Shown here: positions 1 to 64,000 of the stretch, one piece after another
How the letters are laid out: every line of letters begins with the position of its first letter
Numbering within the stretch: position 1 is the stretch's first letter
Assembly: GCF_040361275.1 (NCBI RefSeq)
Contig: NZ_APNH01000004.1
Span: forward strand, 372,001 to 436,000
Direction of reading: 5' to 3'
Length of the DNA stretch: 64,000 bases
Origin: Salinisphaera sp. T31B1
GTDB lineage: Bacteria; Pseudomonadota; Gammaproteobacteria; Nevskiales; Salinisphaeraceae
Translations under genes and position numbers: made by a program
The notes under the pieces: model-generated
Databases searched by the model: none
The model's input: the letters and a program-made list of their open reading frames with translations, nothing else
Told to the model about the DNA's origin: nothing

Positions 1-1455
1 GCCACCGTTGCCCGCGGGATTGGCGAATTCGGTGAACGTGGGCGATTCGAACGCGTTGGCGATATTGAAATAGACCCGCTGGTCGTCGCGCCAGGCATAA
101 CTCAGCCCGGCGTTGGCCGAAACCTCGTGATAAGTACGCCCGCCGGAGTCGTCCGGATCGGCAGCCGATACCGGGAAATTGTCGTCGATATCGAAATCGA
201 GATAGTCGTAGCGCAGCCCGGTGGTCAGATCCAGCGACGGGGTAACGGAGAAGACGTTCTGGGCGAATACGCCGACGCTGGTCGCGGTCTGATCCTCATC
301 CAGGCCGAGGATGCCACGCTCGCCGGCGATATTGTCGTAGCGCTGGCGATCGTCCTGCTGAATCTGCACGTCCACGCCAGCGACGAGCTGATTCTCGCGG
401 CCGAACAGGTCGTCGAAACGCGTGGTCTGGATGCCGCCGCCGAAAAAATCGCGATCGTAGCTGACCACGCCGCCATCCTCGAACGGTAGAAACTGGATGA
501 AGTCACGGTTGGTGTAGAACAGGTTGGCCTGATAGGCCTGCTGCTCGGTGAGCTGGTCTTCATAGACCAGGCCCACCGTCTGTTGAGAGGCCGACTGGCG
601 CGCATCGAAGGCGATATTGGCGTCGCGTGCGGAGCGACGGTCGGCGCGGGCGGTCGCCCGCGTGACGCCGCCAGGGTCCAGCGTATCCGGCGCATCGAGA
701 ATACGGGTGATCACCCGCACCGTGCCGGTGGTGCCGACATCGCGCTCGAGCTTGCCGGTGATCTGCTGCTTCTTGACCCGGCCGTGTTCGCGATAGCCGT
801 CCAGATCCAGCTGCGAGGCAGTAATCGCATAGCCCCAGTCGTCCAGGCGGCGCGCCGAGGCGACTTCCTCGCGCCGGTAGCCATTGCTGCCGGCGGTCAG
901 CTCGGCTCGGTCGACCGGACCCGAGCCCGGCGTGGTGGTGGTGACATCGATGACGCCACCGGTCGCATTGCCGTAGAGCGCTGAAAACGGCCCACGCAGG
1001 ACCTCCAGACGTTCGACCGCGCCCAGGTCGATAGTGTCGGTCTGGGCCTGACCGTCGGGCAGGGTCTCTGGAATGCCGTCGACGATTACGCGTACGCCGC
1101 GCACCCCGAACGCCGAACGGGCGCCGAACCCCCGAATCGATACGCGCAGATTCTGGGCGAAGTTGGAACCGTTGTTGGCGTAGACGCCGGGCGTGCGGTT
1201 GAGCGCGTTGTCGAGCTGGGTCTTGCGCCGGCCCTGCTGGACATCCTGGCCTTCGGTCACGTCCACCGCCGCCGGGGTCGTGAGTATGTCAGTGGTCAGG
1301 CGCAGGCTGTCGACTTCGATCGGGGCCAGTGACCCGAGTGAATCGAGCGTTGCCGGTTCGTCCGTCACCGGCTCCTGTGCCCGGACCGGGCCGTTGAGGG
1401 CGCCGGCCAAGGCCAGCGTGATGGCCGCCAGCGCGGGCTTTGTTGTTGTAATCAC
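1..1455 (-). CDS. TonB-dependent outer-membrane receptor (partial, C-terminus off the left edge)
   Basis: This is an outer-membrane receptor that would import a chelate or cofactor using TonB energy. The window holds 485 codons; the rest of the barrel lies beyond base 1. I start it at a GTG at 1455 because GGGGGACGGG sits just upstream and a Sec-type signal peptide follows at once, ending near VRA-QEP. The plug domain covers roughly residues 50-165 and shows VSIRGFGARS, VIVDGIPE and EVLRGPFSALYGN. The first barrel strands follow. These plug motifs recall the YncD/PqqU group of receptors, but the substrate cannot be assigned from sequence. It is on the same strand as bolA and yciI, about 50 bp downstream of bolA. 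Confidence 0.9.
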   Translation of the reverse strand, partial: MITTTKPALAAITLALAGALNGPVRAQEPVTDEPATLDSLGSLAPIEVDSLRLTTDILTTPAAVDVTEGQDVQQGRRKTQLDNALNRTPGVYANNGSNFAQNLRVSIRGFGARSAFGVRGVRVIVDGIPETLPDGQAQTDTIDLGAVERLEVLRGPFSALYGNATGGVIDVTTTTPGSGPVDRAELTAGSNGYRREEVASARRLDDWGYAITASQLDLDGYREHGRVKKQQITGKLERDVGTTGTVRVITRILDAPDTLDPGGVTRATARADRRSARDANIAFDARQSASQQTVGLVYEDQLTEQQAYQANLFYTNRDFIQFLPFEDGGVVSYDRDFFGGGIQTTRFDDLFGRENQLVAGVDVQIQQDDRQRYDNIAGERGILGLDEDQTATSVGVFAQNVFSVTPSLDLTTGLRYDYLDFDIDDNFPVSAADPDDSGGRTYHEVSANAGLSYAWRDDQRVYFNIANAFESPTFTEFANPAGNGG

Positions 1456-1504
1456 CCCGTCCCCCTGATTGGCCGGTGCCTGAGCTGCCGGCGTTATGTC
1501 CGCT

Positions 1505-1771
1505 TCATTCTTCCGGTGCCACGGCCCGGATCGATACGGCATGAATATCGGTATGCATCAGCTCGCCGAGCGCTTCGTAGACGAGCTTGTGGCGCTCGAT
1601 CGGCGAACAGCCCGAGAACCGGTGCGAACGGACCGTGACATGAAAATGGCCGAGCCCGCTGGCCGCGCCGGCATGGCCCACATGCAGGTGACCATCGTCA
1701 CGGATGGCGATGTCGTCGGTATCCAGCCCCGCCTGAAGCGCCTGCCGGATACGCAGGATGCGATCGCTCAT
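1505..1771 (-). CDS. bolA: BolA family protein
   Basis: This is an 88-residue BolA-type protein. The family partners with monothiol glutaredoxins in iron-sulfur cluster handling and, in E. coli, influences morphology and stress responses. The start is the ATG at 1771; an upstream in-frame extension of the frame would run through yciI and is not credible. The family signature is visible in the second half: HFHVTVRSHRF, then RHKLVYEALGELM and the terminal IHAVSIRA. It lies 47 bp downstream of yciI on the same strand, an association common in gammaproteobacteria, so the two are probably co-transcribed. It could instead be called IbaG-like; I use BolA because of the yciI neighbour. Confidence 0.85.
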   Translation of the reverse strand: MSDRILRIRQALQAGLDTDDIAIRDDGHLHVGHAGAASGLGHFHVTVRSHRFSGCSPIERHKLVYEALGELMHTDIHAVSIRAVAPEE

Positions 1772-1818
1772 GAAAAGCGTTCCCTGGTGAAGTCGAGAAT
1801 GGCCGTGCGCTTCAGCGC

Positions 1819-2118
1819 TCAGAAAACCTTCTTGTAAGGATAGACAGTGCTTTCCATATACACGCCCTGAGCGTTGTACGGGTCCACTTTTGCCCAGGCG
1901 CGTGCGGACTCGAGACTCTCGAACTGGGCGATGATGATGCTGCCCTGGAAACCGTCGACGATCTTGCCGTAGGCGTCCTCGCGTGGCAGCGGACCGGCGG
2001 TCAGCAGACGGCCTTCGGCGTCCAGGTCGTTGAGACGCTGACGATGTTCCTCGACGGCCTTGGCGCGGCCGTCGCTGCTCTCGGCAACGTCGAAGGATAC
2101 GATGGCGAAATAGTCCAT
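1819..2118 (-). CDS. yciI: YciI family protein
   Basis: This 99-residue protein of the YciI/YCII superfamily has a small ferredoxin-like alpha/beta fold. The family's biochemical role is poorly defined; a conserved His/Asp pair has been proposed as an active site. It starts at ATG 2118 with MDYFAIVSFDV. The middle carries RLLTAGPLP, typical of the family, followed by GSIIIAQFESLESARAW and a YPYKKVF tail. It precedes bolA on the minus strand and is divergent from the yciO-like gene, so the 240 bp between 2118 and 2360 must hold both promoters. Confidence 0.88.
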   Translation of the reverse strand: MDYFAIVSFDVAESSDGRAKAVEEHRQRLNDLDAEGRLLTAGPLPREDAYGKIVDGFQGSIIIAQFESLESARAWAKVDPYNAQGVYMESTVYPYKKVF

Positions 2119-2347
2119 GATCGGTGTCCTGACGGGCCGGCGCGCGGTGCGCCGACGATATTGAATGAACCTGCTGGCCGCTAGTGTGCCGTATCTGTGC
2201 TGCGACTGGCCACGCGATGTCGCCCGCAAACGTGCCGAGCGGCCTGATGCCGGCGCCGCGGGCGGGGCGTACCCAGGCGTATGACACGACGAGGTCTTGC
2301 GGCGGGTCGTACGCTGGCGAGACACCGGATTTGCATACGTCCTGGGT

Positions 2348-2353
2348 TATAAT
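2348..2353 (+). promoter_or_regulatory. -10 box of a possibly leaderless yciO-like mRNA
   Basis: A perfect TATAAT lies 6 bases before the A of the ATG at 2360. If it is used, transcription would begin at or next to the start codon, giving a leaderless message. There is no good Shine-Dalgarno sequence before the ATG, which fits. I see no strong -35 hexamer at 16-18 bp; TTGCAT at 2331 is too close. Confidence 0.45.
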
Positions 2354-2359
2354 CGTGTC

Positions 2360-2998
2360 ATGGCAGAACTGATCCACGTACATGCCGAAACCCCGCAGCC
2401 GCGGCGCATCGCCCAGGTGGCCGACGCGCTGCGCGCAGGTCGGGTAATCGGCTATCCGACCGATTCCTCCTATGGCCTGGCCTGTGCGATGGGCGACAAG
2501 AACGCGATCGACCGGATACGGCAGATGCGTGGTTTCGGGCGTGACCATTTCTTCACGCTGGTCTGCCGGGACCTGTCGGAGATCTCGACCTATGCCAAGG
2601 TCGACAACACCAGCTTCCGGCTGCTCAAGGCTGCCACGCCCGGCGCGTATACCTTCGTGCTGCCGGCGTCGAAGGTGGTGCCCAATTGGCTGGCCCACCC
2701 GAAGCGCAAGACCATCGGCATTCGCGTACCCGGTCACCCCGTAGCCCGTGCAATCGCCGAGGCGGTGGATGCGCCGATCATGTCGGTGACTGCTCAGCGA
2801 CCGGACGACGAGTTCGCGCTGTCCGAGGCCACGGAGTTGCGTGATGCCTTCGACAAGCAGCTCGATCTGATCGTGGACGCCGGCGCGACCGGCATGGAGC
2901 CCACGACCGTGGTGGATCTGACCGGTGCCGTGCCCAGGATCCTGCGCCTGGGCAAGGGCAGCGCAGAGGCGATCGGCCTGGATCCCGTGGAAGCCTGA
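2360..2998 (+). CDS. yciO: YciO/Sua5/YrdC family protein (threonylcarbamoyl-AMP synthase-like)
   Basis: This 212-residue protein has the YrdC fold. YrdC/TsaC members make threonylcarbamoyl-AMP for the t6A modification of tRNA; the YciO branch is a paralogue with an uncertain, weaker role. The diagnostic N-terminal PTDSSYGLACAMGDK motif (about residues 34-48) is present, as is the KRKTIGIRVPGHP segment near 120. The length matches YciO rather than the longer Sua5, and the KRKTIGIRVP motif is the YciO-type form of the family's KRPxxxPLxxH. ATG 2360 is the start; the frame is open upstream to 2297 but that extension resembles nothing. It sits before trpS, as yciO sits near the trp genes in enterics. 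Confidence 0.85.
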   Translation: MAELIHVHAETPQPRRIAQVADALRAGRVIGYPTDSSYGLACAMGDKNAIDRIRQMRGFGRDHFFTLVCRDLSEISTYAKVDNTSFRLLKAATPGAYTFVLPASKVVPNWLAHPKRKTIGIRVPGHPVARAIAEAVDAPIMSVTAQRPDDEFALSEATELRDAFDKQLDLIVDAGATGMEPTTVVDLTGAVPRILRLGKGSAEAIGLDPVEA

Positions 2999-3022
2999 GC
3001 GGCGCGCGCGACGCCCGGCCCG

Positions 3023-3052
3023 GTCAAACCCCGCGGCCGCTTTGCGTATACT
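3023..3052 (+). promoter_or_regulatory. Candidate sigma-70 promoter of trpS
   Basis: TATACT at 3047-3052 is a good -10 box, with GTCAAA at 3023-3028 as a weak -35 at 18 bp. This leaves a leader of about 45 bases before the GTG of trpS. I see no trp-codon leader peptide or terminator-antiterminator structure in it. Confidence 0.35.
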
Positions 3053-3101
3053 CGCGAATTTGACAAGTCACTGCTGACTTAGATTTCGAAGAGGCCACCG
3101 C

Positions 3102-4115
3102 GTGAGTTCCGAGCTAGCCAGACCCATCGTTCTTTCCGGCATCCAGCCCTCCGGCGCGCTGACGCTCGGCAATTACATCGGCGCACTCAAGCACTGGGTG
3201 GCCATGCAGGACAGCCACGACTGCCTGTTTGCGCTCGTCGACATGCATGCGATCACCGTGCGCCAGGACCCGGCGGCGTTGCGCGAGCGGTGTCACGAAT
3301 TCCTGTGTCTCTATCTGGCCGCCGGTATCGATCCGGACAAGGCCACGCTGTTCGTGCAATCCCACGTGCCGGCCCATGCGCAGCTGGCCTGGCTGCTCAA
3401 CTGTCATACCTCGATGGGCGAGCTCAACCGGATGACACAGTTCAAGGACAAGTCCTCGAAGAACGCCGACAATATTAACGCCGGGCTGTTTGACTATCCC
3501 GTGCTCATGGCCGCCGATATCCTGTTGTATCAAGCCGATGCGGTGCCCGTGGGCAACGATCAGAAACAGCACCTGGAACTGGCGCGCAATCTCGCCGAGC
3601 GCTTCAACACGCGCGCCGGCGAGGACCTGTTCACCGTACCCGAGCCGTTCATCCCCGAAGTCGGGGCACGGATCATGAGCCTGGGCGATCCGACGGCCAA
3701 GATGAGCAAATCCGACGACGTCGAGGCCAACGTTATCAAGCTGCTGGACGAGCCGAAGAAAGTAGTCAAGAAGATCAAGCGAGCGGTGACCGATTCCGAC
3801 GGCGAAGTCCGCTTCGACGAAGCTGCCAAGCCTGGCGTATCCAACCTGCTGTCGATCTATTCCGCAGTGACCGACGAGTCCATCGCCGATCTGGAATCCC
3901 GTTATGCCGGCGCCGGCTATGGTGCGCTCAAGGGCGATCTGGCCGATGCCGTGGTTGCCTTTCTCGAGCCGCTTCAGGCGCGCTATGAGGAATACCGTGA
4001 TGACGTGGACGGGCTGGATGCGCTGCTGGCTCGCGGTGCAGCCGCGGCGCGCCAGCGCGCCGCACCGACCCTGGAACGCGCGATGGCCGTCACCGGCTTT
4101 CTGCCACCGGCGTGA
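3102..4115 (+). CDS. trpS: Tryptophanyl-tRNA synthetase
   Basis: This class I aminoacyl-tRNA synthetase charges tRNA-Trp in the cytoplasm. It has 337 residues, the usual bacterial length. The start is a GTG at 3102 preceded by GAAGAGG. The nucleotide-binding signature, a HIGH variant, is TLGN at residues 21-24 in the [14 protein letters not shown] segment; the KMSKS loop is intact at 200-204. The [12 protein letters not shown] and [13 protein letters not shown] segments are typical of TrpRS. The C-terminal region is alpha-helical without extra domains. scpA follows 46 bp downstream on the same strand, so the two may share a message. Confidence 0.97.
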
Positions 4116-4161
4116 GGCGCTGGCCGGGCATGTCGTCGGCCGGCTCGCGGGGGATCGCACC

Positions 4162-4989
4162 GTGAGCGCGCAGACAGCGGATGCGCCGCGGGTGCCCGCG
4201 GGTATCGTGGTCGCCGGCGAGCATCTCGACGCGCTGCCGGACGATCTGTATATCCCGCCGGATGCGCTCCGTGTCTTTCTCGAGACCTTCGAGGGCCCGT
4301 TGGATCTGCTGCTCTATCTGATCCGCAAGCAGAATCTGGATATCCTCGATATTCCGGTGTTCACCATCACCCAGCAGTACATGGCCTATATCGAGCTCAT
4401 GGAAGAGCTGGCGATCGAGCTCGCCGGTGAATACCTGCTCATGGCGGCCATGCTGGCCGAGATCAAGTCGCGCATGCTGCTGCCCAAACCCAGCGAAACC
4501 GAGGAAGAAGGCGACGACCCGCGCGCCGAGCTGATTCGTCGACTGCAGGAGTATGAACAGTTCAAGGCCGCCGCTGAAGAGCTCGACGCATGGCCGCGGA
4601 TCGGCCGCGATGTGAATGCCGTGCAGCACGGCCCGGCACGCCTGGATATCGAAAAACCCGAACCGGACCCGGATTTGCGCGCGCTGTTGCTGGCCCTGCG
4701 CGACGTGCTCACGCGCGCCGAGCTGTTTACCGAACACCGTATCGAGCGCGAGCCGCTGTCGGTGCGAGCGCATATGAGTCGCATCCTGGAATGCCTGGCC
4801 GGTGGCGCGCCCACCGCATTCGTGGCGCTCATCGACGTCGGCGAGGGGCGTCTCGGCGTTGTGGTGTCGTTTCTGGCCGTCCTTGAACTGGCCCGCGAGT
4901 CGCTCGTGCGCGTCGAGCAGGCCGAGCCCTATGCGCCGGTTTCACTGCGTCTGGCGGGCGCGCCCACAACGAAGGGAGACGCGTCATGA
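4162..4989 (+). CDS. scpA: Segregation and condensation protein A
   Basis: ScpA is the kleisin subunit of the bacterial SMC-ScpA-ScpB condensin, which compacts and separates sister chromosomes. I start it at GTG 4162 (275 residues, preceded by GGGGGA); the open frame reaches back into trpS but that part is not ScpA. The N-terminal LETFEGPLDLLLYLIRKQ segment is the SMC-neck-binding signature. The middle has EYLLMAAMLAEIKSRMLLPK, and the C-terminal winged helix ends with FLAVLELARESLVRVEQ. Its stop overlaps the scpB start (ATGA), implying translational coupling. Confidence 0.95.
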   Translation: MSAQTADAPRVPAGIVVAGEHLDALPDDLYIPPDALRVFLETFEGPLDLLLYLIRKQNLDILDIPVFTITQQYMAYIELMEELAIELAGEYLLMAAMLAEIKSRMLLPKPSETEEEGDDPRAELIRRLQEYEQFKAAAEELDAWPRIGRDVNAVQHGPARLDIEKPEPDPDLRALLLALRDVLTRAELFTEHRIEREPLSVRAHMSRILECLAGGAPTAFVALIDVGEGRLGVVVSFLAVLELARESLVRVEQAEPYAPVSLRLAGAPTTKGDAS

Positions 4990-5747
4990 CCGAGTCGCAT
5001 CGCGATGGTATCGACGACGACGACGGGCAGGCCGAACGGCTCGAACCGACCGCGCCGGATCAGACCGAGGTCGCCGAGCGCGTCGTCAGCTGCGTCGAAG
5101 CGCTGTTGATGGCTGCGGACAAGCCGTTGTCGGTCGATCAGCTGGTACGCCTGCTCGAAACCACCCATGCGCTGGACAAGGCCGATGTACGGGTCGCGCT
5201 GTCGGCGCTGGTCAACCGCTACGAAACCGCGGCGGTGGACCTGGTCGAGGTGGCCGGCGGCTGGCGCTTCCAGGTGGGTAGCGATTACGCATCGCTGGTC
5301 GCGCGGCTGTGGGAAGAACGACCGCCGAAGCTGTCCCGTGCAATGCTCGAAACACTGGCCCTGATCTGCTATCGCCAGCCGATCGCGCGCTCGGATATCG
5401 AAGCCGTCCGCGGCGTTTCCGTGTCGTCTAACATCGTCAAGACGTTGGTCGAATTCGACTGGATCAAGGTCGTCGGCTATCGGGAGGTACCGGGCCGGCC
5501 CGCGCTGTTCGGCACCACGGCGAAATTTCTGGACGACTTCGGTGTCAAGCGACTGGCCGATCTGCCCAGCCTGCCGGAGATCAAGGATCTGGACGCGCTC
5601 GAGGCCGCCATGGCGCGGTTGACCGACACCGACAGCGAAGCCGACGCGATCTCCGCTGCTGCGGCCTCGGACGATGTCGAGGGCAGGCCAGCCGCACCGG
5701 CACCCGAGGTGGCGGTACCGCCGGATTCCGACCCCCCGACCCACTGA
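4986..5747 (+). CDS. scpB: Segregation and condensation protein B
   Basis: ScpB is the second accessory subunit of the SMC-ScpAB complex; a dimer binds the central part of ScpA. The 253 residues include two winged-helix domains. The first begins CVEALLMAADKPLSVDQL; the second contains LSRAMLETLALICYRQPI and the RGVSVSSNIVKTL segment. PGRPALFGTT and FLDDFGV are family-typical. The C-terminal 50 or so residues are acidic, rich in Ala and Pro, and probably disordered. It overlaps scpA by four bases. The 96 bp between scpB and the next gene hold nothing I recognise. Confidence 0.95.
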   Translation: MTESHRDGIDDDDGQAERLEPTAPDQTEVAERVVSCVEALLMAADKPLSVDQLVRLLETTHALDKADVRVALSALVNRYETAAVDLVEVAGGWRFQVGSDYASLVARLWEERPPKLSRAMLETLALICYRQPIARSDIEAVRGVSVSSNIVKTLVEFDWIKVVGYREVPGRPALFGTTAKFLDDFGVKRLADLPSLPEIKDLDALEAAMARLTDTDSEADAISAAAASDDVEGRPAAPAPEVAVPPDSDPPTH

Positions 5748-5843
5748 CGGGGTTGGAAACCGTCGCGCGGCACCCATGCTGTGAACGTGGACTTTCTGGC
5801 CCGCCGGAATCGCGGCGTGGCCGAGATCAATACTGGATGATCG

Positions 5844-6632
5844 ATGGCAGCTCTCAACACCGAGCGCGTATTGAGCGTGCATCACTGGAACGATTCGCTT
5901 TTCTCGTTCACCACCACCCGTGACGAGGCGCTGCGCTTCGACAACGGCCAGTTCGTCATGATCGGCTTGTCGGGGGAGGCGATCGGCGAGCGCAAGCCGC
6001 TGCTGCGTGCCTACAGCATCGTATCGGCCAACTATGAGGAAAAGCTCGAGTTCTTCTCGATCAAGGTGCCGGATGGTCCGCTGACCTCGCGCCTGGCGCA
6101 TCTGAAGGTCGGCGACGAGGTGCTGGTCTCGCGCAAGCCCACCGGCACCCTGCTGATCACCGATCTGCACCCCGGGCGCAACCTGTTCCTGCTGGCCACC
6201 GGCACCGGGCTGGCGCCGTTCCTGTCGATCGTGCGCGATCCGGACACCTACGAGCGATTCGAGCGCGTGATCGTGGTTCATGGCGTGCGCTATGAGAACG
6301 ATCTGGCCTATCGAGCCCTGTTCGAAAAGCATTTGCCCGAGGACGAGATCTTCGGCGATCTGGCGCGCGAGCAACTGCTTTACTATCCGGTGGTGAGTCG
6401 TGAGGCGTTTCGCAACCAGGGCCGGCTGACCACGCTGCTCGATAACGGCCGAATCTGCTCCGATCTGGGACTGGCGCCGCTGGATGCCGCGCATGACCGA
6501 GCGATGATCTGTGGCAGCCCCGCAATGCTGGACGACACCTCGGCGTTGCTGGACCGTCACGGTTTCGAGGTGTCGCCGCATATCGGTGCGCCGGGCGACT
6601 ATGTCATCGAGCGAGCCTTCGTCGACAAATAG
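5844..6632 (+). CDS. fpr: Ferredoxin/flavodoxin-NADP(+) reductase
   Basis: This FAD enzyme moves electrons between NADPH and ferredoxin or flavodoxin, supporting iron-sulfur and oxidative-stress metabolism. It has 262 residues, the size of the bacterial Fpr class. RAYSIVSANYEE near residue 58 is the FAD-binding RxYS motif. GTGLAPFLSIV near 117 is the NADP(H)-binding segment, and AMICGSPAML near 220 is the second pyridine-nucleotide motif. The C-terminal end YVIERAFVDK closely resembles the Pseudomonas/Azotobacter enzymes, in which the last residues cover the flavin. It appears to be transcribed alone. Confidence 0.95.
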   Translation: MAALNTERVLSVHHWNDSLFSFTTTRDEALRFDNGQFVMIGLSGEAIGERKPLLRAYSIVSANYEEKLEFFSIKVPDGPLTSRLAHLKVGDEVLVSRKPTGTLLITDLHPGRNLFLLATGTGLAPFLSIVRDPDTYERFERVIVVHGVRYENDLAYRALFEKHLPEDEIFGDLAREQLLYYPVVSREAFRNQGRLTTLLDNGRICSDLGLAPLDAAHDRAMICGSPAMLDDTSALLDRHGFEVSPHIGAPGDYVIERAFVDK

Positions 6633-6832
6633 ACACGCATCCCGATCGATACGCCGGTGCCGATGACGGCGCGGCGCGCCTGACCCAGCCGCTGTTCGGT
6701 CGTAGCCTGTCGCCTGGCCGGGCCCGGGCCAGCGGGTGTGGTCGAACCGCGTGCCGGGCTGTCGTTGCGCGGGGCGTTTACACTAACGCCCACGCCGATC
6801 ATCGGCGATTTCCATGGGCCAAAGGTAAGTCA

Positions 6833-7576
6833 ATGTCCGAACGTCTACAGAAGCTGCTGGCCCGCGCCGGTTACGGCTCGCGCCGCCAGATCGAGCAGGT
6901 CATCGAATCCGGCCGACTGCGGATCAACGACAAGGTGGCTACGCTCGGCGACCGGGCCAGCGTCCATGATCGGGTGCGCATGGACGGCAAATTATTGAAT
7001 CTCGAGGAAAGGCTTGCCGTCGGCTGTCGTGTACTGGCGTACAAGAAGCACGTGGACCAGGTGGTCACCCGGCGTGATCCCGAAGGTCGGCCCACCATTT
7101 TCAAGAGCCTGCCCAAACTGCGCGCCGGCCGCTGGCTCGCGGTCGGGCGGCTGGACGTCAACACCTCGGGCCTGCTGCTTGTCACCACCGACGGCGAGCT
7201 CAAGCGCCGCCTGGAGCATCCCAGTTACGAAGTGGTACGCAGTTATGCCGTGCGTATCCGCGGCGAGGTCGACGATGCCATGCTCGACCGGCTGCTGGCG
7301 GGCGTGGAGCTCGACGACGGCACCGCGCGTTTCGACTCCATCCGCGTGGGCGAGGACGCGCATCGCGCCAACCGCTGGTTCGAAGTCACCGTCCGGCAGG
7401 GGCGTAATCGAGTGGTCAGACGACTGTGGGCGAGTCAGGGTGTGACCGTGTCGCGGCTGATGCGAACGGGCTTCGGCACGGTGGGCCTGCCGAGTGGCGT
7501 CAAGGCCGGCGGCTGGCGCGAGCTCGATCGCAAACAGGTGCGGGAACTGGCCGGGCTCGTCGATCTCAAGCGTTGA
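6833..7576 (+). CDS. rluB: 23S rRNA pseudouridine(2605) synthase
   Basis: This RsuA/RluB/E/F family enzyme isomerises a uridine in helix 93 of 23S rRNA. It has 247 residues. An S4 RNA-binding domain occupies about residues 3-60 (LQKLLARAGYGSRR). The catalytic domain carries GRLDVNTSGLLLVT near 106-119, in which the Asp is the nucleophile. The closing motif is GRNRVVRRLW. It starts at ATG 6833 with AAAGGTAAG upstream. It lacks the long C-terminal tail of E. coli RluB. In many gammaproteobacteria rluB follows scpB, as it nearly does here. Confidence 0.9.
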   Translation: MSERLQKLLARAGYGSRRQIEQVIESGRLRINDKVATLGDRASVHDRVRMDGKLLNLEERLAVGCRVLAYKKHVDQVVTRRDPEGRPTIFKSLPKLRAGRWLAVGRLDVNTSGLLLVTTDGELKRRLEHPSYEVVRSYAVRIRGEVDDAMLDRLLAGVELDDGTARFDSIRVGEDAHRANRWFEVTVRQGRNRVVRRLWASQGVTVSRLMRTGFGTVGLPSGVKAGGWRELDRKQVRELAGLVDLKR

Positions 7577-7578
7577 TC

Positions 7579-8298
7579 GTGGGCGGGCGGGACACGCCAA
7601 GCGCAGCGGGCCTGCGCCGCTTTCACGACGACCTGCTGGCCGCGTATGGCTGTCAGCGGTGGTGGCCGACCCAGGACGAAGCCAATCCGCGCTTCGAGAT
7701 TCTCGTCGGCGCGGTGCTTACCCAGCATACCGCCTGGACCAACGTCGAGATCGCGATAGCGGCGCTGCGCGAGGCCGGCCCTCTCACGGCTCGGGCGTTA
7801 CTGGAACACGCCGATCTGGCTGAGCTGATCCGCCGGGCCGGCCCGCATCGCGTCAAGGCGCGCCGGCTGCAGGCGCTGTGTACATGGTTTGTCGACAGGG
7901 GTGGTTTCCAGGCACTGGAGGCCTGGTCTACCGAAACGCTGCGTGCCGATCTGCTCAGCCTGCACGGGATCGGCTTCGAGACCGCCGACGTCATCCTGTT
8001 GTACGCCTTCGGCCGACCGTGCTTCGTAGCGGACGCCTATGCTTTTCGTATTCTCGAGCGTTACGGCTGGAGCGACGGGCCGCGCAATTACGAACGGCTG
8101 CGTCGCCGTATCGAGGCCGTGGGGCCGGCCGAGGACGCGATCTTCTACGACGAGCTGCATGCGCTGATCGTGGCGCACGCGCGCGGACGCTGTCACAAGC
8201 GCGCGCCCGACTGCGCGGCCTGTGCGCTGGCCCCTGGCTGTGCGCATGCACGTGCGCAGGCGCAGCCGAACACGCCACGCGCCGAGGCCGGGCGCTAG
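7579..8298 (+). CDS. Endonuclease III-like DNA glycosylase (HhH-GPD, 4Fe-4S), monofunctional type
   Basis: This base-excision-repair glycosylase of the helix-hairpin-helix/GPD superfamily has about 239 residues counted from GTG 7579; a TTG at 7573 that overlaps the rluB stop is the alternative start. FEILVGAVLTQHTAWTNV is the N-terminal signature. The hairpin is LHGIGFETAD. Asp152 in FVADAYAFRIL matches the catalytic Asp of Nth, but the position of the Nth lyase lysine, 18 residues earlier, is Glu134. Cysteines 205, 212, 215 and 221 (C-x6-C-x2-C-x5-C) can hold a 4Fe-4S cluster. The missing lysine argues for a glycosylase without AP-lyase activity, as in the MagIII/alkyl-base branch; this is inference. 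Confidence 0.85.
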   Translation: MGGRDTPSAAGLRRFHDDLLAAYGCQRWWPTQDEANPRFEILVGAVLTQHTAWTNVEIAIAALREAGPLTARALLEHADLAELIRRAGPHRVKARRLQALCTWFVDRGGFQALEAWSTETLRADLLSLHGIGFETADVILLYAFGRPCFVADAYAFRILERYGWSDGPRNYERLRRRIEAVGPAEDAIFYDELHALIVAHARGRCHKRAPDCAACALAPGCAHARAQAQPNTPRAEAGR

Positions 8299-9026
8299 TC
8301 GGGCTGTGCGGCCACCGTCTGTCCGGTGGTCCCGCGAGCGGCCGCCGACAATAGATGCACGTACGGTCCGACGATCTGTTCGGGCAATGCCCCCAGTTCC
8401 ACGGCCGCCGGAAAGGCTTTCTTGCGCAGCGCGGTCTTGCAGGGGCCGGGGTCGACGGCGTTGAAACGCAGGTTGTCGGATTGGGCGTGCTCGACGGCGA
8501 ACATCTGCATCAGTGCCTCCAGGCCGGCTTTGGCTACCCCGTAGGCGCCCCAGAACGCTTTCGGCGTGGCCGCGGGCCGATCGGCGGTGAACACCACAGA
8601 GGCATCGCCGGCGGCCTGAAGCAGGGGCAGGCTGAGCTGGGTGAGCGCAAAGGCGGCAGTCAGGTTGACATGCATGATTCGCTGCCAGCCGTCGATGGGG
8701 TGGGTTGCCAGCGGCATCAGCCCGTCGAACCGCCCGGCGAGATGCACGATCCCGTCCAGGCGGCCGCAGTCGGCGGCGATACCATCGACCAGGCGCTGAT
8801 AATCGTCTTCGCCGGCCTTGGTCACGTCCAGCGGAAACAGCGCGGGCTCGGGACTGCCGTCCGCCACGATGGAATCGAAAACCGGCGTGAGCGTACGTTC
8901 ACGTCGGCCGAGCAGCACGCATTCGGCGCCGGCTGCGGCGACCGCACGCGATACCGGCCCGCCAAGGCCGCCGCCCGCGCCGGTGATGAGTACCACGCGT
9001 CCGGCCAGGGGAGTCGTCTGGCTCAT
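8295..9026 (-). CDS. yciK: YciK-like short-chain dehydrogenase/reductase
   Basis: This 243-residue protein has a Rossmann-fold SDR domain. The dinucleotide-binding motif TGAGGGLGGPV lies near residues 15-25, and NLTAAFALTQ and the catalytic pair YGVAK are present. The substrate of the YciK branch is unknown. The serine that normally lies 13 residues before the catalytic Tyr appears to be Asp (FTADRPA where FTSSSVG is typical in enteric YciK), so ordinary SDR chemistry may be impaired. The ATG at 9026 overlaps the stop of the upstream phosphatase gene (ATGA). It is the last gene of the mtaD-ubiG-mupP-yciK operon, an order shared with Pseudomonas. Confidence 0.88.
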   Translation of the reverse strand: MSQTTPLAGRVVLITGAGGGLGGPVSRAVAAAGAECVLLGRRERTLTPVFDSIVADGSPEPALFPLDVTKAGEDDYQRLVDGIAADCGRLDGIVHLAGRFDGLMPLATHPIDGWQRIMHVNLTAAFALTQLSLPLLQAAGDASVVFTADRPAATPKAFWGAYGVAKAGLEALMQMFAVEHAQSDNLRFNAVDPGPCKTALRKKAFPAAVELGALPEQIVGPYVHLLSAAARGTTGQTVAAQPD

Positions 9027-9691
9027 GAGTTCCTTTGCTTCAGGGTATGGATGGCCGAGCGCAGGTCCGCCACGCGATCGACCACGATGTCGGCGTTCCA
9101 GCCGTGGATATCGTCGCCGACCGGGATATAACCGTAGGCCACCGCGATCGTGGCCATGCCGGCGGCACGGCCCGCCGCCACGTCGCGGTCCGAATCGCCA
9201 ACATAGATGCAGTCGGTCGGATCCACGAAGATCTGCCGGCAGGCCATGAACATGGGCGCCGGATCGGGCTTGGCCACGCCTGCCGAATCGCCGCCGATCA
9301 CGCAGGCCGGTGGCGGATCGAAGTCCAGGTGATCCATCAGCGGCCGGGCCAGTGCCTCGGTCTTGTTGGTGATCACGCCCCATATATCGCCGCCGGCCAC
9401 GATATCGGCCACGAGCTTGCGCATGCCCTCGAAGGCGCGCGACTCGCGCGTCATGCGCGCCCGGTAGGCTTCGATGAAGGCGTCGTAGGTCTCGGCATAG
9501 GCGGCGTGCTCCGGGGTCAGATCCAGGCCCTTGCCCAGCATGCCGCGCCCGCCGAAGGAGCAGAGCGGCGCCAGCTCGGCCAGGGGCAGGGGATCGAGCC
9601 CGCGTTCGACGCGCATGTCGTTGACCGCGCCGGCGAGATCCGGCGCGGTATCGACGAGCGTGCCGTCCAGGTCGAATAACACCGCGCCCAT
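9023..9691 (-). CDS. mupP: HAD phosphatase, MupP-type (N-acetylmuramate 6-phosphate phosphatase) or phosphoglycolate phosphatase
   Basis: This is a 222-residue HAD-superfamily hydrolase. Motif I is LFDLDGTLVDT, with the nucleophile Asp at residues 7-9. Motif II Thr is in GVITNKTEALA, motif III Lys in GVAKPDP, and motif IV is YVGDSDRDVAAGRAAGM. Such proteins are usually labelled phosphoglycolate phosphatase. The position directly between ubiG and yciK is that of Pseudomonas MupP, which dephosphorylates MurNAc-6-phosphate in the anhydro-muropeptide recycling route to UDP-MurNAc. I prefer MupP on synteny; sequence motifs alone do not separate the two. It overlaps ubiG by one base and yciK by four. 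Confidence 0.8.
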   Translation of the reverse strand: MGAVLFDLDGTLVDTAPDLAGAVNDMRVERGLDPLPLAELAPLCSFGGRGMLGKGLDLTPEHAAYAETYDAFIEAYRARMTRESRAFEGMRKLVADIVAGGDIWGVITNKTEALARPLMDHLDFDPPPACVIGGDSAGVAKPDPAPMFMACRQIFVDPTDCIYVGDSDRDVAAGRAAGMATIAVAYGYIPVGDDIHGWNADIVVDRVADLRSAIHTLKQRNS

Positions 9692-10398
9692 CAGGCCGCG
9701 CCCTCGGGCTTGCGGGCGTGGAGGAAATAGTTGACGTCCGGCGAGCGCGACAGGCGCGCGCCGTGGGTCAGCGGGTTGTAGTGCATGCCGCAGATGGTCT
9801 CGACGTCCAGGCCGGCGTTGCGACACCATCGCGACAGCTCGGCCGGGCGGATGAGCTTGGCATAATCGTGGGTACCGCGCGGCAACAGGTGCAGCAGGTA
9901 TTCGCCGGCGCCGATTGCGAGCAGCCACGACTTGGCGCTGCGGTTAATGGTCGAAAAGAACAGCTGACCGCCCGGCGCGCAGGCCATCGCGCAGTCCTCG
10001 ACCACGTAGGCGGGCTCGTCGACGTGTTCGAGCATCTCGTAGCACACCACGATATCGAAGGTGCCCGCCTGCTCTGCGGAAACGTCGCGGCTCGATGTGC
10101 AGCGATAATCGATCTCCAGGTCGGCCTCTGCCGCATGGGCGCGTGCGGCCTCGATCAGTTCGGGCGCAAGATCCAGCCCGGTGACCTTCGCACCCCGGCG
10201 TGCCAGAGCTTCGCAGAGGATGCCCGCGCCGCAGCCGACATCGAGCACGCGCTTGCCGGCCAGCGGCGCCCGCCGGTCGATGAAATCGCATCGCAACGGG
10301 TTGATGTCGTGCAGCGCACGCATCTCGCCGGTCGCATCCCACCAACGCGCGGCCAGCTGTCCGAATTTGGCGAGCTCGGCATTCTGATCCTGGGTCAT
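9691..10398 (-). CDS. ubiG: Ubiquinone biosynthesis O-methyltransferase
   Basis: UbiG performs both O-methylations in ubiquinone synthesis, using S-adenosylmethionine, at the inner-membrane surface. It has 235 residues. The N-terminal ELAKFGQLAARWWD segment and LHDINPLR are UbiG signatures. SAM motif I is VLDVGCGAGILCEALAR near residue 50, with GLDLAPELIEAA next. CYEMLEHVDEP and FFSTINRS are also typical. The ATG at 10398 overlaps the mtaD stop, so translation is probably coupled. Pairing with mtaD makes sense because both act around the S-adenosylmethionine by-products. Confidence 0.96.
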   Translation of the reverse strand: MTQDQNAELAKFGQLAARWWDATGEMRALHDINPLRCDFIDRRAPLAGKRVLDVGCGAGILCEALARRGAKVTGLDLAPELIEAARAHAAEADLEIDYRCTSSRDVSAEQAGTFDIVVCYEMLEHVDEPAYVVEDCAMACAPGGQLFFSTINRSAKSWLLAIGAGEYLLHLLPRGTHDYAKLIRPAELSRWCRNAGLDVETICGMHYNPLTHGARLSRSPDVNYFLHARKPEGAA

Positions 10399-11726
10399 GG
10401 GGCGTCCTTGTCGTGATCGGCCAACTGTGTGCGCCAGTGTTCGGCGCGGGACAGGATATCGGTCTCGTCCAGCGTGGTCAGGCGGCGCTCGGCCAGCAGT
10501 CGACGGCCGGCGACCCACGTATCGGTAACCTGTTCGCGGCTGGCGTTGTAGACCAGAGCGGGCACCGGGTCGAACACAGGCTGGGTTTCGATGGCACCGA
10601 GATCCACCGCGCAGAGATCGGCCGCCTTGCCGGGCACGATCGAACCGGTGACGTGATCCAGTCCGAGCGCCTTCGCTCCGTTGATCGTGGCCATGGCGAG
10701 CACGCGATCGGCGCTCACCGCTGCGGCGTCGTCGGCGGCGACCTTGCCGATGAAGGCTGCCGTACGCATTTCGCCGATCATGTCCAGATCGTTGTTCGAT
10801 GCCGCGCCATCGGTGCCCAACGCGACGTTGACGCCGGCATCGAGCAGCCGCTGGACCGGGCATAGCCCGCTGGCCAGCTTGAGATTGGATTCGGGTGAAT
10901 GCAGCACATGCACGCCCTGGGCGGCACAGCGGGCGATTTCGGTGTCGGTCAGCTGGGTCATGTGCACGGCCATGAAGCCCGGTGTGAGCAGGCCCAGCCG
11001 CTCCAGACGCGCCAGCGGCCGTTCGCCGTGCTTCTGCACGCTGTCCTCGACCTCGAAGGCAGTCTCGTGAACGTGCATGTGCACGCGCAGGTCCATCTCG
11101 TCGGCGTAGGTTCGGATCTTGTTCAGCGGCCCGTCGGAGACCGTATAGGGCGCATGGGGCGCAAACACCGTGGTGATACGGTCGTGGCCTCGCCAGGCAT
11201 CGCGCAGTGCCAGGCCCTTTTCCAGATACTCGGCGGCGTTGGCGGCCCAGACGGTGGGGAAGTCGATCACGATCATGCCGACGGCCGCACGCATGCCGGC
11301 ATGGTCGACGCGGTCGGCGACCACGTCGGGGAAGAAATACATGTCGTTGAAGCAGGTCGTGCCGCCGCGGAGCATTTCGGCCATGGCCAGGTCGGTGCCG
11401 TCGGCCACGAATTCGGCCGACATGAACGCGCCCTCGATCGGCCAGATGTGTTCGGTCAGCCATGGCATGAGCGGCATGTCGTTGGCAATGCCGCGCATGA
11501 GGTTCATCGCTGCATGGGTATGGGTGTTGATCAGACCGGGCAGCAGTACATGGCGGTCCAGTTCCACGATTTCGGCGGGCGTATAGCGTTCGTGGGCCTG
11601 GTCGACCGGCAGCACGGCTTCGATCGAGCCGCGATGGACCGCTACCGCGTGGTCTTCCAGCAACCGCCGGTCGCCGTCGACGGGCACGATCCAGCGGGCA
11701 CAGATGAGTGTGTCGATCTTGGTCAT
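10395..11726 (-). CDS. mtaD: 5-methylthioadenosine/S-adenosylhomocysteine deaminase (TRZ/ATZ family)
   Basis: This is a 443-residue metal-dependent amidohydrolase. The metal-binding signature LINTHTHAAMNLMRG lies near residues 64-78. HMHVHETAFEV and HSPESNLKLASG hold further ligands, and GTDGAASNNDLDM carries the catalytic Asp. This branch deaminates methylthioadenosine, which in Pseudomonas replaces the missing MTA nucleosidase; S-adenosylhomocysteine may also be used. The same gene position next to ubiG is seen in Pseudomonas aeruginosa. ATG 11726 is chosen; in-frame starts further up add a stretch of no family similarity. It is divergent from gyrA. Confidence 0.9.
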   Translation of the reverse strand: MTKIDTLICARWIVPVDGDRRLLEDHAVAVHRGSIEAVLPVDQAHERYTPAEIVELDRHVLLPGLINTHTHAAMNLMRGIANDMPLMPWLTEHIWPIEGAFMSAEFVADGTDLAMAEMLRGGTTCFNDMYFFPDVVADRVDHAGMRAAVGMIVIDFPTVWAANAAEYLEKGLALRDAWRGHDRITTVFAPHAPYTVSDGPLNKIRTYADEMDLRVHMHVHETAFEVEDSVQKHGERPLARLERLGLLTPGFMAVHMTQLTDTEIARCAAQGVHVLHSPESNLKLASGLCPVQRLLDAGVNVALGTDGAASNNDLDMIGEMRTAAFIGKVAADDAAAVSADRVLAMATINGAKALGLDHVTGSIVPGKAADLCAVDLGAIETQPVFDPVPALVYNASREQVTDTWVAGRRLLAERRLTTLDETDILSRAEHWRTQLADHDKDAP

Positions 11727-11810
11727 GGAACACGGTGCCCGGCGGGCGACGGTGGTGGGCGTCAATGGCCGCCACTCTAGCGTAGTCGGGGCCTTTTGGC
11801 ATGTTGGCTG

Positions 11811-11819
11811 TGCTAACAT
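11811..11819 (+). promoter_or_regulatory. Extended -10 element upstream of gyrA
   Basis: TGC-TAACAT at 11811-11819 fits an extended -10 promoter (TGn before the hexamer). The nearest -35-like word, TTGGCA at 11796-11801, is only 12 bp away, so any activity would rely on the extended -10. It would leave a gyrA leader of about 140 bases. The same TGn-TAACAT word occurs at 41003-41011 ahead of a small lipoprotein gene. Confidence 0.35.
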
Positions 11820-11965
11820 GACCGGCTTTACGCGACGGTGTATTCGGGCCGATCAAAGCCTGCGGCTTTGCGGCGCGCAACACCGACTGCCAGTCCGTGG
11901 GATGCCGTTTCACAGGCCGTCGTCGAGACGGCGCCGGGGGCGTTTCGCACCACCAGAACAAGTCT

Positions 11966-14617
11966 ATGGCCGACGTCGCAAAAGAGATTCTCTCGATCAA
12001 CCTCGAAGACGAGATGCGCCAGTCGTATCTCGACTACGCGATGAGCGTCATCGTCGGACGCGCGCTGCCGGATGTGCGCGACGGTCTCAAGCCGGTGCAT
12101 CGGCGTGTGCTGTATGCGATGCGCGAGCTGTCCAACGACTGGAACAAGCCATACAAGAAATCGGCCCGTGTGGTCGGCGACGTGATCGGTAAGTATCACC
12201 CGCATGGCGATTCGGCCGTCTACGACACGATCGTACGCATGGCGCAGGATTTCTCCATGCGCTATGTCCTGGTCGACGGTCAGGGCAACTTCGGCTCGAT
12301 CGACGGCGATGCGCCGGCGGCGATGCGCTATACCGAAGTGCGTATGGCCAAGCTCGCCCACGAGATTCTGGCCGACATCGAGAAGGACACCGTCGATTTC
12401 ATCCCGAACTACGACGAGTCCGAATCCGAGCCGGCGGTCCTGCCCACGCGGCTGCCGAACCTGCTGGTCAACGGCGGCACCGGCATCGCGGTCGGCATGG
12501 CGACCAATATTCCGCCGCACAATCTGGTGGAGATCATCAACGCCTGCCTGGCGCTGATCGAGAACCCGGAGATCGATGTCGCCGGCCTGATGGCGCACGT
12601 GCCCGGGCCGGATTTTCCGACCGCGGCCATGATCAACGGCGCCGACGGCATTCGCGAAGCCTATGAAACCGGCCGCGGGCGGATCTATATGCGCGCCCGG
12701 GCCCATTTCGAGGACGTCGACGAGCGCGGCAAGCAGTCGATCGTGGTCACCGAGCTGCCCTATCAGGTCAACAAGGCGCGATTGCTGGAAAAGATCGCCG
12801 AACTGGTCAAGGAAAAGCGTATCGAGGGAATCACCGAGCTGCGCGACGAGTCCGATAAGGACGGCATGCGCATGGTCGTCGAGCTGCGCCGCGGCGAGAC
12901 GCCCGAAGTGGTGCTCAACAATCTCTATCGACATTCGTCGATGCAGACCGTGTTCGGCATCAACATGGTGGCGCTGGACGACGGCCAGCCGCGTACGCTC
13001 AACCTCAAGCAAATGCTCGAGGCGTTCATTCGCCACCGGCGCGAAGTCGTCACCCGGCGTACGCAGTTCGAGCTGGCCAAGGCACGTGCCCGTGCGCACG
13101 TGCTGGAAGGGCTGACCATCGCGCTGGCGAACATCGACGAGGTGATCGCGCTGATCAAGGCCTCGAGCGGGCCGGCCGAGGCGCGCGAGGCGCTGGTCGC
13201 CAAAACCTGGCCGCCCGGGCAGGTCGTGGACATGCTCGAGCGTGCCGGGGCCACTGCCTCGCGCCCGGCCGACCTGGATGCGGCGTTCGGCCTGCAGGAC
13301 AGCGGCAGCTATCGCCTGACCGAGACCCAGGCCCAGGCGATCCTGGATCTGCGCCTGCATCGGCTCACCGGGCTCGAGCAGGACAAGATCATCGAGGAGT
13401 TCGAAAAGCTGCTCGATGCGATCGCCGACTATATCGAGATCCTGTCGAGCATGGCGCGCCTGTTCGAGGTCATCACCGAAGAGCTCGAGGCGATCAAGCG
13501 CGACTACGGCGATGCCCGAAAGACCCAGATCCTGGATCACCATGTCGATCTGACCACGGCTGACCTGATCACGCCCGAGGATGTGGTCGTGACCCTGACC
13601 CACGAGGGGTATGTCAAAAGCCAGCCCCTGGACGCCTATCGAGCCCAGCGCCGCGGCGGCCGCGGCAAGTCGGCGACCGCGACCAAGGACGCCGATTTCA
13701 TCGACAAGCTGTGGGTCACCCACACCCACGACACGCTGCTGTGCTTTTCGTCGGCTGGCAAGGCCTACTGGCTGAAGGTCTACGAGCTGCCCAGCGCCGG
13801 TCGCGGCGCGCGCGGCAAGCCGATCGTCAACCTATTGCCGCTGGAATCCGACGAGCGCATCAGCCAGGTGCTGCCGATCAAGGATTTCGCCACCGGCGAA
13901 AACGTCTTCTTCGCCACCCGCAGTGGCACGGTCAAGAAGACCGCGCTGGAGCAGTTCTCGCGACCACGCAGCAACGGCATCATCGCGATCGATCTCAGGG
14001 ACGACGACGCGCTGGTCGGCGTGGATCTGACGTCTGGCCAGGGCGACGAAGTGATGTTGTTCGCCTCCCACGGCAAGGTGATCCGCTTCGGTGAAGAGGA
14101 CGTCCGCTCGATGGGCCGCACGGCCGCCGGCGTACGCGGTATTCGCCTGCCGGATGCTCAGGCCAAGGTCATCGCGCTCATCGTGATCCGTGACGGCGAA
14201 ATCCTCACCGTCACCGAACATGGCTACGGCAAGCGCACGCCGGTCGACGACTATCCGCTGCGCGGCCGCGGCGGCCAGGGCGTGCTCGCACTCAAGCAAT
14301 CCGACAAGACCGGCTCGGTGGTCGGCGCGACGCAGGTGCTCGACGACGACGAGATCATGCTGATCTCGAACATGGGCACGCTGATCCGTACCGCGGTGGC
14401 CGAGATTTCGGTGCTGGGCCGCAACACGCAGGGCGTGCGCATCATTCGCGTGGCCGACGACCAGCATCTGGTGGGCGTCGACCGTATCGCCGTGGACGAG
14501 GACGAAGACGGCGCATCCGATGTCGATGAGCCGAACGAATCGGCCGCGGACGACGATCGCTCGACCGGAGGCGCCGCTGCGCCGGGCGATCACGACAACG
14601 ACACGGACAGCGAGTAG
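11966..14617 (+). CDS. gyrA: DNA gyrase subunit A
   Basis: GyrA is the breaking-rejoining subunit of the type II topoisomerase that introduces negative supercoils. It has 883 residues, full length. Catalytic Tyr122 is in [10 protein letters not shown]. The quinolone-resistance region reads [10 protein letters not shown] with Ser83 and Asp87, the wild-type fluoroquinolone-sensitive residues in E. coli numbering. The C-terminal beta-pinwheel is recognisable by repeated blades, and the GyrA box QRRGGRGK near residue 561 is intact, so DNA wrapping should work. The last 40 residues or so are an acidic tail, as in other gammaproteobacteria. ATG 11966 gives the canonical [14 protein letters not shown] start. 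Confidence 0.98.
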
Positions 14618-14657
14618 CATCGCGCCGTATTCACAGCAATCGGGAGAACCAGTTCCA

Positions 14658-15743
14658 ATGGCACGTGTTTACAACTTCAGTGCAGGCCCGGCGACGCTGC
14701 CGGTCGAGGTTCTAGAAAAGGCGCAGGCCGATCTGCTGGATTGGCAGGGCTGCGGGATGTCCGTGATGGAAATGAGCCATCGCGGATCGGAGTTCGTGTC
14801 CATCGCCGACAAGGCGCGCGCCGATCTCAAGACCCTTCTCAACGTGCCCGACGATTACAGCATCCTGTTCCTGCAGGGTGGGGCGGCCGGCCAGTTCGCG
14901 GGCGTGCCGCTGAACCTGATGGGTGATTCGTCCAAGGCCGATTACGTCATCAACGGCAGCTGGGGCAAGAAGGCGGTCAAGGAGGCCGGCAAGTTCGGCG
15001 ATGCCCAGGTCGCGGCCAATTCCGCCGTGGATGGCAGCTTCACCGACGTGCCGCCGCGTGGCGACTGGCAATTGCGTGATGATGCGGCCTATGTGCACTA
15101 CACGCCCAACGAGACCATTGAAGGCATCGAATTTCCGGACGTGCCCGACACGGGCGACGTGCCGCTGGTGGCCGACTGGTCATCGGCGTTCTTGTCCAAG
15201 CCCATCGACGTATCCAAGTTCGGGGTCATCTATGCCGGGGCCCAGAAGAACGCCGGGCCGGCCGGCATGACGCTGGTGATCGTACGTAACGACCTCATGG
15301 GCAATCCGCAGAAAGGCGTGCCCATGGTGCTCGACTACAAGCAGCAGGCCGACGCCGACTCCATGCTCAACACGCCTTCGTGCTTTGCCTGGTACATGTG
15401 CGGGCTGACGTTCGAGTGGATCCTCGACAACGGCGGTCTGGAAGGCATGGCCGAGCTCAACGCGAAGAAGGCGAAGACGCTGTACGAAGCCATCGACGGC
15501 TCCGACTTCTATCGTAATCCGGTAGCGGCCAAGGCGCGTTCACGCATGAACGTGCCGTTCCTGCTTGCCGACGAAAGCCTGAACAAGAAATTCCTCGCCG
15601 AGGCCGAGGCGGCCGGGCTGTCCACGCTCAAAGGCCATCGATCGGTCGGCGGCATGCGCGCATCCATCTACAATGCCATGCCGCAGGCCGGCGTCGACGC
15701 GCTGGTGGACTTCATGCGTGCCTTCGAAAAAGACAACGGGTAG
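14658..15743 (+). CDS. serC: Phosphoserine aminotransferase
   Basis: This PLP enzyme converts 3-phosphohydroxypyruvate to phosphoserine and also acts in pyridoxal phosphate synthesis. It has 361 residues. The start ATG 14658 gives the typical N-terminus MARVYNFSAGPATLP, with GGGAGAACC upstream. The PLP Schiff-base lysine is Lys197 in YAGAQKNAGPAG, equivalent to Lys198 in E. coli. MSHRGSEF and GGMRASIYNAMP are family motifs. It lies 40 bp after gyrA and 120 bp before serA, which supplies its substrate. Confidence 0.97.
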   Translation: MARVYNFSAGPATLPVEVLEKAQADLLDWQGCGMSVMEMSHRGSEFVSIADKARADLKTLLNVPDDYSILFLQGGAAGQFAGVPLNLMGDSSKADYVINGSWGKKAVKEAGKFGDAQVAANSAVDGSFTDVPPRGDWQLRDDAAYVHYTPNETIEGIEFPDVPDTGDVPLVADWSSAFLSKPIDVSKFGVIYAGAQKNAGPAGMTLVIVRNDLMGNPQKGVPMVLDYKQQADADSMLNTPSCFAWYMCGLTFEWILDNGGLEGMAELNAKKAKTLYEAIDGSDFYRNPVAAKARSRMNVPFLLADESLNKKFLAEAEAAGLSTLKGHRSVGGMRASIYNAMPQAGVDALVDFMRAFEKDNG

Positions 15744-15862
15744 AACACGAATCCGCGGTTTTCGCCGACCCTGCCAGCGGTGGACGATATGGCGTGCAAG
15801 CGCTGGCGCCGGCGTCTTCTGCGGTTCGTTTTCTTGGTAAGAATCTGCCGACAAGGGTTTCT

Positions 15863-17056
15863 ATGACATTCAAGGTTCAGACACTCAACAGCATTTCGTC
15901 GAAGGGCCTCGATCGCCTGCCGCGCGAGATCTATGAAGTGGCCTCGGAGCTGTCGCGGCCGGATGCGATCATCCTGCGTTCGCACAACATGCACGACATG
16001 GATATCGCCGATAGCGTGCGTGCCATCGGCCGCGCCGGTGCCGGCGTCAACAATATCCCCGTGGCCGACATGACCAAGCGCGGCGTGCCGGTGTTCAACG
16101 CCCCGGGCGCCAACGCCAACGCGGTCAAGGAACTGGTGCTCTCCGGGCTGTTGCTGTCGTCGCGCAATATCATTGGCGCCTGGCGCTATGTCGAGGAGCT
16201 CACCTCTACGGGCGATGCGCTCAAGAAGGAGGTCGAGGCCGGCAAGAAGCGCTTCAAGGGCGTCGAGCTGCCGGGCCGTACACTGGGTGTGGCCGGTCTG
16301 GGCGCGATCGGCGTGCAGGTGGCCAACGCCGCACGCGATCTGGGTATGAACGTGCTCGGCTTCGACCCGGGCATCACCGTCAACAACGCCTGGCGCCTGC
16401 ATGCCAACGTCTCGCAGGCATTGTCGGTCGACGAGCTGCTCTCGCGTTCGGACTACGTGTCCCTGCACGTGCCGCTGGTCGACGATACACGCGGGCTGAT
16501 CGATGCCAAGCGGCTCAAGCTCATGCGCAAGGACGCCGTGCTGCTCAATTTCTCGCGTGCCGAGATCGTTGACGAGGATGCCGTGCTGGGCGCACTGGAA
16601 TCCGGCCGACTGGCCTACTATGTCTGCGATTTTCCCTCGGAGAAACTGCGGGGCCACGATCGCGTGATCACGCTGCCGCATCTGGGCGCGTCCACCGACG
16701 AGGCCGAGGACAACAGTGCGGTCATGATCGCCGATCAGCTCCGCGACTATCTGGAAGTCGGCAATATCCGCAATTCGGTGAACTTTCCCGAAGCGATCAT
16801 GCCGCCGACCTCGCATGCGCACCGCATCGTGGTGGTCAACCACAACGTGCCGAACATGGTCGGCCAGATCTCCTCGACGCTCGCCCGTCACAAGCACAAC
16901 ATCGCGGATCTGCTGAACAAGTCCAAGGGCGAGATCGCCTATACGCTGGTCGACGTCGACGCCGCGGTGGCCGACGAGGCACTCGATGAGCTCAAGGGCA
17001 TCGAAGGCGTGCTGTGCGTGCGCTATCTCGGCGCCGTGGGCAGCGACGTCGAGTAG
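15863..17056 (+). CDS. serA: D-3-phosphoglycerate dehydrogenase, short ACT-domain form
   Basis: This enzyme carries out the first committed step of serine synthesis, oxidising 3-phosphoglycerate with NAD. It has 397 residues, shorter than the 410-residue E. coli enzyme and of the class common in anaerobes and some proteobacteria. The Rossmann motif GVAGLGAIGVQVANAA lies near 147. NFSRAEIVDEDAVLGAL and the catalytic His in LPHLGAST are present. A C-terminal ACT domain starts near residue 320 (HRIVVVNHNVPNMVGQIS) and probably senses serine. The start ATG 15863 follows ACAAGGG. Its location between serC and pheA makes a serine plus aromatic amino acid operon. Confidence 0.95.
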   Translation: MTFKVQTLNSISSKGLDRLPREIYEVASELSRPDAIILRSHNMHDMDIADSVRAIGRAGAGVNNIPVADMTKRGVPVFNAPGANANAVKELVLSGLLLSSRNIIGAWRYVEELTSTGDALKKEVEAGKKRFKGVELPGRTLGVAGLGAIGVQVANAARDLGMNVLGFDPGITVNNAWRLHANVSQALSVDELLSRSDYVSLHVPLVDDTRGLIDAKRLKLMRKDAVLLNFSRAEIVDEDAVLGALESGRLAYYVCDFPSEKLRGHDRVITLPHLGASTDEAEDNSAVMIADQLRDYLEVGNIRNSVNFPEAIMPPTSHAHRIVVVNHNVPNMVGQISSTLARHKHNIADLLNKSKGEIAYTLVDVDAAVADEALDELKGIEGVLCVRYLGAVGSDVE

Positions 17057-17066
17057 GGCCGGTCGC

Positions 17067-18167
17067 ATGAGTTCATCCGACGATGCGGCCCTGGCCTCGG
17101 CGCGACAGCGTATCGATGCGCTGGACGAACAGATCCAGCAGCTGATCGCAGAGCGGGCCGGCGTGGCGCTGGACGTCGCCCGTATCAAGCAGTCCCAGGG
17201 GCGCAGCGACTTCTACCGGCCCGAGCGCGAAGCGGATGTACTCAAGCGAGTGGCCGCACGCAATGACGGGCCGCTGACGGATGCGACGATCACGCGGCTG
17301 ATGCGCGAGGTCATGTCGGCCTGCCTGGCGCTCGAATCGCCGCTCAAGGTCGCTTATCTCGGCCCGGAAGGTACCTATACCCAGGCCGCGGTCTACAAGC
17401 ACTTCGGGCATGCCGTGAACGCGCTGCCGATGGCGGCGATCGACGAGATCTTCCGCGAGGTCGAGGCAGGCAACGCTGATTTCGGCGTCGTGCCGGTCGA
17501 GAACTCGACCGAGGGCGTGGTCAGCCATACGCTCGATCAGCTGGTCGGCAGTACGTTGTCGATCTGTGGCGAGGTCGCGCTCGCGGTGCATCATCACCTG
17601 CTGTCGAACGCGCGGGATTTGTCTCGCGTCAAGCGGGTGGTCGCGCATGCCCAGTCGCTGGCCCAGTGCCGCAAATGGCTGGACAGCCACTTGCCCGGCG
17701 TGGTGCGCGAGGCGGTGGCCAGCAATGGCGAAGCGGCTCGCATGGTGGCTGGCGAACGCCAGGCCGCGGCGATCGCCGGGCGCGCCGCCTCGGAGTTCTA
17801 CGAGCTGGGCATTCTGGCATCCAATATCGAGGACGAGCCCAACAACACCACGCGTTTTCTGGTGCTGGGCAAGCAGCGTGTACCGGCCACGGGCTCCGAT
17901 ATGACCTCCATCCTGGTCGCCATTCGCAACCAGCCGGGCATGCTGCATCGTCTGCTCACGCCGGCCGCGGATGCGGGCGTGGATCTGGCGCGGATCGAGT
18001 CGCGGCCTTCCCGCCGCCAGGCCTGGGATTACAATTTCTTTATCGATATCGAAGGGCACGCCGACGAAGAGCGGGTCCGGCGAGTGATCGAGGCCATCGA
18101 AAGCCAGGCGGCCATGCTCAAGGTGCTCGGCGCCTACCCACGCGCGATCAGCCCCGAGCACGGCTAG
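17067..18167 (+). CDS. pheA: Chorismate mutase/prephenate dehydratase (P-protein)
   Basis: This bifunctional enzyme takes chorismate to phenylpyruvate for phenylalanine. It has 366 residues. The AroQ-type mutase occupies about 8-92 (RIDALDEQIQQLIAERA, RPEREADVLKRV). Prephenate dehydratase covers about 95-275, with GPEGTYTQAA and the catalytic NNTTRFLVLG. The regulatory ACT domain follows (ILVAIRNQPGMLHRLL); its ESRPSRR motif is the phenylalanine-binding site, so feedback inhibition is expected. It starts 10 bp after serA. There is no leader peptide or attenuator upstream. Confidence 0.97.
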   Translation: MSSSDDAALASARQRIDALDEQIQQLIAERAGVALDVARIKQSQGRSDFYRPEREADVLKRVAARNDGPLTDATITRLMREVMSACLALESPLKVAYLGPEGTYTQAAVYKHFGHAVNALPMAAIDEIFREVEAGNADFGVVPVENSTEGVVSHTLDQLVGSTLSICGEVALAVHHHLLSNARDLSRVKRVVAHAQSLAQCRKWLDSHLPGVVREAVASNGEAARMVAGERQAAAIAGRAASEFYELGILASNIEDEPNNTTRFLVLGKQRVPATGSDMTSILVAIRNQPGMLHRLLTPAADAGVDLARIESRPSRRQAWDYNFFIDIEGHADEERVRRVIEAIESQAAMLKVLGAYPRAISPEHG

Positions 18168-18304
18168 CACGCGCGCATGGCCGCGCGGCGGCGTATCGTA
18201 ACGTGTGACGGGCCACGCGGCGTCCGGCCGTGCCGGCTCCGCAGCAGACAAGCAACCATCGACCGACTCGCCCCGGCAGCCGGCCGAAGCAAGGACAAAA
18301 GACC

Positions 18305-19429
18305 ATGACCGCCACAGTCAGCGATCAGGCGCACGACGGGATTCGTTCGCTGCACACCTACGTACCGGGCAAACCGATCGAGGATCTCAAGCGCGAGCTC
18401 GGGCTGGACTCGATCATCAAGCTGGCTTCGAACGAGAATCCCCTCGGCACCTCACCCAGGGCGCTGGCGGCGCTGCGCGCGTTCGACGGCGATCTGTATC
18501 GCTACCCCGACGGCAGCGGCTTTGAACTCAAGGCCAAGATCGCCGCTCGTCATGGGGTCGAGCCCTCTTGCGTTACGCTCGGCAACGGTTCGAACGATAT
18601 TCTCGAACTGGCCGCGCGGGTGTTTCTGGGCCCGGGCAAGAACGCGGTGGTCTCGCAATATTCGTTTGCGGTGTATCCGATCGTTGCGCGCGCGGTCAAC
18701 GCCGAGGTGCGCGAGGTGCCGGCGCTGGGGTCGGCGGCCGACATGCCGTGCGGCCACGACCTCGAGGCGATACAGGCGCGTATCGATGAACACACGGGCG
18801 TGGTCTTTCTGGCCAGCCCTAACAATCCGACCGGCACCTGGTTGGCCGCCGCGGCCGTCGAGGCCTTCCTCGAAGCCGTTCCGGCGACAACGGTCGTGCT
18901 GCTCGACCAGGCCTATGTCGAATACCAGACAAGCGCCGAGCAACCGGATGTGCACGCCTGGCTGGCGCGTTTTCCGAACCTGATCGTCACGCGCACGTTT
19001 TCCAAGATCTACGGCATGGCGGCGCTGCGCTTCGGCTATGGTCTGTCTTCGTCCGACGTGGCGGATTATCTCAACCGGATCCGGCAGCCGTTCAACGTCA
19101 ACATGCTCGCCATGCACTGCGCGGCCGCCGCGCTGGACGATGATGACTTCATCGAGCGTTCGATCGCTAGCAACACGGCCGAGCGCAGCTCACTGGTACG
19201 TGAACTCACGGCCCGCGGTCTGGATTGTCTGCCGTCACAGGCGAACTTCATCACGTTCGACTGTCATCAGGCGTCCGCGCCGCTGTACGACGCCCTGCTG
19301 CATGAGGGCGTGATTGTGCGGCCGTTGGCCAGTTACGACATGCCCGAACATCTACGCGTGACCGTGGGCACGGCAGAAGAGAACCGCCGGTTCCTCGACG
19401 CGCTCGATACGGTGCGGAATTCCGCATGA
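18305..19429 (+). CDS. hisC: Histidinol-phosphate/aromatic aminotransferase
   Basis: This is a class I/II PLP aminotransferase of 374 residues. KLASNENPLGTSP opens the family domain, and the PLP lysine is Lys234 in RTFSKIYGMAALRFGYG. FLASPNNPTGTW and LLDQAYVEY are substrate and cofactor segments. HisC-type enzymes use histidinol phosphate, but copies placed in aromatic operons (hisC2) can also transaminate prephenate or phenylpyruvate. The position between pheA and tyrA suggests that role here; a separate his-operon copy, if any, is outside the window. Its stop overlaps the tyrA start (ATGA). Confidence 0.93.
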   Translation: MTATVSDQAHDGIRSLHTYVPGKPIEDLKRELGLDSIIKLASNENPLGTSPRALAALRAFDGDLYRYPDGSGFELKAKIAARHGVEPSCVTLGNGSNDILELAARVFLGPGKNAVVSQYSFAVYPIVARAVNAEVREVPALGSAADMPCGHDLEAIQARIDEHTGVVFLASPNNPTGTWLAAAAVEAFLEAVPATTVVLLDQAYVEYQTSAEQPDVHAWLARFPNLIVTRTFSKIYGMAALRFGYGLSSSDVADYLNRIRQPFNVNMLAMHCAAAALDDDDFIERSIASNTAERSSLVRELTARGLDCLPSQANFITFDCHQASAPLYDALLHEGVIVRPLASYDMPEHLRVTVGTAEENRRFLDALDTVRNSA

Positions 19430-20328
19430 CCGGTACCGACGATGCCTTCGCGGATACGCCGGTCGCGATCGTCGGCCTGGGGCTGATCGGCGGGTCGATC
19501 GCACGCGGACTCCGCCAGGCAGGGCACCGCGGCCGGCTGACCGGTTGTGTTGTCGACGCCGCTGACGTCGCCACCGCGGAACGCCTCGGCCTGGTCGATC
19601 ATGTGTCGACCGAACTCGGCGAGGCGGTCGCCGGCGCGGCGCTCGTCATCGTGGCCGTGCCCGTGGGCGCAATGGCGTCGGTGTTCGCAGAGCTGGGCGC
19701 GCATCTGGGCGCCGATACCGCGGTCACCGACGTCGGCAGCACGAAGATGTCGGTGATCGCGGATGCCCGGGCCGGCCTGGGCAAGGCCATCGGCCGGTTC
19801 GTGCCGGGCCATCCGATTGCGGGCACCGAGCACAGCGGCCTCGAAGCCGGGGTGGCCGGCCTGTTCAACCAGCGTCGGGTGATCCTGGCGCCCACGCCCG
19901 AGACCGATGCCGATGCGCTGGCCCGTGTCGAAGCATTCTGGCAATCGCTCGGCGCGCAGATCAGCGAAATGGATGCCGCCCACCACGACGAGGTTCTGGC
20001 CGCGACCAGCCATCTGCCGCACGTACTCGCCTTCGCCCTGGTCGATACGCTCGCGCGCATGGCCGAACGAACCGAGATTTTCGCCTATGCGGCCGGCGGC
20101 TTTGCCGATTTCACCCGGATCGCATCCAGCGATCCGGCCCTGTGGAGCGATATCGTGACCGCCAACCGTCAAGCGATCGGTCCGGTGCTGGATCGATATA
20201 TCGGCGATCTGGAACAACTCCGGGCTGCCATCGCGGCTCATGACGGCGATACCCTGGTCGCGGCGTTCGGCCGCGCCAAGCAGGCGCGCGACCGGTTCGC
20301 GCAACGATCCACGAACGACAAGGCTTGA
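19426..20328 (+). CDS. tyrA: Prephenate dehydrogenase
   Basis: This enzyme oxidatively decarboxylates prephenate, or arogenate, on the way to tyrosine. It is 300 residues long, a monofunctional TyrA without a chorismate mutase part. The Rossmann motif is VAIVGLGLIGGSIARGL near residues 14-30. DVGSTKMSV and PGHPIAGTEHSGLEAG contain the catalytic His, and HHDEVLAATSHLPH is also characteristic. It starts at ATG 19426, overlapping hisC. In Pseudomonas the equivalent protein is fused to AroA; here a stop (TGA 20326-20328) separates them by two bases. Confidence 0.95.
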   Translation: MTGTDDAFADTPVAIVGLGLIGGSIARGLRQAGHRGRLTGCVVDAADVATAERLGLVDHVSTELGEAVAGAALVIVAVPVGAMASVFAELGAHLGADTAVTDVGSTKMSVIADARAGLGKAIGRFVPGHPIAGTEHSGLEAGVAGLFNQRRVILAPTPETDADALARVEAFWQSLGAQISEMDAAHHDEVLAATSHLPHVLAFALVDTLARMAERTEIFAYAAGGFADFTRIASSDPALWSDIVTANRQAIGPVLDRYIGDLEQLRAAIAAHDGDTLVAAFGRAKQARDRFAQRSTNDKA

Positions 20329-20330
20329 GC

Positions 20331-21650
20331 ATGCGTCAATTCGAAGTCGCCGCAGGCGGCTCGCTTGCCGGCACCCTGCGCGTACCGGGCGACAAGTCGG
20401 TCTCGCACCGCGCGATCATGTTCTCGGCGATCGCCGAGGGCAGCTCTCGCATCACCGGGTTTCTGGAAAGCGCGGATTGTCTGGCCACCCTGAAAGCGTT
20501 CGAGTCCATGGGCGTGGATTATCGAAGCGAAGGCGACGCGCTGATCGTCGACGGCCGCGGCCTGCACGGGCTCTGTGCGCCCTCCGGCGCGCTGGACCTG
20601 GGCAACTCGGGCACGTCCATGCGCCTGTTGTCCGGCCTGATGGCAGGCCAGAGCTTCGATAGCGTGCTCACCGGCGATGCCAGCCTGTCGCGGCGGCCGA
20701 TGCGCCGGGTGATCGATCCGTTGACCCGCATGGGCGCGCGGATCAGCGCGCAGGATGGCGAGCGTGCACCGCTGACCATCCACGGCGGCCAGACATTGCA
20801 GGCCATCGACTACACGCCGCCGGTGGCCAGCGCCCAGATCAAGTCGTGCGTGCTGCTGGCCGGTCTCTATGCACAGGGCACGACGACGGTCCATGAGCCG
20901 GGCGTCAGCCGTGATCATACCGAACGCATGCTCGATGCTTTCGGTGTACGCCTCGAGCGCGAAGGCGCCACGCTCAGCCTGGCCGGCGGCCAGCCGTTGC
21001 ATGCGTTCGACGTCGCGGTGCCCGCGGATCTGTCTTCGGCCGCGTTTTTCCTGGTCGGGGCCTGTATCGGCCACGGCAGCCGCCTGCGCCTGACCGATGT
21101 CGGCATCAACCCTACGCGCCGTGGCGTCATCGACATCCTGCAAGCGATGGGTGCGCGGATCACGTTGTCCAACGAGCGCCTCCAGGCCGGCGAGCCCGTC
21201 GCCGACATCGACGTGCAGGCCAGCGACCTGCACGGTATCGATATTGGCGCCGACATGGTCGAACTGGCCATCGACGAATTTCCGGCCCTGTTCGTGGCCG
21301 CAGCCTGTGCACGCGGTACCACCCGGCTGACCGGCGCGGCCGAGCTGCGGGTCAAGGAGTCGGACCGTATCGCGGTGATGGCCGAGGGGTTGCGCACGCT
21401 CGGCGTCGAGGTCAGCGTGGCCGACGACGGAATGACCGTCGTCGGCCGGCCCGATGCCGACGCCTTTCACGGCGGCCGGATCGCCAGTCACGAAGATCAC
21501 CGCATCGCCATGGCCTTTGCCATGGCCGGTCTGCGCTCCTCGGCGCCGATCGTGATCGACGACTGCGACTACGTCGATACCTCGTTCCCAGGGTTCGTGG
21601 CGCTTGCTCGTGGTGTGGGCCTTTCGATCGCGGCACGGCAGGCTTCGTGA
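20331..21650 (+). CDS. aroA: 3-phosphoshikimate 1-carboxyvinyltransferase (EPSP synthase)
   Basis: This is the sixth step of the shikimate pathway, joining phosphoenolpyruvate to shikimate 3-phosphate. It has 439 residues counted from ATG 20331; a TTG at 20325 is an alternative. The N-terminal GTLRVPGDKSVSHRAIMFSAIA holds substrate-binding Lys and Ser-Arg residues. LGNSGTSMRLLSGLM and the C-terminal ELRVKESDRIAVMAEGL are the two PROSITE-type signatures, and SHEDHRIAMAFAMAG follows. GDASLSRRPM suggests the ordinary glyphosate-contact segment. The gene shares GTGA with cmk, indicating coupled translation. Confidence 0.97.
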   Translation: MRQFEVAAGGSLAGTLRVPGDKSVSHRAIMFSAIAEGSSRITGFLESADCLATLKAFESMGVDYRSEGDALIVDGRGLHGLCAPSGALDLGNSGTSMRLLSGLMAGQSFDSVLTGDASLSRRPMRRVIDPLTRMGARISAQDGERAPLTIHGGQTLQAIDYTPPVASAQIKSCVLLAGLYAQGTTTVHEPGVSRDHTERMLDAFGVRLEREGATLSLAGGQPLHAFDVAVPADLSSAAFFLVGACIGHGSRLRLTDVGINPTRRGVIDILQAMGARITLSNERLQAGEPVADIDVQASDLHGIDIGADMVELAIDEFPALFVAAACARGTTRLTGAAELRVKESDRIAVMAEGLRTLGVEVSVADDGMTVVGRPDADAFHGGRIASHEDHRIAMAFAMAGLRSSAPIVIDDCDYVDTSFPGFVALARGVGLSIAARQAS

Positions 21651-22342
21651 GTCAGTCGGACACACCGGTCTTGACGCTGGACGGGCCGGGCGGGGCCGGG
21701 AAGGGCACGCTCGCCTCAGCGCTGGCGGCCGAACTCGGCTGGTTTTTGCTCGACAGTGGCGCGCTGTACCGCCTGGTCGGGCTGATCGCGCTGCGAGAGG
21801 GCCTGAACCCGGATGAGCCGGACGACTGTGACATCGCGCGCGAACGAGCGCGTCGTCTGGATCTGCACTTCATGCCGGATACCGGCGCCGGCCAGCGGGT
21901 CCTGCTGGCCGGAGAGGACGTGACCGACCTGATCCGTACCGATGCGATCTCCGATGCGGCCTCCAAATGGGCGGTGCAGCCGGCGATTCGGAGCGCGCTG
22001 CTCGAACGTCAGCGCGATTTCGCGGTCGCGCCCGGCCTGATTGCCGATGGTCGCGACATGGGCACGGTGATCTTCCCGGACGCGGGTCTGAAGATCTATG
22101 TGACCGCCTCGGCCGAGGAGCGGGCGCAGCGGCGCTTCGATCAGTTGTCGGCTACAGGCGTTGATGCTAGTCTTTCGCGGATATATCGAGAGATATTGGA
22201 TCGTGACGCCCGCGACGCCTCGCGGGCCGTTGCGCCATTGAAGCCGGCGGCCGATGCCCATGTCATCGATACCACCGGTGAAACCGTGGCCGCGTCGCTT
22301 GAGCGAGTGCGTGGTCTGGTTCGCGAAAAGGGCTGGCTCTGA
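21647..22342 (+). CDS. cmk: Cytidylate kinase
   Basis: This enzyme phosphorylates CMP and dCMP for nucleic acid synthesis. It has 231 residues. The P-loop GPGGAGKGTLASALA lies near residues 13-27 and LLDSGALYRLVGLIA follows. GLIADGRDMGTVIFPDAGLKIYV is the NMP-binding and core signature. The start is a GTG at 21647 embedded in the aroA stop. In bacteria cmk commonly precedes rpsA, as it does here, 110 bp away. Confidence 0.96.
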   Translation: MSQSDTPVLTLDGPGGAGKGTLASALAAELGWFLLDSGALYRLVGLIALREGLNPDEPDDCDIARERARRLDLHFMPDTGAGQRVLLAGEDVTDLIRTDAISDAASKWAVQPAIRSALLERQRDFAVAPGLIADGRDMGTVIFPDAGLKIYVTASAEERAQRRFDQLSATGVDASLSRIYREILDRDARDASRAVAPLKPAADAHVIDTTGETVAASLERVRGLVREKGWL

Positions 22343-22452
22343 GGTTCGGGCCAGCGGTTTAAGGACCGGCAGCGGCGCAACGCCACTGACCGGATTGTTT
22401 ACTCAACCACCGACGGCACGTTCGCTTTGTGCCGCAGGATTTATCCCCACCC

Positions 22453-24138
22453 ATGTCTGAAAGTTTCGCTGAGCTATTCGAGCAAAGTCTGCAGGGTCGC
22501 ACCATGCAGCCCGGATCCCTGATCAACGCAGAGATCCTGGAAATCAAATCCGATGTGATCATCGTCGACGCCGGGCTCAAGTCCGAAGGCGTCATCCCCA
22601 TCGACGAATTCTACGACGACAACGGAGAGATCTCCGTTGCCGAGGGCGACAAGGTCGAGGTCGCGCTGGAGGCCGTCGAGGACGGCTTCGGTGCCACTCG
22701 CCTGTCCAAGGAAAAAGCTCAGCGTATCCGTACGTGGGACTTCCTTACCGAGGCCTACGAGAACAGCGAGTCCGTGGTCGGTCAGATCAGCGGCAAGGTC
22801 AAGGGCGGCTACACTGTCGACGTTGGCAACATCCGCGCGTTCCTGCCGGGTTCGCTGGTCGACGTGCGCCCGGTGCGCGACACCACCTACCTCGAGGGCA
22901 AGCCGCTCGAGTTCCGTGTCATCAAGCTCGACCGTCTGCGCAACAACGTGGTCGTCTCGCGTCGTGACGTGCTCAAGGAAGAGTACAGCGAAGAGCGCAA
23001 GCAGCTGCTCGACACGCTTCAGGAAGGCATCGTGCTCAAGGGCATCGTCAAGAACCTGGTCGACTACGGCGCGTTCGTGGACCTGGGTGGCATCGACGGC
23101 CTGCTGCACATCACGGACATGTCCTGGAAGCGCATCAAGGATCCTACCGACGTGGTCAACGTCGGCGAGGAGATCGAGGTCAAGGTGCTCAAGTTCGATC
23201 GCGAGCGCACCCGTGTCTCGCTCGGCCTGAAGCAGCTGGGCGACGATCCGTGGGTCGATATCGCGCGTCGCTATCCCGAGCACACCCGTCTGTTCGGCAA
23301 TGTGACCAACATCACCGATTACGGCGCATTCGTCGAAATCGAATCCGGTGTGGAAGGCCTGGTCCACGTCTCCGAAATGGACTGGACCAACAAGAACGTC
23401 AACCCGAACCAGATCGTCAACGTCGGCGACGAGGTCGAGGTCATGGTGCTCGAGATCGACGAGGAGCGTCGTCGTATCTCGCTGGGCATGAAGCAGTGCA
23501 AGTCCAATCCGTGGGAAGACTTCGCCGCGGCCCACCAGCGCAACGACAAGGTCACCGGTCAGATCAAGTCGATCACCGACTTCGGCATCTTCGTCGGCCT
23601 GCCGGGCAACATTGACGGCCTTGTGCATCTGTCCGATCTGTCCTGGAACGAGCAGGGCGAAGAAGTGGTGCGCAACTACTCGAAAGGCGACGAGGTCGAA
23701 GCCGTGGTGCTGTCGATCGACGCCGATCGCGAGCGTATCTCCCTGGGGATCAAGCAGCTGGCACAGGATCCGCTCGGCAACTTCGTCGCCGATCATCCCA
23801 AGGGCAGCGTCGTCTCCGGCAAGATCGACACGGTCGATGCCCGTGGCGCCACCGTGGACCTCGGCAACGATGTGGTCGGTTATATCCGTGCCTCGGATAT
23901 TTCGCGCGACCGTGTCGAAGACGCGCGCACGGCCCTGTCGGAAGGCGCAGAGGTCGAAGCGCGTTTCGTCGGTGTCGATCGTCGCAACCGTACGATCAGC
24001 CTGTCGATCCGTGCCAAGGATGAGAAGGACGAGCAGCAGGCGCTGCGCGATTATGCCGATACGGATGCCTCGACCGGCACCACCAGCCTCGGCGAGCTCC
24101 TCAAGGAGCAGATCGACGCCAGCGATCGCAATAACTAA
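22453..24138 (+). CDS. rpsA: 30S ribosomal protein S1
   Basis: S1 unfolds and recruits mRNA to the 30S subunit. The 561 residues hold six S1 (OB-fold) repeats: the first two are divergent and bind the ribosome, and the later four are close copies with lines such as [22 protein letters not shown] and ISLGMKQC. The start ATG 22453 gives [14 protein letters not shown]. The preceding 20 bases contain no strong Shine-Dalgarno sequence, as in E. coli, where S1 represses its own unusual translation start. A strong terminator follows the stop. The in-frame GTG at 22429 is a less likely start. Confidence 0.98.
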
Positions 24139-24152
24139 AAAAAGGCGGCCGG

Positions 24153-24184
24153 AACGCGGGGTGCTTGCGTGCGCCCCGCGTTTT
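24153..24184 (+). terminator. Rho-independent terminator of rpsA
   Basis: A 12-bp stem (AACGCGGGGTGC with GCGCCCCGCGTT, one T-G wobble) closes a six-base loop and runs into TTTT. It lies 14 bases after the rpsA stop and separates rpsA from ihfB. Confidence 0.85.
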
Positions 24185-24208
24185 AACTAGCCTTGATATC
24201 AGCAGGGG

Positions 24209-24226
24209 ATGCGCCGGTCGGCGCAT
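24209..24226 (+). other. Perfect hairpin in the ihfB leader
   Basis: ATGCGCC and GGCGCAT form a perfect 7-bp stem with a GGTC loop, 34 bases before the ihfB start. There is no U-run, so it is not a terminator. It may fold in the 5' leader of ihfB or be an operator; its function is unknown. Confidence 0.4.
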
Positions 24227-24259
24227 ACATCGGGGGCGGCGTTTCAGGGAGAGCGCTGG

Positions 24260-24547
24260 ATGACAAAATCGGAGCTGATCGAACGGCTGGTCCAGCGTCA
24301 GGCGCATATGTCCCACCGGGACGTGGAACTCGCCGTGAAGTTGCTGTTGGATGACGTAATCGCGGAACTGGCCGACGGTGGCCGGGTCGAGATACGCGGA
24401 TTCGGCAGTTTTTCGGTACACCATCGGCCTGCGCGGCGTGGCCGCAACCCGAAGACGGGTGAGTCGGTCGATATTCCGCGCAAGTATGTGCCGCACTTCA
24501 AGCCCGGCAAGGAACTGCGCGAACGCGTGAACAACAGCCATTCTTAA
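24260..24547 (+). CDS. ihfB: Integration host factor subunit beta
   Basis: This is the beta subunit of IHF, the heterodimeric DNA-bending protein used in nucleoid structure, recombination and promoter architecture. It has 95 residues. [14 protein letters not shown] begins the dimer core. [27 protein letters not shown] is the beta-arm region, and the intercalating proline lies in the RNPKTGE segment. ATG 24260 follows a good ribosome site (CAGGGAGAG). Its place after rpsA and before lapA-lapB is the standard gammaproteobacterial order. Confidence 0.97.
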
Positions 24548-24611
24548 AAGGTTCTGACGATTCGATGGCCCGTATGGCGGCGGGTCGGACGAGCCTGTCA
24601 ACGGGATTTCA

Positions 24612-24902
24612 ATGCTGCGACTGATACGTAACCTGATCGTGATCCTGGGGCTGGTCGTGGGTATCGCCTTCGGTTTCTTCAATTTTCAGCCGGTCGATAT
24701 CGACCTGCTGTTTACCAGTACCGAGGCGCCGCTGGTCGTGATCCTGGCGATCGTGTTCGTGGTCGGTCTATTGCTGGCCGGCATCGTCGCGATGGGCAAG
24801 ATCGCCCGTCTCAAGCGTCGCCTGTCGGGCGCGCAGCGCCGGCTCAGGGACGCAGAAGCCGAAATCTCGAATCTGCGGAGCATGCCTATTCACGATGCTT
24901 GA
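24612..24902 (+). CDS. lapA: Lipopolysaccharide assembly protein A
   Basis: This 96-residue inner-membrane protein of the LapA (YciS) family works with LapB in balancing lipopolysaccharide synthesis. Two hydrophobic segments span about residues 7-24 and 40-62, followed by a basic, coiled-coil-like cytoplasmic tail (IARLKRRLSGAQRRLRDAEAEI). The NFQPVDIDLLF segment between the helices is characteristic. It overlaps lapB by eight bases, so the two are translated together. Confidence 0.9.
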   Translation: MLRLIRNLIVILGLVVGIAFGFFNFQPVDIDLLFTSTEAPLVVILAIVFVVGLLLAGIVAMGKIARLKRRLSGAQRRLRDAEAEISNLRSMPIHDA

Positions 24903-26103
24903 CGGCATCGGTTGGCTGTCTCTGGCGCTGCTGCCGGTCGCAGCCGCGTCGGGCTGGTACGTGCGCGGACGTGCCAAAGGCGATGAAAAGCCGGCACCGC
25001 CGGTCAACGCCGATTATCTCCGCGGCATCAGTCAGCTGGTCAACGACGACGCCGACCAGGCGATCGCGACTTTCTCGCGTCTGCTCGAGATCGATAACGA
25101 CACCGCCGAAACACACCTGGCGCTCGGCAATTTGTTCCGTCGGCAGGGTGAGGTCGACCGTGCCTTGCGTATGCACCAGAACCTGGTCGCACGGCCGAAT
25201 CTGAAACCTCTGCACCGCAATCAGGCGCGCTACGAGCTCGCCCAGGACTATCTGCGGGCGGGCGTGCTGGATCGGGCCGAAAATCTGTTCCGAGAGCTGG
25301 CCGATCAGAATCTGTTCCTGGACCGCTCGCTGTCGGGACTGATCGCCATCTACGAGCAGGAAAGAGACTGGGAACAGGCGATCTCGATCACACGCCGGCT
25401 GGAGCAGGTGCGCGGTACGTCGCTGCGGCCGGTCATCGCCCAGTACTACTGCGAGTTGGCCGAACAAGCGCGGGGTAGCCATTCGCCGGATGTCGCACAG
25501 AAAATGCTCAAGGCGGCACGCCAGTCGTTTCGCGATTGCGCTCGTGCCAGCCTCATCGGCGGGTTGATGGCAGAAAAGGCCGGCGACCCCCAGCGCGCGA
25601 TGCGTATCTATCGCCAGGTGATACGGCAGGACGTCGATTTCATCAGCGAGATCATCGAGCCGATGCGCCGTTGCTACGACACGCTCGAGCAGCCGGACGG
25701 ATACGCGGCATTCCTGCGCGAACTGATGCCGCTCTACGACGGCGCACATCCTCACGTGGCCTATGCGCGTCATCTGCATCGCCAGCGCCAGACCGACGAG
25801 GCTATCGCCCATATCTCGCGTTATCTGCAGTGCGAGCCGAACTGGATCGGCTTCTATCATCTGCTGGACCTGACCTGGTCCCAGACGCGCCGCGGGTTAT
25901 CCGGGCCGATGGACAGCCTGCGCCAGTCGCTCGGCCAGATCATCGAACGCCAACCTACCTATCATTGCGGGCAGTGTGGCTTTTCCGGGCGCTACCTGCA
26001 CTGGCAGTGTCCAAGCTGTCGGCAGTGGAACACCATGGTCCCGGTCCGGGACGTACGGCCCGGACAGCCGGTCAGCGCGCGTCAGGGGCGGAGCGCGGCC
26101 TGA
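24895..26103 (+). CDS. lapB: Lipopolysaccharide assembly protein B
   Basis: LapB (YciM) is an inner-membrane-anchored protein that presents LpxC to FtsH and coordinates lipopolysaccharide synthesis with transport. It has 402 residues: an N-terminal membrane segment (about 4-22), then tetratricopeptide repeats from about 40 to 340 with HLALGNLFRRQGEVDRAL as a clear unit. A C-terminal rubredoxin-like metal knuckle follows, with Cys358, Cys361, Cys372 and Cys375. All four ligands are intact, and in E. coli they are required for function. Its end faces that of bepA across about 100 bp. Confidence 0.96.
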   Translation: MLDGIGWLSLALLPVAAASGWYVRGRAKGDEKPAPPVNADYLRGISQLVNDDADQAIATFSRLLEIDNDTAETHLALGNLFRRQGEVDRALRMHQNLVARPNLKPLHRNQARYELAQDYLRAGVLDRAENLFRELADQNLFLDRSLSGLIAIYEQERDWEQAISITRRLEQVRGTSLRPVIAQYYCELAEQARGSHSPDVAQKMLKAARQSFRDCARASLIGGLMAEKAGDPQRAMRIYRQVIRQDVDFISEIIEPMRRCYDTLEQPDGYAAFLRELMPLYDGAHPHVAYARHLHRQRQTDEAIAHISRYLQCEPNWIGFYHLLDLTWSQTRRGLSGPMDSLRQSLGQIIERQPTYHCGQCGFSGRYLHWQCPSCRQWNTMVPVRDVRPGQPVSARQGRSAA

Positions 26104-26204
26104 CTCCTGCCGTGGATTGACGGGTGTCATCGCGGGCCGAGCCGGGCGTGCGCATGGTAACTGGGTCGGCGAGCCTGCCGCGTGGCCGCATGATCGGCGC
26201 CGGG

Positions 26205-27692
26205 CTAGTACCTGGAGTCCTGTGCGACCCGTTCGCGACATTCGCGCTCCGACCAGGCGGCGTGGCAGGCCTGCACCATCTGGTTGAGCATGGCGCGTAA
26301 TCGTGATTTGTCGAACGCGTTGAGATCGGCCGTCTGGAGCGCCGTCCGCAGCTGGTTGATTGCCTGTGGGTAGGCCCCGCGCATCTGGTAGTACCGGGCC
26401 TGTCGGTAGTAGGCCTCACCCAGCCGGTCTTGGCTTCCGGCCGCGCGCGCCAGCAGCTCCTGGGCTTGGGAGACGTTGTCCAGCAACGTGGTATCGGCGA
26501 GCAAGAAGTCTCTTGCCTTCTCGGTCTGTCCGGTTTCGACGAGCAGCTGTGCGTAGTCCAGCCGGGCCGCCGCACTGTGGGGAAACTGCTTGCGGACCGC
26601 GGTCAGCAGGTCTGCCGCGTCGCCTGCACGGCCGGCTCGGGCATAGGCATCGGCCAGGGCCAGCTGATAGGCCAACAAGCCGGGATGGGCGGTGGCCAGC
26701 GGCTTAAGCAGCTTGATCGCGGCATCGTTCTGGCCCAGGCGTGTCTGCACCAGTGCATATCCGTAGTCCAGCGCCGGCGAGTCGGCCGCGTTGCGTCGCT
26801 GCTGGTAATAGCGGGCCAGCCCGCTCAGCTGGCGGCTGGCCAGCACGCGGGCCCGTTCCTTCATCAGCGGATATTCGTGGTCCTCACGGACTGCGGTGGC
26901 CGGGTAGTCGCCGGCGCGCGCCTCGGCTTCAGCCATGCGCGTGTTGCTGACCGGGTGCGACAGCAGTATCTGTGGCAGCTGGTTGCCATACAGATTGGAG
27001 CGCTTCTGCATTTTCTCGAAGAAGCTGGCCATCGAGTCGGGGTTGAAGCCCGCTTCGGCCATCGTGCGGATGCCCAGCCGATCGGCCTCGTATTCGTGGG
27101 CACGAGTGTAGTTGGTCTGCTGCTGGCCGAGGTTGGATACGCCCGCGCTGACCGCAGCAGAGATCGCGTCCGGATCGCCACCACCGACGATCGCCGCAGC
27201 GATGACGGCGGCTGCGGTGGCCCAGCCCATGCCCGAGGTTGCTTCGATCTGGCGAGCGATATGACGCTGGGTGACGTGCGCCATTTCGTGGCCCATAACC
27301 CCGGCGAGCTCGCTTTCGTTGTCCGTTTCGGTAATCAGACCGGCGTTGACGCCGATATAGCCCCCGGGCAGCGCGAACGCGTTGATCTGGCCGCTATCGA
27401 TGACGTAGAACTGGAATCCGCTGGCTTCGCGCGGGGTATGCGCGGCCAAGCGGGCGCCGACGCCGCTGACGTATTCGCGCAGTTCGAGGTCCTCGATGAT
27501 CATGTTCTCGGCCAGGAGCTGCGAGACGACCTGGCGACCGAGCTTGTCTTCCTCGGCGGGCGACATATAGGTGTCGGCCGGTTGGCCGATGGTCGGCAGT
27601 CTGTAATCCACCGCTGCGTGAACGACGTTCATCGATAGCACGCAGACCAGCAGCGCGCTCATATAGCGGGAAAGGGTGGCGCGAGCGATCAC
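26205..27692 (-). CDS. bepA: M48 family periplasmic metalloprotease with TPR domain, BepA-like
   Basis: BepA (YfgC) is a periplasmic zinc protease/chaperone that helps assemble LptD or degrades stalled outer-membrane proteins. It has 495 residues from GTG 27692 (AAGGGGACC upstream). A Sec signal peptide covers about 1-26. The zinc motif HEMAH is at 135-139 in GVMGHEMAHVTQRH. The third ligand lies in YTRAHEYEADRLG, and the LSHPVSNTRMAEAE segment is typical. The C-terminal half is TPR-like (DYGYALVQTRLGQNDAAIKLL). A function next to lapB fits envelope biogenesis, although the two genes are convergent and not co-transcribed. Confidence 0.92.
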   Translation of the reverse strand: MIARATLSRYMSALLVCVLSMNVVHAAVDYRLPTIGQPADTYMSPAEEDKLGRQVVSQLLAENMIIEDLELREYVSGVGARLAAHTPREASGFQFYVIDSGQINAFALPGGYIGVNAGLITETDNESELAGVMGHEMAHVTQRHIARQIEATSGMGWATAAAVIAAAIVGGGDPDAISAAVSAGVSNLGQQQTNYTRAHEYEADRLGIRTMAEAGFNPDSMASFFEKMQKRSNLYGNQLPQILLSHPVSNTRMAEAEARAGDYPATAVREDHEYPLMKERARVLASRQLSGLARYYQQRRNAADSPALDYGYALVQTRLGQNDAAIKLLKPLATAHPGLLAYQLALADAYARAGRAGDAADLLTAVRKQFPHSAAARLDYAQLLVETGQTEKARDFLLADTTLLDNVSQAQELLARAAGSQDRLGEAYYRQARYYQMRGAYPQAINQLRTALQTADLNAFDKSRLRAMLNQMVQACHAAWSERECRERVAQDSRY

Positions 27693-27964
27693 GACGTGTG
27701 AGGTCCCCTTGGTTCAGCGGCGAGCCGAATCGAGGGCAGGCGTGGTGATACGCCGCTCCCCCGATACCGACCTTCAGACCGCAGGTTAGCGTGTTTCGTT
27801 CATTCGATTAAACTAGCGCCGATAGTTCCGACCCGCCCGAGGCCACCGCCAGGCCCGGGTGCCCGTCGGCCCAGTCAGTCAGGAGTTTTCGTGTCGACAG
27901 ACGTCAGGCCACAGGGCCGCTGCGCCGTTGCGCCAATATGCCATCACCGTTCGAGTCGAATCGC

Positions 27965-29041
27965 ATGAACGTGGTGCGCGAATGGTTCTCCCGTCATTTT
28001 TCCGACCCGCAGGTAGTCGCACTGGCGTTGATCCTGCTCAGCGGACTCGTGCTGGTCATGGTCTTCGGGGCGTTGTTGACGCCGGTGCTGGCCGCTGTTG
28101 TGGTGGCCTACCTGCTGGACGGGCCGGTGCTGTGGTTGCAGCGGCTGCGTGTGCCGCGCTGGGCAGGCGCGGCGTTGGTATCGACCGCGTTGTTGATCGG
28201 CGTGGTGTTGGTCAGTTTCGCGTTGTTGCCGCTGCTGACTCGTCAAGCCGGCCAGATTCTCCAGGAACTGCCCACCCTGGTCGCCCGTATTCAAGGTTGG
28301 ATCGCATCGCTGCCGGAACGCTACCCGGCGATGATTACCCAGGACCATATCGATGCCATGGTCAACAGCACGACGGTGGATGTGGCCTCGATCCGTCAGT
28401 CGCTGCTCAGCCGCTCGCTGGTGGTCGGCATGAGCCTATTGTATCTGTCGGTCTATCTGATCCTCGTGCCGCTGATGGTGTTTTTCATGCTGCGCGACAA
28501 GCGCCAGATCCTGCGCTGGCTCGGCGGGTTCGTGCCGCGAAACGCGGGGCTGGTCCACAACGTCTGGGAAGAGGTCAATGCGCAGCTGGGCAACTATGTC
28601 CGCGGCAAGGCGGTTGAAATCGCCATCGTCTGGGCCGCGGCCTATGTAGTCTTTTCTTTGCTGGGGCTCAAGTACGCGATGCTGTTGTCCGCGCTGGTCG
28701 GCTTTTCGGTGCTGGTGCCCTATATCGGCGCGTTCGGGATGACGCTGCCGGTCATGCTCGTGGCCTATGCTCAGTGGGGCATGGAGGCGCCGACGCTGTA
28801 TGTCCTGATCGCCTATACCGTGCTGCAGATGCTCGACGGCAACGTACTGGTGCCGATTTTGTTCTCTGAAGCGGTCAATCTCCACCCGGTGGCGATCATC
28901 ACAGCCGTGCTGTTCTTCGGCGGCGTCTGGGGGTTCTGGGGCGTGTTCTTCGCCATCCCGCTCGCGACCGTGGTCCATGCGGTGCTCAAAGCCTGGCCGC
29001 GCCGTGCGGCCACGCCGAAAGAGGTTGAACCGAGTTACTGA
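27965..29041 (+). CDS. perM: AI-2E family transporter / PerM-type permease
   Basis: This 358-residue polytopic inner-membrane protein belongs to the AI-2E (PerM/TqsA/YhhT) family. I prefer ATG 27965 because it gives the family-typical start NVVREWFSRHFSDPQVVAL; ATG 27938 would add nine residues. Hydrophobic segments lie near 18-60, 68-92, 155-180, 215-265 and 270-340. The conserved motif GFSVLVPYIGAFGMTLPVML is near residue 245, and the C-terminal segment FFGGVWGFWGVFFAIPLATVV is diagnostic. Substrate is unknown; members export small molecules or exchange ions. The 270 bp between it and bepA probably hold divergent promoters. Confidence 0.88.
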   Translation: MNVVREWFSRHFSDPQVVALALILLSGLVLVMVFGALLTPVLAAVVVAYLLDGPVLWLQRLRVPRWAGAALVSTALLIGVVLVSFALLPLLTRQAGQILQELPTLVARIQGWIASLPERYPAMITQDHIDAMVNSTTVDVASIRQSLLSRSLVVGMSLLYLSVYLILVPLMVFFMLRDKRQILRWLGGFVPRNAGLVHNVWEEVNAQLGNYVRGKAVEIAIVWAAAYVVFSLLGLKYAMLLSALVGFSVLVPYIGAFGMTLPVMLVAYAQWGMEAPTLYVLIAYTVLQMLDGNVLVPILFSEAVNLHPVAIITAVLFFGGVWGFWGVFFAIPLATVVHAVLKAWPRRAATPKEVEPSY

Positions 29042-29068
29042 CGTCGCCCCGGCGTGTCCGGGTGTGAC

Positions 29069-29092
29069 GGCCGGCGGCCCGTGCCGCCGGCC
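29069..29092. terminator. GC-rich hairpin between convergent perM and glcF
   Basis: GGCCGGCGG and CCGCCGGCC make a perfect 9-bp stem with a six-base loop in the 57-bp gap between two genes that end toward each other. There is no U-tract on either side, so any termination would depend on the very stable stem or on Rho. Confidence 0.45.
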
Positions 29093-29098
29093 AATGGC

Positions 29099-30331
29099 TC
29101 AGGCGTTGGTCGCCGGGGCCAGCAGTTCGATCCAGTGGCGGACCGGCACGCCGGCGGCCGAGTCAAGATGCAGCTGGCAGCCAACGTTGGCGGTGACGAT
29201 CACCTCCGGGCGGCCCGCGCCCAGTGACTCCAGCTTATTGGTCCGCAGCTGGTTGGCCATGGTCGGCTGAAGAATCGAATACGTCCCGGCCGAACCGCAG
29301 CATAGGTGTGGGTCGCGCACGTGGGTGAGCTCGTAGCCGGCCTGAGCAAGAATTTCAGCGACGTTGTCGTGCAGTTTGGGCGCGTTCTGCAGCGTGCACG
29401 GCGGATGGTAGGCGATCCGCCGGCCCTGACCGAGATTCCCCAGGTTGCTGAGGTCTTCATGGGCGAGTACGTCGCTCAGGTCACGGGTCAGTTCCGATAC
29501 GCGGGCCGCCTTGTCTGCATAGTCGGGGTCGTTACGCAGCATATGCCCGTACTCGGCCACCGAGGCCCCGCAGCCGCTGGCCGTGATCACAATCGCTTCC
29601 GCGCCGGCCTGAATATGTGGCCACCACGCATCGATGTTCGCGCGGGCGAAATCCAGCGCTTCGTCGCGATGGGCCAGATGCTGGCTGAGCGCGCCACAAC
29701 AGCCGCTGGCCGGCGGGGCGATCAGGCGAATACCCAGGGCGCCCAGGATCCGCGCGGCATAAGCATTGGTATTGGGCGTGGCCACCGGCTGTACGCAGCC
29801 GTCGAGCACGAGCATGGTCCGGCTGCCCTGAACCTGGTCGGGCCAGCCGACACGCGCCTGCTTCGGCGGCATTTTCTGCTTGAGCGGGGCGAGGGGACCG
29901 ATCAGCAGGGGCTTGAAGGCATGGCCCAGGTGAAAGAAGAATGCAAAGCGGTTGCGATAGGCGACCACATGACGCAACAGCCAGCGCAGCATCCGTTGCG
30001 GGGCCGAGCGCTGAACCGTCTGGTCGACCAGATCCCGGCCGATATCGGCCAGCTTGGCGTACTCGACGCCCGACGGGCAGGTCGTCTCGCAGGCGCGGCA
30101 GGTCAGACAGCGATCCAGGTGCAGCTGAGTGCGCTCGGTGGGCGTCTGGCCTTCCAAAACCTGCTTGATCAGGTAAATACGCCCACGCGGACTGTCGCGT
30201 TCATCGCCGAGCAGCTGATAGGTCGGGCAGGTCGCCGTACAGAACCCGCAATGGGTACACGCGCGCAGGATCCGGTCGGCCTCTTCGCCATCCGGCGTGT
30301 CGCGTAGCTGAGGAATGATGGATGTTTGCAT
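29099..30331 (-). CDS. glcF: Glycolate oxidase iron-sulfur subunit
   Basis: GlcF is the electron-transfer subunit of membrane-associated glycolate dehydrogenase, which feeds glycolate-derived electrons to quinone. It has 410 residues. Two 4Fe-4S ferredoxin motifs are visible: CTHCGFCTATCP near residue 25 and CLTCRACETTCP near 75. Two CCG-type domains follow, with SGCCGALSQH and LCCGSAGTYS as the catalytic-type motifs. It lies 21 bp downstream of glcE and completes a glcD-glcE-glcF operon. No GlcC-type regulator is next to it. Confidence 0.96.
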   Translation of the reverse strand: MQTSIIPQLRDTPDGEEADRILRACTHCGFCTATCPTYQLLGDERDSPRGRIYLIKQVLEGQTPTERTQLHLDRCLTCRACETTCPSGVEYAKLADIGRDLVDQTVQRSAPQRMLRWLLRHVVAYRNRFAFFFHLGHAFKPLLIGPLAPLKQKMPPKQARVGWPDQVQGSRTMLVLDGCVQPVATPNTNAYAARILGALGIRLIAPPASGCCGALSQHLAHRDEALDFARANIDAWWPHIQAGAEAIVITASGCGASVAEYGHMLRNDPDYADKAARVSELTRDLSDVLAHEDLSNLGNLGQGRRIAYHPPCTLQNAPKLHDNVAEILAQAGYELTHVRDPHLCCGSAGTYSILQPTMANQLRTNKLESLGAGRPEVIVTANVGCQLHLDSAAGVPVRHWIELLAPATNA

Positions 30332-30352
30332 GATGCTCGTCGACGGGTCGGT

Positions 30353-31462
30353 TCAGAAATCGGGATAGAGCCGGCCGCGGTTGAAGACCCCGGCCGGATC
30401 GAGCGACTGCTTGACGCGTTTGTGTATCGCCATCATCGGTGCCGGCAGTGGATGAAAACGTGGTGTGACGGATGTGTCGGTCTGCCGACTGTACAGGCTC
30501 GCATGGCCACCCAGCTCAGCGGCGCGGGCGCGAACGGTGTCCGCATCGGCATCGCTGACCAGCCAGCGCTGGGCGCCGCCCCAGTCGATCACGCAATCGC
30601 CGGCGAGATCCAGTGCCGGCGTGGCCGGGGCAACCGACAGCCGCCACAGCGGCCGGCTATCCTGGAAGAACGCGCTTTGATGTTCGCGTATGTCGCGCCA
30701 GAAGCGGCGGTCGTCGTCCAGGCGCTCGCCGCCCAGCGCCTTGGCCGCCGACTCGACCGAGGTCGCGGCCCCGGCCAGGCGCAGGTAGCTGCGACCTGCC
30801 TCCCAGTAGGCTGCGGTTATCGGCCACGGCCGCAGCAGGCATTCGCTGAAATGAGCCAGCGCCGAATCGGCGTCCTTTTCGAACACGAGCGTGACCTGAT
30901 CACGCGGGACGGGCAGTACCTTCAGGCTGATATCCAGCAGTACGCCGAGCGTGCCGAAGGCACCGGCCATCAGGCGCGACAGATCATAGCCGGCGACGTT
31001 CTTCATGACTTCGCCACCGAAGCGCAGCACTTCACCGCGGCCGTTGACGATCCGGGTCCCCAGTACGAAGTCGCGCGCGGCGCCGGTGAACGGGCGGGCG
31101 GGGCCCGATACGCCGGCGGCGACGGTGCCGCCGAGCGTGGCCTGTTCGCCGTAGTGTGGCGGCTCGAAGGCGAGCATCTGGTTCTGTTCGGCCAGGGCCT
31201 GCTCGATTTCGACCAACGGCGTGCCGGCTCGTGCGGTCAACACCAGTTCGCCGGGCTCGTAGCTGACAATACCGCGGTGGCCGGTGATATCCAGGTCATC
31301 GCCCTCGGCCACGGGCTCGCCCAGAAACGCTTTGGTGCCGCCCGCGCGAATGACCAGCGGCGTATTTCGGGCAAAGGCGTCGGCCACGCGTTCGCTGATC
31401 GGCGCGCTCTGATCGCCGCACGCGCCGCTCTGGCCGTCGGTGGAAGACACGGGAGAAGTCAC
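30353..31462 (-). CDS. glcE: Glycolate oxidase FAD-binding subunit
   Basis: GlcE is the second flavin-binding subunit of glycolate oxidase. It has 369 residues. The PCMH-type FAD domain is shown by PLVIRAGGTKAFLGEPV, VLTARAGTPLVEIEQALA and TLGGTVAAGVSGP. The sequence EVMKNVAGYDLSRLMAGAFGTLGVL is typical. The C-terminal region ends with SLDPAGVFNRGRLYPDF. It starts at GTG 31462, overlapping the glcD stop by four bases. Confidence 0.95.
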   Translation of the reverse strand: MTSPVSSTDGQSGACGDQSAPISERVADAFARNTPLVIRAGGTKAFLGEPVAEGDDLDITGHRGIVSYEPGELVLTARAGTPLVEIEQALAEQNQMLAFEPPHYGEQATLGGTVAAGVSGPARPFTGAARDFVLGTRIVNGRGEVLRFGGEVMKNVAGYDLSRLMAGAFGTLGVLLDISLKVLPVPRDQVTLVFEKDADSALAHFSECLLRPWPITAAYWEAGRSYLRLAGAATSVESAAKALGGERLDDDRRFWRDIREHQSAFFQDSRPLWRLSVAPATPALDLAGDCVIDWGGAQRWLVSDADADTVRARAAELGGHASLYSRQTDTSVTPRFHPLPAPMMAIHKRVKQSLDPAGVFNRGRLYPDF

Positions 31463-32979
31463 AGTCGCTCCAGATCGGGAAAGGGCAGATCGCCGTTATG
31501 GACGTGCATCGCACCGAACTCGGCACAGCGGTGCAACGTAGGCACGGCCTTGCCGGGGTTGAGCAGGCTTTTGGCGTCGAACGCGGCCTTGACGGCATGG
31601 AACTGAATCAGCTCGGGTTCGGGGAACTGAACGCACATCTGATCGATCTTTTCCATGCCCACGCCGTGCTCGCCGGTGATCGTGCCGCCATGTTCGAGAC
31701 ACAGCTCACAGATTGCGCCACCGAATTCCTCGGTGCGCTCGAGCTCGCCTTCGATATTCGCATCGTAGAGGATCAGCGGATGCAGGTTGCCATCGCCGGC
31801 ATGAAAGACGTTGGCCACACGCTGACCGTATTTCTTGGACAGCTCGCCGATGCCGATCAGCACGTCGGCCAGCGCCTTGCGCGGAATGGTGCCGTCCATG
31901 CAGTAGTAGTCGGGCGAAATCCGGCCCATGGCAGGGAATGCGGCCTTGCGGCCGGCCCAGAACAGGGCCCGCTCGGCAGCGTCGCGGGAAATGCGGATAT
32001 CGACCGCTCCCTGTTGTTCCATCACCGCGCGTACGTCGGCAATGTGCTCCTCCACCTCGGCTTCGGTGCCGTCGACCTCACAGAGCAGTATGGCCTCGGC
32101 TTCGGTCGGATAGCCGGCATGTACGAATTCCTCGGTGGCGATGATCGCCGGGCTGTCGAGCATTTCAAGCCCGGCGGGCACGATGCCCGCCTGGATGATC
32201 GCGGCCACTGCGTTGCCGGCCTTGCGGACGTCGTCGAAGGCGACCATGGCAACGCGTGCGAGCTCCGGCTTGGGCAACAGTTTGACGGTAACCTCGACGA
32301 TCACGCCGAGCAGACCCTCGGAGCCGGTCATCAGCGCAAGCAGGTCGAAGCCGGGCGTGTCGAGTGCATGACTGCCGATGGTCAGGCGTTCGCCCTCGAT
32401 GGTCACGACCTCGATCTGCAGGATGTTGTGGGTGGTCAGCCCGTATTTCAGGCAGTGCACGCCGCCCGAGTTCTCGGCCACATTGCCGCCGATCGAACAG
32501 GCGATCTGGGAGGACGGGTCGGGCGCGTAGTACAGCCCGAGATGATCGACCGCCTCGGAGATGGCGAGGTTGCGTACGCCGGGCTGCACCGTGGCGCGGC
32601 GGTTGTCGGTATCGATATCGAGTATGCGGTTGAACTTGGCCAGCGAGATCAGCACGCCGTTGTCCAGCGGCAGTGCGCCTCCGGACAGGCCGGTGCCCGC
32701 CCCGCGGGCGACCACCGCCACATCGTTGGCGTGACAGATGCGTAGCGCCGTCTGGACCTGTTCGATGGTCTCAGGCAGCACCACGATCATCGGCACTTGC
32801 CGATAGGCGGACAGGCCATCGCATTCGAACGGTTTGAGATCCTCGTGATCGGTCAGCACGGCCGCGCGCGGCAGCTCGGCGTGCAGCTTGTCGATCAGTG
32901 CCTGCTTGTCGACCTGGCGGGCAAGCACCGTTTCGGCCAGATCGGCGGCATGCGGTTCGGCAGTGGCGGAATCGGCCAT
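31459..32979 (-). CDS. glcD: Glycolate oxidase subunit GlcD
   Basis: GlcD is the catalytic FAD subunit of glycolate oxidase, oxidising glycolate (and often D-lactate) to glyoxylate. It has 506 residues. The FAD-binding domain (about 60-235) contains VARGAGTGLSGGALPL and SIGGNVAENSGGVHCLKYG. The C-terminal FAD-oxidase domain carries VFHAGDGNLHPLIL with the active-site His, and GEHGVGMEK. The start is ATG 32979. It is the first gene of the operon, so the promoter should lie in 32980-33060; I find no strong consensus there. Confidence 0.96.
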   Translation of the reverse strand: MADSATAEPHAADLAETVLARQVDKQALIDKLHAELPRAAVLTDHEDLKPFECDGLSAYRQVPMIVVLPETIEQVQTALRICHANDVAVVARGAGTGLSGGALPLDNGVLISLAKFNRILDIDTDNRRATVQPGVRNLAISEAVDHLGLYYAPDPSSQIACSIGGNVAENSGGVHCLKYGLTTHNILQIEVVTIEGERLTIGSHALDTPGFDLLALMTGSEGLLGVIVEVTVKLLPKPELARVAMVAFDDVRKAGNAVAAIIQAGIVPAGLEMLDSPAIIATEEFVHAGYPTEAEAILLCEVDGTEAEVEEHIADVRAVMEQQGAVDIRISRDAAERALFWAGRKAAFPAMGRISPDYYCMDGTIPRKALADVLIGIGELSKKYGQRVANVFHAGDGNLHPLILYDANIEGELERTEEFGGAICELCLEHGGTITGEHGVGMEKIDQMCVQFPEPELIQFHAVKAAFDAKSLLNPGKAVPTLHRCAEFGAMHVHNGDLPFPDLERL

Positions 32980-33060
32980 GAGGTGTCCTCGTGCTTGGGG
33001 GCGCGCCGGCAGGCATCTTCGCCGGTGGTCGGCCGCGACGGCGCACCGCGTTGGAGACCG

Positions 33061-34476
33061 TCAGAGCTTATCAGAGGCGTGGTCGGCCAGGCGCGATCGC
33101 TCGCCTCTGGCCAGCGTTACGTGGCCGGCATGGCGCCAGTTGCGAAATCGGTCGACCACGTTGGTCAGCCCGGAGGTGGTTTCGGTGAGATACGGGGTAT
33201 CGATCTGGGCGAGATTGCCCAGGCAGACGAACTTGGTCCCGGGCCCGGCCCGGGTGATCAGGGTCTTCATCTGTTTGGGCGTCAGGTTCTGGGCTTCGTC
33301 GAGAATCACGAACCGCTCGAGGAACGTGCGCCCGCGCATGAAGTTCACCGACCGGATCTTGATCCGCTTGGACAATAGCTCGTTGGTCGCCGCCCGCTCC
33401 CAGTCAGATCCGCCGCCGTTGCCGGTCAGCACCTCGAGGTTGTCCATCAGCGCGCCCATCCAGGGCGTCATCTTCTCTTCCTCGGTGCCGGGTAGAAAAC
33501 CGATATCGTCGCCAACCGGCACGGTGACGCGGGTCATGATGATCTCGCGATAGCGGGATTCATCCAGCGTTTGCGCCAGGGCGGCCGCCAGAGTGAGCAG
33601 CGTCTTGCCGGTGCCGGCAGCACCCAGAAGCGTGACGATATCGATATCCGGGTCCATGAGCAGGTTCAGCGCGAAATTCTGCTCGCGGTTGCGGGCATGG
33701 ATGCCCCAGACCGACTGCTTGCCCTCGCGATAGTCGTCGGCCAGTTCCAGAACGCTCGTGTCGTTGTCGATCTCCCGGGTGATCAGCTCGACATCGTTGT
33801 CCCGCGAGAAGTGCAGCAGCTCGTTGAGATACCAGTCGGCAACCTGTGGCCCGCTCAGCCGATAGAAAGCGCGACCGGCATCCTGCCAGGAGTCCATGCT
33901 CTGGCCGTGGGTGTCCCAGAAATCGTCGGGGAGTTCGGCATGGCCGGTATACAGGAGATCGAGATCCTCGAGGACCTTATCGTTGGTGTAGTCCTCGGCT
34001 TCGATGCCGATCACTGATGCCTTGATCCGGAGATTGATGTCCTTGGATACGAGCACCACGTCCGAGTCGCCGAACAAGGTGCGCAGCGACAGTGCCGACA
34101 GCAGGATGGAGTTGTCGGCCTTGTTGCCGGGCAGCATGGCCGGCAGGCTGCCCTGCGGCGGCCGGGTCTCGAAATACAGCCGGCCGCTGGCGCGCGGCGC
34201 CTCGCCGCGGCCGTTGCCGTTAGCCGCGAATTCGATGCCCTGATTCAGGGCCAGGCCGGCCTCGATCTCCTCGTGGCATTTGTCCGCCATGAGCGCGTCG
34301 ATGAAGCGGCTGACCTGCCGCACGTTGCGCGCGACTTCGGAGACACCTTTTTTGCCGGCGTCGAGCTCTTCGAGCACCACCATCGGTATGAAAATGTCGT
34401 GTTCCTGGAAACGGAACAGAGCGGTCGGGTCGTGCATGAGCACGTTGGTATCGAGTACGAACACGCGTCCGGACAT
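33061..34476 (-). CDS. PIN domain-PhoH ATPase fusion (PhoH2-type)
   Basis: This 471-residue protein joins an N-terminal PIN ribonuclease domain (about 5-150; VFVLDTNVLMHDP supplies the first acidic ligand) to a C-terminal PhoH/RecD-like ATPase (about 240-450). Walker A is GAAGTGKT at 285-292, and FVILDEAQNLTPKQMK holds Walker B. PhoH2 proteins studied in mycobacteria are RNA helicases/ribonucleases; the role in gammaproteobacteria is unsettled. The acidic Asp at residue 9 and later acidic positions look intact. It lies between glcD and bcp on the same strand. Confidence 0.93.
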   Translation of the reverse strand: MSGRVFVLDTNVLMHDPTALFRFQEHDIFIPMVVLEELDAGKKGVSEVARNVRQVSRFIDALMADKCHEEIEAGLALNQGIEFAANGNGRGEAPRASGRLYFETRPPQGSLPAMLPGNKADNSILLSALSLRTLFGDSDVVLVSKDINLRIKASVIGIEAEDYTNDKVLEDLDLLYTGHAELPDDFWDTHGQSMDSWQDAGRAFYRLSGPQVADWYLNELLHFSRDNDVELITREIDNDTSVLELADDYREGKQSVWGIHARNREQNFALNLLMDPDIDIVTLLGAAGTGKTLLTLAAALAQTLDESRYREIIMTRVTVPVGDDIGFLPGTEEEKMTPWMGALMDNLEVLTGNGGGSDWERAATNELLSKRIKIRSVNFMRGRTFLERFVILDEAQNLTPKQMKTLITRAGPGTKFVCLGNLAQIDTPYLTETTSGLTNVVDRFRNWRHAGHVTLARGERSRLADHASDKL

Positions 34477-34511
34477 GAGCGGTCACCCGGTGGATCGGTG
34501 AATGACGGGCC

Positions 34512-34979
34512 TCAGGCCAGCGCGCGTACCGCGGCCAGCACTTCGTCGGCATGCTCGGCAACCTTGACGCCGCGCCAGGCGTGGCGGATCACGCCGTCGC
34601 CGTCGATCACGAAGGTGCTGCGCTCGATACCGATATGGCTGCGACCGTACATGGTCTTCTCCTTGAGTACGCCGAACGCCTTGCAGAGCGATTCGTCGGC
34701 ATCGGAGATCAGATCGAATGGGAAGTCGTACTTGGCCCGAAAATTGTCGTGTTTGCGCAGCGAATCGCGGGATACGCCCACGATCTCGGCGCCGGCGGCG
34801 CGAAACGCATCGTACCGGTCGCGGAAGGCTTCGCCCTCCTGCGTACAGCCGGGCGTGTTGTCGCGCGGGTAGAAATACAGCACCAGGGTCTGGCCGGCGA
34901 AATCGGCCAAGCTGAGATGCTTGTCCCCGGTGGCCGGGGCGGAAAAGACAGGGGCGGAATCGTTGACGTCAAGGCTCAT
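34512..34979 (-). CDS. bcp: Peroxiredoxin Bcp/PrxQ lacking the usual resolving cysteine
   Basis: This 155-residue thiol peroxidase reduces hydrogen peroxide and organic peroxides. The peroxidatic cysteine is Cys45 in RDNTPGCTQEGEAF. In E. coli Bcp the resolving cysteine is five residues later (Cys50); here residue 50 is Glu. The only other cysteine is Cys99 (DESLCKAFGV). The enzyme may therefore work as a 1-Cys peroxiredoxin or use Cys99. ATG 34979 is chosen; longer in-frame starts add non-family sequence. It neighbours gcvR and dapA as in Pseudomonas. Confidence 0.93.
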   Translation of the reverse strand: MSLDVNDSAPVFSAPATGDKHLSLADFAGQTLVLYFYPRDNTPGCTQEGEAFRDRYDAFRAAGAEIVGVSRDSLRKHDNFRAKYDFPFDLISDADESLCKAFGVLKEKTMYGRSHIGIERSTFVIDGDGVIRHAWRGVKVAEHADEVLAAVRALA

Positions 34980-35044
34980 CGCGGATGATTCTCGGCTAGG
35001 CGCACTCGGCGCCGGGGACGAAAGGCCGGCTCGCGGGGCGACGA

Positions 35045-35584
35045 TCAGGTCTTGATCGGGTCGAGCAGGCCGTCGGCGTGCAGATCGTCGCAGACGTCCA
35101 TGAACGCGTCGCGCAACGTCTGCGGGTGGTGATTGATCGGCACCTGCAATGCCATGTGCAAAGTGCACATCGCCGCGCCGGTCAATCCCGATTCATAGGA
35201 CTGCGCGCTGACTTCCACCACCTGGGTTTCCTGTTCGGTGAAGAAATCCAGCAGCTCGCCGAGCAGGCGCGGCTGTTGCGGGGCCACCACTTCGGCCGCA
35301 TAGGGCCGGAACTCGGTGGCCGGTTCGGCCGGACGCGCATGCTGAAACTGGACTTCCAGCCCCAGATGTTCGGCCAGACCGGGCAGCGCGCTTTCCATCT
35401 TGCCCATCGCACTCCAGTTGCCTGAAAGCAGCATGGCCGCAGAGAAATGATCGCCCAGCGGGGTGATCCGGCATTCGCTCACGTCGCAGCCGCGACGTGC
35501 GATCGCGCCGACCAGATCGCGCGCGAGCTTGTCGCGATTGTCTCCCAATGCGACCAGCGACAGATACTTCTTGATTTCCGGCAT
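35045..35584 (-). CDS. gcvR: ACT-domain protein, glycine cleavage regulator GcvR-like
   Basis: This 179-residue protein has two ACT domains. The first begins near residue 6 (YLSLVALGDNRDKLARDLV), the second near 93 (AEVVAPQQPRLLGELLDFF). In E. coli GcvR binds GcvA and glycine and represses the glycine cleavage operon; in other bacteria the partner is not established. The start ATG 35584 matches the family start. It is divergent from dapA, with 125 bp between them, the order seen in pseudomonads (bcp, gcvR-like, dapA). Confidence 0.85.
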   Translation of the reverse strand: MPEIKKYLSLVALGDNRDKLARDLVGAIARRGCDVSECRITPLGDHFSAAMLLSGNWSAMGKMESALPGLAEHLGLEVQFQHARPAEPATEFRPYAAEVVAPQQPRLLGELLDFFTEQETQVVEVSAQSYESGLTGAAMCTLHMALQVPINHHPQTLRDAFMDVCDDLHADGLLDPIKT

Positions 35585-35709
35585 GAGCGCGGCAGGATCC
35601 TGTGACGAACGGGTGGGCGGAAAAGCGCCACATGTTAGCACTACAAGGGGTGGCTTCACGCGGGTACAATCGCGCACCGTGCACCCATTGGCAGCGTTGA
35701 GGACAGACC

Positions 35710-36606
35710 GTGGCACAAGGTAGCAATCGTTTGGGCGGCAGCATGGTCGCGATCGTGACTCCCATGCATGCCGACGGCAGCGTCGACTGGGACAGCTTCG
35801 AAAAGCTGATCGACTGGCACATCGCCGAAGGTACCGACGGCATCGTGGCGGTCGGCACGACGGGTGAATCCGCGACGCTCGGTTTCCGCGAGCACGACGA
35901 AGTCATCGAGCGAACCGTCGATCTGGTCGACAAGCGTGTGCCGGTGATCGCCGGAACCGGCGGCAACGCCACCGATGAAGCCATCCGGCTGACACGCCAC
36001 GCCAAGCGCGCGGGAGCCGACGCTTGTCTGCTGGTCACGCCTTATTACAACAAGCCGACCCAGGAAGGCCTGTATCGGCATTTCCACGCGATCGCCATGG
36101 CCGTGGATATTCCTCAGGTGCTCTACAACGTACCGAGTCGGACCGGCGTGGACATGCTGCCCGAGACCGTGGGCCGCCTGTGCGAGATCGACAACATCGT
36201 CGCGCTCAAGGAAGCCAAGGGCTCTATCGAGCGCATCCACGATCTGATCGAGCACGTGGGCGACGGCATGGATATCTATTCCGGGGATGATGGGACGGCC
36301 ATGGAGTCCATGCTGGTCGGCGCGCGCGGCGATATTTCGGTCACCGCCAATGTCGCGCCCAAGCTGATGCACGAGATGTGTGCCGCCGCGATCGCCGGCG
36401 AGCGCGAACGCGCGGAGATCCTGGACGCCAGGCTGCAGCCGCTGCATACCAACCTGTTCCTCGAACCGAACCCGATTCCAGTCAAATGGGCGCTCTACGA
36501 AATGGGCTATATCGGGCCAGGTATCCGGCTGCCGATGACGCCGTTGTCGGACCATTTCCACGGGCCGGTGCGCGATGCATTATCCGGAGTGGTATCAATC
36601 GATTAG
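35710..36606 (+). CDS. dapA: 4-hydroxy-tetrahydrodipicolinate synthase
   Basis: This enzyme condenses pyruvate with aspartate semialdehyde, the branch-point step to lysine and diaminopimelate. It has 298 residues. The Schiff-base lysine is Lys167 in NIVALKEAKG, equivalent to Lys161 of E. coli. GTTGESATL (about 49-57) holds the Thr pair and VLYNVPSRTG (138-147) the catalytic Tyr. The start is GTG 35710 after GTTGAGGAC. TACAAT at 35665-35670 is a possible -10 box. A terminator follows the stop. Confidence 0.97.
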   Translation: MAQGSNRLGGSMVAIVTPMHADGSVDWDSFEKLIDWHIAEGTDGIVAVGTTGESATLGFREHDEVIERTVDLVDKRVPVIAGTGGNATDEAIRLTRHAKRAGADACLLVTPYYNKPTQEGLYRHFHAIAMAVDIPQVLYNVPSRTGVDMLPETVGRLCEIDNIVALKEAKGSIERIHDLIEHVGDGMDIYSGDDGTAMESMLVGARGDISVTANVAPKLMHEMCAAAIAGERERAEILDARLQPLHTNLFLEPNPIPVKWALYEMGYIGPGIRLPMTPLSDHFHGPVRDALSGVVSID

Positions 36607-36617
36607 TTACGGCGCGG

Positions 36618-36653
36618 CGGCGTCAAGTATTTGTGACGCCGAACTTGTTTTTT
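36618..36653 (+). terminator. Terminator of dapA
   Basis: CGGCGTCA and TGACGCCG form a perfect 8-bp stem with an eight-base loop, followed six bases later by a run of six T. It lies 11 bases after the dapA stop and insulates dapA from the yjb operon. Confidence 0.75.
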
Positions 36654-36672
36654 GTTCTTCAGGCCGGTAGTC

Positions 36673-36701
36673 TTGACAACGAGTTCATCAGGCCGTATTC
36701 A
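36673..36701 (+). promoter_or_regulatory. Sigma-70 promoter of the yjbE-type gene
   Basis: A perfect -35 TTGACA (36673-36678) is followed at exactly 17 bp by TATTCA (36696-36701). The predicted start, near 36708, falls on the Shine-Dalgarno of the next gene, which is unusually close. Either the leader is minimal or a second, upstream start is used. Confidence 0.55.
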
Positions 36702-36716
36702 ACGGGAGCCAGAATA

Positions 36717-37028
36717 ATGATCAGGAACGTATTTGCTGCAGCGGGGATCGCGCTTTTTGCCCTGTCGCCCGCTGTCATGGCCCAACAGTCCGATAGCGAC
36801 AACCGTCCGGCGGCTGGCGGTGCCATGGGCGCCGACAACTCGCAGGTCGTTTCGCACGCCGTGCTGGCTGGCGTGACGTCCGCGGCCCTCATCGGCGCTG
36901 CGTTTGCGGTCGCTGATAACGACAGCGACGACGTCGTTCTCGGTAATGGCGGCTCGACCGGAACCACCGGCACCACGCCTGGCAACGGCGGCGGCACCGG
37001 CACCACGGGTACGACCGGTACCAACTAA
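36717..37028 (+). CDS. yjbE: Small secreted Gly/Thr-rich protein, YjbE-like
   Basis: This 103-residue protein has a clear Sec signal peptide (MIRNVFAAAGIALFALSPAVMA, cleaved before QQ). A hydrophobic Ala-rich stretch follows (about 48-66), and the C-terminal tail is made of repeated Gly-Thr blocks (TGTTGTTPGNGGG...). E. coli YjbE has the same plan: a small secreted protein ending in a Thr run, first gene of the yjbEFGH exopolysaccharide operon. I assign it on that architecture and on the following yjbF-, yjbG- and yjbH-like genes. The start ATG 36717 follows GGGAG. A terminator-like hairpin lies 70 bp after the stop, so this gene may be expressed well above the rest. Confidence 0.75.
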   Translation: MIRNVFAAAGIALFALSPAVMAQQSDSDNRPAAGGAMGADNSQVVSHAVLAGVTSAALIGAAFAVADNDSDDVVLGNGGSTGTTGTTPGNGGGTGTTGTTGTN

Positions 37029-37068
37029 TGGGTCGCGTATTCCTGGCGACGGTGGCCGTGTGGGTTTA

Positions 37069-37761
37069 ATGACTGTCACCAGGTATCGATACCTCGAGAA
37101 AAACCGCTTTCGGGCGGTTTTTCTTTGTCTGGCCATTGTATTCGCTGGCTTGGCAAGCGGCTGCGCGGGCGTGGCCAATACGCCGGTCGTATCGACCTTT
37201 GCCGCATTCTTTCCATCGGACGAAGACGTATCGGCCCAGGCGGCAGATATTCCGTATGCGTCAATCGATCTGACGATCGCCGGCAGCGGGGGGCTGCTGG
37301 CGCTATCGGAACAAAGCGGCGGCCTGACTTTCTGGCAGACCAGCGGCAACCAGGCGTTCGTATTCCGTAACGGCTATCTGGATGCGACCCGCGGCTTGCC
37401 GATCGATCTCGAGTCGACCGAAGTCGCAATGCAAGGTGCGGATGGCGTTGCACCGTGGCAGGCCGATCAGAACGAAATCCACTATCGTGTGGTGCGCACA
37501 TGGTCCGATGAGGATGGCGAACTTCACAGTGGTCGCGCCGATGCAACGCTGGTGTGTCGGAACGATAGCGAGCGGGTCGAGCTGCCACTTGCGACGCTTG
37601 GTCTGCAGCGCTGCGACGAAACGCTGCGCTGGGCCGATGGGCCGACCACGCATTCGACCCTCTGGCGCGATCCCGGTGATCGCCGTCTCTGGGCTGTCGA
37701 TACCGTCGCGTGGCCGGGCGGTGACCGGATTGTATGGCGTGTTGCACGGCCCTGGTGGTGA
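37069..37761 (+). CDS. yjbF: YjbF/GfcB-type lipoprotein
   Basis: This 230-residue lipoprotein has a long, basic n-region, a hydrophobic core and a lipobox LASGC, so Cys31 would be lipidated. The remainder (YASIDLTIAGSGGLLALSE, TFWQTSGNQAFVFRNGYLDATRGLP) matches the YjbF/GfcB family of outer-membrane lipoproteins found in exopolysaccharide operons; their exact role is unknown. ATG 37069 is the only suitable start upstream of the signal peptide. A strong rho-independent terminator (37098-37126) sits inside codons 10-20, so full-length mRNA requires readthrough. Confidence 0.82.
   Translation: MTVTRYRYLEKNRFRAVFLCLAIVFAGLASGCAGVANTPVVSTFAAFFPSDEDVSAQAADIPYASIDLTIAGSGGLLALSEQSGGLTFWQTSGNQAFVFRNGYLDATRGLPIDLESTEVAMQGADGVAPWQADQNEIHYRVVRTWSDEDGELHSGRADATLVCRNDSERVELPLATLGLQRCDETLRWADGPTTHSTLWRDPGDRRLWAVDTVAWPGGDRIVWRVARPWW
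37098..37126 (+). terminator. Intragenic terminator/attenuator at the start of yjbF
   Basis: GAAAAACCGC and GCGGTTTTTC form a perfect 10-bp stem around a six-base loop (TTTCGG), with TTT directly after. It would end the yjbE message 95 bases after its stop, but it lies within the first 20 codons of yjbF. Confidence 0.75.
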
Positions 37762-38011
37762 GCGCGCGGCGAGCGAGATTGATATCGACTCCAGCTAAGA
37801 ACGCCGATAGAACAGGCGCTTGTGGTAAAACGCTCTATTAGACTGTGAAACAGCTCAGGTAAGGTATGGTCTCACCCAGCGTGCAGACATGCTGGGACGC
37901 GCATGGACGGTGTATCGGGTGGGCGGTATCCATCGATTCGATGCGCGGACAGGGACTGGTTGTCGAGGCTGACCATCGCGGTCGGTCTTATCTGCACCCT
38001 CAGGGGGTTAG

Positions 38012-38809
38012 ATGCGAAAGCATTCTCAATGGCTGCTCGTTTGTGCGAGTTGCGCGCTGGCGTCGCTCGCGAGTACGGGCGCTTTCGCACAGGCACTCGA
38101 CGACACGATCGGGCGGGAGGCCGCACAACCGCCGACAGTCTCCTCGCTGATTGCCGCGTGGATGGCTTTCCCGGAGCTGGATCAGGTCGTGTGGCCTTAT
38201 AGCTATATTCGCGTGGCCGAGGATGACGAACGTGCCCGACAGGTCCGCAGTGACCTGGGACAGGAATTGTCGACGCTGGCCGCCCGTCTGGACGCCTATG
38301 GCGGCCGTCAGCCGCTAAGGTCGACCGTGAAAGCCTGGCAGAAGCGTCTCGGCACCTTGAGTGCCACCCGGGTTCCCGGCGACTGGTCGCCGGCGTCTTT
38401 GATGACGCGCCCCTACCAGCGCCCGCCGGTCAGCGCAATTACGGCGCTAGGCGCCTGTCGGGCGCCGGATTGGGTCGAGGTATGGGATGCAAACGGTATT
38501 CATCGGACCGATTGGCGGGGCGGGCTGACGCTTAGCGATCTCTTGACGGATCGGTCGCTTCGCAGCGGCAGCGCCGGCCGAGTGGCGATCGTGGATCCAT
38601 ACGGACAAATCATTCACCGCGGTGTACAGGCTTGGAACTTCGCCGATGCACCGCTGGCGCCCGGTTCTCGTGTTATCGCTTCGTTGCCGTTGAACGGAGA
38701 AGCCTTCCCATGGATACGGGACGCGATCGCGCGCGTGCTGGCACACGCGCCGCCCGCCGACGATTGTCGCGAAGTCCAAATCCTGGCGACGGGCGGTAGC
38801 CATGAATAG
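38012..38809 (+). CDS. yjbG: YjbG/GfcC-type periplasmic protein
   Basis: This 265-residue exported protein has a Sec signal peptide (about 1-28, ending GAFAQA). The rest resembles the GfcC/YjbG family: a helical region near 65-110 (RARQVRSDLGQELSTLAARLDAYGG) followed by a beta-grasp/SLBB-like part (VEVWDANG, SDLLTDRSLRSGSAGRVAIVDPYG). The family is thought to act in periplasmic steps of polysaccharide secretion. CAGGGGGTT is the ribosome site. It overlaps yjbH by eight bases. The 250 bp between yjbF and this gene hold no credible ORF or clear promoter. Confidence 0.8.
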   Translation: MRKHSQWLLVCASCALASLASTGAFAQALDDTIGREAAQPPTVSSLIAAWMAFPELDQVVWPYSYIRVAEDDERARQVRSDLGQELSTLAARLDAYGGRQPLRSTVKAWQKRLGTLSATRVPGDWSPASLMTRPYQRPPVSAITALGACRAPDWVEVWDANGIHRTDWRGGLTLSDLLTDRSLRSGSAGRVAIVDPYGQIIHRGVQAWNFADAPLAPGSRVIASLPLNGEAFPWIRDAIARVLAHAPPADDCREVQILATGGSHE

Positions 38810-40958
38810 ATTCAGTCGTGATCGTGCAGCGACCAGATGGACGCTGGTCGCTTCGGTCGGGGTGACGCTGTTTGTCGCGAGTGTGGGCGGCGCGGCCGCC
38901 GGCGAGGACGACTACCAGCTAAATGTTTTTCAGACTGACTTCGGCGGCGTGGGCTTGCTGCAAACGCCGAGCGCTCGCATGGCGCCGCTGGGTGAATTCT
39001 CGTTCCACTACGATCAGGTCGACCCCTACACCCATTATGCGTTCAGCCTGCAGCCGTTCGAGTGGATGGAAGCCGGTTTTCGTTACACCGAGATCAGCAA
39101 TCGGCTGTATGGCCAAAGCATTGCCGGCGATCGCGACTATCTCGACAAGGGTGTGGATCTGAAGCTGCGTCTGTGGGACGAAAGCCGTCTGGTGCCTCAG
39201 GTTGCATTGGGTTTTCGCGATCTGGGCGGTACCGGCTTGTTCGGCAGCGAATACGTGGTCGCGAACAAACGCTGGTACGACTTCGATTTCAGCCTCGGTA
39301 TGGGGTGGGGCTACATCGGCTCGCGCGGTGATCTCGGGAATCCGCTGCAGGTGTTCGGCAGCCGTTTCGAAGATCGTGTCAACGAGCGGTCCGCGGGCGG
39401 CGGCGATTTCAACATCAAGCAGATATTCACCGGCCGCACGAGCCTGTTTGGCGGTATTCAGTATCAGACGCCGTTCGAGCCGTTGACTCTTCAGGTCGAA
39501 TACGACGGTAACGACTATGAGTCCGAGCCGCTGAACAACCCGCAGGAGCAGGATTCGCCGATCAACTTTGGCGCACGGCTGAAGGTCAACGATTATCTGG
39601 CCTTATCCGCGGCCTGGGAGCGCGGCAATACCGCGATGTTCGGGGCCACGCTGAGCCTGAATCTCGCGACGCTTTCGCAGCCGAAGAATGATCCGCCGCC
39701 CGTGCCCGTCAAGGCAGCGCCGGCGCGCACGACCGACCAATGGCAGGATGTGTCGTCAGCACTGGCCAGCAATGCCGGCGTGGTGCCTACGCGTATCAGT
39801 CGTGAAGGCAATACCCTCGTTGTCCAGGGCAACAACACCAAATACCGCTCGACGCCGGAAGCCGAGCTTCGCGCCAATCGTATTCTCCACAACGTCACCG
39901 ATCCGGGCGTGACCGAGTTCGCCTATCGTTGGGAAGCCGGCGGGTTCGTGCTGCGAGAGGACCGCCTGCCGCGTCAGCCATTGCCCGAGCAGCCGTTGCT
40001 GGTCGATCCGGGCAGCACGTTTGCATCCGACGACTATCGTCTGGATGTGAAGTCGGTGTCCACGAGCCGGGACAGCAACGACAATCCGGCCGACGAGCCT
40101 CTGTACGAATTGTCACCCACGCGTTTTGCCTGGGGGCTGTCACCGGGGCTCAACCAGAACTATGGCGGCCCGGACGGCTATCTCTATCAGTTGCTTGCAC
40201 GCGCGAATGCGACCTTCCAGACCGATGCCCACGGTTGGTTGTCCGGTACGTTGGCCTACACGCTCGCCGACAATTTCGACAAATACGATTACATCGCGGA
40301 ATCCGATCTGCCCCGGGTGCGGACTTTCATCGGCGAGTATCTCCGGCAGACCGACCTCGGCATATACAACCTGCAGTACACGCGTACGGCGCGCCTGTCC
40401 GACAACCTGTTCGGAATGGCTTATGCCGGCTATCTGGAGATGATGTACGCCGGCGCGGGCGGCGAGGTCCTGTATCGGCCGTTCAACAGTCCGGTCGCCC
40501 TGGGGGTGGATGCGCAGTACGTGCGTCAGCGCGACTTCGATACCCAGTTCGGCTTGCGCGACTACAGCACCTGGGTCGGCAATGTCAGCACGTATATCGA
40601 TACCGGCTTCAAGGATGTCCTAGCCAAACTCAGTGTCGGCCGGTATCTGGCCAAGGATGTGGGCGGTACCATTGATCTGTCGAGACAGTTCGATTCGGGC
40701 GTTCGGATTGGCGCCTATGCCACGTTCACCGATGCCGGCGACGATTACGGCGAGGGCGGGTTCAACAAGGGCATCTATATCAGCATGCCTCTGGATGTGT
40801 TCTATACGAAGTCCACGCGCAGTCAGGCAACCGTCGGGTGGAACCCGCTCACGCGTGACGGCGGCCAGCAGCTCAGCCGCAAATATTCGCTCTACGGTCT
40901 GACCGACCAGCGCAATCTGGGCGAGTACTGGAGCAACTACCAGAAGCTGGCGCGATAA
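38802..40958 (+). CDS. yjbH: YjbH/GfcD-type outer-membrane beta-barrel protein
   Basis: This 718-residue exported protein has a signal peptide of about 36 residues. Alternating beta-strand patterns follow throughout. FGGVGLLQTPSARMAPLGEFSFHY near residue 46 is the hallmark of the YjbH family, as are RLWDESRLVPQVALGFRDLGGTGLFGSEYVVANKR (read here in pieces) and the C-terminal barrel region. YjbH/GfcD proteins are outer-membrane components of yjb/gfc exopolysaccharide loci; a role as a secretion pore with GfcB and GfcC is likely but not proven. The size matches E. coli YjbH. Confidence 0.85.
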   Translation: MNRFSRDRAATRWTLVASVGVTLFVASVGGAAAGEDDYQLNVFQTDFGGVGLLQTPSARMAPLGEFSFHYDQVDPYTHYAFSLQPFEWMEAGFRYTEISNRLYGQSIAGDRDYLDKGVDLKLRLWDESRLVPQVALGFRDLGGTGLFGSEYVVANKRWYDFDFSLGMGWGYIGSRGDLGNPLQVFGSRFEDRVNERSAGGGDFNIKQIFTGRTSLFGGIQYQTPFEPLTLQVEYDGNDYESEPLNNPQEQDSPINFGARLKVNDYLALSAAWERGNTAMFGATLSLNLATLSQPKNDPPPVPVKAAPARTTDQWQDVSSALASNAGVVPTRISREGNTLVVQGNNTKYRSTPEAELRANRILHNVTDPGVTEFAYRWEAGGFVLREDRLPRQPLPEQPLLVDPGSTFASDDYRLDVKSVSTSRDSNDNPADEPLYELSPTRFAWGLSPGLNQNYGGPDGYLYQLLARANATFQTDAHGWLSGTLAYTLADNFDKYDYIAESDLPRVRTFIGEYLRQTDLGIYNLQYTRTARLSDNLFGMAYAGYLEMMYAGAGGEVLYRPFNSPVALGVDAQYVRQRDFDTQFGLRDYSTWVGNVSTYIDTGFKDVLAKLSVGRYLAKDVGGTIDLSRQFDSGVRIGAYATFTDAGDDYGEGGFNKGIYISMPLDVFYTKSTRSQATVGWNPLTRDGGQQLSRKYSLYGLTDQRNLGEYWSNYQKLAR

Positions 40959-41002
40959 GACGCTACCCTCAGACCGATGTGCTCGGCGCGTCGGCCCGCC
41001 GG

Positions 41003-41011
41003 TGTTAACAT
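41003..41011 (+). promoter_or_regulatory. Extended -10 element ahead of the small lipoprotein gene
   Basis: TGT-TAACAT at 41003-41011 is an extended -10 word like that upstream of gyrA. It would give a leader of about 60 bases. No convincing -35 is visible. Confidence 0.3.
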
Positions 41012-41077
41012 GCGCCCCGATCGATACGGGCCGACATGATCGCGACCGAAGCGATGCGTGGCCTCTATTCAGGAGTG

Positions 41078-41368
41078 ATGGTGAACAAAGCGGTCCAGAT
41101 GTTGTTTGTCGCAGGATGTGTGGCTGCGTTGTCGGCTTGCAGCAGCACGCCGGATTGCATGAAGCCGCAGTCCTACATGAATGCGAAGTCGTTTCCGCCG
41201 TTGAAGAGCCCGGCAGGGCTGGACGTGCCGCCGTCGGATCCGAACATGCAGATTCCCGACGTCGCCTCGGGCCCGGTGGGTACCTACGATGACGTGCCCA
41301 CCGGTGTAGACCCGAAAGACCCGGCCGCACGGTGTCTATCCACACCGCCGCCGATGGCCAGCCGTTGA
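41078..41368 (+). CDS. Small lipoprotein of unknown function
   Basis: This is a small lipoprotein of 95-96 residues. The signal peptide ends in the lipobox LSAC, after which SSTPDCMKPQSYM begins the mature part. The Pro-rich middle (FPPLKSPAGLDVPPSDPNMQIPD) looks extended and recalls the disordered N-terminal segments of lipoproteins such as BamC, which bind partners; that is only a resemblance. AGGAG at 41071 is too close to ATG 41078 and better placed for GTG 41081, which gives one residue less. It lies 120 bp after yjbH and may be separate. I do not recognise the family. Confidence 0.7.
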   Translation: MVNKAVQMLFVAGCVAALSACSSTPDCMKPQSYMNAKSFPPLKSPAGLDVPPSDPNMQIPDVASGPVGTYDDVPTGVDPKDPAARCLSTPPPMASR

Positions 41369-41602
41369 ACCGAGGCTCGGGCGCGGTCCGCTCGCTGACG
41401 CGGTGATAGTCGCCTCCCGGTCGGCCGGACGAGCGCGATGTGGGTCGACCGTGGCCGACCGATTGGCGGCCATTCAATGCTGGCCACAGTTGGGCAGCTG
41501 AGCGCAGGCCCAGCCCAGGCACTCGTCGATTGCGAGCAGACGCGCCGGGTCGGCAGGACAGAGGTCGTTGACGATCGGGTTCGAAAATCTCTCGTTCTCA
41601 GA
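41369..41602. other. Non-coding stretch before the tRNA-Ser promoters
   Basis: The gap from the lipoprotein stop to the first promoter repeat is GC-rich. I find no ORF with family features, no terminator with a U-run and no repeat within it. Confidence 0.5.
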
Positions 41603-41678
41603 GCCCGAAGCGCCTCTGTTTACGTTACAATCCGCCCCTCTCGCGGCCCGAAGGGTCGCTGTTTACGTTACAATCCGC
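41603..41678 (+). promoter_or_regulatory. Duplicated promoter of tRNA-Ser
   Basis: Two copies of a 33-base unit lie at 41603-41635 and 41646-41678, 43 bp apart and identical at 30 of 33 positions. Each ends with CTGTTTACGTTACAATCCGC, containing the -10 box TACAAT (41626-41631 and 41669-41674). The second would start transcription about 10 bases before the tRNA. At 17 bp upstream both have GCCCGA, not a consensus -35. Confidence 0.55.
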
Positions 41679-41690
41679 GCTCGATTACTA

Positions 41691-41782
<92 letters not shown>

Positions 41783-41823
41783 CAAGGGCCCGTCGCTCGA
41801 AGGCGCCGGGCAACACAGGCAAT

Positions 41824-41940
<117 letters not shown>

Positions 41941-42086
41941 TTTTCCATTCGACGCCCGACGGCCGCGACCTGCTTGAAACTTGGTCGGCCGAACGCGATA
42001 GTGTGGCGTTCCAAAGCGAGATCGTCCCTCAGCCCAGGCAGGCATCGAATGATCGGCGTCGCAATAGCCCAGGATACGCACAAGGC

Positions 42087-44369
42087 ATGAGTTTTCAGGC
42101 GCTTGCGCGGACATGGCGGCCGCGCCGATTCGACGAACTGGTCGGCCAGTCGCACGTGGTGCGGGCGCTGACCCATGCCTTGGAAAACGACAAGCTTCAT
42201 CACGCGCTGCTGTTTTCCGGCACGCGCGGCGTCGGCAAGACGACGCTGGCACGCATCATTGCCAAATGTCTGAACTGTGATCATGGCGTGAGTGCCCATC
42301 CGTGTCGCGGCGAGGATGCCTGTTCGACCTGTCGCGAGATCGACGAAGGCCGCTTCGTGGACCTGATCGAGGTCGACGCGGCATCGCGAACCGGCGTCGA
42401 CGATACCCGTGAGCTGATGGACAATGTCCAGTACGCACCGACGCGGGGGCGTACCAAGGTGTATCTCATCGACGAGGTGCACATGCTCTCCAAGCACTCG
42501 TTCAACGCCTTGTTGAAGACGCTGGAAGAGCCGCCGCCACGGGTTCAGTTTCTGCTGGCGACCACCGAACCCGAGAAGATCCCGGTCACAATCCTCTCGC
42601 GTTGCCTGCAATTCCCGCTCAAGCGTCTGCCGGCGGTCGAGATTGCGGCCCAGCTGCGCCATATCATCGATGCTGAATCGCTGACCGCTCAGGACGACGC
42701 GCTGGCCGAGATCGCGCGTGCCGCAGACGGCAGCATGCGTGACGGGCTGTCGCTGCTCGATCAGGCCATTGCCTTCGGTGGCGGCGAACTGGCTGCGGAC
42801 GAAGTGCGTGACATGCTCGGCACCATCGGTCAGGCACGGGTGGCCGAACTGGTCGATGCCATCATTGCACCGGACGCGCCGGCAGCACTCGATGCGCTGG
42901 CCGGCCTGTATGCCCAGGGTATCGACATGCGCTACCTGCTCGAGGCATTGGCCACGACCTGGCAGCATATTGCAACGATCCAGGTCATCGGCGAGGCGAT
43001 CGACGAGGCCGGGCAGCCGTGGGTGGCAGCGGCCGAACGCGCCGACAGTGCCGCGGTGCAGCTGTTCTACGATATCTGTATCGCCGGCATCCGCGATCTG
43101 GCCTATGCGCCCGATCCGTTGATTGGCGTCAAGATGAGCGTGCTGCGGATGCTCGCGTTCGCGCCGGTCGGCAACGAAGCCGAGCAGGAGCCTGCACCGA
43201 AACCGCCCGAGCCCTCGGCGCGCGAGACATCCCCGGCGCCGCCCGATAACGGGCAGTCGGCGGCGCAGCGTGCCGCGGCCGCGTTGCGTGCCCAGCTTTC
43301 CGGCAAGCGCCCGACGCATGCCTCAACGCTCGGGCCAGAGCAGTCACCTGGCACGGCGCCCGTGCAATCGGACACGGAACGCGCGCCGGCCGACCGCTCG
43401 CCGCCGCCCGCCCGATCAGCACAGACACCACCGATGGACTCGGCCGGCCCGGCCGGCCCGGCCGAACCGATGGCTGGGCCACCAGCAGGGCCAGACGTGT
43501 CGGGCATGGCGCCGGCCGCTGACGGTCGCTCGGGTGACGATGAACAGTCCCGGTCGACGCCGGCGGACGAGGCGATGGCCGCGCAGACGCCGCCGTCGTC
43601 CGGAACAAACGACTCACAGAGCGCTTCCACGCAACAGGCCGATGCGGCAAGCGAGCCGCCGCCGGTCAACGGCGATCACGCGGCCACGACTGCGGTAGCG
43701 CCGACGGGCCAGTCGGGTAGCCGGGGCGCGGCGAACGGTGCAATCGCTGACACGGGCGTTACCGGTCGTGAAGCGCCGGCTGCCGAACGCGTGGCCGCTC
43801 ACGACGAAGCGCAGCCGCCATTCGGTGCCGACGCGTTCGACCCGAAATCGGCACAAACCGGCCCGGATGAGGCTGCGCCCGCCGATGCCGCGAGCGGTAT
43901 GGCCGACGCCGTCCCCGGCGCGGCGCCGTCGCCGGTTGCGGCCGGCGACCACCCGGAGGATTGGGCGCGGCTGTTGCCCCGTCTCGGTTTGACCGGATTC
44001 GCTGCTCAGCTTGCCAACAACGGACGCTGTCAGCATCTGGACGACGAGCGGGTGGTGCTGGCTCTGGCTCGAGCGAACGAGTTTCTGGCCACCCCGGGTG
44101 CACGAGAGACCCTTCAGCAGGCCTTGGCCGATCATTGGGCGCCGGCGGGCGCGCCGCGTCTGGCGATCGAGTATGTCGATCAGGCCGACGATACGCCGGC
44201 CCAGCGCATCGAACAGGACGCCCAGGCCCGCCAGCGCGATGCCGTGGCCTCTATTGAAAACGATCCGGTCGTCCGCCAGTTAAAGGAAAGACTGGGCGCA
44301 CGAGTACGCCCGGAAACCATCAAGCCCTATCGTGCAGAGCACGCAGTTCAACAACGAGACGAGCAATGA
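42087..44369 (+). CDS. dnaX: DNA polymerase III subunits gamma/tau
   Basis: This is the clamp-loader ATPase and replisome organiser, 760 residues. The AAA+ module begins [21 protein letters not shown]. Walker A is [12 protein letters not shown] near 44-55, the zinc module uses cysteines in [22 protein letters not shown], and LIDEVHMLS is Walker B. The sensor region [18 protein letters not shown] follows. Residues about 370-610 form a long Pro/Ala/Gly-rich linker, then the alpha-binding tau domain. I see no A-AAA-AAG slippery site in the linker-coding region, so a gamma form made by frameshifting is not evident. It overlaps ybaB (ATGA). Confidence 0.96.
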
Positions 44370-44689
44370 AAGGTCAGATAGGCAAGATCATGCAGCAGGC
44401 CCAGGCGATGCAGGGCAAGATGCAGGAGGCCCAGGAAGAACTCGCCAAGATGGAGATCGAGGGTCAGTCCGGCGCGGGCCTGGTGAAGGTCGTCATGACC
44501 GGCAAGCATGAAGTCCGCAAGGTGACCATCGACCCGAGCGTATTCGAGGAAGAACCCGAGTTCGTCGAGGACCTGATCGCCGCGGCCATGAACGATGCGG
44601 TGGAGCGGGTCAGCACCACCACCAAGGACAAGATGTCCGAGCTCACCGGCGGCATGAACCTGCCGCCGGGCATGAATCTGCCGTTCTGA
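44366..44689 (+). CDS. ybaB: YbaB/EbfC nucleoid-associated protein
   Basis: This 107-residue DNA-binding protein of the YbaB/EbfC family forms a tweezer-like dimer. It starts [27 protein letters not shown], the typical coiled segment. [19 protein letters not shown] is the core signature, and the tail is Met/Pro/Gly-rich. It sits in the conserved dnaX-ybaB-recR order and overlaps dnaX by four bases. Confidence 0.95.
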
Positions 44690-44754
44690 GCGGTCGTGCG
44701 GATGCCAAGGACGGGCGCGCCGCACATGTGCGGTTCGACTGACGCGGTTCGCTG

Positions 44755-45351
44755 ATGGCTTTTTCCCCTGCGCTTACGCGCTTGATCGACGCGCTCCGCG
44801 TGTTGCCCGGCGTAGGCGCGAAGACCGCCCAGCGCATGGCGTTTCACCTCCTGCAGAACGAACGCGAAGGCGGCACCCATCTAGCGGCCACGATCGAGCA
44901 TGCGTTGTCCTCGATCCGTCACTGCGGCCGCTGCCGAATGTTCACCGAGCACGAGCTGTGCGACATCTGCCAGAACGAACGCCGCGACGATGCACTGGTA
45001 TGCGTGGTCGAAAGCCCGGCCGATGTCATGGCCATCGAACAGAACACCGATTTCCGCGGCCGCTATTTCGTGCTGATGGGGCGGCTGTCGCCCATCGACG
45101 GCGTCGGGCCGTCGGAACTCGGCCTGGATCTGCTGCGTGAACAACTCGCCGGCGGGGCGGTAACCGAGGTCATCCTGGCGACCGGCGCGACCGTCGAAGG
45201 CGAGGCCACGGCGCAATATATTGCTGACCTGGCCCGGGCGAATTCAGCCGGCGTATCGCGTATCGCCCATGGCGTGCCGGTGGGCGGCGAACTGGAATAT
45301 GTCGACGCGGGTACGCTCAGCCAGGCCTTCTCCGGCCGCCGCGCGCTTTAG
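44755..45351 (+). CDS. recR: Recombination protein RecR
   Basis: RecR works with RecF and RecO to load RecA on gapped DNA. It has 198 residues. The N-terminal helix-hairpin-helix region is [21 protein letters not shown] zinc finger uses Cys57, Cys60, Cys69 and Cys72, and the Toprim domain begins at [30 protein letters not shown] closes the protein. It ends the dnaX-ybaB-recR cluster. The 139 bp that follow hold no recognisable terminator. Confidence 0.97.
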
Positions 45352-45490
45352 GTCGAGTCGGCGACAGGCGCGCAGCATTGCGTAGCGGGCCGTAGGCCGG
45401 TCGGCAAAGCGCTCACCGGCGTAGCGGCCCGGTCGATGCAGGCGAGTGCGCTAAGGCGGCGCGTCACCCCGGCAGAATTGTCGGATCGGA

Positions 45491-45823
45491 TCAGGGCAGC
45501 AGCCGATCGATCTTCGCGGCACAGATGAAGTCGTTGTCGGACAGGCCACCCATCGCGTGCGTCGTCAGCCGGATCGAGCAGCGGTTGTAGCCGAACGTGA
45601 TATCCGGGTGGTGATCTTCGCAGTGGGCGATATAGGCCACCGCGTTCACGAATGCCTGGGTGTGATAGTAGTTCTTGAACTTGAATCGGCCCTCGATCGC
45701 ATCCGGGCCGTCGGGCTCCCAGTGTTCGGACAGTGCGTCGAGATGGGCCTTGATCGTGGCGTCGTCCAGCCGCGGCGTATCGCCGTTGCAGGCTGCACAG
45801 TGTCGCTCGGCGAGTCGGGTCAT
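45491..45823 (-). CDS. phhB: Pterin-4a-carbinolamine dehydratase
   Basis: This 110-residue enzyme recycles the tetrahydropterin cofactor of aromatic amino acid hydroxylases. The active-site histidines are in AHCEDHHPDITFGYNRCSIRL, and a third His lies in LTTHAMGGLSDND. The N-terminal CAACNGDTPRLDDATI pattern is family-typical. The start ATG 45823 follows GGGAG. No phenylalanine hydroxylase gene is adjacent, so a role in other pterin-dependent reactions is possible. Confidence 0.92.
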   Translation of the reverse strand: MTRLAERHCAACNGDTPRLDDATIKAHLDALSEHWEPDGPDAIEGRFKFKNYYHTQAFVNAVAYIAHCEDHHPDITFGYNRCSIRLTTHAMGGLSDNDFICAAKIDRLLP

Positions 45824-46009
45824 GATCGATCTCCCGCTATGAATGAATCAGGCTCACGGTAACACCGCGCCGCAATTCCTGGCGCATAGGCCAAAGTGGC
45901 ATCGCCATGCCGCGGCCATGCGTAATCGCCAGGGTATTCGGCTCGCCGCCGGCTTTGCGCCGACCCGGGCCGAGCCGCACAATGCGACTTTACTCAACCG
46001 TCCAACGAC

Positions 46010-46555
46010 ATGAGCTACGCCGAAGACAACCTGATCTGGATCGACCTCGAGATGACCGGGCTCGACCCGGACAACGATCGAATCATCGAAATCGCCACGC
46101 TGGTCACCGACAAGAACCTGCATGTCCTCGCCGAAGGGCCGGTCATGGCAATCCGGCAGAGCGACCAGCGGCTGGCCGCCATGGATGAATGGAACACGCG
46201 ACAGCATGGCGGCTCGGGCCTGGTGGAGCGGGTCAAGGCCAGCGAGATCGACGAAGACGCGGCGCAGGCGCAGACCATCGAATTTCTCGAAGCCTACGTG
46301 CCAGCCGGCGCGTCGCCCATGTGCGGCAACAGCATCTGTCAGGATCGCCGGTTTCTTGCGCGCTACATGCCGAAACTGGAAGCCTATTTCCATTATCGCC
46401 ATATCGATGTGAGCACGCTCAAGGAGCTGGCACGACGCTGGGCCCCGGAAGTGGCGAGCGGTTTTTCCAAGAAGTCGAGCCATCTGGCCATGGACGATAT
46501 TCGCGATTCGCTTGAGGAACTGGCGTATTACCGCAGCACCCTGCTGCAGATCTGA
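46010..46555 (+). CDS. orn: Oligoribonuclease
   Basis: Orn is a 3'-5' exoribonuclease that degrades the last dinucleotides of RNA, including pGpG from cyclic-di-GMP breakdown. It has 181 residues. The DEDD catalytic set begins with Asp12 and Glu14 in [28 protein letters not shown] and [12 protein letters not shown] follow, and [14 protein letters not shown] holds the last His and Asp. It is divergent from phhB. Confidence 0.97.
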
Positions 46556-46618
46556 GGCCGGCCCGGCTGCGGTATTGCAACCGGCCATTGCGAAACGTTT
46601 TTCCGAAAAGTTTTCTTG

Positions 46619-46647
46619 TTGACGGCCTCGGTGCGACCGTGTAAAAA
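46619..46647 (+). promoter_or_regulatory. Promoter of a possible small RNA
   Basis: TTGACG (46619-46624) and TAAAAA (46642-46647) are separated by exactly 17 bp. The predicted start is near 46654. No gene with a credible start follows, but a strong terminator does, at 46825. Confidence 0.5.
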
Positions 46648-46653
46648 AGTACC

Positions 46654-46849
46654 CACAGCAGACAAACTGCACCGCCGGCCCAGAATCCGGCAACCGTTCG
46701 GGGATTACTAAACAGGCCACGGCCTTTCGGAGGCAGCGGACATGCCTCGACCGGCTTTCGTATTGGCTTCCCGCAGCGCTCCGCTCGCGGAGTACAAAAA
46801 TAAAAACTCGGGAAACATGATTGGAGGCTCCTCAGGGAGCCTTTTTTTT
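46654..46849 (+). ncRNA. Candidate GGA-rich small RNA
   Basis: This interval of about 195 bases runs from a predicted promoter start to an intrinsic terminator in an otherwise empty gap after orn. It contains seven GGA triplets (46702, 46729, 46738, 46789, 46811, 46823 and 46836). Local hairpins include GCCGG...CCGGC at about 46674-46691, GCCT-TTCGG-AGGC near 46723, which puts a GGA at the loop edge, and CTCCG-CTCG-CGGAG near 46780. Repeated GGA motifs are the mark of CsrA/RsmA-sequestering RNAs, but the contexts here rarely match the full A-N-GGA consensus. A short leader for a lost gene is the alternative. Confidence 0.35.
46825..46849 (+). terminator. Rho-independent terminator
   Basis: AGGCTCC and GGAGCCT form a perfect 7-bp stem with a four-base loop, ending in eight consecutive T. 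It is one of the strongest terminators in the window, although no clear protein gene precedes it. Confidence 0.85.
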
Positions 46850-47176
46850 GTCCGTCTTTCGAGCAGCGGTGCCGGGATCCGACCGCATACTCGCCGGTCG
46901 ATGGCGCGTTTTCACAACCGATCCGATAACGCCTGGATCCGTTCGGCTGCTGCTTCCGCCAATCACGAGCAGCGGCCGGGCGTGGCCGTTGTCACCGGCG
47001 CCTGACGCTCGGATGCGTTGGCGCTCCTGTTCCGGCCCGGGCTGCTGTTTGTGGTCGGTGCTTTGAAAATCGGCGGATCCGAATTTCGTTTCGGGCCGCC
47101 TTGAAAGCCGACCGGCCACTGCACCAGGCATGCGCTTGTGACCCGCCGGACCATGACAGGACGCGTATCGCCGCAG
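46850..47176. other. Intergenic stretch with no recognisable feature
   Basis: Between the terminator and the phrB stop I find no family-like ORF, RNA or repeat. The frames that stay open here read as low-complexity Arg/Pro/Ser translations typical of GC-rich shadows. Confidence 0.5.
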
Positions 47177-48619
47177 CTAGTTCTTGATCTTTTCGAACGC
47201 GTCGAGGGCTTCCCGCCTGGAGGCTTTCAGATCCACGATCGGCTCCGGGTAGGTCGTGCCCAACGTGATGCCGGCTGATTTCAGCGCACTGGCCGGGGCC
47301 GCCCACGGCCGATGGATATGCTTGGCGTCCAGTTTGGCGAGTTCGGGTACCCAACGGCGAACATAGTCGCCGTCGGCATCGAACCGCTCACCCTGGCGGG
47401 CCGGGTTGAATATACGGAAGAAGGGTGCGGCATCGGCGCCGCAGCCGGCCGCCCACTGCCACCCCAGCGTGTTGTTGGCCAGATCCGCATCCACCAGCGT
47501 ATCCCAGAACCAGCGCTCACCGTGCTGCCAGGCAACGCGCAGGTTCTTGGTCAAGAACGAGGCCACCGTCATACGCAGGCGGTTGTGCATGTAGCCGGTC
47601 GCCCACAACTCGCGCATGCCCGCATCGACCATGGGGATGCCGGTCTGTCCCTGCTGCCAGCAGGCCAGCCCGTCCTCGTCGCCGGACCAGGGGAAATCCT
47701 CGAACCGCGGGTCCAGCGGTCGGGTCGGTGTGTCCGGAAAATGGTAGAGCACATGGTGAGCGAACTCGCGCCAGCCGATCTCGCTCGAAAAGGAGTCGGC
47801 GTGTTCTCGCACATTGCGGCCGCCGTGGTCGTCCAGCCATTCGTCCAGTCGGTGCAGGACTTGCCGGGGGCTGATCTCGCCCCAGTGCAGGTGGGGCGAC
47901 AGATACGATGTGCCGGCGACGGACGGCCGATCGCGGTCGTCGTCGTAACCGTTCAGCGCCGCGTCCAGGAAGCGCTCGAGCCGATCGTGGGCGCCGTCCT
48001 CGCCCGGTGTCCAGGTTTCGCGTATGGACTTGTCCCAGTTCAGAGTCGGGCCCAGCGCCAAGTCATCGACCGACAGCGTACCGATACGTGACCACACCTC
48101 GGGCATGCGCTCGGGCTCGGCGAGCGGCGCATCGTGGCCGCGGCCGCTCACGGCTTTCCAGAACGGCGTGAACACCTTATAGGGCTGGCCTTGTTTGGTT
48201 TCGACCGTCCACGGTTCGTAGAGCAGGTTGGCGCGAAAGCTGGCGGTCTCTATGTCCTGCTCGTCCAAGTGCTGCTTGACCGCCTTGTCGCGCTCGATGG
48301 TCAGCGGGTCGTACAGTCGGTTCCAGTAAACCGCGGTGGCCCCGGATTCCTCGATGAGCGTATCCAGCGCATCGATGCTTGGGCCACGACGGATCACCAG
48401 ACGCGAACCCAGGGCCTCCAGCGCGTTCGAAAGCGCCCGCAAAGAGTCGTCCAGCCAGACGCGCTGCGCGCCGCCCGGCGCCCAGTCGCCCAGCTCGTCC
48501 GGTGCTTGGATATACACGGGCACGACCGAGTCGAAGTCACCGTCGAGTGCCGCCCGCAGGGCAGGGTTGTCGGCCAGCCGCAGGTCGCGGCGAAACCAGA
48601 GAATCACGCGTTTCTTCAT
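47177..48619 (-). CDS. phrB: Class I deoxyribodipyrimidine photolyase
   Basis: This flavoprotein repairs cyclobutane pyrimidine dimers with blue light. It has 480 residues. The N-terminal antenna domain starts RVILWFRRDLRLADNPAL. The FAD-binding helical domain contains SYLSPHLHWGEISPRQV, IGWREFAHHVLYHFP and the photolyase signature MHNRLRMTVASFLTKNLRV, followed by WFWDTLVDADLANNTLGWQW. The last part binds FAD and carries the tryptophans used for photoreduction. It lies downstream of a second, FeS-type photolyase gene on the same strand, 415 bp away. Confidence 0.95.
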   Translation of the reverse strand: MKKRVILWFRRDLRLADNPALRAALDGDFDSVVPVYIQAPDELGDWAPGGAQRVWLDDSLRALSNALEALGSRLVIRRGPSIDALDTLIEESGATAVYWNRLYDPLTIERDKAVKQHLDEQDIETASFRANLLYEPWTVETKQGQPYKVFTPFWKAVSGRGHDAPLAEPERMPEVWSRIGTLSVDDLALGPTLNWDKSIRETWTPGEDGAHDRLERFLDAALNGYDDDRDRPSVAGTSYLSPHLHWGEISPRQVLHRLDEWLDDHGGRNVREHADSFSSEIGWREFAHHVLYHFPDTPTRPLDPRFEDFPWSGDEDGLACWQQGQTGIPMVDAGMRELWATGYMHNRLRMTVASFLTKNLRVAWQHGERWFWDTLVDADLANNTLGWQWAAGCGADAAPFFRIFNPARQGERFDADGDYVRRWVPELAKLDAKHIHRPWAAPASALKSAGITLGTTYPEPIVDLKASRREALDAFEKIKN

Positions 48620-49034
48620 GGGGGCTCAGCGTATCGGGCAGTAAAACATGGCGAGGCTACGTATCAGCGGCGTGCGCGGATGATACCGTGCACTCGGACG
48701 CCAATGGCTGCCGCGAGCCCGCCTTTTATCAAGGGGCTGGCACCGCATGTCTGCCGCGCGGGATCACGGGAGCCCGGCGCCAGCCCCTGTGCAGGGGCTC
48801 GCGGGCAAACAGGCTCTCCGGGTATCGCGTGTCTGCGATCGACGTCATACGCTGCTCGGCGGCTACAACGACCGCGTGGCCGAACAGGCCGATTCACGCG
48901 GGCGGCGCGCTGACCGACATAAGGCTGCGCGTGGGTGTGCCCGGTCCCATTCGCGATCAGCGGTGGGCAGGCGCTGGGCTGGTCGATTACGCCGTTGGCC
49001 CAGCCGTTAAGCCGGCGTCTCGGGTTTCGCGCGG
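48620..49034. other. 415-bp gap between two photolyase genes, no gene recognised
   Basis: The gap contains open frames but none with family-like composition. I see no tRNA, clear promoter or U-run terminator. It must hold the phrB promoter on the minus strand unless the two genes are co-transcribed. Confidence 0.5.
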
Positions 49035-50603
49035 TCAGATCCGCTCGCCGTCGGCGATTCGCTGGCGAAGGTTGCTGGCCTGATCCCGGATCGCGCTCAT
49101 CAGCGGCTCATCGGCGCGTTTCTTCTCGAGGTTTTTCAGCTGAAATACCATGCGATGGTTGCCCTCGAACGTCTTGGCGTTACGATCGAGAAAATCCCAG
49201 TAAAGCGTTGTTACAGGACAGGCTTTGTCACCGGTCGCCTGCCGATGATCGAACCGGCAATTCTTGCAGTAATTACTCATCTTGTTGACGTAATTACCTG
49301 ATGCACAATACGGCTTGGTGCCCAGTAGGCCGCCGTCGCCGAATTGGCTCATACCCAGCGCGTTCGGCAGGCTGACCCAGTCGATTGCATCCAGGTACAT
49401 CGCCATATGCCAGTCGTGGAAGGCGTGGGGATGGACACCCGCGTTGAGCGCGAACAGGCCGAGAATCATCAGCCGCTGAATATGATGGGCATAGCCGTTG
49501 GCCAGCACGTTGCCCATGGCATCGCCCACGCAGGCCATGTCGGTATCGCCGTCCCAATAGAACGCCGGCACCGGCAGATCCGCCCTCAGCGCATTGCGCT
49601 GCGCATAGCCAGGCATCTGTTGCCAGTAGACGCCGCGAACGAACTCGCGCCAGCCAAGAATCTGGCGTACGAAGCCTTCAACGCTGTTGAGCGCGACCGT
49701 GCCGTCGCGATAGGCGGCCACGGCGGCATCAACACATTCGCGCGGATCGAGCAGGTGCAGGTTCAGCGCGGCCGACAGGCGCGAGTGGTAGCCGTAGTGC
49801 AGATCGGTCCAGAGCGCATCCTGATAGGGACCGAACCGGCTCAACCGATGGTCGATGAAATCGCGCAGTGCCGCGCGCGCCTCCTGACGTGTAACCGGCA
49901 GGTCGAAACCCTCGTACGCGCCGGGGTGCTCTGCGTAGCGCGCCGCCACCATGTCGGCCACGTCGTGCGTGATCTCATCCGGACGAAACTGCCGGGGCGC
50001 GGGTATGTCGCCCGGTCCGTCGCGGCCGAAGCTTTCACGGTTGTCCTTATCGAAGTTCCAGGCGCCGCCTTCGGGCTCGTCGCCGTCCATGAGCACATCG
50101 TGGCGCCGTCGCATCATGCGATAGAAATACTCGAGCACGAGGCCGTCGCGGCCGGCGGCCCATTCCTCGAATGTGTCGAGGTCGCAGTAGAAATGCCGGT
50201 CAGGGCGGACCTGCAGGGCAATATCGTGGGCACGTGCGGTGGCGTCGAGCAGCCGGTGTACGCGCAGGTCGCCGCATTCGGTCATCACCAGGCGTTGCGG
50301 GCGCCGCTCGTTGATACGCGCGGAGAGGATCTCGCCGAAATCGCGCCCGCTATCGCGGCGCCGATCGGGTGTCAGCGCGTGGTAGATCACCTCGAAGCCG
50401 CGGTCTATCAGGGCATCGCGATGGTGCCGCATGGCCGAGAAAAACAGCACCAGGCGCTTGTGATGGCACCAGACGTGCGTGGCCTCGGTCTCGTTTTCCG
50501 CCATCCAGATCGCGTCCTGCGCCGGGTCGAAGTCGTCGAGCGCCGACAGGGTCATGTCGAGCTGGTCGCCCAACACGATAACGAGATTGCGAATCGAGGC
50601 CAT
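49035..50603 (-). CDS. FeS-type bacterial cryptochrome/(6-4) photolyase (FeS-BCP)
   Basis: This 522-residue photolyase-family protein belongs to the FeS-BCP branch (Agrobacterium PhrB, Rhodobacter CryB), members of which repair (6-4) photoproducts or act as light sensors. Four cysteines, 358, 446, 449 and 462, have exactly the spacing of the 4Fe-4S ligands of Agrobacterium PhrB (350, 438, 441, 454). NLVIVLGDQLDMTLSAL and MAENETEATHVWCHHKRL mark the N-terminal domain. GWREFVRGVYWQQMPGY and HIQRLMILGLFALNAGVHP mark the flavin domain. ATG 50603 gives MASIRNLV; the frame is open 12 codons further. It is divergent from the sirtuin gene. Confidence 0.92.
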   Translation of the reverse strand: MASIRNLVIVLGDQLDMTLSALDDFDPAQDAIWMAENETEATHVWCHHKRLVLFFSAMRHHRDALIDRGFEVIYHALTPDRRRDSGRDFGEILSARINERRPQRLVMTECGDLRVHRLLDATARAHDIALQVRPDRHFYCDLDTFEEWAAGRDGLVLEYFYRMMRRRHDVLMDGDEPEGGAWNFDKDNRESFGRDGPGDIPAPRQFRPDEITHDVADMVAARYAEHPGAYEGFDLPVTRQEARAALRDFIDHRLSRFGPYQDALWTDLHYGYHSRLSAALNLHLLDPRECVDAAVAAYRDGTVALNSVEGFVRQILGWREFVRGVYWQQMPGYAQRNALRADLPVPAFYWDGDTDMACVGDAMGNVLANGYAHHIQRLMILGLFALNAGVHPHAFHDWHMAMYLDAIDWVSLPNALGMSQFGDGGLLGTKPYCASGNYVNKMSNYCKNCRFDHRQATGDKACPVTTLYWDFLDRNAKTFEGNHRMVFQLKNLEKKRADEPLMSAIRDQASNLRQRIADGERI

Positions 50604-50750
50604 GCAGTATCCAGTACAAAACGAACAGCGATGAAGCACGTTACGACAGCAACGCCGGGTGCGGTTGCGTCGTGCGAGCGCGCGGTTTGGCGCGTACGCC
50701 GTGGCTTGGGCACAATCGTGGGCTGTGATGTCAGCCGTGCCGGAGCCTCC

Positions 50751-51563
50751 ATGTTTTCGCTATTCGACGGGTGGACGCCGAGTCGTAGTGCCGGTCAGTC
50801 GATCGCGCAAGCGGCCATGCTGTTCGAGCAGGCCCGCCGCGTACTGGTGATCACCGGCGCTGGCATGTCGGCCGATTCCGGTCTGCCGACCTATCGCGGT
50901 ATCGGCGGTCTGTACGACCGCGACATAACCGAGGACGGACTGACCATCGAAGAGGCGCTGTCGATCGACACCTTCCGGCGCGATCCGGCGCTGACCTGGA
51001 AATACGTCGGCCAGATCGAGCGCGCCTGCCGGGGTGCTGCGCCGAACGACGGCCATCGCACGCTCGCCAGCCTCGCCGAGCGCTATGAACGACTGTGCGT
51101 ACTCACTCAGAACGTCGATGGCTTTCATGCGGCCGCCGGCAGTCGCGACGTGATTGAAATGCACGGCAATATCCATCGTCTTCGCTGCGAGGATTGCGGC
51201 GACCGGCAGGTGGTCGAGGATTATTCCCGACTCGGCCCATTGCCACCGAGCTGCGCGGCGTGCGGCGGGCTTGTAAGGCCGGCGGTCGTGCTGTTTGGCG
51301 AGATGTTGCCAGGCCGTGCGGTGGCGCGCTACGAACGGGCGCTGGCCGATGGCTTCGACCTGGTGGTGACCATCGGCACCAGCGCGGTCTTTCCGTATAT
51401 CGCAGTCCCGGTTCGGGATGCCTGGCGTGGAGGCGGGTCGACGATCGAGATCAATCCGCAGGCCACGGAGATCTCGCGGTTGTGTCATGTGACCGTACGC
51501 GACAACGCCGCCGCCGCGTTGAGCGAGATCACCCGAACAATGGGTGCCAAGCGCGACACGTGA
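50751..51563 (+). CDS. Sir2 family NAD-dependent protein deacylase
   Basis: This 270-residue sirtuin removes acyl groups from lysines using NAD. The NAD-binding signature GAGMSADSGLPTYRGIGGLYD lies near residues 36-56. LTQNVDGFHAAAGSRDVIEMHGN contains the catalytic His, and two Cys pairs (CEDC and CAAC) form the zinc site. TIGTSAVFPYIAVP completes the fold. The start ATG 50751 follows GGAG; the open frame extends far upstream opposite the photolyase gene but that part is a shadow. CobB is the usual bacterial name, but I cannot assign the acyl preference. Confidence 0.93.
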   Translation: MFSLFDGWTPSRSAGQSIAQAAMLFEQARRVLVITGAGMSADSGLPTYRGIGGLYDRDITEDGLTIEEALSIDTFRRDPALTWKYVGQIERACRGAAPNDGHRTLASLAERYERLCVLTQNVDGFHAAAGSRDVIEMHGNIHRLRCEDCGDRQVVEDYSRLGPLPPSCAACGGLVRPAVVLFGEMLPGRAVARYERALADGFDLVVTIGTSAVFPYIAVPVRDAWRGGGSTIEINPQATEISRLCHVTVRDNAAAALSEITRTMGAKRDT

Positions 51564-51885
51564 CGCCTGTTCAGAGCACAGGGCAAAGGCCACGCTGCCG
51601 GCATATTCAAGCTGCCGCGGCAACGGCGGTGGGCGCGCAGGTAATCTCACGCGCAACTGATGGTTCGACAGGGCGGGATGCCGCGATCGGGGCCGGCCGC
51701 TCGGAGCCGTCCGTGCGATATGCCCGAATAGGGCGGTAGAATGCGCGCAATCGGCACAGTTTGGCCGCCGGCCGCAGCGTTCGTCGACGGTATGTGTCCG
51801 GCGCGTGCGTGATCGGCCCGGTGGCAGAGCGTTTAGCGCTGCGGCCGTCATTTGTTCTGGAACGCATTCACTACCGGACCTGTCC
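51564..51885. other. Upstream region of cysC with a weak promoter
   Basis: This 322-bp gap holds no ORF of family type. TAGAAT at 51737-51742 is a possible -10 box for cysC, with only TGCGAT at 17 bp as a -35; it would give a leader of about 137 bases. No terminator is evident after the sirtuin gene. Confidence 0.35.
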
Positions 51886-52530
51886 ATGAGCGAACACAAG
51901 AGCAGCAATATCGTCTGGCACAAGGGCACTGTCGAACGGCCCGAACGCGAGGCCAGCAATCGCCACCGCGGTTTCACCGTCTGGTTCACCGGGTTGTCCG
52001 GCTCCGGCAAGTCGACGCTGTCGGTCGCGCTCGAGCAGCGGCTCTACGACATGGGGTGTCGCACCTATCGCCTGGACGGCGACAACGTTCGCAGCGGCCT
52101 GTGTCGGGATCTGGCCTTCAGCCCCGAAGACCGGATCGAGAATATTCGCCGTATCGGCGAAGTAGCCAAGCTGTTCCGGGATGCCGGCATCATCAACCTC
52201 ACGGCGTTCATCTCGCCGTACCGTCAGGATCGCCAGATGGCACGCATGCTCTCGGAGCGCGATGCCAACGATTTCATCGAGATCTATGTGGATGCACCGT
52301 TGTCGGTCTGTGAGGACCGCGATCCGAAAGGGCTTTACAAGAAAGCGCGGGCCGGCAGCATTCCCAACTTCACTGGCATCAGTGCGCCGTACGAGGCCCC
52401 GGAGAACCCGGAGGTGCACGTACACACCGGAGACCATTCGATCGAGGAATGCGTGGACCAGATCGTGGCCCACCTGCTCGAGCACGAATACCTGCATGCC
52501 GAGCTCGCGGCGCGCGCGACCCGGCCCTGA
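51886..52530 (+). CDS. cysC: Adenylylsulfate kinase
   Basis: APS kinase phosphorylates adenylylsulfate to PAPS for sulfate assimilation or sulfation. It has 214 residues. The P-loop is GLSGSGKST at 36-44. [18 protein letters not shown], the [16 protein letters not shown] segment and [13 protein letters not shown] (with the active-site Ser) are classical. It stands alone, without cysD or cysN. A free-standing cysC just before a polysaccharide locus might supply PAPS for sulfation of surface glycans, but no sulfotransferase is visible in the window. Confidence 0.95.
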
Positions 52531-52670
52531 AGCCCGCACGCCGGGCTGGGGCCATTGCGCTGCCAGCCTGCGCGCCGGCCCGTGTAAACGCTGGTAGGCT
52601 GGCGCGATACGCCGTGATAGGCTTTGCCGCCTTAAATCAGATACCTGCTCACGTTCTTCGGACTCCGCCC

Positions 52671-53147
52671 ATGACGCGACTGCTGATCACGACCGTCCTG
52701 CTTACGCTCATTGCCGGTTGCAGCCTCAATCCGTTTCGCGGCGCCAGCGGTGCCCAGGTGATCGGCGAAAGCCAGTATTGCGGCACGGCCTCGCAGGATT
52801 CGGCCGCCCACTACTTCGCCGATGCCAGTAGCTTCGGCGACTGGATCGACTACCGCAGCATCAGCGAATTCAAGCCCTCCATGGCCGTCAATGGCGGGGT
52901 GATCGTGGTGGAGATGGGTCAGCGCCCGACCGGTGGTTACAACATCAAGCTCGATCGTAAAGACACCAAGATCGCGAACGACACGCTTACGCTGTCGATG
53001 GTATGGAACGCCCCCCGGCTGGATGCTGCCGTCAGCCAGGCATTGATCGCCTCCTGTGTGGCCATCCGCCCGCCCAAGGGCAACTACAGCCGCGTGCGCG
53101 TGGTCGACCAGCTCGGCAACCTGCGAGGGCAGGCCAGCGTACGGTAA
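52671..53147 (+). CDS. Lipoprotein with a PrcB-type C-terminal domain
   Basis: This 158-residue lipoprotein has a short signal peptide ending in the lipobox IAGC (Cys17). The C-terminal part (GGVIVVEMGQRPTGGYNIKL, then TLSMVWNAP and ASCVAIRPPKGNYSRVRVVD) resembles the PrcB C-terminal domain, named from a treponemal dentilisin complex subunit; the Gly-Gly-Tyr turn is its centre. The function in proteobacteria is unknown. The stop of cysC is 140 bp upstream, and the wzb-like gene starts 125 bp downstream. Confidence 0.75.
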   Translation: MTRLLITTVLLTLIAGCSLNPFRGASGAQVIGESQYCGTASQDSAAHYFADASSFGDWIDYRSISEFKPSMAVNGGVIVVEMGQRPTGGYNIKLDRKDTKIANDTLTLSMVWNAPRLDAAVSQALIASCVAIRPPKGNYSRVRVVDQLGNLRGQASVR

Positions 53148-53272
53148 TTGCTTTGGCTGAATCGCTGCGTGTTATGCCGGCCGGGGAATATGGCACGCTG
53201 GCCGGCAGCCATAAGCGCCTGGCCCGATATTTCGCCGACACGACCGCCCGTTGGCCAACTGCACTTTGATTT

Positions 53273-53737
53273 ATGCACGTCAAAAGCATCCTCACAGTCT
53301 GTACCGGCAACATATGCCGCAGCCCGTACGCCGAGGGCCTTTTAGCCCGAGATCTGCCCAGCGTGCGCATCGCGTCCGCCGGCATTGGCGCGGTCGAGGG
53401 CGGTAAGATGCCCGCCGAAGCCGCGGCCATCGCCGAGCGTGAAGGGCTCGCATTGGACGCCCACCGCGGGCGTCAGATCACCACGCCCATTCTGCGCGAC
53501 CACGAATTACTGCTGGTCATGGAACAGGGCCAGAAACGCTGGTTGGCCGAGCGTTTCCCGGAAAGCCGTGGCCGCGTGTTCATGGTGACGCACTGGCGGG
53601 GCGAGGCGGACATCGCCGATCCATACCGGCATGATGCCGCGTTCTTCGAGCAGGTGTTCAGCGAGCTCGCCGAGGCGGTTGGCGACTGGGTGGCCCGTTT
53701 GCAGCCTGCGCGCACGGACCGGCCCACGGCCGGATGA
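53273..53737 (+). CDS. wzb: Low-molecular-weight protein-tyrosine phosphatase, Wzb-type
   Basis: This 154-residue phosphatase has the C-x5-R loop CTGNICRSP with nucleophile Cys10 and Arg16, and the general-acid Asp116 in DIADPYRHD. Its size and the following wza and wzc genes identify it as the phosphatase that dephosphorylates the tyrosine kinase Wzc and so cycles polysaccharide export. It is the first gene of the export locus. The ribosome site is weak. Confidence 0.93.
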   Translation: MHVKSILTVCTGNICRSPYAEGLLARDLPSVRIASAGIGAVEGGKMPAEAAAIAEREGLALDAHRGRQITTPILRDHELLLVMEQGQKRWLAERFPESRGRVFMVTHWRGEADIADPYRHDAAFFEQVFSELAEAVGDWVARLQPARTDRPTAG

Positions 53738-53969
53738 TAGGGCGCCTGTTGGGTTTGCCGGCTCGGTGGCCGCGGTTACCCGGGTTACAAACGAATGGGA
53801 GTCGGATCACAGGCGGTGTAAGCTGCAAGCGCTGCGCATCGGCAAACGAGGCGCGGGGATGGTTATTTGTCGGGCGAGCGAACAGTCCGTTCGCTGCCGC
53901 ACCGGGGCGGCAGATAACCGGCAGGTACACAGGTCAGGGCGAACTCAATTACTGGGCGGGTAACCGGCG

Positions 53970-55205
53970 ATGATGAAATACGATTTTGGGGGAGTGATCG
54001 CGCGTAGTGCAACCAGGGTTGCGAGCGTGCGAACGGCGTTCATGCTGGCTTTATTGGCCGCACTGGCCGGTTGTGCCCTGCCGGGTTACGACTCCGGGGC
54101 CGTCGATGGCAGCTGGTATAACTTCGGGCGCGACAAGACCGCCACGTACGACGAAGAGCTCTCCAAGCAGGATATCGATTACGACCCGCGCGTGATCCAG
54201 ATCACCCCGTGGTTGATCCGGCATCAGGATCAGGAACGCGCGCAGCAGACACTCAGCGACGCGCAGCAACAAATATCGGCGGCGCCGGCAACGCCGATGA
54301 ACTACACGATCGGCGCGGGCGACGTGCTGCAGGTCATTGTGTTTGGCCATCCGGAACTAACGAATCCGGCAGGAACCGATAGTAGCGAAGGGATTCAAGG
54401 TCAACTGGTCGGCGCGGACGGCACGATCTTCTACCCCTACGTCGGCGAGATCACGGCCGAGGGGTTGACACTCAAAGCACTACGAAAACGACTGGCGGAG
54501 GGGCTATCTCAGTATATCCGCGAGCCACAGGTCGATGTACGCGTACGTCAATATCGCAGTCAGCGCGTGTACATATCCGGGGATATTGTCAAACCGTGTA
54601 CCGTGCCGATCACGGACGTATCGTTGTCGGTACTGCAAGCGCTCGACCAGTGCGACACACTTGCCACCAAGGAAGGCGGTGGCGTGGGCGTGCAGAACGT
54701 CATCCTCATTCGCGATGGTCAGTCGACGCCGCTGGATCTGAACCAGATCTATGCGACCGGGCGGCCCGTACCGCTGCGGCCCGGCGACCGTCTGCTTATC
54801 GACGATAGCGCCAACCGCGTGTTCATGGTTGGCGAGTTCACCGAACAGATGGCGTTGCCGTACACCACCGGCGGCATGTCGCTGAACGACGCCATCGCCG
54901 ATGCCGGCGGTGTCAGGCTCGACAGTGCCGACACGAGCACTATTTACGTCATCCGCGGTTTCGTCGACAGCGTGCCGGAGCGTGACGGCGGCGTACGGAC
55001 TGTATTGCGGCCGAACGTATACAAGCTGGACGCCAGCAACGTGAGCGGCCTGCTGCTAGCCAACCAGTTCAAACTGCAGCCGCGCGACGTGGTATTTGCC
55101 GCGCCGGCCAGCTTCGTCAACTTCAACCGCGCTCTGGCGCTCATCCTGCCGTCGGTGGATCTGCTGTTCCGCAGCTACCTGATCTACGACCGGACCGGCA
55201 ACTAA
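53970..55205 (+). CDS. wza: Polysaccharide export outer-membrane lipoprotein, Wza-type
   Basis: This is the outer-membrane translocon for capsule or exopolysaccharide, 411 residues. The signal peptide ends in LAGC, so the mature lipoprotein starts at about Cys35. The polysaccharide export motif YTIGAGDVLQVIVFGHPEL lies near residue 111. SLBB/soluble ligand-binding repeats follow (YISGDIVKPCTVPIT and VFMVGEFTEQMALPYTTGGMSLNDAI). The C-terminal amphipathic helix (LALILPSVDLLFRSYLIYD) would line the outer-membrane pore. The 230 bp before it contain no credible gene. It precedes wzc by 17 bp. Confidence 0.95.
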   Translation: MMKYDFGGVIARSATRVASVRTAFMLALLAALAGCALPGYDSGAVDGSWYNFGRDKTATYDEELSKQDIDYDPRVIQITPWLIRHQDQERAQQTLSDAQQQISAAPATPMNYTIGAGDVLQVIVFGHPELTNPAGTDSSEGIQGQLVGADGTIFYPYVGEITAEGLTLKALRKRLAEGLSQYIREPQVDVRVRQYRSQRVYISGDIVKPCTVPITDVSLSVLQALDQCDTLATKEGGGVGVQNVILIRDGQSTPLDLNQIYATGRPVPLRPGDRLLIDDSANRVFMVGEFTEQMALPYTTGGMSLNDAIADAGGVRLDSADTSTIYVIRGFVDSVPERDGGVRTVLRPNVYKLDASNVSGLLLANQFKLQPRDVVFAAPASFVNFNRALALILPSVDLLFRSYLIYDRTGN

Positions 55206-55222
55206 CAGACGGGTTCAACGCA

Positions 55223-57433
55223 TTGGCTATTTCAGCTACCGACGCGACGGCGCAGCCGGATACACACTCTGAAGACAAGGAGATCGATCTCCGCGAATAC
55301 ATCGGGGTAGTGTTAGAGGGCTGGCCCTGGATTTTGGCGCTGGCGTTGTTGGGGTTGATCGCTGCAAGCTACCTTGCCTGGAAAACGGCACCCGTTTATC
55401 AGGCCACATCACTCATGCGGGTAGAGCAAGGCCAGAACATGGCGCCCCAGGCGTTCATGGAGCAGCAGATTAATTCTGGTGGGAATATCAAAGCCGTCAG
55501 CGCGGAGGCAACAGTACTGCAATCGCGCTCCGTCGTGGGTGACGCGGTCGACGACCTGCATCTGAGAGTTCGGGCCAAGCCGAGTTACTTTCCCGTTATC
55601 GGCGAGCCTATCGCTCGTTTCGTAACCGCGAACATGACCGGCACATTAAACGTGCCGTTTTTCGGGAGGTATGCCTGGGGTAACGAATCGGTCAACGTCA
55701 GCCGAATGCAACTCCCGGACAATATTCAGGCCGCGAAATTCAGCCTCGTCGCAGGCGAAAACGGCGCTTACCGGCTGCTGGACGACCAGGGCCAACCCGT
55801 TTTGGATGGCCAGGTTGGATCCACCGCGTCCGGGACTCTGCCGGGCGGTGCAGCGATCAAGCTATTCGTGGCATCACTGAAGGCGAAGCCGGGCACGTAC
55901 TTTGATGTGAGCTACGTGCCCAAGCCCGCGGCCATCGCGGGCGTCCAGAGCCGTATTCATATCGAAGAGAGGCCTGCCGGGTCGGGATTGTTGAGCCTAC
56001 GTTATACGGGGTCATCGCCCGCCGAGGCGCAGCGCCAGTTGGACGCTATCATGGCAGCGTACCTTCAGATGAACGTTGAGAAGCAGTCTGAGCAGGCCCA
56101 GCGGCGTCTCGAGTTTTTGAAAGAGCAGCTTCCCGAGATTCGGGCAGAGCGAGACGCTGCGGAAAAGAAGCTCCGCGACTACCAGACCGAAAGCGGCACG
56201 CTGGACCTGAGCGCCGAGGCGCAGTCGATTCTTCAACGCATGACCAATATCGACCAACAGGTAGCCCAAACAGAATTGGAACGTCAGGAGCTGTTGCAAG
56301 AGTTCACTAATCGCGCTCCGCAGGTCCAAGCGGCGAACGACAAGCGGGCCAGCCTGGTCCAGCAACGCAAAGAGCTTGAAGCGCAGTTGAAGAAGCTACC
56401 TAAAGCGGAATCGAAGCTGTTGGAGTTTCGTCGGGACGTCGAAGTAAATGACGTGCTCTATACACAACTGCTCAACACGTCGCAGGGGCTGGAGATTTCC
56501 AAAGCCGGCATTACGGGCGTCACCCATATCGTTGACGCCGCTTATGCGCCCTCGGGCAAAGTCGCGCCAAAGCGTGTTGTATGGGCGTTAATGGGAATTG
56601 CGCTCGGTATTGTTATGGCGATTCTGCTGAGTATCCTGCGAGCGGCGTTGCGTGCCACGCTGGATAACCCCGAGGACATCGAATCGCGGTTTGGGCTGCC
56701 GGTGTATGCCACGGTACCCTTTTCTGCCAAAGCTGCAAAAAAACAGCGCCGCAATAGCTTCCAACTTCTGGCGACGCAAGAGCCAGACGAGCCAGCGGTA
56801 GAAAGTATCCGTAGCCTCAGAACAAGTTTGCAGTTCGCCATGTTGGAGGGCGACACAAAGTTCATCGCTATCACGGGCCCCACACCCGGCTGCGGCAAGA
56901 GCTTCATTTCGTCGAACACCGCGGCTCTGATTGCCGATACCGGCAAACGTGTGCTGCTTATCGATGCCGATATGCGTCGTGGCCAGCTCGCCCGAAGCTT
57001 GGATCTTCAGCGACGGCCGGGTTTTTCCGAAGTGCTTGCGGGTGAGAAGAATGCATTCGACGTCATCCAGCAAACGCCCGTATCCAACATGGATTTTATG
57101 AGTGCCGGAAACCGCCCTCCTAATCCAGCGGAGTTGCTCATAGCCAAGAATTTCGAAGTGCTCAAAACCGACGTAGCAGCGCGGTACGACTATGTTATCT
57201 ATGACCTGCCGCCGGTCCTGAACGTCACGGATGCGAGCATCGTCGCCCGCAAAGTGGCGGCGACATTCCTTGTCGTGCGGAGCGAACATAGCTCCGGCTC
57301 CGAAGTGGAGCAGGCCATTCGGCGCTTGCAGCGTGACGGTATCAAAGTCGCAGGAGCCATCTTCAACGGTTTGAAAGTTAATCGCCTCCGGTACGGACGG
57401 GGTCGTTACAGTCACTATTCCTACAGGTATTAG
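55223..57433 (+). CDS. wzc: Polysaccharide co-polymerase and tyrosine autokinase, Wzc-type
   Basis: This 736-residue inner-membrane protein controls polysaccharide chain length and export. A Wzz domain has transmembrane segments near 33-52 and 452-475 with a long periplasmic coiled region between (about 270-400). The BY-kinase domain follows: Walker A GPTPGCGKS at 552-560, Walker A' LLIDADMRRG, Walker B YVIYDLPPV. A C-terminal tyrosine cluster (YGRGRYSHYSYRY) is the autophosphorylation tail, the target of the Wzb phosphatase. The start is a TTG at 55223 after GACGGG; no ATG or GTG is closer to the conserved sequence. Confidence 0.94.
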   Translation: MAISATDATAQPDTHSEDKEIDLREYIGVVLEGWPWILALALLGLIAASYLAWKTAPVYQATSLMRVEQGQNMAPQAFMEQQINSGGNIKAVSAEATVLQSRSVVGDAVDDLHLRVRAKPSYFPVIGEPIARFVTANMTGTLNVPFFGRYAWGNESVNVSRMQLPDNIQAAKFSLVAGENGAYRLLDDQGQPVLDGQVGSTASGTLPGGAAIKLFVASLKAKPGTYFDVSYVPKPAAIAGVQSRIHIEERPAGSGLLSLRYTGSSPAEAQRQLDAIMAAYLQMNVEKQSEQAQRRLEFLKEQLPEIRAERDAAEKKLRDYQTESGTLDLSAEAQSILQRMTNIDQQVAQTELERQELLQEFTNRAPQVQAANDKRASLVQQRKELEAQLKKLPKAESKLLEFRRDVEVNDVLYTQLLNTSQGLEISKAGITGVTHIVDAAYAPSGKVAPKRVVWALMGIALGIVMAILLSILRAALRATLDNPEDIESRFGLPVYATVPFSAKAAKKQRRNSFQLLATQEPDEPAVESIRSLRTSLQFAMLEGDTKFIAITGPTPGCGKSFISSNTAALIADTGKRVLLIDADMRRGQLARSLDLQRRPGFSEVLAGEKNAFDVIQQTPVSNMDFMSAGNRPPNPAELLIAKNFEVLKTDVAARYDYVIYDLPPVLNVTDASIVARKVAATFLVVRSEHSSGSEVEQAIRRLQRDGIKVAGAIFNGLKVNRLRYGRGRYSHYSYRY

Positions 57434-57506
57434 GGTTGTCGAAGAAATCAAACGCCATCTGTAACTAACCGATCATCCAGACTCCGCAAACCCGATCCGA
57501 GGCCTA

Positions 57507-59321
57507 ATGCTCCACTCCGTCCGTCAAATGCTAGCGTTGTTCTCGCCCGCCGAGCGCGTACGCTTTATCGGTGTAGTCTTTGCAATGCTAGCGATGGGGT
57601 TATTACAGATGGTGGGGGTGGGCGTCGTGCTTCCGTTCGTTTCGCTTCTGTCCAATCCTTCCAGCGTCGAGCAGAATGCCTGGCTAGCCTGGTCGTATTC
57701 GTTGTTCGGTTTCAATTCAGTCAATGGTTTCCTGATTTTTATTGGCTCCGTGCTATTTTTCGTTTTGGTTGCCACTAATGTATTTACGGCGATCACAATA
57801 TGGCTTATGACGCGATTCGCCTGGGGCGTGCAGAACCGCATTTCCACGCGCTTACTATCAGGTTATCTATACCAGCCGTACGAGGCGTTCCTTAATAGAA
57901 ATTCCGCGGATATTGGTAAGAATATCCTTATTGAGTCGCAGCAATTCGCCAGCGGCGTGCTTATGCCGGCATTACGTGCGCTGGCATTCGGAATCACGGT
58001 TCTTATGATTGTCGGCTTCTTGCTGTGGCTTCAGCCACTTTTAGCCTGTGCCGCCGCGGCCGTATTTATCTGTGCTTACTTGCTGGTTTACCTCACCGTT
58101 CGGCGGAGACTGCTTCGTATCGGTTCGGCGCGTATGACTGCCAATACCGAGCGCTTCAAGGCGGTGAGCGAAGCGTTCGGGAGCGTCAAGGAGGTCAAGG
58201 TTACGGGACGGGAAAACGCGTTTTTGGACCGTTACAGACCGTCCGCTACGGTATTCGCCACCAGCATGGCGCAAAGTCAGGTGTTGGCCCAAGTGCCGAA
58301 GTTCGTCGTCGAGGGATTGGCTTTCGGGCTCGTCATGGCGTCGATGCTTTATCTCCTGTCGGCCGGCGGTGGGGTGCAACAGGCTTTGCCTGTGGCCAGC
58401 GTGTTCGTTCTCGCAGGCTATCGTTTGTTGCCCGCACTGCAGAACGTGTATCAGGGTTTTGCGCAGTGGCGCTTCAACCAATCGGTCATCGATGCGCTGG
58501 TCAAGGACTTGACTGCCCATGGCGCATCGTCCGAGCACGAGAGAGCGAGCACCGACGAACTATCTGAAGACAGTCCTTCTCGAATGCAATTCGACAACAG
58601 CATCGAGCTCAGGCACGTGACTTATCGCTATCCGCAAGCGGCAGGCGCCTCGTTAAAAGACATCTCGATTCGAATTTCCAAAAATAGTTTCGTTGCCCTC
58701 ACAGGCGCGACCGGTGCCGGTAAGACGACACTTGCGGATATTCTGCTTGGCCTGCTAGAGCCCAGTGAAGGATCGATGTTGGTTGATGGCCGGGAAGTCG
58801 ACCGGCACTCGCGACGTGAGTGGCAGCTAAACCTTGGCTACGTTCCTCAAGATATCTATCTCACCGACAGTACGATTGCCAGCAATATCGCGTATGGTCT
58901 CGACCCGAAAATCATCGATTATCAAGCAATTAAAAAGGCGGCGCGAATCGCCAATATCGATCGATTCATTGAAGATAATTTACCGCAAGGTTATGAAACG
59001 ATTGTGGGCGAGCGCGGGGTTCGTTTGTCCGGTGGTCAAAGGCAACGGATTGGTATAGCCCGTGCGCTGTATTACGATCCCGACGTTATCGTGTTAGACG
59101 AGGCGACGTCTGCACTAGATAATGAAACGGAGCGGCGTATCGTCAACGAACTGGACGCAATGCGCGGCGGCCGGACCCTCATCGTAATTGCCCACCGACT
59201 CACCACAGTGCAGAAATGTCACAAAGTTTTCATGCTGGAAGATGGGCATTTGGCTGCCGAAGGTTCCTACGATGAAGTTGTGATGGGTAACAGTGGATCT
59301 GCCAACGTGGCGGGCGCTTGA
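57507..59321 (+). CDS. ABC exporter (fused membrane and ATPase domains), PglK/MsbA-like
   Basis: This is a 604-residue half-transporter. The N-terminal membrane domain (about 1-320) has six predicted helices. The nucleotide-binding domain shows Walker A LTGATGAGKTT, the Q-loop in LGYVPQDIYLTDSTI, the signature RLSGGQRQRIGIARAL, and Walker B VIVLDEATSALD. The whole resembles lipid-linked oligosaccharide flippases such as PglK, so it probably flips undecaprenyl-linked repeat units here in place of a Wzx flippase. The DNA is less GC-rich than upstream. A 250-bp gap with TATACATAAT-like sequence (59458-59467) follows. Confidence 0.9.
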   Translation: MLHSVRQMLALFSPAERVRFIGVVFAMLAMGLLQMVGVGVVLPFVSLLSNPSSVEQNAWLAWSYSLFGFNSVNGFLIFIGSVLFFVLVATNVFTAITIWLMTRFAWGVQNRISTRLLSGYLYQPYEAFLNRNSADIGKNILIESQQFASGVLMPALRALAFGITVLMIVGFLLWLQPLLACAAAAVFICAYLLVYLTVRRRLLRIGSARMTANTERFKAVSEAFGSVKEVKVTGRENAFLDRYRPSATVFATSMAQSQVLAQVPKFVVEGLAFGLVMASMLYLLSAGGGVQQALPVASVFVLAGYRLLPALQNVYQGFAQWRFNQSVIDALVKDLTAHGASSEHERASTDELSEDSPSRMQFDNSIELRHVTYRYPQAAGASLKDISIRISKNSFVALTGATGAGKTTLADILLGLLEPSEGSMLVDGREVDRHSRREWQLNLGYVPQDIYLTDSTIASNIAYGLDPKIIDYQAIKKAARIANIDRFIEDNLPQGYETIVGERGVRLSGGQRQRIGIARALYYDPDVIVLDEATSALDNETERRIVNELDAMRGGRTLIVIAHRLTTVQKCHKVFMLEDGHLAAEGSYDEVVMGNSGSANVAGA

Positions 59322-59570
59322 ACGCGGCATCCAAGGCTATTGCGCCGTGCCTTTCGGCTAAGAAGTTCTAAGGTTATTGCGTTTGAAGTAGGGTAGTTGT
59401 TTCCAGTGAGGCGTGCGGAAACGTGGATTTGAATCGCTGAAAAGTCTCGGCAACCCTTATACATAATGCAATATGTGACCGTTAAGATATGGCGGTATAC
59501 CCCATCCAAGCATTACGTCAAAAATCGGATGGTATTCGCATCATGAAACGGCTTTCGTGAGAAGGTGCTA

Positions 59571-60830
59571 GTGACTAACCAAGAAAGGCTCTCAGTTAAG
59601 AAATCCACCCTGCGCGGCGCTGTAGAACTTTCCGGGGCGAAAAATAGCGCGCTTCGTCTACTGGCTGCAAGTATCTTGACGCAAGAGGCTGTTGTTCTAG
59701 AGAATTACCCGCAGCCGCTGCTCGATGCGCAAGTGCACGTAGATATGCTGAATAAGCTCGGCAAAACAACGAATTTCTTCGGCGATTCTGGCGTTCGGAT
59801 CAGTGAATGCAGTGGGCTCAGTAGCAACCTTGAATGGGACGGACGTTCGATTCGCAATACGCTTCTTATCTTGGGAGCGCTTACAGCACGATTCGGCTAT
59901 GGGCGCGTTCCATTGCCGGGTGGTTGCAAGTTAGGTGAGCGTAAATACGACTTACATGTGTATGTTCTTCAAACACTGGGCGCGCGAGTATGGGAAGAGG
60001 GCGAATATCTGTGTGCAGAGGCACCCGGCGGGTTGGTTGGCGCAGAGATTTTCTTGCCATTTCGATCCACCGGCGCGACTGAGAACGCGATTCTCGCTGG
60101 TGCGCTTGCAAGGGGGCTTACTCGGATCTGGAATCCGCATGTGCGACCGGAGATTTTGGACCTGATTGAACTGCTGCGTGGTATGGGTGCCCAGATTGCT
60201 GTCTTCGGCCAGCAGCACATTGAGATAAAAGGTGTTGAGGGTCTCCGCGGTGTGCAGCACAGGGTGATCCCGGATAACATGGAGGCGATAACTTGGCTTG
60301 CGGCCGGCGCCATTACCGGCGGGGACGTGGAGATCAAAAATTTCCCGTACGGCGATCTCGAGGTCGTGCTTGCGCATCTCAGGGCGGCGGGCGCCAAGTT
60401 ATATCGCGGAGAAGACTCGCTGATCGTTCGCGGCGAAGCTTGCTATCCGCTGGAAGTGAGCACGGGTCCGCATCCTGGAATCAACTCAGACGTGCAGCCG
60501 ATACTAGCCGCTTGGGCTGCGAGTGCGTGGGGAGAGTCGCGTATCGTGGATCTCCGGTTTCCTGGCCGCTATGGTTACGCGGCAGAAATGGGCCGGATGG
60601 GTTTGCAGTACGAAGTTGATGGCGACATGCTCAAGATACATGGTAACGGAGGCGTTCTGACCGGGGCGCAGGTCCGGGCGATCGATCTGAGAGCTGGAGC
60701 CGCCCTTGTTCTGTGTGGTCTGATGGCGGATGGCGAAACGATTATCGACGATGCGTGGCAGGTATCCCGTGGATATGTCGGTTTTGCCGATAAGTTGAAG
60801 GCGCTCGGAGCGGATGTTGCGTTTGTCTAG
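59571..60830 (+). CDS. MurA-like UDP-N-acetylglucosamine 1-carboxyvinyltransferase paralogue in a polysaccharide locus
   Basis: This 419-residue enzyme of the EPSP synthase fold is related to MurA, which adds enolpyruvate from PEP to the 3-OH of UDP-GlcNAc. All the key residues are present: Lys24-Asn25 in LSGAKNSAL (E. coli Lys22-Asn23), Cys119 in PLPGGCKLGERKYD (Cys115), Arg124 (Arg120) and Asp307 in NSDVQP (Asp305). It should therefore be active. The start is GTG 59571 with GAGAAGG upstream; GTG 59565 is too close to that site. It overlaps the MurB-like gene by 17 bases. Placement among export and glycosyltransferase genes argues for a second copy devoted to a polysaccharide sugar, though the housekeeping murA cannot be seen here. 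Confidence 0.85.
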   Translation: MTNQERLSVKKSTLRGAVELSGAKNSALRLLAASILTQEAVVLENYPQPLLDAQVHVDMLNKLGKTTNFFGDSGVRISECSGLSSNLEWDGRSIRNTLLILGALTARFGYGRVPLPGGCKLGERKYDLHVYVLQTLGARVWEEGEYLCAEAPGGLVGAEIFLPFRSTGATENAILAGALARGLTRIWNPHVRPEILDLIELLRGMGAQIAVFGQQHIEIKGVEGLRGVQHRVIPDNMEAITWLAAGAITGGDVEIKNFPYGDLEVVLAHLRAAGAKLYRGEDSLIVRGEACYPLEVSTGPHPGINSDVQPILAAWAASAWGESRIVDLRFPGRYGYAAEMGRMGLQYEVDGDMLKIHGNGGVLTGAQVRAIDLRAGAALVLCGLMADGETIIDDAWQVSRGYVGFADKLKALGADVAFV

Positions 60831-61794
60831 TATTTCGGCAAAGGCGTCGATCGCGGGAGAACTGCGCCGTCTGCTGCCGGGCGCTGTGTCGCGTGATGTG
60901 CCGTTGTCTTGGATCAGTAGGTGGCAAATTGGCGGTACGGCTGACGTTGTTGTTCGTCCGAGAAGTATTGATGAGCTGAGTAAGGTTCGTGCATGGATCT
61001 CTGGGCACGGTCTTGCTCATATGGTTATTGGCGAGACGAGCAACCTGTTATTCGCCGATGAAGGATTGCACGTTATTTGTGTGCAAATGGGTTCGGATTT
61101 CGCTGATGTAAATATCGAGGGGCGCCGGGTCGAAGCGCAGGCGGGTGCATGGGTGCCGGGGTTCGCGCGCAGGACCATGCAAGCGGGGTTAACGGGCGCC
61201 GAACACATTGCCGGTATCCCTGGCGCTCTGGGCGGACTGGTCTGCATGAACGGCGGCAGCCAGCGAAAGGGTATCGGCAGTTCTATAGTGCAAGTGCTCA
61301 GCGTCGACCGGGCCGGTCATTGTGTGACGCGAACCCGCAATGAATGTGAATTCGGCTATCGAAAATCGGTTTTTCAGGAGAACGGCGAGGTCATTGCGCG
61401 CGCAACTTTCGAATTCGACCAAGCTCAGGACCGAGCGGGCGTTCGTCGCGAGATGCTAAGAATACTGAGTACCCGTCGCAAAAAATTCCCGCGAAAGCAG
61501 CCGAATTGCGGCTCAGTATTCAAAAGTGACCCAGCGATGTATGAGGACTACGGGCCCCCCGGCGAAATCATAGAATCCCTTGGGTGGAAAGGTGTCCGAG
61601 TCGGCGGCGCGCAAGTCTCCAACGACCATGCCAATTTCATTATTAATACTGGGTCGGCAACCTCTAAAGACGTGTTGACACTAATTTCCCGTATCCGGGC
61701 GAACGTATTTTCGGAAACAGGTTACGAGATGGTTCCGGAAGTCCTGTTTGTTGACAGTTCTGGTCGCATCACTCCGGCGACGGCGGAAGGCTAG
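60814..61794 (+). CDS. MurB-like UDP-N-acetylenolpyruvoylglucosamine reductase paralogue
   Basis: This 326-residue FAD enzyme is related to MurB, which reduces the enolpyruvyl ether to a lactyl ether with NADPH. SRWQIGGTADVVV and MVIGETSNLLF are the FAD-binding segments; GIPGALGGLVCMNGGS follows. GYRKSVF, the proton-donor Ser234 in NCGSVFKSDP and Glu309 in PEVLF are all kept. The compact form, without the extra Tyr loop region, resembles type II MurB. ATG 60814 lies inside the end of the MurA-like gene, so the two are translated together and probably act in sequence to make a UDP-muramic-type sugar. Confidence 0.85.
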   Translation: MLRLSSISAKASIAGELRRLLPGAVSRDVPLSWISRWQIGGTADVVVRPRSIDELSKVRAWISGHGLAHMVIGETSNLLFADEGLHVICVQMGSDFADVNIEGRRVEAQAGAWVPGFARRTMQAGLTGAEHIAGIPGALGGLVCMNGGSQRKGIGSSIVQVLSVDRAGHCVTRTRNECEFGYRKSVFQENGEVIARATFEFDQAQDRAGVRREMLRILSTRRKKFPRKQPNCGSVFKSDPAMYEDYGPPGEIIESLGWKGVRVGGAQVSNDHANFIINTGSATSKDVLTLISRIRANVFSETGYEMVPEVLFVDSSGRITPATAEG

Positions 61795-61834
61795 TGGTTC
61801 TCACGAACTATATGGCGCCGTGCGGATCGTGAAT

Positions 61835-62884
61835 ATGAAAGCCAGCGAAGCTGGAATCCCACGTGTCAGTGTTGTCTGTGCCTGGTACAACCGTGCCGAC
61901 TATCTGACCGATACGATGGAATCGCTGCTAGCGCAGACGTTTACAGACTATGAAATCATACTGATAAACGACGGGAGTACTGATCCGCGGGTAAGGCGGT
62001 TGCTGCAAGGCTACGCCGTAGACTCTCGGGTTCTCGTGCACTCGATTCAGAACAGCGGTTTCGTCAAGGCAATTAGCTATGGTGTGAGCTTAGCTCGCGC
62101 TCCCATTATCGCAATACAAGGCGCCGGCGACGTGTCGTTTCCAGAGCGGCTCGCCAAGCAATACAAGCTGCTGAAATCTGACGCGCGGCTCGCCGGAGTG
62201 ATTTGTCACGTGCGTAGTCGAACGATCGGGGAAGGGAACGACGGTTCCAGCCACGTTATCAATGACCAGCCCGACCGTTTTTATCACAGCGACCTAATGC
62301 AGCGACGAAATTTCATCACGCACGGCGAGATGATGTTCCGAAAAGATATATACGACCGAGTGGGTGGGTATCGCGTTCCGTTCACGTTCGCTCAAGATCG
62401 TGATCTGTGGTTGCGGATGTCTCAGCATGGCGACTTCGCCACCTGCCCCGAAGTATTATACGAGCGACGAATCTTTGAAAATGGAGGTGTTGCAGCCGAT
62501 CTTCCGAAAATAATGTCACAACGAATTCTATCCGCCTTTGCTCGAGACTGCGCTCGACAACGGCAAATATTCGGTTTTGATTGGGTCGATATTTTCGGTG
62601 ATCAGGCGCCCCTGTTTCGTCCGCGTAGCAAGCTTATATCCAAGCGGTTAGCAGTATATTCTTTGGCCTGCCTGTTAAATAACGATATTCAAGGCTGTAA
62701 ACTATTTTCGAAGATGTCACGGAATGAATGCTTGACCCCATATTCGTTACTGGCACAAGCAGTAGTATTAGGTGCCAGCCACTCGTCAATGTGTAAAAGC
62801 ATTTTTCGATTGATGTTAAGTCGGACCAGTATTGCGCCTATTGACTGCCCAGCGGCTCTAAAAAATCTTATAAGTCGAAAATAA
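61835..62884 (+). CDS. Family 2 glycosyltransferase
   Basis: This 349-residue GT-A-fold glycosyltransferase would add a sugar to the lipid-linked repeat unit. PRVSVVCAWYNRADYLTDTMESLLAQTF and ILINDGSTD are the nucleotide-sugar-binding signatures. GGYRVPFTFAQDRDLWLRMSQHG carries the ED-like acceptor-side motif. The place usually held by the metal-binding DxD (as in DADD) reads QGAGDVSFPERL, so only the last Asp remains. The donor and acceptor sugars cannot be read from sequence. ATG 61835 is chosen; GTG 61829 is possible. The frame overlaps the MurB-like gene only through a shadow extension. Confidence 0.85.
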   Translation: MKASEAGIPRVSVVCAWYNRADYLTDTMESLLAQTFTDYEIILINDGSTDPRVRRLLQGYAVDSRVLVHSIQNSGFVKAISYGVSLARAPIIAIQGAGDVSFPERLAKQYKLLKSDARLAGVICHVRSRTIGEGNDGSSHVINDQPDRFYHSDLMQRRNFITHGEMMFRKDIYDRVGGYRVPFTFAQDRDLWLRMSQHGDFATCPEVLYERRIFENGGVAADLPKIMSQRILSAFARDCARQRQIFGFDWVDIFGDQAPLFRPRSKLISKRLAVYSLACLLNNDIQGCKLFSKMSRNECLTPYSLLAQAVVLGASHSSMCKSIFRLMLSRTSIAPIDCPAALKNLISRK

Positions 62885-63141
62885 CAACTTATATAGGAGG
62901 CGTCGGAATTCTTATATACGTTTTGCCGCGTCAGCATGCGCATTTTATAAGGTCAATCCCGAATGCGTTTTGTACATCTCCGAAACTAGTATCGGCTGAG
63001 TTTTCATTTAAGTCATTCAGGTCGAGACCGAAGTATTGCCGGTCGAATCGATTGTTTAGTATCGCTGAATCTATGGTAAGTCAACTTATGGGCGTAATAC
63101 GTGTGATCTCTATCTCAATTTGGGTTTAATATAGCAGCCCT
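62885..63141 (+). other. AT-rich intergenic stretch with an ORF lacking a normal start
   Basis: A perfect ribosome site AGGAGG (62895-62900) is followed at 7 bp by ATT in a frame open for 73 codons to a stop at 63127-63129; a TTG at 62923 is in the same frame. The product is basic and Ser/Arg-rich and matches nothing I know. It may be the tail of a decayed gene or chance. Confidence 0.3.
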
Positions 63142-63633
63142 ATGAGCACCTTACTTGGAGCGTTTAAACGTCACGCGCTAGGCGGTGTTTCGGCACGCCT
63201 TGACGTGTATCTTTTTTTGATTCGTTATTTTAGAAGAAAAAATAAATTAAATTTTGCTCGTTTTTTCAGTAAGCGGTTGGAAATAAAATATGGGTTGTTT
63301 GTTTCCGAGAGGGCGGAGATTGCGAGAACAGTCAAATTCCCTCATCCGACTGGAATAGTTATAGGTGATGGGGTTGTCATTGAGGATAATGTAGTAGTTT
63401 ATCAAAACGTGACAATAGGCGGCGCAAGAATAGGCGATTGGCAGAAAAATAATTATCCGAAAATACGTCGAAATACTGTGATCTTCGCGGGTGCCGCCGT
63501 TCTAGGTAACGTCGAAGTGGGGCGTGACTGTGTGGTTGGTACGCTTTCAGTGGTCCTTAAAAGTGTGCCAGCTTATTCGACCGCAGTTGGCATTCCAGCA
63601 AGGGTGATCGAATCAACGACGGGGACTCGGTGA
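63142..63633 (+). CDS. CysE-like hexapeptide-repeat acetyltransferase
   Basis: This 163-residue left-handed beta-helix acyltransferase is of the serine acetyltransferase type. KFPHPTGIVIGDGVVIEDNVVVYQNVTIGG is the catalytic and hexapeptide segment (quoted here in short pieces: the His is in FPHPTGI). AGAAVLGNVEVGRDCVVGTLSVVLKSVPAYSTAVGIPARVI continues the helix. It lacks the long N-terminal helical domain of true CysE, and such short forms in polysaccharide loci acetylate sugars. The gene is markedly AT-rich. Its reading frame stays open after the stop, for 54 more codons. Confidence 0.82.
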   Translation: MSTLLGAFKRHALGGVSARLDVYLFLIRYFRRKNKLNFARFFSKRLEIKYGLFVSERAEIARTVKFPHPTGIVIGDGVVIEDNVVVYQNVTIGGARIGDWQKNNYPKIRRNTVIFAGAAVLGNVEVGRDCVVGTLSVVLKSVPAYSTAVGIPARVIESTTGTR

Positions 63634-63798
63634 ACTAAATTACGGCGCGGAACGTTAATATTAAAAAAGTTCAAGATATATGTTGCGAAGGCGTCTAAAT
63701 TTTTCGGTTACAGGATCCTTTTAGATAATGTCGGCGATATCTCTAAAGGTATAGAAGAGTCGCGCATCCGGCTTCGAAATTTTAAGAAAGTAGAGTGA
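63634..63798 (+). pseudogene. Open frame directly after the acetyltransferase stop, possible remnant
   Basis: The frame of the acetyltransferase continues past its TGA (63631-63633) for 54 codons to another TGA at 63796-63798. From 63661 it reads LKKFKIYVAKASKFFGYRILLDN, which looks protein-like, but no ATG, GTG or TTG starts it. It may be a remnant of a gene that lost its start or a former C-terminal extension. I cannot name a family. Confidence 0.3.
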
Positions 63799-63805
63799 GC
63801 GTCTA

Positions 63806-64000
63806 ATGACGTCTGATATAGGCACAAAGGGGTTCTACGGGGCGTTTGGACGCGAAGCCGTGGTACACAAGCCATTGATTAACCCATTCAGTCATATATC
63901 GGGCGTTATAAACAGGTCGGAGTACGGTTATGTCGTATCGTATGGCGCTAACGATTCGGGGACGCGTTCAGACTCGCGGATCGCTTGGGTGGGCACGCCT
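63806..64000 (+). CDS. Unidentified protein, N-terminal fragment cut by the window edge
   Basis: An ATG at 63806 opens a frame of 65 codons that runs off the right end. The start reads MTSDIGTKGFYGAFGREAVV and later SYGANDSGTRSDSRIAWVGTP. There is no strong ribosome site (AGAGTGAGCG upstream is weak). I do not recognise the family; from its position it probably belongs to the polysaccharide locus. Confidence 0.5.
   Translation, partial: MTSDIGTKGFYGAFGREAVVHKPLINPFSHISGVINRSEYGYVVSYGANDSGTRSDSRIAWVGTP

Follow-up and report, generated by a model that had tools for sequence, protein, structure and literature searches.

A MurA-like/MurB-like gene pair patchily spread in polysaccharide gene clusters

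Introduction

Together, MurA (EC 2.5.1.7; TIGR01072, NF006873) and MurB (EC 1.3.1.98; NF010480, TIGR00179) furnish a UDP-sugar with an (R)-lactyl ether at O-3, a chemistry that is established for UDP-GlcNAc. The gene pair described here encodes relatives of both enzymes. Its MurA-like protein shares with MurA the EPSP-synthase fold family, the length and nine catalytic positions; unlike MurA, it belongs to a separate tree group found in polysaccharide loci, is only 36-41% identical to MurA and carries the 43 switched positions of that group, among them Arg161, Arg188, Arg327 and Asn92. Similarly, its MurB-like protein has the FAD_binding_4 and MurB_C domains of MurB and the active-site Arg, Ser and Glu, yet it is 30-33% identical to the housekeeping MurB of its own genome and contains an extra conserved stretch at about residues 240-250.

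We know of no MurB partner for NikO, the nikkomycin UMP enolpyruvyl transferase. NikO is presented as a MurA-like enzyme that has moved to another nucleotide substrate (PMC6801904). It matches the MurA-like protein only partially (122 bits over query residues 167-417), and its locus is of a different type. The closest described product is 3-O-(1-carboxyethyl)-D-glucuronic acid, which two sources report in the exopolysaccharides of Alteromonas HYD657 ('deepsane') and strain 1644 (PMC2901825, PMC9605250). This acidic lactyl-ether surface sugar is of the product type predicted for our pair; in the Alteromonas case the chemistry is known, and our searches turned up no genes for it. A literature search that lay outside most subscription journals gave no recognised account of the pair or of lactyl-ether genes.

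Results

The gene pair and its polysaccharide locus

The window, that is, the whole stretch of 64,000 nucleotides of Salinisphaera sp. T31B1 that was analysed, had been described in the initial annotation as holding overlapping MurA-like and MurB-like genes between an ABC exporter and a glycosyltransferase. This arrangement was confirmed (Table 1): the 3' end of the MurA-like gene and the 5' end of the MurB-like gene have 17 bases in common with both frames intact, an ABC transporter gene lies 5' and a family-2 glycosyltransferase gene 3' of the pair, and Wza and Wzc genes are located further upstream. The motif GAGAAGG sits just 5' of the GTG start of the MurA-like gene.

Table 1. Features of the polysaccharide locus within the window
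Feature	Position	Strand	Remarks
Wza-type polysaccharide export protein	53970..55205	+	Poly_export 9.5e-25, SLBB_2
Wzc-type chain-length protein / tyrosine autokinase	55223..57433	+	WZC_N 2.5e-29; TIGR01007 over its cut-off
ABC transporter, fused membrane and ATPase domains	57507..59321	+	ABC_tran 5.7e-29, ABC_membrane 1.4e-9
MurA-like enolpyruvyl transferase, separate polysaccharide-linked group	59571..60830	+	GTG start, 419 aa, EPSP_synthase family
MurB-like FAD-dependent enolpyruvyl reductase	60814..61794	+	ATG start, 326 aa, FAD_binding_4 and MurB_C
Family-2 glycosyltransferase	about 61829..62884	+	Glycos_transf_2 1.4e-20; frame open from TTG 61748, true start uncertain
Hexapeptide acetyltransferase, CysE/EpsC type	63142..63633	+	Best NCBIfam match EpsC 114.4 bits, under cut-off 150

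Profile searches matched the MurA-like protein to EPSP_synthase (PF00275) with E 2.6e-69 over residues 11-409, which is the whole protein, and the MurB-like protein to MurB_C (E 7e-29) and FAD_binding_4 (E 4e-13). With 368.2 bits, the MurA-like protein falls below the murA equivalog cut-off of TIGR01072 (392.7); it is one of four among the five group members tested that do so (the others at 386.8, 374.5 and 372.1), while the fifth, from locus L083, is just over it at 393.9. The housekeeping MurA of the same genome scores 558.7 on this model. The MurB-like protein exceeds two equivalog cut-offs, NF010480 (267.4; cut-off 259) and TIGR00179 (194.8; cut-off 144.5). In public annotation such genes, plasmid copies included, are labelled as peptidoglycan murA and murB.

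The gene cluster extends past the window, where it encodes two glycosyltransferases (one of family 61, one of family 1/4), a TviB-like UDP-sugar dehydrogenase (551.6, below that model's cut-off of 592), a WecA-like initiating transferase, an EpsG-family polymerase-like protein and a sugar epimerase. The components of a Wza/Wzc-dependent locus are thus present, namely Poly_export, Wzc, an EpsG-family polymerase outside the window and several glycosyltransferases. No Wzx-like cluster member was found across 20 kb of this locus (L006); the ABC transporter is there instead and is probably a flippase or exporter of lipid-linked sugars, and a relative of it is present in locus L059/L218. As judged from Wza, Wzc, the ABC transporter and the EpsG-family polymerase, the locus looks like an exopolysaccharide or capsule cluster, not an O-antigen cluster. 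Its G+C content is 64.5% at the left edge and then 43% to 59% over most of the middle, and the pair itself has 56% (MurA-like) and 55% (MurB-like) against 63% for the window, which is consistent with a polysaccharide region that is exchanged by horizontal transfer.

Housekeeping copies

A search for separate housekeeping copies of murA and murB, which the initial annotation had put forward as a check, found both in the same genome (4.36 Mb in 9 contigs, with a completeness rating of 100%): the second murA, at C3:204470, is 36% identical to the MurA-like gene product, and the second murB, at C1:33935, is 33% identical to its MurB-like counterpart. The pair as the sole murA and murB of the genome is thereby ruled out. 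A third EPSP-family gene, at 20352-21599, was considered as a rival murA and proved to be AroA (TIGR01356, 417.8 bits against a cut-off of 287.25). The same duality extends to all 24 bacterial genomes reached via the related loci, each of which has the group MurA plus exactly one MurA of 30-40% identity (counted at E 1e-15 or better). All 16 other genomes of the family give matches of just 35-37%, so none of these relatives carries the group. One of the 16 has a second, weak match (E 2.5e-5).

Distribution of the MurA group

A scan of genome contigs yielded 43 contig loci with 57-73% identity to the window MurA-like protein in the best segment, and seven plasmid records showed 60-80% identity, four of which were analysed as loci; together with the window's own locus these make up the 48 loci considered below. 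Among the matches listed, no other MurA of the class exceeds 41% identity. Homologues of the pair occur, for instance, in environmental strains of Stutzerimonas and Halopseudomonas. Members of the group come from seven phyla, namely Pseudomonadota, Bacteroidota, Balneolota, Thermodesulfobacteriota, Verrucomicrobiota, Actinomycetota and Methanobacteriota, although several are metagenome bins, in which contamination is possible. Among 369 sampled genomes of the class the group is present in the Salinisphaera genome only, and it is rare even near known carriers (5/395, 7/275 and 3/80 genomes, rates that are biased upwards since the carrier used as the centre was counted in each). None of eight stretches in viral contigs was confirmed; of 45 phage records, the 10 listed reach at most 39.5%, and a low-sensitivity search of E. 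coli genomes with the DNA of one group member gave no match. The MurA-like/MurB-like pair is patchily spread, in polysaccharide gene clusters.

Linkage in related loci

A MurB-like gene is present in 40 of the 48 loci, 38 found via clustering and two via tblastn. In 36 loci both MurA and MurB are full cluster members, and in 26 of these MurB lies directly 3' of MurA on the same strand, at a mechanically computed spacing of -130 to +93 bases; the remaining loci have one or two genes between MurA and MurB, or the reversed order. Polysaccharide genes recur in the 25 loci that have at least 6 kb on both sides: a glycosyltransferase of recurring clusters in 24/25, a MurB cluster member in 23/25 (one of the other two, L070, has MurB by tblastn), a Wzx-like flippase in 19/25, an epimerase-type protein in 15/25, a CysE-like acetyltransferase in 13/25 and a UDP-sugar dehydrogenase in 12/25. 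Relatives of the window glycosyltransferase (cluster c5) were found in 21 loci, often after MurB or MurA, and those of the CysE/EpsC-type acetyltransferase (cluster c7) in 16. The 17 UDP-sugar dehydrogenases in the loci are divided between the TviB-type (UDP-GlcNAc) reference, to which eight are nearer, and the UDP-glucose-type reference, to which another eight are nearer, with one near neither; since these neighbours are of mixed type, gene context does not name the substrate.

In the other 8 of the 48 loci no MurB-like gene was seen in the stretch covered, and four of these stretches (L060, L085, L086 and L090) end near MurA. L071 has no MurB-like gene within 8 kb on either side. In L057, L060 and L071, which hold no MurB-like gene in the stretch, a glycosyltransferase directly follows the MurA-like gene. 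The genomes of L071 and L082 (G407 and G404, respectively) contain a single MurB, of the housekeeping type and 29-30% identical to that of the window; there the enolpyruvyl ether would either stay as it is or undergo reduction by the housekeeping MurB. Pelagibacterium lacus is one of the hosts that lack a MurB-like gene.

Phylogeny and active-site residues

A tree had likewise been put forward as a check in the initial annotation. In our trees the MurA-like protein falls in its own group, outside the housekeeping clade, and the loci of this group are polysaccharide loci. The AroA-rooted MurA tree of 93 rows, which omits the fragments L089, L090 and L091, sets 43 other MurAs apart by a branch with 96/96 support and a length of 1.96; the polysaccharide group itself has just 34/85 support in this tree, whose outgroup consists of two very distant AroA rows. 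A quick AroA-free tree, made by removing the two AroA and eight near-duplicate rows and adding five Gram-positive MurAs and six group members, separates 52 group members from 41 others by a branch with SH-aLRT 100, and the Gram-positive MurAs (five records) group with the housekeeping MurAs. Locus L170 was omitted from this tree and from the comparison of catalytic positions. In the MurB tree, for which row L135 was trimmed to its last 345 residues, 33 locus-borne rows including the window MurB-like protein form one group (100/99), while six Bacteroidota-type rows (one from a gammaproteobacterium) and three others lie apart, so that two changes are needed. As the locus-borne MurBs are not a single tree group, there may have been more than one recruitment of a MurB-like partner.

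The catalytic residues listed by the initial annotation are indeed kept: Lys24, Cys119, Arg124 and Asp307 are invariant in 18 aligned MurA-like sequences, and Ser234 and Glu309 in 14 aligned MurB-like sequences. More broadly, all nine catalytic MurA positions (Lys22, Asn23, Arg91, Cys115, Arg120, Asp305, Arg331, Arg371 and Arg397 in E. coli numbering) are kept in 52/52 group members, and the MurB active site is conserved at Arg183 (33/33 rows), Ser234 (33/33) and Glu309 (32/33, with one gap).

Around this constant core, 43 positions have been switched, that is, they are fixed in at least 95% of the group and present in less than 15% of the 41 other MurAs. They include A92N, V161R, V163T, A186H, E188R, R232N, T304S, V327R, E329P, N330G and H334Y. 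Sixteen of the 43 lie at most four residues from a catalytic position, which is above expectation (hypergeometric P 8e-5, for distance along the sequence and not in the structure). Positions 161, 163 and 327 belong to the annotated UDP-GlcNAc contacts of MurA; with 3/14 of these contact positions switched, the contacts by themselves show no strong enrichment. The gains of arginine suggest, at the sequence level, a more acidic sugar such as a UDP-uronic acid as the substrate. Arg232 is lost at the same time, so that part of this gain would be accounted for by the rearrangement of a salt bridge. In the structural literature, MurA Asp305 is located at the glucosamine, with Arg91 and Val163 at the diphosphate (PMC10500568), and inhibitor docking puts Glu188, Arg232 and Thr304 in the MurA pocket (PMC12658796).

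Archaeal carriers

Methanosarcina spelaei carries the pair on a contig of 29 kb. Contamination of this one draft as the source of the archaeal copy is ruled out by two more genomes of the Methanosarcina family, in which the group MurA with an adjacent MurB is found on 4.5 Mb contigs. A Mur ligase (Mur_ligase_C) was detected in none of five genomes of the family (0/5), three of them with the pair, while the control was matched in 11/14, and the three pair-bearing genomes showed no second recognisable MurA. Their one other EPSP-family match, which may be AroA, is weak (29-30%, E 1e-11 to 1e-12) and is also seen in relatives in the family. In these archaea, which have the pair and neither Mur ligases nor a second MurA, the product cannot enter peptidoglycan. 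The archaeal loci hold dehydrogenase, epimerase, Wzx-like and glycosyltransferase genes, and the two from genomes other than M. spelaei have a CysE-like gene as well.

Discussion

We consider it likely, from the conserved sequence features and the gene neighbourhood, that the two enzymes of the pair form a module dedicated to a UDP-activated 3-O-lactyl-ether sugar of a surface polysaccharide; the individual reactions, the 3-position and the use in the polymer are what we infer for it. The reading given in the initial annotation is supported, and neither of the two refuting outcomes named there was observed. The MurA-like enzyme would take the enolpyruvyl group from PEP and attach it to the 3-hydroxyl of a UDP-sugar, relying on the same Lys, Cys, Asp and Arg residues as MurA, and the MurB-like FAD enzyme would reduce the resulting enolpyruvyl ether, which gives the (R)-lactyl ether. 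A glycosyltransferase encoded in the locus would then add the acidic sugar to a lipid-linked repeat unit, which would be flipped, perhaps by the ABC transporter here and by Wzx elsewhere, and exported. The class of product, a lactyl ether, appears well supported; the sugar itself may be MurNAc or a uronic acid analogue.

That the pair makes UDP-MurNAc as a polysaccharide building block, with the switched residues just tuning affinity or evading feedback control, seems to us quite possible, if short of probable. All cells contain UDP-GlcNAc, the scores of both proteins are still MurA- and MurB-like, with the MurB-like protein over two equivalog cut-offs, and loci devoid of MurB could make use of the housekeeping MurB only if their product resembles enolpyruvyl-UDP-GlcNAc. 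On the other hand, mere tuning fits poorly with 43 switches that hold almost without exception over seven phyla (52 sequences), with the position of 16 of these switches near catalytic residues, with the inclusion of Val161, Val163 and Val327, which we take to be UDP-GlcNAc contacts, and with four of five tested members lying under the murA equivalog cut-off. We tentatively propose that the specificity of the MurA-like enzyme has shifted to a UDP-uronic acid, either UDP-GlcA or UDP-GlcNAcA, which would be bound by the new arginines 161, 188 and 327. The pair would then produce a diacidic 3-O-lactyl uronic acid and supply the genes so far missing for the lactyl-glucuronic acid in deep-sea Alteromonas polysaccharides; the module would have crossed from bacteria to methanogenic archaea, and further specificity variants would exist, such as the MurA-like protein of Haematobacter massiliensis. 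Taken as a whole, this extended proposal is possible, but we hold it with some doubt.

Two other explanations fare less well. Some hosts might make an unreduced enolpyruvyl (carboxyvinyl) ether, with the MurA-like enzyme as the core and the reductase as an option, as could be read from the glycosyltransferase right after the MurA-like gene in L057, L060 and L071, where no MurB-like gene was found, and from the one MurB, of the housekeeping type, in G407 and G404. We regard this as unlikely: L057 and L060 are incomplete metagenome contigs, and, as the window and 40 of the 48 loci hold a MurB-like gene, the unreduced ether is neither the rule nor the case here. It is very improbable that the genes are a second peptidoglycan isozyme pair of the MurA2/MurZ kind that chances to sit in a polysaccharide locus. 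Duplicate peptidoglycan MurAs are known in Firmicutes, and each bacterial host covered here has peptidoglycan genes such as the housekeeping MurA; yet archaea bear the pair with neither Mur ligases nor a second MurA, the Gram-positive MurAs fall on the housekeeping side of the tree, the pocket residues differ from those of housekeeping MurAs, polysaccharide neighbours recur across loci, and the group is missing from all 16 family relatives searched.

The variant from Haematobacter massiliensis is a third kind of MurA-like protein, encoded on a plasmid and 36% identical to that of the window and 30% to that of E. coli. It keeps all nine catalytic positions and, at the 43 switched positions, has 11 group-type residues (R327, S304, P329 and D325 among them) and 18 that are common to other MurAs. 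Its gene overlaps a MurB-like gene whose product is 42.9% identical to that of the window, and the two adjoin glycosyltransferase, dehydrogenase and epimerase genes. Among 394 genomes of the Haematobacter missouriensis family the variant was found in one (100% identical); two more matches in this set are at 37-38%, and the match in G405 is its group copy. This looks like a diversification of specificity.

If the lactyl-ether module is real, a family known as essential for the cell wall has a second, transferable life in making acidic sugars for the cell surface, and it can be tested directly where the lactyl-ether sugars of exopolysaccharides come from. The residues switched in the group offer a simple sequence mark that separates the group MurA from the housekeeping one, and the natural variation of the MurA pocket would be a tool for new UDP-sugars. 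Matches to murA and murB in archaea or on plasmids need not mean peptidoglycan.

Neighbours and variants of the MurA–MurB pair

The MurA-like and MurB-like genes are repeatedly adjoined by a CysE/EpsC-like acetyltransferase gene (16 of 48 loci); of the three archaeal loci carrying the pair, two have this gene as well. In Salinisphaera sp. T31B1 itself, the polysaccharide cluster is followed immediately by a pel-type operon encoding a GH114 protein, a PelB barrel, PelD and a DUF3492 glycosyltransferase. The adenylyl-sulfate kinase gene on the upstream side of the locus could hint at a sulfated polysaccharide.

Group MurA, the polysaccharide-locus form as distinct from housekeeping MurA, is directly followed by a family-2 glycosyltransferase in L071 (Pelagibacterium lacus), L057 and L060, and no MurB-like gene was found within these stretches. 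The enolpyruvyl ether is possibly left unreduced there, or housekeeping MurB may be used instead. Marinobacter segnicrescens encodes two group MurA proteins (74% and 68%) and one housekeeping MurA; none of the gene families recurring across the loci was found in the 12 kb around the second copy, and an additional group-type MurB sits on a different contig from it. Ordinary murA genes also occur in the phage-labelled records OR845006, OR846587 and MT836960, where they are probably host DNA within unverified assemblies.

A strongly diverged MurA-like protein, its gene overlapping a MurB-like one, lies in a polysaccharide cluster on a Haematobacter massiliensis plasmid. It retains the catalytic residues and R327 and has Thr at position 188, and may represent a further substrate variant.

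Coordinates of the features discussed
Feature	Location	Remark
pel-type operon	L007:9695-19999; C4:454694 onward	own genome, outside window
Adenylyl-sulfate kinase	window 51874-52530	just upstream of polysaccharide locus
CysE/EpsC-like acetyltransferase	L006:10143-10634	own genome; relatives at other loci
CysE/EpsC-like acetyltransferase	L219:7522-8067	
Second group MurA	G395:C66:18841-20073 (L193)	Marinobacter segnicrescens
Diverged MurA-like and overlapping MurB-like	L228:6680-9023	Haematobacter massiliensis plasmid pOT1-6
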